Shown piece by piece: positions 1 through 25,639 of a DNA stretch of 25,639 nucleotides. The notes below the pieces were generated by a model, which did no database searches, had not been told where the DNA came from, and saw nothing but the letters and a program-made list of their open reading frames with translations. The position numbers and the translations under genes are program-made. The stretch is taken from positions 1 through 25,639 of the forward strand of contig MU633745.1 of NCBI GenBank assembly GCA_026770595.1. Reading direction: 5' to 3'. Position 1 is the stretch's first letter, and each line of letters starts with the position of its first letter. The DNA is from Ochromonadaceae sp. CCMP2298. Taxonomy: Eukaryota; Sar; Synurophyceae; Ochromonadales; Ochromonadaceae.

Positions 1-758
1 ACCCAGCTGTAAGGGAGAGCATAAAAAAAGAGAGCCATGAGTGAGTTCGAATCCTTTGCTTCTTGTTACTGCATCCACATGGACTCACAGCTGTTCCTGG
101 GTTTTGTCGTACCTTTACTACCTGCCTCGCCAGTCGCCTCCAGGAGAGGGCCGAGGGCTCCACACTTGCGCCGCAACAGGGCAAAGCAAATCAAACGCTA
201 GTCCAGTGATATGTAATCTCGCGATCGCACCACTAGTCTGGCAGAACCTCGACCTGTGAGGCAAGAACAACTGCTCCGGAGATCTGCCTTTTGAGGGCTC
301 CCTCGCCAGTCGCCTCCAGGAGAGGGCAGAGGGCTCCACGCTTGCGCCGCCACAGGGCAAAGCAAATCAAACGCTAGTCAAGTGAGGTGTGAACTGCCGA
401 TTGCGCCGGAATCTAGGCGGAACCTCGACCGGTGCTTCGAGAACGACTGCTCCGCCATCTTCCTGATCTTGCAGGAGAGTCGCCAACATCCTCTCTTTTT
501 GAAGAAAGGGGACCCCCCAAAAAAGTCAAAATGGAAGCCCCGTCTTGGGGAATTCCCCTCTTAAAGTGAGGAGACCAATGACCTCCCTCATTGTACCACC
601 TGCAGAGGCTGCAGCAGCTCGGTCACGCCTTTGCCTGGTGGAGCATGGTGCGCGACAGTCCTCTAGACAGTCTTCTAGGGAACCTACCAGTCATCATCAT
701 CCATTCATCGCGACCGTCAGTGAGGCTATTAGTGCTCCTCCTATAATAAATAAAAATA
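1..758. other. Region without a convincing gene
   Basis: I see no supportable gene here. The longest ATG-started frame near the left edge (37-201) gives a 54-residue peptide with no recognisable domain, and half of it lies in the first copy of the direct repeat. The last part, roughly 700-758, is A/T-rich just before the ATG at 759 (an ATAATAAATAAAAATA run) and is the likely core promoter and 5' UTR of the DGQHR gene. A GGGGAATTCCCC palindrome lies near 548-560. Confidence 0.5.
125..455. repeat. 155-bp direct repeat, two copies
   Basis: Copy one runs 125-279 and copy two 301-455, a period of 176 bp. They align end to end without gaps by eye. The first 85 bases or so, beginning CCTCGCCAGTCGCCTCCAGG, are nearly identical; the remainder is clearly related but more diverged, and both copies end in ACTGCTCCG. 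Neither copy keeps a shared open frame. This looks like a local duplication or two units of a dispersed non-coding repeat whose left part may continue outside the window. Confidence 0.8.
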
Positions 759-2315
759 ATGATAGCGGTAATTAGGCCTGCAACTTGTAAGGCACGCATC
801 AGCGTGGCAGGCCTTCGCAGCTTTTCCACGCAGAAGGACCTGCAGGAGAGGGTAGCGAGCATCGTGTCGATTGGAATGGACAAGCTCAAGGGGACGATGC
901 TTCAAGTCATGGCTCAACGCATGAGCGAGGAAGACATGGTTTCCATGGCCAGCCACTGGGGGAAGAAACTGTCGGGACTCGGAATAGAACAAACGCCTGT
1001 CCCTCCAACGCCGAGCGCGGACCGGCAGATCCCTTCGCCGCAGACACTTTCGCCACCGACCCCTCCAAGTCGCACCACGAGCTCCCACACGCTCGAGATG
1101 CTACGAGTGGAGGCCCAGTCGACAGCGGGGGACATCGATCTGTACCACCCTATCCTGGGCGAGCAGATCGCGGACCTGGGCTACAAAAAGGTTTACCTGA
1201 CCAGCGTGAGAAATCTAGTTTTGGCCCCCGTCTGGAAGCGACAGGTGATAAGCCCGCACTAAAATGCCGCTGTCCGTCCCTCGCCCCTCTCCCTGTCCCA
1301 CAGCTTACATCTCCCGATCTGATTCCATCACTCAACCTGCCAGCGAATTCTGCGCCCCGAGCGTGCTGCGTTGATCGCCAGCGATAAGATCAAGAACAAG
1401 CGCGGTTCTTCTCTCGCGGGATGCATCGCCATGTATATGGATAAGGAGACCAAGCGAGTAGGGATCGTTGACGGTCAGCATAGGGTAGGCGCCTTGATGG
1501 TCCTGTCTCAGAGAGGTATGAGAGCTCCATTGCCGACCCAATGAGTTGGGCTAACGATCCTAACCACCGTCGTTGCACTGTACACAGGGTTCTGGGCAGA
1601 GGACGCGCAGAATGTTCTGGTCGAGGTTTTTTCCACGGGCCCCGAAGCGGAGGTCACAGCTCTCTTCAAGGAAATCAACTCGGCAGAGCCTGTGCGCTTG
1701 ATAGACTTGCTTGTGCTGGAGAACGAACAGGACGAGTCGGGGGATGGAAAAGGGGAGCAGCGAGGAGCTGAAGAGGTGCAGCATCCCGAACCTGCCGCTT
1801 TGCTTGCATCTGAGAAGCCTGCTCCGGTTGGCGGGGCAGCGACAGGAGGTGGTGGGAGTGGGAGTGGGAGTAGTCAGAGTGCAGACGCGGAGGATCACAA
1901 GCCTGCCGCCAAGCAGCCCAGGCCGAAGAAGCAGCAGAAGGACCTCTCCCCTCTCGCAGTTGTGCGCGTACTGAATGAAACAGCCGAGGCTCTGCAGACG
2001 CAGTACCCCGACATGTTCAAGATTAGCTCTCGCTGCCGCAGTCCTCACATGAACGTGGACGTGCTCAGAGACGACCTCTTCCAGTGCGGCTTCCTCTCTC
2101 GACACAAGGTGCGCACCACTGAGCAGCTCCTGCAGCTGCTACAAGAGATCAATGCTCGACTGGGCGATAGGTATCGGGCGGAGTATCCAGGCATTATCGG
2201 AGACGATGCTGCTACTGATGACGGGGAAATAGGGAAAGCAGTGGCCTCTGCTCTTGTTAAGGCAAAGCTGCATAACTTCTACCTGGGTATCGACAAGGGC
2301 TGGCACTATCAATAG
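759..2315 (+). CDS. DGQHR-domain protein, probably mitochondrial
   Basis: Three exons, 759-1244, 1344-1515 and 1588-2315, join in phase to give 461 residues; the introns (99 and 72 bp) are GT-AG. The first 24 residues (MIAVIRPATCKARISVAGLR, then SFST) are basic, free of acidic residues and end in a typical mitochondrial cleavage context. A conserved-looking core follows: LGYKKVYLTSVRNL, then RILRPERAALIASDKIK spanning the first splice, the exact motif VDGQHRVGAL near residue 200, VLVEVF, and LFKEINSAEPVRLIDL. This pattern matches the DGQHR superfamily, which includes DndB of bacterial phosphorothioate DNA modification and is related to ParB-type folds. A low-complexity Gly/Ser/Glu linker (about residues 265-320) separates a C-terminal module containing SRCRSPHMNVDVLRDDLFQ and LGDRYR. 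The joined reading frame across the motif strongly supports the splice choices. The biochemical function in eukaryotes is unknown to me; a nucleic-acid role is inference. Confidence 0.85.
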
Positions 2316-2553
2316 AATTTACTCTGCCCAAGATGATGCATCGGGGCGCTGTAAGATCGGATGTAAAGTTAGTATGTAATTAAGTCCGCCCGGGGAGATG
2401 CAAGAAATGCGGCAGCTGATAGTTGCAGATCCGACTTTGTTCAAAGAAGGAAGGGTTGTGTTGGTTTAAGTGGAAGTACGTTACACAATTACCAGTCCAC
2501 GTCTAACGCGTTGATCGTACTAGTGCTTACAACAGGAAACTAGGAGAGTGAGT

Positions 2554-3687
2554 TTAACCCTCCAGGGCCGAGGCTCCGGAGATGATCTCGATGAGCTCGG
2601 TGGTGATTCTGGCCTGGCGGGCTCTGTTGTACTGCAAGGTGAGCTTGCCGATCATCTCGCCAGCGTTCTTGGACGCATTCTCCATCGCACTCATGCGCGA
2701 AGACTGCTCGGAGGTGGCGTTGTCGAGCATGGCGTGGAAGAGGGTGGTGGCCATGGTGTACTCGTAGAAGTTCTGCAGCGTCTCGGGGTCCTTCTCGGGC
2801 TCCACCTCGAAGTCAAACAGGTAGGGGGCGGCGGGGTCCACCAGGGGGACAATGGACTTGATGGACGGGGTGTACGCAATGGCGGACTTGAAGTTGTTGT
2901 ACATCACGTGGATCGCGTCGAACTCGCCAGAGTTGGTCACCTCCTGGGTGATGGAGCAGGCGAGCTCGAAGCTGTAGGGCATCTGGCGGTCCGTGATGGT
3001 GCCGATGAACCGAGAGCCGTGCGTGCGGTTCAGCTGAGCGCGGCCCTTCTCGCCACATACGAAGATGCTGACAGTCTTGCCGTCGGCCTCCACTCTGGTC
3101 AAGGCATTCTTGACCATGCGGGACAGGATGGTGTTCACTCCTCCGCACAGACCCTTGTCGGTGGACAGCACCACGAAAAGGTTCTTCGCAGGGAAGGCAG
3201 TCACATCGAGCTCCTCCAAATCCTTTTTGGTGCCGCTGATGCTCTCGGTCCATTTCTGCAGACGAGGGGGTAGATAGGTCAAAAACGGTTACAACGACAC
3301 GGTGCAGGCATCTTAGGCTTACCGCGAAAGGATTGGCAGCCACTAATCGAGACTGGTCGCCACGCAACTTAGCAGCAGACACCATCTTCATCGACTTCGT
3401 GATCTTCTCAATGTTGCCTGTGCCCACCATTCTCTCCTTCACTGTATAGGAATAGCAGAAAATGTGTTAGTCGGGTCGCAAATGGCAAGGGGAAAAAATA
3501 ATAGGGCATTCTTACGCTGCTTCTCAGTGGCCATGCTACGCACTTGGATGGCCCTAAATAAGAGAGGTATGGAGGGGGGGAAGGAGAGGAGTCGATGGCG
3601 TCAATCTTTTGTCGGGGGTTCGTTCTGCAGGATTCGGTTGCAACTTTACCTTCTCGCCACCGGTTTAGATGCCTGGAACGCCTTCAT
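2554..3687 (-). CDS. ATPC (ATP5F1C-type): Mitochondrial F1F0-ATP synthase gamma subunit
   Basis: Four exons on the minus strand, 3687-3650, 3553-3516, 3441-3323 and 3255-2554, join in phase to 298 residues; introns are 96, 74 and 67 bp with GT-AG ends. Gamma is the rotating central stalk of the F1 motor. The protein begins with a basic presequence (MKAFQASKPVARRAIQVRSM), followed by the family's N-terminal helix (IEKITKSMKMVSAAKLRG), LSTDKGLCGGVN in the middle, and the diagnostic C-terminal helix RQARITTELIEIISGASAL. Length and motif order are those of mitochondrial gamma. The extra regulatory loop typical of chloroplast gamma is absent, as far as I can see, which together with the presequence points to the mitochondrion. 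Two tiny 38-nt exons encode the targeting region. Its 3' end converges on the DGQHR gene with 238 bp between stop codons. Confidence 0.97.
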
Positions 3688-4379
3688 TTTACAGGCTTAA
3701 ATCTGTGGATTGCGTGGAAGAACAACGCTAGTCCAGATTGGAGTGGCAGGGAGAAAAATCTGCACGAACAGGACAGGAAGATCTGGACCAGAGCTGCGGG
3801 GATGGAGAGGGAGGGAGGGCCGTGAGAGGTTTTGGGAGTCAATCTTCCCAAAATATTCGGAGGCCATTATTATGGGTGGAATTATGTCAATCTGTACAGG
3901 TCTGTGGGGTTTTAAGGTCCCGTTTTCGCTAAAAAAAAAACACCTCAAGCGGCATTTAGTGTTTTTTCGCCTTTTGGTGGGTTTCATTTATTCGCGACGC
4001 CAATTAATTAAAAAAACGAAAGAAAGAAAAAGTGTGACAAAAACGACACTTTTTGTCTTTTCCAGACGAAACTCACCTAACGGCGCCAAAATGGTGGTAT
4101 GTCCAAAAGCGCTAAATGCCGCTTGTTTTGGCAGAAATGGCTAGAATAGGGAAACCTGGAACTTCATACCGCCAAATCCCCTTTAAAAAACGCAACTACG
4201 TTACACACGCGGTTACAATGAACAAAAGAACGGGCAATAGTGTGAGAAGTGCTCTGAAAAGTCCCTCCAGCTTTGTTACAACTCGAATAATTCGCTCAAG
4301 CCTAATAGTAGGGATTTACACACGTATGGGCGAGACCGAATATCTCTGCTAAGTTATTAATTGTGGCCCAGGCAGCGTC
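3688..4379. promoter_or_regulatory. Upstream region of ATP synthase gamma, rich in inverted repeats
   Basis: This 692-bp spacer lies upstream of the gamma start and downstream of the PABP-like stop, so it should hold the gamma promoter and the PABP 3' end. It is much richer in A/T than the coding DNA (an A10 run near 3931-3940, several A5-A7 runs). An open frame on the plus strand through 3710-4144 has no ATG start at its head, no domain and a lysine-rich composition from the A runs, so I do not call it a gene. Several hairpin-forming sequences are listed separately. Confidence 0.5.
3946..4125. repeat. 14-bp inverted repeat enclosing a hairpin (MITE-like)
   Basis: CAAGCGGCATTTAG at 3946-3959 is the exact reverse complement of CTAAATGCCGCTTG at 4112-4125, with 152 bp between. 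Inside, GACAAAAA (4036-4043) and TTTTTGTC (4050-4057) form a perfect 8-bp stem with a 6-nt loop. Outside, another perfect 8-bp stem, TTTTGGGA and TCCCAAAA, lies at 3830-3853. The size, A/T-rich interior and inverted ends resemble a small non-autonomous transposon, but I cannot identify a target-site duplication. Confidence 0.5.
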
Positions 4380-5781
4380 CTAGTAATAAGGTGTTCTGCC
4401 GCCCCGCCCGCCACCGCGCATGAATCGACCCCCACCGCCGCGGAAGCCCCCGCCGCCGCCCCGGTAGCCACCACCGCCCCGGTAGCCCCCCCTGCCACGC
4501 CCCCCGAAGACAGGGCCCGCCCCAGGAGGCCCCCGCCCGCGACCGAAGCCCCGTCCGCCCCCACGACCGCCGCCCCTCGCGGTGGGCAAGTTCTGTCTCT
4601 TTGGCAGCACCTGCACCCGGGTAGAGAGAGGAACAGAAGTACAAAGAGTTGCCATAGTGAGAGGACGAGAGGAAGAAGGGAAGAGGGGAAGAGAGTAAGA
4701 GAGGAAGAGAAGGTGAGCGGTTGATGCGTGCGCATGTCACAGAGGCGCGCGAGCAGAGAGTCAAGAGTTCCGGCAGTGGATCTTTGACTGTGTCTGCGGA
4801 TGTGCGGGTGCTGTCTGCAGAGGAGCTGTCACTGCAGGGGCGGGGCTCACCTTCAGCTGCCGGCCCTTGAACATGCTGTCGTCCAGCTTGAGCGCGTCGT
4901 CCACCGCCTGCTTGTCCGTGAACTCCACGTAGGCGAACCTGGGGCCAGGGGGGGCAGGGGAGGCAGGGGGAGCAGGGGGAGCAGGGGGGGGTGCGGGAAG
5001 TGTCAAGTGAGTCGAATACAGAATACAGCGATGCAAAGATGCAAGATATCGAGATAGGGAATGGGGGAATCGGGTCGCTCTCATGTTGCGAATCTGGTTA
5101 AGGTGATTGTATCTTCCTCAGAGACTAGCTCAGAGTGGTGCATGAATCATTCATCATTGAGGACCCGTCCGTACCCAACCATCCACAGCACACACAGGAC
5201 AAAACACGTTAACAAGGATGCAAGGTTGCAAGGATGCAACAGGAGGATGGTGCAAGGGTGCAAGGGTGCTGGGTCAGCCTTACCCTTTGGCGCGCCCCGT
5301 GATCTTATCGCACATGATGGTGATGCGGTTGATCGTGCCGCAGGGAGCAAAGTGCGCGCGCAGCTCTTCAGGCGAGGCTTCGTAGTCTACTTGGCCCACG
5401 TATCTGCAGAGAGCAAGAGAGCGGGGAGAGGGGGGCGGGGCGAACAGTCACAGTGAGCGGTGGGCAGGAGAGGGGGCAAGAGAGGTATGTGTGTAGTGGA
5501 GTGTGGGATGGGGGTTGCGGAACACGTGCTATGTTCACTCACATTGAGTTTTCATCTATTTTATCTGATGCGGAGGTGATCTGCTTCTCCACTTGCTGCT
5601 GCATCTCAGTGAGCTTGTTCAGCTCCTCCTCCATCTCCAGCACTCTAGCTTTCATCTTCTCGGGCTCGTCTCCATCCTCCTTTGCATCGCTTCCCCCTAT
5701 TCCGTCGTCTCCATAGAGCTCGTCTGCACCATCCTCCTGATAATCCGCTATCGCATTCTCGTCGTACTCTTCGTCAGCCAT
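4380..5781 (-). CDS. PABPN1-like: Nuclear poly(A)-binding protein (PABPN1/PABP2-like)
   Basis: Four exons, 5781-5543, 5403-5284, 4938-4851 and 4610-4380, join in phase to 225 residues. Residues 1-40 are acidic ([18 protein letters not shown]). Residues about 42-75 form a coiled coil ([19 protein letters not shown]), as in PABPN1 where it stimulates poly(A) polymerase. One RRM follows: RNP2 is IYVGQV, built across the first splice, and RNP1 is KGFAYVEF, built across the second. The tail (about residue 150 on) is an RGG/glycine-rich RNA-binding and methylation region ending GGRTPYY. This order of acidic head, coiled coil, single RRM and Arg/Gly-rich tail is characteristic of nuclear poly(A)-binding protein, which sets poly(A) tail length, rather than of four-RRM cytoplasmic PABP. 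Introns are 139, 345 and 240 bp, longer than in the neighbouring genes. Confidence 0.93.
4941..4997. repeat. G-run array in an intron of the PABP-like gene
   Basis: Repeated GGGG or longer runs separated by CA, AGCA or AGGCA occupy the 3' end of the second intron. On the transcribed RNA they read as C-runs leading into the acceptor CCCCAG, so they serve as its polypyrimidine tract. On the other strand they meet the usual pattern for G-quadruplex DNA. Confidence 0.7.
5214..5271. repeat. Short degenerate tandem repeat in a PABP-like gene intron
   Basis: Units of 8-10 bp of the types GGATGCAAG, GTTGCAA and GTGCAAGG are repeated seven or so times within the second intron. The repeats are imperfect and do not affect coding sequence. 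They resemble the GCAGTG-type repeat in an intron at 6521-6580. Confidence 0.65.
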
Positions 5782-6286
5782 TTTTTACAGCGGAGAGCGT
5801 GGAACCAAACTGCCAGCTGTTCTTTGCGTGAACCTCTTACCCCCTCTTCACCTTGGCTTGACGGTTATCGATTAAGGCAACTTGGGCCCTTTGAAAGCAG
5901 GAATAATGACCGGGGGTGAGGAAGTCTTGCGCAGATCCAGCAGAGCTTCCACAGCCAGGCTCCTTGAACTGTGGAAGGTCTCTGGTGCCCAGCTTTTGCC
6001 TCTTGTGGAAGCTCGCCAAAAACGGCGGATTCCCCCTTGTTAGGAGAACCCATACCGGTAACTTACCGGGTATAAGTTAACTATTGATCAAAACACACAT
6101 TTTAAAGTCATGCGCTACTCCTCTCAAGTCTGATTTACGGGCATCCAAGAGCGATCAGACTTTGTTTCTTTTCTGGTGCAGTCAGCGAACGTGTTGCGGG
6201 ATCGTCCAAGTCTGGAACTCCACCCAATTTAAGCCCGTGTGCGAACGGCAGATTACTCATCAAATTATTTTAAAACCACCTGGTGG
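5782..6286. promoter_or_regulatory. Divergent promoter region, PABP-like gene and small plus-strand gene
   Basis: The 505 bp separate two genes that start away from each other. A near-perfect palindrome, CCGGTAA-C-TTACCGG at 6055-6069, sits in it and is a candidate protein-binding site. A plus-strand ATG frame at 5906-6043 gives 45 residues beginning MTGGEEVLRRSS. It has no donor site in the right phase to join the downstream exons, so I leave it as a possible small or upstream ORF only. Confidence 0.45.
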
Positions 6287-6782
6287 ATGCCTATTCACAT
6301 TTTTACAAGCGATCGGGCTGGCCAACCGTAACTAACAGCCCCCGCCAACTACTCCGCGCGCACAACTCTCGCTTGAAAGAAACTCCCAGCGCTCGACGGC
6401 CCTCCGCGGCAGATCCGTCGCTGCTGCGAGAGAGCGCTGCAGTATCCACGGTACGTTTGTTGAAGGGGGCGCTGGATTATCGACCTGCTTATAGTGCAGC
6501 ATATCGAGAGTGAGAGGGGGCGATGCAGCGGTGCAGTGACGCAGTGGTGCAGTGGTGCAGTGATGCAGTGATGCAGTGAGTGGGGACTGCTACATACAGA
6601 GCTTCGCAGCGCCCAATGTGAGACAGCAACACAGTTACAGACCTGAGCAGGTGAATGCCCAGATCGTATATGCAGAGGTTGTGCGACGGAGACAGGCAGG
6701 GGCAGCAACAGTTACGGTAGGCCCCTATGCTAGCGACCTGCGCAGAGAAGAAGATAAAAAGAAAAGAAGGGAAGAGGGGTAG
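6287..6782 (+). CDS. Small basic protein of unknown function
   Basis: The best model has three exons, 6287-6327, 6390-6450 and 6600-6782, joining in phase to 94 residues. The last exon is the most secure: behind a clear acceptor (TACATACAG) it encodes a coherent C-terminus with VNAQIVYAEVVRRRQAGAA, VTVGPYASDL and a very basic, acidic-mixed tail REEDKKKRREEG before the stop. The middle exon ends at a good donor (ACG|GTACGT). The first exon and the start are less sure; another acceptor at 6339-6340 would give a longer middle exon and a different beginning. I do not recognise the family. Its stop lies 50 bp from the stop of the next gene on the other strand. Confidence 0.55.
6521..6580 (+). repeat. 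8-bp tandem repeat in an intron
   Basis: About seven imperfect copies of GCAGTGRT (R is A or G) run head to tail inside the second intron of the small plus-strand gene, just before its acceptor. Confidence 0.75.
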
Positions 6783-6832
6783 GGTGTCACATCCGCAGGG
6801 GAAGGTGGGTCTGGATCAATTGGAGGCTTCAA

Positions 6833-7582
6833 CTAACTAAACAAATTATGATACTGCACTGCAGGTAAGAAGCGCGATGGCGGCATAGTGCTGTGCTGAG
6901 CGAACCTTCTTCATCGTCTGCAGGGACAGTGTCCTCCATTTCTGTGAGGCCGCCGTCGAACAATCCTGAAACTGGAGCACGTGGTTTTGCGTGTTAGTTA
7001 AAGCGAGATACCGGAGAGACGCTGCTGCGTTGATTACCGTCTATAGTTATGCTGTTGAGGGGGACCACGGCTGCGTTGTGGAACACCAGCGGCACATTCA
7101 GTTGTGTAAGTAAAGGAATTGCCACACTTAGCCTCCTGTTCCCTATTCGGTTGTTCCTAAGGGAAGTAAAAGATCACAACAGTAAGATTGCATCATCTAG
7201 TACAGCGACCGAAGGATGCGGTTGTAACAGTCCAAACAACAGGCGTTTGGCCGTGTCAGCTGTCGAACCTGCGGATGCTCCTGAGAGAGCGCCAGCAGAG
7301 GTCTGCCTGAAACCTCCTCATCTGCCCTATCCACACAGCTTCGTGTGCCGATGCGAATGAATGACTTCAGCTACAGGATGGCTCGAACACTCTCGAACCA
7401 GCAGTGAGGAGTGCAAGAGAGCTTTGGTTGCTTGAGGAAAGAAAGCTGGTGCTGGAGAATAGGAGGGCAAAACCTGTTACATCTTCAAATCGGAAAATGA
7501 CTAGTCGGACATTATGTATGGGATGCTTGCCCTTGCCCTCCTTTGCACACCGGGCAGGACTATCATAGGACAATTTATTCAT
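6833..7582 (-). CDS. Hypothetical protein, five small exons
   Basis: I built this gene by following splice sites and frame: exons 7582-7481, 7370-7204, 7156-7038, 6965-6906 and 6858-6833, total 474 nt or 157 residues. All four junctions keep phase. Introns are 110, 47, 72 and 47 bp with GT-AG ends; the acceptors CTTTTACTTCCCTTAG and CTCCAGTTTCAG are strong. Visible segments include HNVRLVIFRFEDLKSFIR across the first junction, RPNACCLDCYNRILRSL with three cysteines, RRLSVAIPLLTQLNVPLVFH, and an acidic C-terminus EMEDTVPADDEE. No signal peptide or membrane segment is evident and I do not recognise a domain. The last junction is least certain: reading through instead gives a different tail, stopping about 22 bases upstream in the same region. 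The gene sits 115 bp downstream of Psf2 on the same strand. Confidence 0.6.
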
Positions 7583-7697
7583 GTTGAATGTCAAGAACTA
7601 CAGAGCAGAAGAGTGGAGTAACTCATCTGAGTACAAGGTCTAATTATCTGACTCTGTACATTATTACGTAATTAAATGAGTTAACCATGTCCGACAT

Positions 7698-8351
7698 CTA
7701 CTTATTGCGGAACCTCCGAAGTCTTCTACCGCCAGTGCCAGTGCCCGCAGCGCCGCTATCAGCGTAGTCGTTGTCGTTGCTCTCAGCTGCGTCTGCAGAG
7801 GGGCAGAACTTGTGGAAGGCGTCCATGGAGCTGAGGAAGAAGCGCTTCATGGTCAGCACCTCCATAGAAGATGCGTTGTTCAAATTGGCGAAGGGCACTG
7901 CGTTGTTCCTGCTCACGGTCTCTGCGACGCCCATCACGCCCAGCCGAATCCGATCCATGCGAATGTTCTCAATGTCCTGCAGGAGCACAGCCACGTGGTG
8001 GGAGGTAGCGATGTCGTCCTTCGCGTTGGCCAGCAGCAGTTGCGCTATCTCCATGTAGTGGAACGGTAAGTCGGAGAGCGTGCCCTGCGTGCGCTCGAGC
8101 TGGACCCTTTCTTCTAAGGCGGCTACCGTCATCCAATCCGGTATCTGAATCGTGCACTTCCCTCTCTTCCGCAGAGTCACCGCCAGCCACAGAGGCACCA
8201 CTGCTGGAAATCCTCCAGTCAGGGGCCCGAACTGACCAGATACGAACTGCAGCTTGGGCTGGTCCACGCCTGGGATAATGGTGATGAGAGACTGCTCAGC
8301 AAAGAACCCGTTCTCCGCGGAGTTGATGCAATTCAGCGCAAGCCCAGACAT
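7698..8351 (-). CDS. PSF2 (GINS2): DNA replication complex GINS protein Psf2
   Basis: A single exon of 217 residues. GINS (Sld5-Psf1-Psf2-Psf3) joins Cdc45 and MCM2-7 to form the replicative CMG helicase in the nucleus. The sequence shows the Psf2 pattern: an N-terminal FFAEQSLITIIP, then GQFGPLTGGFPAVVPLWLAV (the loop and hydrophobic strand typical of Psf2), KCTIQIPDWM, and PFHYMEIAQLLLANAKDDI opening the helical domain. The tail after residue about 190 is a low-complexity Asp/Gly stretch ending in Arg-rich GGRRLRRFRNK. Length is normal for the family. The start at 8351 gives the usual N-terminus; a pyrimidine-rich TTTTCAG lies immediately before it on the coding strand, so a 5' UTR intron ending there is possible. 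Confidence 0.93.
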   Translation of the reverse strand: MSGLALNCINSAENGFFAEQSLITIIPGVDQPKLQFVSGQFGPLTGGFPAVVPLWLAVTLRKRGKCTIQIPDWMTVAALEERVQLERTQGTLSDLPFHYMEIAQLLLANAKDDIATSHHVAVLLQDIENIRMDRIRLGVMGVAETVSRNNAVPFANLNNASSMEVLTMKRFFLSSMDAFHKFCPSADAAESNDNDYADSGAAGTGTGGRRLRRFRNK

Positions 8352-8818
8352 TGCTGAAAAGGAGTTCTGATGGGAATTGCCACCAGCAAGGAATCAGGGG
8401 GAAGGAGTGCTGGGGGACGACGCTCTCGCCAAGTTGGACCCTACAGGTGCGTGACGTCTGGGAGTATGATAGAGGCCTGGGAGGGAGGGAGGGAGGGAGT
8501 AAGGGAGGGAAGGAGAGAGCGTAGGTAAGCAATGCATTGATTTGGACTCCATTTTGAAAAACAAACAAAAAACACAACCGTTTTTCATAATAACCGTAAT
8601 CATGTTGCACCAGTGAAAATATCACAATTTCTCTTATTTTTCCCTACTGTAGCGCCTACATACAAAGTTCCCATGTTCCCTAGTCCAACAAAAGCAAGGA
8701 ACAAGGGCTTTGGTGGAAGGCAAAGACAAGCACAAGACCCAGGCTGGCAGGTTGATGAGGTTCATCGAGGAAGACTCCTTGCTTTGGCACTCTCTACCTT
8801 TCTACGCAAAAAGGAGGG
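8352..8818. promoter_or_regulatory. Divergent promoter between Psf2 and the plastid methyltransferase
   Basis: Psf2 reads left and the RsmD-type gene reads right from this 467-bp region. It includes a G-rich array (GGGA repeated, 8479-8513), an A-rich stretch near 8555-8578 and a T-rich block near 8628-8650. An open frame in another phase (8710-8922) overlaps the RsmD start but has no ATG at its head and is not supported. Confidence 0.5.
8479..8513 (+). repeat. GGGA tandem array in a divergent promoter
   Basis: The plus strand carries GGGAGGGAGGGAGGGAG followed by GTAAGGGAGGGAAGG, at least six GGG runs within about 35 bases. It fits the G-quadruplex pattern and is also a homopurine-homopyrimidine tract. 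Confidence 0.75.
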
Positions 8819-10125
8819 ATGCGCACGCTGCCTTCTACGCTCAGAGCATGCTTGGTGCTCGCATGCCTCATCTCCGTGGGAGCACTGCGGCAGGCGAGGT
8901 TGGTAATGAAGAAGGAGAGTAACGTCATCAAGAGTAGCGGAGGTGTTCCGATTGTGCCTGTCGCTGCAAAGCGGCCATCTATGTAAGTTTCTTTGATCTA
9001 CGCTCGTCGTGCCTTCGTACTTACGCCTGACCGGGATGTTTGTGATGTTTGGGATTCCTCATGTACTTGTACGTCACAGTTACAAATCCATCTATAAGAC
9101 GAGCGGGGGATCAGGCCTAAAGAAGGTGATGCCCCAGGGTCAAGAACGCAGACAGGAGATCGTAAATCCCAATCGCCTGCGCATTACAGGGGGCACGGCG
9201 AGGGGCAAGAAGATCGACTCCCCGGACGTCTACCTGCGCCCCATGATGGCCAAGGTGAGCGCATATCATAATACTATAACTGGAACCATTATCTGGTGAC
9301 AATCCTCGCAATGGATTGCATCTTACTTGTGATTCGAACCTTATGTTGGGGCAGGTGCGCGAGGCTCTGTTCAGCACGCTCAAGTTCGTGGGAGCCTTAG
9401 AGGACGGGAGCACGCGCGTGCTCGATATCTTCTCTGGCTCCGGGTCTATAGGCCTCGAGGCTCTGAGTAGAGGTGAGTGGAGGCTCGTCAGTGTGGGGAG
9501 CAGACCCCGGTCTGGTTCATGGATGCGTCAGATGCCAGAGTGCAGCTTACTGACCGATTCCTCCTTGCTCCTTGCTCCTTGCCCACTTTTGCAGGAGCTG
9601 CTCATGCCACCTTCGTAGACATGGCCCCCAACTGCATAGAGACGGCTCTAGAAAACGCAGAACGTTGCGGCTTTGGTGGGCAAGTCAGCAGCTGCTGTGC
9701 GATGGCTCAAGACGCGCTGACCGAACCAGCTAAATACGGCCTGTCAGGTATGCACACCGCCTTGCATCACAAGTGCCCGATCTCACATGAATTCTAATTT
9801 TTCGCATCCATTGCTCTTTTCGTGGCTTGAACGACACATATTTTTATCAGGCACCTATGGCCTGATCACGCTGACCCCCCCCTACGAGGAGGTGGTGTAC
9901 AATGATCTCATCAACGCCGTGTGCAACTCGCCACTCGTCGCGGAGGACACGCTGGTGGTGCTGGAGTACCCGGAGGAGATGGGCTCGCTGCCGCCAGTGC
10001 TGGGGGAGGACAAGCTCTTCGGCGTGCGCAACCGCAAGTACGGCCGCACGGTGCTGGCGGTGTACGTGTACCGACCCAGCCGCAAGATAGACATGCGCCC
10101 CGATGAGTTCGTGAAACTGCAGTGA
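8819..10125 (+). CDS. rsmD: RsmD-type rRNA guanine-N2 methyltransferase, plastid-targeted
   Basis: Five exons, 8819-8982, 9080-9254, 9355-9472, 9595-9747 and 9851-10125, join in phase to 294 residues; introns are 97-122 bp. In bacteria RsmD makes m2G966 of 16S rRNA. The SAM-binding motif I spans exons 3 and 4 (VLDIFSGSGSIGLEALSRG, about residues 135-153), followed by ATFVD, and a C-terminal VLEYP. The RsmD opening NRLRITGGTARGKK and the LRPMMAKVREALFSTL segment are clear. The catalytic motif reads TPPYEEV (about 211-217) where bacterial enzymes usually have DPPY. The start at 8819 is chosen because it gives a 23-residue signal peptide (LRACLVLACLISVGAL core) followed by a basic stretch, the two-part presequence of complex plastids, and joins exon 2 in phase. 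Plastid 16S rRNA is the inferred substrate. Confidence 0.92.
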
Positions 10126-10436
10126 AGGAACGGTGTGCTTGTTGTCGCCGCAAGTGACGTGCTCGGGCGGCTTTTCTTTTTGCAAGCCCCTGCTGGGTTC
10201 TGCGCGTAATTGTTACATTTGTTCACGTTATGGTAGATTTGTATTGCACCCCACCCCACTGTAGTTAGGGACGTGACTGGGTAAGGGTGGCCTCAAAAAG
10301 AGAAGAGAAACTATGCAGAAATCGATTTGTTACAATTTTTCACAGCTACTTCATATGTATACGGCTCCTCGCTGTTTGGCAATGGGCGCGTCGCTTTTCG
10401 TTTTTGACGCCATACACAGCGCCAAATGTAAGCCCC
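10126..10436. other. Convergent intergenic region
   Basis: The 311 bp between the stop codons of the RsmD-type gene and VPS13 should contain both 3' UTRs and poly(A) sites. I see no coding potential, canonical AATAAA on either strand, or strong hairpin here. Confidence 0.5.
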
Positions 10437-13400
10437 TCACCGCCATCGGGTGGCACTAAGTGTTTTCGCAATTTCGATTTTGATGTCTTCAGTTTGGTCC
10501 GCTTTGCAGCCCGAGGTGGGCAGCACCAACATCCCCAAGATGGAGTCGTCGCAGGGCTGTGTCGCGTCCTCGCTGCCACGATTGCCGCCCATTTTGATGA
10601 GAGACCGGTCCCGCTTCACCTTTTCCTCGACGGTCAGGGGGGACTGCGGCAAGGCGTCGTCTGGGCTGAAGATCGTGTGCTTCTCGATGTACCTGCGCCA
10701 GGAGCGTGCGTCCTCGTGCGTGGCGAAGATGAGAGAGAGGCTGACCTTGAGGTACTCACTGAAGTGCTCGCCCTCCTCCTCCCTCTTCAACACGCGCATC
10801 TTCTGCCCGTCCAGGCGCGAAATCAGGATGCTGAAGCTCTTGCCGTTGTCCTCGGGCACGGGGCCCACCACGAAGAGGTCCACCAGCGGATAGGCGAAGG
10901 ACGTGAACACCTCTGCGCTCCTCGGGTCGAACTCAGAGCTGCTGCTCGCATCCGCGGGGCAGGGAAATATTTCTCGGATGACCTTGTTGATGCACTCGTC
11001 CGACCTGTCGATAGAGGCGCTGACCTGCTCCTGTTCTGCAGGAGAGGCCTCCTCTGCAGCCCCAGGCACCGCCTCTGCTTTTGCGCCTGCTCTGCTTTTG
11101 CTGTCCGAGTATTCGTAGAGCACGTTCCCGCACAGGCGGTAGGTGTGGTTGGAGGGTGAGGAGAAGAAGCTCTTGATGCCGGATGAGTACTTCTTGCGGA
11201 TGTTCGCCTGCAAGATGCCGCTCGTGGGGTACAGCGGCTGCGTCCTCGCACGCTCTATGCCTATGGTCTGCTCTAGCAGCGACTGGAAGATGACGTAGTT
11301 CTGGGCCGTGTTGTCCAATGCCACTGGGGAGTTGCTGTTCCACGTGCCCGCAGTCAGCACGGAGGTGCTGATGGACAGGATCAGGTCGCCGCAGGGGTGG
11401 GTGTACAGCTGCTCGATGTACTGCGCGGGACAGCTCCAGATGAACTTCTGGTTGCCGCCGCTCTTACGCCACGTCTCTCTCTTTGCGCCCTTCCGCTCGG
11501 GAAGCAACAGCTCCGATAAGACCACTCGATCGGGGCTGACCAGTATGAGGTAAGAATGGTTGCGCGCATAGCCCCAAGCCTCATCAGAGCTTATTACTAT
11601 GCCCTCGTCATCAGCTGGTTTAGATTCGCCAGCAGCACTTTGCGTGTCGGCCTCGGGCGCAGGTGCCTCTACGGGCGGAGGCGCTGCCACCTCTCGCTTC
11701 ACGATCTTGCGCCTGACGTGCAGGTGGTGCACGACGTGCAGACGCGGCTCTCTCTGGAAGCAGGTCACGCTGTCCGCCACGTACTGGGCCGCAGCCGCCT
11801 GCAGGTTGTACGCAGTCAGCAGCCCGTTGCGCCCGAAGGCCCGCGGAATTCTCTTGCGGTTGACGCCGAAGCGGTCTCCGGGCAGGTCCAGCTCTTGGCT
11901 AAAAGCGGTGTTGCGCAGGCCCTCCGTGGCGCGAGAGGCGAGGTCGAAGACGCCCACCGCAGGCTTCAGCGCCACTCCCAACAGCCCCTTGGCTATCCCC
12001 ATCCCGAGGCCCACGCCGCCGCCCGACTCCCAGCCGCGATAGGGCGACACGACGATGCCTGCGACGCCCTCTACGATGTTCTTGCCCAGCTCCTGGGTGC
12101 CCACGTAGAGCCCCTCGGACACAGTGGAGGCCTTGTTGAACCGCCGATAGGACCGGTTGCGCTGGAACTGGGAGTCCAAGGTGAGCAGAGACACGCCCTT
12201 GCCCAGCCCGCCAGTGATCTTGCTCGTGAATGCCGATGTGCCGCCGATGGTGCGCGACGCCAGGCTGATTCCCCCTTTGGAGAGTCCGTTGAGGAAGGAC
12301 CCGTCCTTGTCCAGCAGTCCATCGATGGGCTCGTAGAACAAATCATACACACCCGTGCCGAGGTTGGCCACCAGCCCCACAGACCCCTCCACGATGTCGG
12401 ACGAGCCGATCAGTCGGTGGAACTGCCTCCAGAAAGCCGACTTGTAGTGCTTCGCTAGGATCTCCCCCAGGATGGCGGGAGACCCGAAGGCGTGCTCGGC
12501 GATGAGCGCGTTGAGGCAGAGGCGCGCTCCGTCCAGCTGTGAGATGACTGAGATGATCGCGGACTCGGAGCTGGTAACGACTAGCTGCGTGGATGGCCGG
12601 AAGGTCATGACTAGGTCTATGGGGTGCAGCTGCAGCAGGCTCAGGTAGATGCCCGTGGAGCTCTTCGCGGAGGAGCTGTACTGTACGTACGGAGCGATGC
12701 CCGAGACCATGAAGTCCTGGAAGAGGCGCAGCACGGCCTCCTTGTCCACGCGCCCCTCCCAGCAACTGCTGCCCAGCTGTCGGAAGGCGATGGCGTCTTG
12801 GCTGTTGGCGGAGGCCCTGCCCATGCTGGGGTTGTGCGCCACGTCCCGCAGACTCCTCACGTAGCGGATACACTTCACGATGATCTCCTCGTCGATGTCC
12901 AGCTGCAAAGGCGATATCCACAGAGTGAAGACTTCGAAGTAGTGCAGGTTCGAGTCCTCGTCGAAATTCTCAGTGCCTGTGGACTCCACGTCGCCGATGG
13001 ACTGGTGGTAGCGCTGCTGAATGTACAGGTGGAGCGAGGGGTACGAGGTGCGGTTCGGGTCCAGCCCGGGCAGCATCAGCGACCCGTGCACCGCCTCTCG
13101 CATGCGCCTGGGGAACAGTGCCACTGGGAAGTCTGGCTTGAGCAGCTGGTTGCTGACCAGGATCTCCTGCACCGTGACTGCAAACTTGACCAGGTCCAGC
13201 GAGCGCTCCACCGTCATTTCGATGCCCTGCAACACCAGGTGGAACACCTCCATGGGCTCTGCGTTCACTACGGACAGCCCCACGGACTGGATGGCGAACA
13301 GCACGGAGATGAAGTCCTGGTCTGGAGAGAAGTCTCCGAAGGTGGAGTCGTGGCGACTGCTGCTGCTGCGAAGCACCTTCGACAATTTGCTGATGGCCTC

Positions 13401-16400
13401 TGCGGAAGACACCGAGTTGCGCCTACGGCTGCTCCTCTGCAGACCGCCGCTCTGTTCCCCACTGGCGATGTTGTCTTGGTCCTGCAATATCTCCAGCACC
13501 CTCGTGGACCCATCTGCGCGCAGTCGGAAGAGCACAGCGGTCTGGAAGTCGTCCAGAGAGACGCTCACCCTGCCCAGGCTTCTGCCCAGCACGTGGTCAG
13601 TCCAGCAGCGCTCTATGGCCTGCCTGCACGCCTGCACCCAGCCCACGAACTCCATCTCCGACGAGCACTTGAAGCTGTGCTTGACGGACTCCATCAGGAT
13701 CGAGAAGCCGAAAATCTCTCTCTCGGGAGCGCCGTTCGCCCCAGTCCCAGTCCCAGTTCCAGTCCCGTCCTCTGCCTTTTGCTCGTCGGCCTGTGCGTTG
13801 CGGCTGGCGCCTACGGGTTTGTCGAGCATGGCCAGCAGCTCCTCATTCAGAGAGGGCGGGTTCAGCACCAGGTCAACGTCTTCGAACAGACGAAATAGCC
13901 CGCGCTTCACAGGCCTGCGCAGGCTGACCATGGAGGAGCGGCTGCTCTGCTTCTCCAGGTTCTCAGAGAGCGGTCTGCCTGCACCACTGAAGGGAGCGCG
14001 CGACGAAATAGCGCGGCTCAGACTCGTCATGCTCATGCGCGAGGGGGGTATTTCGACAGGAGAAGAGTCGGGGCAATCAGCCGAGTCGAGGTGGGAATCC
14101 GGCAAGGCCGTTGGGGCGGCATCTCCGTCTGAATCTGTATCGCTATCAGACCCACTCTCTGCGGGCTTGCCATCGATGGCCTTACTCAGCGCGCGAGGGA
14201 CGAGCAGTTTTTCACTCAGCATCCACTCGCAGATCTCCCTCGCACGCTCCGCCTTGCTGACCTGCTTGGTGGCCAGCAGCGCCGCCACTATGTCTGCCAG
14301 CCGCACAGGCGCGTTGGCGCATTCCTCCAGCAACTCGTCCACACTGCAGCCCCCCTTGAGCAGCGTGTCCAGAGTCGGACCCGCCACAGAGCTCAAGCGC
14401 CCGCGGCTGTCCGCACCCGGAACATCGCCGTCGAAGTCGAAGTCGTCGTCTGCGTCCCCGCCTACCTGCCAGTCTTCTGCCTCGAGCGGTTCCTCGCCAG
14501 GGACCACAGCAGCCCCGCTCGAGTCGGTATCATGTGTGATGAAAGGAGGCTCTGGCGCAGTGACGGATGCCTCTGGACTTAGGTCTCCCTCCGCCTCGCT
14601 GAAGGAGGGGCTCGAGGAGGCAAGGCGATCCGTGGAGTACTGTGCGAAGACGCCGAGGTGGTCTGCGATCTGCAGGATCATCCAGCGGGTGCGGTTGTAG
14701 TCCATGCCGGGCTTGGAGCGGGACTGGCTCGAGGGTGCGGCGGTCGGGAAAGGGTTGAAGTAGTCCATGGAGGTCAGCCAGCGCTTGTCCTGGTAGCGCA
14801 TCACGGAGGCGAAGTGCGCGTCTGCGGCTCTGCCCTTCGCCGCACACACTGCGCGAGACATGTTCACCACGCCCAGCAGGATTTCTCGGCTGTCGTCCGG
14901 GTAGACGTAGAGCACGTCTGGCCGCAGGATGCAGTAGACCGGCACCCAGGCGTCTGTGTCGGGGTCCTGTCTCAGCAGGTATCCCTCTGCGATGGGGTTG
15001 CCTAGGCTGGGGGCCTTCTTCTTGACCAGCACGGGAGGCAGGCGCGCGTCGTCGTCCAGCTGCACCTCGCAGCGCACCCAGGTGGACAACTGCTTTATCT
15101 CGAGCTGGACCTTCTTCTGACCAGAGAAAGGCTTATCCCAGGCGAAGGGCGAGAAGCCTCTGCGCTCGATGCTGTCCCAGGGAGGCATGGCTGCTTCGGC
15201 GCGGTTGGGGCTGGGTGCGGGGGCACGTCCATCGGGCTGCACGTCAGTAGGGGGGACTTCCACTGCGGAAGGCGCTGCCTCGGCCTCGGAGGAGGGAAGC
15301 AGCTCGTCCACCGTGGGGAGTGCCACTCTCTCGCTCAGTGCTCTCCCGCTCTGGCCCTTCCCGCGCCCAGCAGAGTCCTGCGAGGGTCTGTTGACAATCT
15401 GCCTGAACCTGATCTCCATGTCCGTCATGTTGTCGATGCGGTAGGGGGGCCACAGAGTGCTCTGCTCAGTCAGCGTGGCGACCAGCGACGCCCCCACGCT
15501 CTCGATCGACACGCGCACGATGATCAGCGGGTCACGCAGCTTCGCATACACCACCCCCAGCTTGCAGATGTCCACCTCCGCCTGCCACTCTTCTTCGGCA
15601 ATCCTGACATCCGCCCCAGAGCCCTTGCTTTTGGAGACGCGGCGGATATGCAGCAGTTGGGACTTGCTCTTGGAGGGGAAGTGGTAGCTGTACAGTGCCC
15701 CCGGCTGCAGAGTAAAGGGCGTGGCCGCTGCGGAGGGGAATATCTGCTCGACCTCGATGGCCATGGACAGCTTGGACACCATCACGTGCTTGGGCACGAT
15801 GGTGACCGTAGTGGTGTTCTGCAGGAAGCCCGTGCCCCGCTCCACGTATGCTCCGAACTCATAGTACGTACTGCTGCCCGAGGGCAGCTTAGCGCTAGCC
15901 CCGCATGCAGATATGGAGAGGTCCGATGCGTCGAAGTCAGCCTTGACCACGTCCACCCCGTCGCTCCAGTCCGTCTCCCCAGGCACGCGCAGGCTCAGGC
16001 TGGGGTTGAAGCCCATCATGCGCTGCGGGCGGAAAGGCAGGTCCCCCTTGGCGCGCATGAACGGGGCGTAGAAGGTGCACCTGGCGCGACTGAGCAGCGA
16101 GCTGAACAGGCCCCTCTTCTCCGCGACCTCCGCCTTGATGCCCTTGGTCTGCTCAAATATGTCCCGCTCAGCCACGTGGCACAGTCGCAGTCTGAGGCAG
16201 GAGAGAGACCCCACCTTGCTGCCCTTGGGGATGGGGGCGTCGGGGCAGTCCGCTAGCAGCCCTATCTTCATCAGCTCGGGCACCTCCGTGTCCACAGCAG
16301 TCGAGTTGCGCCTGGTCAGGACGGGCTTGGCGGGAGAGGCCTTCGAGCTGGGTGAGGATGGGGACGCGGTTGGAGCGGAGTCGCCAGCCTGTGGCTCTGC

Positions 16401-19400
16401 CGGTCCCTCTTCCACCTCCTTCTTGATTTCACCTTCGGCGACCCCAGCGGCGCTGTCCTCTGCCTCGATTATGAGGGCGTTGTCTATCCTGCGGGAGCCC
16501 AGCTTCCCGTTCTCCCAAGGGACGAACAGGTAGTCTCCCTCTGCCTGGCAGGCTGCGCAAGAGGAGAGGTGCTGTCTGAGGCGACTGAAGACATCCAGCA
16601 GCGTCCACTCGGCGGAGGCCACGATGTCCACGTGGCGCAGGTGGTCGTGCGGCAGGTGCACAGAGACCACCACAATGCGGCCTCCGCGGGGACCGCGCAT
16701 GGCAGAGGGGGGGGTGCTCTCGGAACTGGCAGCACCGCCCCGAATGAGGAGGGGAGTATTGAAGGGCGTGCTAGCAGAGGACAGCGGAGACGTCGAGGAG
16801 AACCGCTTCGCTATAATGCGCGTCGGCGTCAGGACAATAGGCGGCTGCATGCCTGCATCCCCCTGCGAGGAAACTGTGTCTGCGTCTGCGTCAGCAGTTC
16901 CATTCGGCTGCACCGCAAAGCTGTCCTGCTCCTCGTCTTCCTCGCCGCTTTCTTCGGTCGAGCTGCTTCTGCCATCGCTGCCCACCTCGTCGTCCAGCCC
17001 GTCCGCGTCCACCTCCAAGGACCGCACCTTGTAGCCTCTGCCAGACTGCCTCTGCGCGGGCTCTCCTCGTGGAGTGGGGCTTCCAAGGACGGGCAGCAGC
17101 GTGTGGGCTGCGGGGCGACTGGCCTGGGGGAAGAAGCTGTCGGAGGAGGAGGCCTCGCAGAAGTCGAGCTCCACGCCTGAGCGGTTGCAGATGAGCACTG
17201 CGCAGGACAGGCGCACGATGTTCTCCCGCATCACCATGGACACCACCACCGAGGGCAATGTCAGGTCCCTGTGTCTGTAGTTGAAGTGCATGGAGGGCAA
17301 AACCAGGTCCACTGCGCGCTCGGTGGTGGAGAAGGGCGCGGACCTGGAGAAGAGCACGGCCCACTTGCTCCAGGAGTAGTTCAGCATGCGCACGCTGATG
17401 AAGATGCGGTTGGAGAACAGGCTCTGCAGCGAGTGCACGTCGAATATCTCACCCGGCAGGATGATGCCCTCGCTGGTGATCAGCCCCTCCGAGTCCGCCA
17501 CCCGGTACAGCAGCGGCTGCGGGAAGAGGTTGCACAGCTGCAAAGGCGCCAGCAGCTGCACGCACATGGGCTGCACGCGCGCACTCCGCGTCTTGAGCAC
17601 AGCGCCCGCTGAGGGGTTGGCATCGGCCCCAGGAGCACCCTCAGCCTTGGGCTTGAAGGGTGTAGCGCCTTGGGCGGGGTAGCGCACTGGCACGAAGGAG
17701 CGGTTCCCGTCATGCATCTGCGCCTTCACGTCCACCACCTCCGGCTTTAGTAGGACCATCCAGCCGCTGCTGGTGGCAGTGTTTGCACCTTCCAGCGGAC
17801 AGGCGCACAGCTGCGCGCGGAGCCTGGCGGGGTCTCCCCAGTAGCCCTGCGCGATGAGGCTCTGCATGGCGGGCAGCGCCTCCACCCAGCTAGCCGCGTC
17901 ACCCAGGCGCAGGTACAGAGACGAGCGCGGGTTCACGAAGCGCACAGGCACGTACCAGGTCTTGTCTGGGCCCAGGGCAGTCTCTGCAGAGGAGCCGTAG
18001 AGGCGTACGGACATGTGCACGAGGCGCCCGGTGTTGTTGGTGAAGGAAAGGATGCTGCGCAGGAGAAGCTCGCGCACTCCGTCTGCCTTGATCTTCATCT
18101 CCAGCACTGCCAGGGGCACCTCCTGTACGAACTTGATCGGCCTCGCGGACAACGACTGTGCTATCTTGGGCGGAGGTGTCGCAGGTGTCGCATCCTCACT
18201 GGCGCTGTCAACACTTACTGCTGCGGCGTCACTTGCCCCAGCGCTGCTCTTGGCGACAGAGGAAGCTGCCAACTCTAGAGCGTCTGCTCCAGCAAGCTCG
18301 GCAGCGTCCCCTTCCGGCGCACTGTTCCGGTGAGGGTGGCTCAATTCCTGCACGTCCTGAGAATTGGAGTAGGAGTCGCGCAGGTCGTCCTGCTCCGCAT
18401 CCACCTCTCCCACTGCCGCCAGCACATCGAGCGCCCCGGCGGACCGCGAGCTGCTTCCCAGGATGCGGCTGAGGTCCACAATGGAGCCCCTTACCGGGGA
18501 ATGCGCGCCCGTGCTGGCCATCTCGAACGCGTGCGTGCCCACCTTGTCTATGGACAGCGCCGCCTTGGACTCGTACTGGTCTCGGAAATTGGGGAACTTA
18601 ATGCGCATGAGGTACTCGTTCGCGAAGGAGCTGCTGCCCCCCATGGGCGCGCCGCGCATATTCCTCTTCGCCCGGTGGGTCTCCAGGGCCTCCCAGAGCT
18701 GCTGCACCTCTATGGGCAGAAACTGGCCCACGGCTATGTTGTTCTCGCTGATGACGTTCTCGTTGATGCTAATGGAGCACACGATCTCCACGCCCAGCTC
18801 GTTGATGATCTTGTAGGGGGGCAGCTGCGTGGAGGAGGTGGTGACTACGTCGTTCAGAGACAGCTTGCTCAGCATGCTGGCCAGGGCGGTCTCGGCGGCA
18901 TTCAGCTCCAGTGGGTCTGTCACTACCTCCACGCGCACCTTCGCACCCGTAGCCGCCCCTGGCCCCGCCCCCACGCCTGCCTCTGGCCCTGTCTCTGGCT
19001 GCATCCCGGGCTCCACCGTAGGACCGGTCTCGGTAAACACCCCGCTGCCTTTGTCGTTGGGTCGCAGCTGGTTGCTCTCGTCAGTCGCCCCGATGGCCCG
19101 CAGCGTGATGGGCTCCACGATGGGCTCCCAGGTCTCCTGCAGCTCGTTGAAGCTCCACACCGCACAGGCCGTCCCCGCAGCCATGTGCATCTGGTCCACG
19201 GAGCGCGAGAACATCATACAGTTGTCGAACACGTCCAGGCGCAAAATGTTGAGGTTGTACGTGTTGTTGCGCAGGATGGCTTCGAAGTCGCAGATCTGCG
19301 CGATCAGCTCGTTGTTCTTCAGGCGCTTCTCTGCTGCCAGGGGAGTGTGCACGAGGTAGTGCGTGAGCAGGGGCAGGTGCGACACATCTTGCCGCATGGC

Positions 19401-22400
19401 CTTAGCGGGCGCGTACAGATCCTGCTCCGTGCTGGTCACGAGGAGGCGCCTTGTGAGGCTGCTCTTGGCCTGCTTCACCGCCTCAACTATGAAGAACAGG
19501 TCCTGCAGAGACATCTGCACCCGAGCCAGACCAGCGCTGCTCTCCTCGTCCGCAGGGATGTTGGGGCTGCCAGGCGTGGAGTCCCCTTGCCTCACATCTG
19601 CAGAGTCAACGCTGCCACGGCGGACAAACAGCGCTTCACTGCTGCGCGATGGTTGCGTTCCCTCAACAGGCGATTTACTAACCGGTGCGACTTTGAATTT
19701 GACCGTCCTCACCTTCTGCGGGTAGGGGTGTCTATTGGGCCGGCCCGCCCAGGTGCCCAGGCGCACCCAGGGCAACAGCAGGCCCAGGTTCCTCTCAAGC
19801 ACGTTCTCGCGCGGGAGCGTCAGGACCTCCTGCCCCACCACGAGGACGCAGGGCTCCACCATGGACTGGATCTGCGCGCTGTTGATCTCGCACATGGGCG
19901 CGATGTAGATGCCCCCCACGCTGATGTCGATGTTGAGGGAGATCAGGCCCGGCCCGCTGAAGAGGAACCCCCTCCATGCCTGCGCGTAGTCCAGGTCCAC
20001 CTGGAAGCACAGCGCGTGCGCCCCGTACTGCTCCGTAATGTTTGTCAGACACACCACTGTGTTGTGCACATGCACCTCAGCGTCCAGAGCAGCTTTGAAG
20101 TCCCAAGGGCCCAGGCCCGCGTGCTCTATGCAGACCTGGTTACGATGCGCGTTGTTGTGTATGGGCTTGAGGAAGTACTCTACCGCGTGCAGAGCCTTGG
20201 CCACATTCGCCACAGCAGCGCTGTCCGTGATCGTGACGACGCAGCGCCGGAGGTTGCCGTTGCCCTGCTGGCTGTAGCGTATGTGGGGCCTGGCCTCTCC
20301 CCCGCCTTCCGCTGTCTCGAAAGCAGAGACTTTCTCCCTGTCGCCCTCGCTTCTGCTCTTTCTCCTTGCTGGCCGAGACTTATCGCCCGAATTTAAGGGG
20401 GCGAATGAGCGCGGCGCAAAAATGATCGACTCAATGGAGATCTCGTCCAGGTTGATAGAGGTCGTGGACAGCCCGTCGTCGTCAGCCGGCTCTTCCACGC
20501 TCACTATCAAGAACTTCATGGCCGATATCTCGATGCCGTTGCCGCCCGTCTTGTGCTTGTTGTAAAAATCGATCTCGAGCCCCTCGAAAAGCACGCCGAT
20601 CACGACGTCCCCGTGCTCAGTCTCATTCCCATCTTTGAGACCGCTGCTCGTCTCCGGGTCTATAGGCTCGGCATCTGCGTGACTCGCCTCAGATGCGCCC
20701 CTCCCAGCAGGCTCGAACAACTTCCGCCGGTGCTTGTGGTGGTGCGAGTGGGCCGGAATGGTGTCTTCGAAGCGTGTGCTGAAGTTGTGTCCGTCCCGCC
20801 CGTATGGGAAGTAGGGAGGGGGCAGTGGCTTGCAGAATAGATCGTAGTAGCTCAAGGCGTTGTCCGTCGTGATGATCCGGCCCTTTGCTATGTGGACTGG
20901 GACTGTAGAGAGCGTTGGGAGCTCAGCCTGCAGGACGTTACTTCTGAACAAGCTGTCAGTGAGCTCGACGGTCTTCGGGGGGGAGTACTGGTATACGTCC
21001 TCCACCACCTCCACCAGCTCGCAGAAGTTCTGTTGGATGAGATTGATGATGGCCAGGTACTGCCCCTGCGCCAGAGTCCAGTCCAGCTCGTCCGCGCAGA
21101 CGTCAATGGACATCGTGTTCATCACAGGCGCTCCTGGCTCCCGGCTCACAGGAGAGAGCTTGAATCGCCCGTAGATGTTCACGTCAGTGCCCACTGCATT
21201 GGCGTTGCACCAGCTGCAGATGACGGAGTGCTCCAGGCTGAACGCGAGGGCGAAATCCGTAGCTCCCCGCACTGTCATTTGACGCGGCGCCGAGAGGTCA
21301 TTGTAGCACACAGCTTTCTGTGCTACCTCCCACCTTTCCGGCAGCGCGGTATTCACAGCTGCACCTGCCTCGCTGTCGAACAGCAGATACAGCAGCCGCC
21401 TCGACTGCTTCAGCTGGCTCAACCAGCGCCTGCGAGCTATGTACGGACCCTGGCAGTACTGGGCGCCGTTGGGGGTCATAGTGGCGCAGGAGCGATACAG
21501 GTTCAGCTTGTCCACGATGATCACGAGCGCGTCTGTGCCGCAGCTGCTCATCGGCAGGTGCACCTCGGACTGCGTCACCGCTATCCCCAGACGCAGCATT
21601 CCCCGGGGAGGCTCTGCCGCCACCTGGGCGCCAGGCCCAGTCCCCACCGCCATAGCTGCGTGCGCGGCTGGGAAGAAGTGGTCCCTGAGGAAGGAGAGCA
21701 AGGTCATAGTGCAGCGCTGCAGATACACGAAGCGCACCTGCTCCACACGCACCTCAACCAGCGAGCACTCCCCCGCCCTCTTCGTCGCGTGCAACTCGAG
21801 TCGGCCCGCCTCTTCGATGTCGCTGATGAGGCAGGTGTGCACAGCATACTGTGTAGTCTTCTCGAACAGCTGCGGCGAGTGCGCCAGTGCTGCGTACTGG
21901 GTCAGGGCGGGTCCGAACTTCAGCACGTGCACCTCCACAGATTGCACCAACAGGCACAGTACCGGCTGCTGCTTGTGCTGCATATCAAGCTTGAGCGAGT
22001 CCAGGTGCAGCGCCACTATACTTGTCGGCGCGGTGATGTGATACGTGTCTGCCAGCACTAGGCCTATGGGAGGTCTCGCTGAGGCTAGTCGTCGTCCCTG
22101 CTGCTGCGCGAGGCTGTACGCCTTCACGCACTCACAGAGCTGCTCAATATCTTTGAAATCTAATGACAGCACTATATTCATCATGTTGAATGTCGTGTAG
22201 CCCGCCATGACACCCACTGCGAAGCTTTCCCCCCTCTTTGTGCCTCCACACCAGTGTATTTCACTCGGAAGCATTTTGTGTGCAGACAAGCATCGAACAC
22301 TTCTAAGCGGCTCTGCACCGTGGCTCCGTCGCTCCGCTGGCGCGTTTGCCGATGCAGAGGCATCGACGATGCGTAGGAGGTCCAGGTCGCGCAACCTCTC

Positions 22401-24704
22401 GCTGCCTTGCGAGCTCGTCATGCGCACAGCGATATCACCGCCCACGACAAGAGTGCTCTCTGCGCACAAGTCGCCGGCCGCAGCAGCGGAGTACGTTATG
22501 CTGTTGTTGTCTGCACAAGTGTACCTCACGACTCGCTGGTCTGCGTCCCTCCACTCCAAAGCTGTAGACAGAGATTCGATGCAGACTCGTGTGGACGTAC
22601 AGCATTCCGGCATACACCAGATGGCGATCGGGGCAGGGCGCCACTCTGGGCCTGCAGGCGCACCTCCAGGGGTCAGTGCTCCCCGCAGAAACCCCAACGC
22701 CTCCACCTCCTTACCGCCCACGCACACCGTGACTGCAGAGACAGTTGCGTCGCTGGTCCAGGAGCCCTCCTCGGCAGCCTTGAGCATGGCCAGCTCCTGG
22801 GAGGAGGCGTACCACGCTGCGGAGGCGTCGAAGCGCAGGAGAGCGCTTAGCACAGGAGGCACAGGAGGCGAGGAGCGGCGGTCTGCCCTGGTGAGCCTGA
22901 TGCCCTCTGCTAGGAAGAAGCTCTGTCCGTCAGAGTCTGGCGAAGCTGAGTGTCCACGCCCGGCCGCTGAGAATGCAACCGACCCCACGGAGACTGAGAT
23001 GCGCCCGGCAGAGTTTGGGGCGGATGCCCCTATCCCTAGTGCACTGTCACCTGGGCTGCTGGATATGCTGCTGTTGACAATACTGAAACCAATATTCTCG
23101 TGCTGACCACCCAGGATAAAACATCCACGCACATGAGGCGCTTGTATGCTGATACGCCCTACGACTGCCGCTGCCTGCCTGGCCCTTCGCAGAGGGTCTG
23201 CGAAACTCTTGCACGTTTGACGCTTCTGTATGAACCTAACTACAGCTCCCACTTCGTCGAATGCCGCCATGGCACTGCTGAGTGCGAGCACATCCAGTGG
23301 CACAGAGATCGGCTGAAGTGTTGCCTCGATCACTGCCTCGTAAGCATAGAACTCGGTCCTACCAGCTTCCTCCACAGGCAGCGGTCGTGCAAACACCTCA
23401 TACTGGAACTTGAACACCTCTTCACTTGTAGGGGCATCAGACTCTGCCGTCCTTGCGTCCTGTAGGAGCGCCACATAGGCTCCGTCCGCGAGGTCCTTGC
23501 GAGGCACGCGAGCCCCCACCTGCAGGCTGCGGACTGCCGTTTCCACGGAATACACAGAGAGCGCAACGCTTTCTGCGCTTTTGGCATCCACACTCCCCTC
23601 GCTGTTCTGCCGCAGCTGAATTGTGCACCCAGCCAGGGACAGCACTTGGCTGTGTGCTTCTGCGTCCAGGTGGGGTAGGATGACGGACACCCTGGCGAGC
23701 ACCGCAGAGGCAACCACATGAATCTCCGAATTAAAATAACTCCTCCCTGCGTAGGGAGAGCACTCATAAGTGTCGCTGAAAACGTCCTGCATCGTGGAAA
23801 GCAGCGTCTGGTGGGCTTGGCTGCGCTCGGAGTCAATGGCCCTTAGTCGCCGGACGAGGTGGTCCAGGTCTGTGCGCGGAGAATTCACAGCGGCAGTCTG
23901 CACGATCCCATCCAGCAGGCTGGCCAGAGCGCCGCAATAACTGGGGCATATGTTGATTGCGCAGTCCTCGGCGGCTATATGTACAGTAAATTTCGAGTCC
24001 CCTGCTCCTGCGGCGGGGCTGATTCCCCCCAGTGGTGCGTGTCCCTCCAGCCGCACGTGCGACAGAGAGAAAAGAGCTGCCCGCTCGTCACCAAATTCCC
24101 CCTGGCTGCGGATGCTCAGACCACGAATCGATGCGTCAGCGCAGCTGTCTGCTGCGTTGCGCAGTGCGGAGAGGGAGCAGTCCTGCAGCCGTACCTCCAG
24201 CTCGTCACCCACGCACACCCGCACGTCGCGCAGAGTCAGCGCCAAACGAGCGAAGGATGATGTCCAACTGCTCAAGGCCGGCGCCTTCTTCGAGCCTTGT
24301 TCTTCAGGGGCAGGGTGAGGGGCAGGGCGAGTGTCAGGGTGGGGGTCAGGGTGAGGGGCAGGAGCTGTGGGAGCTCCCGCATCGGGCAGATCTAGCTGTA
24401 CGTGCACGTGATGTGCAGTGACGGCAGCGGTCAGCCCCCACGCCCAGCCCAGTGACAGTGTCACTTTGGTCGACACGGATGTGCAGTAGAAGGGTCCTAG
24501 AGGAACAGGAAATACAATGCAGATCACTCCGGTCTTGAGCGTTCCTGAGAGCACATTGAAGCTGGGGTAGTCCTCTCCCAGTCGGTCGAAAGGGTTCAGC
24601 AGTGCGAGAAACAGATTCACGATCGCATCACCCGCGAGGAGAAACACGTGCCACCATCCAATCGAGGCACACATGGTGCGGAAAGTTGGGAGGGAGCTCA
24701 TCGC
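10437..24704 (-). CDS. VPS13: Giant VPS13-family bridge-like lipid transfer protein
   Basis: From the first in-frame ATG (24701) this is one open frame of 4,754 codons. VPS13 proteins form hydrophobic channels moving phospholipids between membranes at contact sites. Rough positions: hydrophobic segment 13-35; bridge repeats from about 140, including SEVHLPMSSCGTDALVII near 1040 and PPYKIINELGVEIV near 1957; the VAB (SHR-BD) region about 2450-3100, closing with the family hallmark WPPYRIDNMTDMEIRFRQ near 3083; a PH domain beginning GYLLRQ near 3238 and finishing near 3703, split by a long insert; the VPS13/ATG2-type C-terminal region about 3900-4265, with GLVANLGTGVYDLFYEPIDG and GMGIAKGLLGVALKPAVGVF; and a terminal PH-like domain ending ARSWRRYIEKH near 4670. 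Low-complexity linkers occur near 114-131, 1840-1880, 2130-2180 and 2510-2660. I cannot find Chorein_N; the frame stays open upstream to 24774 and a likely splice acceptor at 24705-24706 suggests earlier exons. Confidence 0.93.
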   Translation of the reverse strand, partial: AMSSLPTFRTMCASIGWWHVFLLAGDAIVNLFLALLNPFDRLGEDYPSFNVLSGTLKTGVICIVFPVPLGPFYCTSVSTKVTLSLGWAWGLTAAVTAHHVHVQLDLPDAGAPTAPAPHPDPHPDTRPAPHPAPEEQGSKKAPALSSWTSSFARLALTLRDVRVCVGDELEVRLQDCSLSALRNAADSCADASIRGLSIRSQGEFGDERAALFSLSHVRLEGHAPLGGISPAAGAGDSKFTVHIAAEDCAINICPSYCGALASLLDGIVQTAAVNSPRTDLDHLVRRLRAIDSERSQAHQTLLSTMQDVFSDTYECSPYAGRSYFNSEIHVVASAVLARVSVILPHLDAEAHSQVLSLAGCTIQLRQNSEGSVDAKSAESVALSVYSVETAVRSLQVGARVPRKDLADGAYVALLQDARTAESDAPTSEEVFKFQYEVFARPLPVEEAGRTEFYAYEAVIEATLQPISVPLDVLALSSAMAAFDEVGAVVRFIQKRQTCKSFADPLRRARQAAAVVGRISIQAPHVRGCFILGGQHENIGFSIVNSSISSSPGDSALGIGASAPNSAGRISVSVGSVAFSAAGRGHSASPDSDGQSFFLAEGIRLTRADRRSSPPVPPVLSALLRFDASAAWYASSQELAMLKAAEEGSWTSDATVSAVTVCVGGKEVEALGFLRGALTPGGAPAGPEWRPAPIAIWCMPECCTSTRVCIESLSTALEWRDADQRVVRYTCADNNSITYSAAAAGDLCAESTLVVGGDIAVRMTSSQGSERLRDLDLLRIVDASASANAPAERRSHGAEPLRSVRCLSAHKMLPSEIHWCGGTKRGESFAVGVMAGYTTFNMMNIVLSLDFKDIEQLCECVKAYSLAQQQGRRLASARPPIGLVLADTYHITAPTSIVALHLDSLKLDMQHKQQPVLCLLVQSVEVHVLKFGPALTQYAALAHSPQLFEKTTQYAVHTCLISDIEEAGRLELHATKRAGECSLVEVRVEQVRFVYLQRCTMTLLSFLRDHFFPAAHAAMAVGTGPGAQVAAEPPRGMLRLGIAVTQSEVHLPMSSCGTDALVIIVDKLNLYRSCATMTPNGAQYCQGPYIARRRWLSQLKQSRRLLYLLFDSEAGAAVNTALPERWEVAQKAVCYNDLSAPRQMTVRGATDFALAFSLEHSVICSWCNANAVGTDVNIYGRFKLSPVSREPGAPVMNTMSIDVCADELDWTLAQGQYLAIINLIQQNFCELVEVVEDVYQYSPPKTVELTDSLFRSNVLQAELPTLSTVPVHIAKGRIITTDNALSYYDLFCKPLPPPYFPYGRDGHNFSTRFEDTIPAHSHHHKHRRKLFEPAGRGASEASHADAEPIDPETSSGLKDGNETEHGDVVIGVLFEGLEIDFYNKHKTGGNGIEISAMKFLIVSVEEPADDDGLSTTSINLDEISIESIIFAPRSFAPLNSGDKSRPARRKSRSEGDREKVSAFETAEGGGEARPHIRYSQQGNGNLRRCVVTITDSAAVANVAKALHAVEYFLKPIHNNAHRNQVCIEHAGLGPWDFKAALDAEVHVHNTVVCLTNITEQYGAHALCFQVDLDYAQAWRGFLFSGPGLISLNIDISVGGIYIAPMCEINSAQIQSMVEPCVLVVGQEVLTLPRENVLERNLGLLLPWVRLGTWAGRPNRHPYPQKVRTVKFKVAPVSKSPVEGTQPSRSSEALFVRRGSVDSADVRQGDSTPGSPNIPADEESSAGLARVQMSLQDLFFIVEAVKQAKSSLTRRLLVTSTEQDLYAPAKAMRQDVSHLPLLTHYLVHTPLAAEKRLKNNELIAQICDFEAILRNNTYNLNILRLDVFDNCMMFSRSVDQMHMAAGTACAVWSFNELQETWEPIVEPITLRAIGATDESNQLRPNDKGSGVFTETGPTVEPGMQPETGPEAGVGAGPGAATGAKVRVEVVTDPLELNAAETALASMLSKLSLNDVVTTSSTQLPPYKIINELGVEIVCSISINENVISENNIAVGQFLPIEVQQLWEALETHRAKRNMRGAPMGGSSSFANEYLMRIKFPNFRDQYESKAALSIDKVGTHAFEMASTGAHSPVRGSIVDLSRILGSSSRSAGALDVLAAVGEVDAEQDDLRDSYSNSQDVQELSHPHRNSAPEGDAAELAGADALELAASSVAKSSAGASDAAAVSVDSASEDATPATPPPKIAQSLSARPIKFVQEVPLAVLEMKIKADGVRELLLRSILSFTNNTGRLVHMSVRLYGSSAETALGPDKTWYVPVRFVNPRSSLYLRLGDAASWVEALPAMQSLIAQGYWGDPARLRAQLCACPLEGANTATSSGWMVLLKPEVVDVKAQMHDGNRSFVPVRYPAQGATPFKPKAEGAPGADANPSAGAVLKTRSARVQPMCVQLLAPLQLCNLFPQPLLYRVADSEGLITSEGIILPGEIFDVHSLQSLFSNRIFISVRMLNYSWSKWAVLFSRSAPFSTTERAVDLVLPSMHFNYRHRDLTLPSVVVSMVMRENIVRLSCAVLICNRSGVELDFCEASSSDSFFPQASRPAAHTLLPVLGSPTPRGEPAQRQSGRGYKVRSLEVDADGLDDEVGSDGRSSSTEESGEEDEEQDSFAVQPNGTADADADTVSSQGDAGMQPPIVLTPTRIIAKRFSSTSPLSSASTPFNTPLLIRGGAASSESTPPSAMRGPRGGRIVVVSVHLPHDHLRHVDIVASAEWTLLDVFSRLRQHLSSCAACQAEGDYLFVPWENGKLGSRRIDNALIIEAEDSAAGVAEGEIKKEVEEGPAEPQAGDSAPTASPSSPSSKASPAKPVLTRRNSTAVDTEVPELMKIGLLADCPDAPIPKGSKVGSLSCLRLRLCHVAERDIFEQTKGIKAEVAEKRGLFSSLLSRARCTFYAPFMRAKGDLPFRPQRMMGFNPSLSLRVPGETDWSDGVDVVKADFDASDLSISACGASAKLPSGSSTYYEFGAYVERGTGFLQNTTTVTIVPKHVMVSKLSMAIEVEQIFPSAAATPFTLQPGALYSYHFPSKSKSQLLHIRRVSKSKGSGADVRIAEEEWQAEVDICKLGVVYAKLRDPLIIVRVSIESVGASLVATLTEQSTLWPPYRIDNMTDMEIRFRQIVNRPSQDSAGRGKGQSGRALSERVALPTVDELLPSSEAEAAPSAVEVPPTDVQPDGRAPAPSPNRAEAAMPPWDSIERRGFSPFAWDKPFSGQKKVQLEIKQLSTWVRCEVQLDDDARLPPVLVKKKAPSLGNPIAEGYLLRQDPDTDAWVPVYCILRPDVLYVYPDDSREILLGVVNMSRAVCAAKGRAADAHFASVMRYQDKRWLTSMDYFNPFPTAAPSSQSRSKPGMDYNRTRWMILQIADHLGVFAQYSTDRLASSSPSFSEAEGDLSPEASVTAPEPPFITHDTDSSGAAVVPGEEPLEAEDWQVGGDADDDFDFDGDVPGADSRGRLSSVAGPTLDTLLKGGCSVDELLEECANAPVRLADIVAALLATKQVSKAERAREICEWMLSEKLLVPRALSKAIDGKPAESGSDSDTDSDGDAAPTALPDSHLDSADCPDSSPVEIPPSRMSMTSLSRAISSRAPFSGAGRPLSENLEKQSSRSSMVSLRRPVKRGLFRLFEDVDLVLNPPSLNEELLAMLDKPVGASRNAQADEQKAEDGTGTGTGTGANGAPEREIFGFSILMESVKHSFKCSSEMEFVGWVQACRQAIERCWTDHVLGRSLGRVSVSLDDFQTAVLFRLRADGSTRVLEILQDQDNIASGEQSGGLQRSSRRRNSVSSAEAISKLSKVLRSSSSRHDSTFGDFSPDQDFISVLFAIQSVGLSVVNAEPMEVFHLVLQGIEMTVERSLDLVKFAVTVQEILVSNQLLKPDFPVALFPRRMREAVHGSLMLPGLDPNRTSYPSLHLYIQQRYHQSIGDVESTGTENFDEDSNLHYFEVFTLWISPLQLDIDEEIIVKCIRYVRSLRDVAHNPSMGRASANSQDAIAFRQLGSSCWEGRVDKEAVLRLFQDFMVSGIAPYVQYSSSAKSSTGIYLSLLQLHPIDLVMTFRPSTQLVVTSSESAIISVISQLDGARLCLNALIAEHAFGSPAILGEILAKHYKSAFWRQFHRLIGSSDIVEGSVGLVANLGTGVYDLFYEPIDGLLDKDGSFLNGLSKGGISLASRTIGGTSAFTSKITGGLGKGVSLLTLDSQFQRNRSYRRFNKASTVSEGLYVGTQELGKNIVEGVAGIVVSPYRGWESGGGVGLGMGIAKGLLGVALKPAVGVFDLASRATEGLRNTAFSQELDLPGDRFGVNRKRIPRAFGRNGLLTAYNLQAAAAQYVADSVTCFQREPRLHVVHHLHVRRKIVKREVAAPPPVEAPAPEADTQSAAGESKPADDEGIVISSDEAWGYARNHSYLILVSPDRVVLSELLLPERKGAKRETWRKSGGNQKFIWSCPAQYIEQLYTHPCGDLILSISTSVLTAGTWNSNSPVALDNTAQNYVIFQSLLEQTIGIERARTQPLYPTSGILQANIRKKYSSGIKSFFSSPSNHTYRLCGNVLYEYSDSKSRAGAKAEAVPGAAEEASPAEQEQVSASIDRSDECINKVIREIFPCPADASSSSEFDPRSAEVFTSFAYPLVDLFVVGPVPEDNGKSFSILISRLDGQKMRVLKREEEGEHFSEYLKVSLSLIFATHEDARSWRRYIEKHTIFSPDDALPQSPLTVEEKVKRDRSLIKMGGNRGSEDATQPCDDSILGMLVLPTSGCKADQTEDIKIEIAKTLSATRWR
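13736..13770. repeat. 6-bp tandem repeat in VPS13 coding sequence
   Basis: About five copies of CCCAGT or a close variant encode an alternating Gly-Thr run (GTGTGTGTG) in the insert of the split PH domain. As a multiple of three it can change length without breaking the frame. Confidence 0.75.
24306..24362. repeat. Purine-rich tandem repeat encoding a Pro/His linker
   Basis: GGGGCAGGGTGA-like units of about 12 bp repeat four to five times. On the coding strand they encode alternating Pro-His, Pro-Asp and Pro-Ala dipeptides near residues 114-131 of the VPS13-type protein, before the first recognised bridge segment. Confidence 0.7.
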
Positions 24705-24803
24705 CTTGGAGGACGGGCGTGGACTCGCCTTCCCAAAGTCGATTCTATACCTTGGCCGGTACGGCAGTGATTATCGTAAGAGATAAATCCCCGAAGCCCT
24801 CAC

Positions 24804-24991
24804 TTTGTAGACGTCAGCATCTGTACCGATAACTATCCTGTTATCTATGGTCCACCACGACTCGTCGTGCAGCAACCTCAAGCAAGCCAGGAGTGTTGCC
24901 GGTCTGGGGAGGTCTCGAGCCCCTGTTGCTTGCTGCTGCTGCCGCTGCTGCTTGCCGCTGCCGCTGCTGCTGCGCAGTAGGCTCAGCAGAC
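24804..24991 (-). CDS. VPS13: Probable upstream exon of the VPS13-type gene
   Basis: On the minus strand a strong acceptor (TTCTCATTCTTGATATCATCGCGCAG in two parts: a pyrimidine-rich run then CGCGCAG) opens 188 bases that stay in one frame to a donor, AAA|GTGAGG, in phase 0. The peptide contains GLLSLLRSSSGSG, a KQQRQQQQ run made by CAG/CTG repeats, and HDESWWTIDNRIVIGTDADV. A 99-bp intron to an acceptor CGTCCTCCAAG at 24705 would join it in phase three codons or fewer before the first ATG of the giant frame. A 75-bp alternative to 24729 also keeps phase. The exon has no ATG, so another exon should precede it. Membership in this gene is inferred from strand, phase and intron size only. Confidence 0.5.
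24925..24976. repeat. CTG/CAG-rich microsatellite
   Basis: Interrupted CTG and CCG triplets on the plus strand (CTGCTGCTGCCGCTGCTGC and similar) encode Ser/Gly then Gln runs in the probable upstream VPS13 exon on the minus strand. Confidence 0.75.
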
Positions 24992-25343
24992 CTGCGCGAT
25001 GATATCAAGAATGAGAATCCACTGCAACCTCGCTTCAGATCTCAAGCGTGAGCTATAATTGCTTGAGATAACTTAGGACTTCGCTTTCACATGGCCAAAA
25101 CTACCCGGAAAATTTCCCCTCGGCGGTTACATACAGCAGTACGTACTACGCTACTGCCACAATTGCCCTGCTGTTGCCGTCTGGGTGCAACCAAAGATGC
25201 TGGGATAGGGAAGGAGCTTCTGCTGCTTGGAGCTTGGAGGTGTTGCACACGAGAAGCAAGCCCAGATACAAGGGTCGTAGAGGCTGTCCAGTTTATCCAC
25301 CCGACACTCATCGCATTCTGCTTCCAAAGCGCTGAGTACAACC
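24992..25343. promoter_or_regulatory. Divergent promoter region at the right edge
   Basis: This 352-bp region separates the leftward VPS13-type exons from the rightward plastid-targeted gene. It should contain the promoter of the latter and perhaps the missing first exon of the former. Minus-strand frames in it (25087-25341 and 25151-25363) have no clear domain, and I could not choose between them. Confidence 0.4.
25039..25069. repeat. 9-bp inverted repeat
   Basis: ATCTCAAGC (25039-25047) and GCTTGAGAT (25061-25069) are exact reverse complements with a 13-bp spacer containing AGCTATAATT. It lies in the divergent promoter and could be a dimeric regulator site. Confidence 0.6.
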
Positions 25344-25639
25344 ATGCAGTTTTTGGCGCTCATTGCATGCCTCTTGGCGACGTCTGCCAGCTGCTACATA
25401 CATACACCAGCGCCACCAGTCATGGGGAGGCTGCGCTTGACTCCGTTGTCCCATGCGCAAACGCCATTCGGACGATTTGCGAGCCGCCCCACTCTTGCAC
25501 TCACGGCTTCGAGCTTATCCTTCGACGCGTCTGAGGGAACAGCCGTGCCCGCCAGGCAGCCGCTCTGGCGCCAGCGACTGCATTCGGTTTTGATGAGTGC
25601 GCGCAGGGGTGAGGAACGCAGATACCGTACGGAACGCAA
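25344..25639 (+). CDS. Plastid-targeted protein, N-terminal part only
   Basis: An ATG in good context (ACCATGC) opens a frame of 98 codons that runs off the window without a stop. The first 16 or so residues (MQFLALIACLLATSAS) are a textbook signal peptide. Next comes a long region rich in Ser, Thr, Pro, Ala and Arg and nearly free of acidic residues (HTPAPPVMGRLRLTPL, FGRFASRPTLALTASS), the character of a transit peptide. Together they form the two-part presequence for a complex plastid. The mature protein probably starts beyond about residue 55 and is too short here to identify. An intron may lie within the visible part or beyond it. Confidence 0.75.
   Translation, partial: MQFLALIACLLATSASCYIHTPAPPVMGRLRLTPLSHAQTPFGRFASRPTLALTASSLSFDASEGTAVPARQPLWRQRLHSVLMSARRGEERRYRTER

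Follow-up and report, generated by a model that had tools for sequence, protein, structure and literature searches.

Sulfiredoxin is a eukaryotic protein that can be organellar, and its phosphate loop is a GCHR motif with the catalytic Cys. In a ParB-CTPase fold survey from 2025, sulfiredoxin is the commonest eukaryotic representative; the surveyed proteomes, eukaryotes included, were scanned for ParB and the fold with TIGR00180 and PF02195, and nucleotide binding was assayed on proteins of bacterial, phage and archaeal origin (PMC12704722). According to the same survey, 11 of 28 purified ParB-fold proteins bound CTP, ATP or GTP and 17 bound none, among the binders were a DndB-like protein and DUF6551 fusions from phages, the Arg of the GxxR loop is required for NTP binding in this fold, and DndB is an ATP-dependent repressor (PMC12704722). 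The available portion of a review from 2026 on how organelle genomes segregate contains no word beginning with ParB (PMC13108849), and no description of a eukaryotic DGQHR family was found in the accessible text of the PMC literature, a scope that leaves most subscription journals outside. The family described here is old and apparently undescribed, and its entry from Guillardia already carries an automatic ParB/Sulfiredoxin label.

We analysed a stretch of 25,639 nucleotides (the window) from Ochromonadaceae sp. CCMP2298, contig MU633745.1, in which a gene on the forward strand encodes a member of this family (the window protein). We give a probability of roughly one in two to the reading that it is a mitochondrial protein from a eukaryotic family of DGQHR proteins within the ParB/sulfiredoxin-fold superfamily, acting as an NTP-binding switch in the matrix, most likely on organellar nucleic acid. 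The features of the gene are as follows.

759 to 1244, forward: exon 1, residues 1-162, with the presequence, the N-terminal helical segment, a linker and the start of the DGQHR core
759 to 833, forward: probable mitochondrial presequence, residues 1-25, ending ...LRSFSTQ, assigned by a simple rule
840 to 956, forward: N-terminal helical segment, LKGTMLQVMAQRMSEEDMVSMASHWGKK, with conservation among some of the relatives
1158 to 1244, forward: core, first part, residues 134-162, from profile, alignment and structure comparison
1245 to 1343, forward: intron 1, GT-AG, reading GTGATAAG...GCCAG
1344 to 1515, forward: exon 2, second part of the core, residues 163-219 and the first base of codon 220
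1470 to 1484, forward: DGQHR motif, residues 205-209, a GxxR phosphate-binding-type loop
1516 to 1587, forward: intron 2, GT-AG, GTATGAG...CACAG, missing from the identical protein P0002
1588 to 2315, forward: exon 3, remaining core, variable linker, C-terminal domain and stop (TAG)
1588 to 1706, forward: core, last part, VLVEVF and LFKEINSAEPVRLIDL, from profile and alignment
1707 to 1940, forward: linker of low confidence, probably disordered, acidic then basic, lengthy in this clade and short or absent elsewhere
1941 to 2312, forward: C-terminal all-helical domain, MFKISSRCRSPHMNVDVLRDDLF ... KAKLHNFYLGIDKGW

Joining the exons at GT-AG sites gives, by reading of the sequence, a frame of 461 residues with no internal stop, in which the start ATG at 759 is the first ATG downstream of an in-frame stop and all the peptides quoted in the original prediction are found. 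The intron-split structure proposed there is backed by database proteins. P0002 (270 amino acids) matches residues 192-461 at 100% and spans the second junction uninterrupted, with no trace of intron 2; with no contig longer than 1,647 bases, it probably derives from a transcript. Both junction sites are spanned by P0001 (73% identity over 98% of the window protein; 1,654-base contig) and by P0003, an MMETSP transcript protein (47% identity over 94%). One copy of the gene was detected in the assembly, which comprises 11.2 Mb in 724 contigs, with the window on contig 62, and may be incomplete.

The convergent neighbour of the gene is an ATP synthase gamma chain exon (2557-3288, reverse strand; PF00231, 5e-62), and an uninterrupted, VPS13-like stop-to-stop frame of 4,777 codons (10440-24770, reverse strand; PF25036 1e-27 plus PH) is unusually long and lies next to intron-bearing genes. 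Upstream of the DGQHR gene, two copies of a repeat of about 88 bases occur at 126-213 and 302-385; the same pair, with identical spacing, is present on assembly contig C307 (1364-1623), which represents either a second haplotype or overlapping contig, or a duplication.

The exact DGQHR motif at residues 205-209 lies within a full core that matches profiles, in agreement with the original prediction. A random protein of the same composition would be expected to contain DGQHR 1.7e-4 times by chance. The NCBIfam DGQHR profile (TIGR03187) matched the window protein with E=1.9e-6 and 27.9 bits, below its curated cut-off of 58.85 bits; given this sub-cut-off match and at least 204 relatives among the matches listed, 200 of these at E 1e-19 or better, the motif is not a chance occurrence. 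The anticipated profile link was seen for TIGR03187, below its cut-off, and not for the Pfam DndB family, as a Pfam scan of the window protein listed no family and hence neither PF02195 nor PF14072. Structure comparison indicated that the predicted core resembles ParB/sulfiredoxin folds, with an alpha-beta core and a GxxR-type phosphate loop; the scores were weak, the Foldseek E values against solved ParB folds being 0.03 or worse and all Z values being under 8, a range that the tool calls common. The family sequence profile gave no match to PDB chains at E up to 10.

The C-terminal domain was predicted to be helical with confidence (pLDDT 93), and comparison with the PDB gave no clear structural match and, among 116 chains compared, no DNA-binding fold. 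The module that the original prediction left unrecognised is a conserved part of the family, and its best matches among the structures searched are giant-virus proteins annotated as DndB, or "DNA-sulfur modification-associated". Conservation was counted in a 201-row alignment to the A5 profile (the window protein, with P0002 as a piece of it, and all listed proteins minus P0201-P0204), with coverage varying by column and conserved motifs favoured by searches that seed on shared words. In DGQHR, D, G and Q were each found in 181/181 rows, H in 182/182 and R in 183/183; other near-invariant positions were R38 and R44 (168/168 each), N125 (197/199) and D134 (197/198). In the C-terminal domain, the counts were 161/172 for C, 170/171 for P, 156/171 for both H and N, 165/171 for D, 169/171 for R, 163/164 for N207, 162/162 for both K and G, and 157/157 for W. 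Near-invariant residues occur in both domains, suggesting that both matter, with the role left unsaid. The conserved C, PH, N, D and R residues of the C-terminal domain might just as well make up a catalytic or ligand site, and it is because invariant polar residues are concentrated there that an enzyme is the main rival: a mitochondrial protein in which the ParB-like core would hand phosphate to a small molecule or protein, like the free serine kinase (SerK/SbnI), with those residues as the substrate pocket. We regard this as doubtful, since the named profile matches are of DGQHR and DndB types, DndB being DNA-linked, SerK comes below ParB, Noc and PadC in the structure comparison, and no function is known for DUF6551, the other near relative. 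The variable linker, which in the window protein is acidic and then basic, fits an NTP-controlled nucleic-acid output without proving it.

Against the C-terminal domain alone, the giant-virus proteins of Pithovirus LCPAC304 (A0A481Z845) and Marseillevirus LCMAC202 (A0A481YWW6) gave TM values of 0.65-0.71 with a probability of 1.00, but an E of about 0.015 (0.014-0.016). With the whole model, E was 8e-10 (374 columns) and 2e-9 (331 columns), respectively, for these shorter proteins (268-284 amino acids; 14-20% identity in fold alignments), and 7 of 8 matches in the viral library at E 0.001 or better were named giant-virus proteins. Because whole-model TM values were low (normalised by query 0.23, by target 0.36-0.38) and the rmsd large (12-26), the domains match individually and not as a rigid pair. 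By predicted structure, the window protein shares the giant-virus two-domain form, a core plus a helical C-terminal domain. A sequence-profile match across both domains was obtained solely with P0201-P0204, which are presumably viral. These four proteins are Asn/Lys/Ile-rich, 271-283 amino acids long, and bridge PF14072-type DndB and the eukaryotic family across both domains. Alternatively, the protein could be sent to the organelle for defence or to counter viruses, and could have been retained or exchanged since giant viruses have the same two-domain protein; this would suit these matches as well as the place of DndB in bacterial conflict systems (PMC10853773). The deep conservation, the one detected copy and the organelle-type N-termini better suit housekeeping, and we consider such a defence role quite unlikely, noting that the search for defence partners covered DndC and DndD alone.

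The relatives came from three protein searches with limited candidates, in which source names were given for part of the matches. The 14 listed relatives with a usable organism name were from stramenopiles, green/streptophyte algae and cryptophytes: Tribonema, Choristocarpus, Phaeothamnion, Chrysoparadoxa, Cylindrotheca, Proboscia, Attheya, Pseudo-nitzschia, Chaetoceros, Tetraselmis, Mesvir1 (which we take to be Mesostigma), Guillardia, Cryptomonas and the thraustochytrid Mucochytrium, which is non-photosynthetic. The taxonomic group was looked up for six of them and is assumed for the other eight. Several are transcriptome entries, in which cross-contamination is possible, and the Guillardia, Tribonema and Cylindrotheca genes lie on contigs of 0.5-2 Mb. 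Among the named matches listed there was no animal, fungus or land plant, although searches of this kind are unable to demonstrate absence. In a quickly built 136-row tree with midpoint rooting and SH-aLRT support values, the window protein clusters with P0001 and P0003 (96), and a long branch (100) splits the family from P0201-P0203, which are flagged for unusual composition. The homologue survey and phylogeny thus replace the captured, domesticated protein of the original prediction with an old eukaryotic family, which is neither a recent capture nor DndB itself. P0175, P0095, P0162 and P0193 are divergent, with lengthy N-terminal extensions and no presequence-like start by the simple rule given below, and are early-branching in the drawn tree; they may form a non-organellar subfamily.

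The N-terminus of the window protein, MIAVIRPATCKARISVAGLRSFSTQKD, is presequence-like, with R-S-F-S-T and the first acidic residue at 27. The simple rule used (net charge of at least +3 over residues 1-35, no acidic residue before position 20 and no stretch of strong hydrophobicity) was applied to 143 proteins with a Met start and at least 150 residues ahead of DGQHR. By this rule, presequence-like N-termini were found in 66/143, the window protein included, and signal-peptide-like ones in five (P0014, P0041, P0083, P0096 and P0129); the remaining 72 were of neither type, many beginning inside the conserved N-terminal helix, and many of them are probably truncated gene models. The median first acidic residue of the 143 proteins was 21, whereas shuffling these regions 200 times gave a mean of 6.5. 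The presequence proposed originally therefore fits the rule and recurs in relatives, and we infer from sequence that the window protein is probably imported into the mitochondrion. A signal peptide followed by Ala-Phe is the diatom plastid type. By eye, such a start is present in P0083, P0088, P0089 and P0096, of which the simple rule flags P0083 and P0096 alone. These are diatom-group paralogues of 458-942 amino acids, and P0088, P0089 and P0096 make up a single clade (99) within the diatom-bearing group of the 136-row tree; the sequences suggest that these three, and P0083, are a plastid-targeted duplicate.

The NTP-binding switch that we favour would work as follows. The nuclear gene product would be imported into the mitochondrial matrix, where the DGQHR core would probably use its GxxR loop to bind a nucleoside triphosphate, be it ATP, CTP or GTP; the packing of the core on the helical C-terminal domain would probably shift upon binding or turnover, giving a nucleotide-controlled switch whose output the conserved C-terminal domain would carry. 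The client would most likely be nucleic acid of the organelle, in organising nucleoids, in partition or in expression, as for ParB, Noc, KorB and DndB. We infer NTP control because, according to the survey, the GxxR Arg is needed, the 11 binders among 28 proteins include DUF6551 and DndB-like ones, and DndB is ATP-dependent (PMC12704722). Weighing against this reading are the 17 of 28 proteins that bound no NTP, the weak fold scores, the lack of a DNA-binding fold among the 116 PDB chains compared with the C-terminal domain, the conserved residues there that would suit another kind of site, and the N-termini classed as signal-peptide-like or as neither type. A further-reaching proposal, which we think unlikely, is that a ParB-type switch organises or partitions mtDNA in many algae and their relatives, that its two-domain form, otherwise known from giant viruses alone, was exchanged between these and early protists, and that in diatoms a duplicate came to be sent to the plastid. 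If true, a conserved family of ParB fold that is targeted to organelles would be a concrete candidate for organising mitochondrial and, in diatoms, perhaps plastid genomes.

With bacterial DndB (PF14072/TIGR03233) and DGQHR proteins (TIGR03187), the family shares the core motif (hhalign 98.1%, core columns 21-142), whereas the window protein falls under their curated cut-offs and the C-terminal profile was unmatched (0.1%) in a sample of 13 proteins from one phylum that includes a 456-bit DndB. A DndB orthologue serving an organellar DNA phosphorothioation system would account for the weak matches, namely TIGR04172 on the window protein (E 0.0048), PF14072 in 9 of 62 scanned rows (best E 6.3e-5; P0048 22.6 of 29.1 bits) and TIGR03233 in 2 of 62 (best 0.0014). 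This is highly improbable in view of the unmatched C-terminal domain, the lack of a PF14072 match on the window protein and the 27.9 of 58.85 bits for TIGR03187. The phosphorothioation link drawn from the motif is unsupported and unlikely: an exon-by-exon search of the 11.2-Mb, possibly incomplete assembly gave no match to DndC or DndD, although 0/14 control genomes passed either cut-off. The phage DUF6551 (PF20188) DGQHR proteins L001-L004, three of them distinct, are alike in the core pattern QRxxxxxxA...DGQHR...LFxxIN (98.5% by hhalign, with E 2.6e-15), but the match stops at column 130 of 266, the C-terminal profile gives 0.9%, and they are without a presequence.

Canonical ParB/Noc (PF02195) is alike in core fold and GxxR loop but differs in its domain: neither PF02195 nor TIGR00180 was among the profile matches of the window protein and the scanned rows (62 rows for Pfam, E 0.01 or better), and a search of the assembly for ParB_N gave no match. 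Eukaryotic sulfiredoxin is alike in fold, but is without the extra C-terminal domain of this family, whose loop has no Cys. A sulfiredoxin-type oxidoreductase of mitochondrial peroxiredoxins was considered and rejected as very improbable, the Gln of DGQHR replacing the catalytic Cys of GCHR in 181/181 covered rows. If the favoured reading is true, the family would be a further eukaryotic branch of the ParB fold, with a link to giant viruses.
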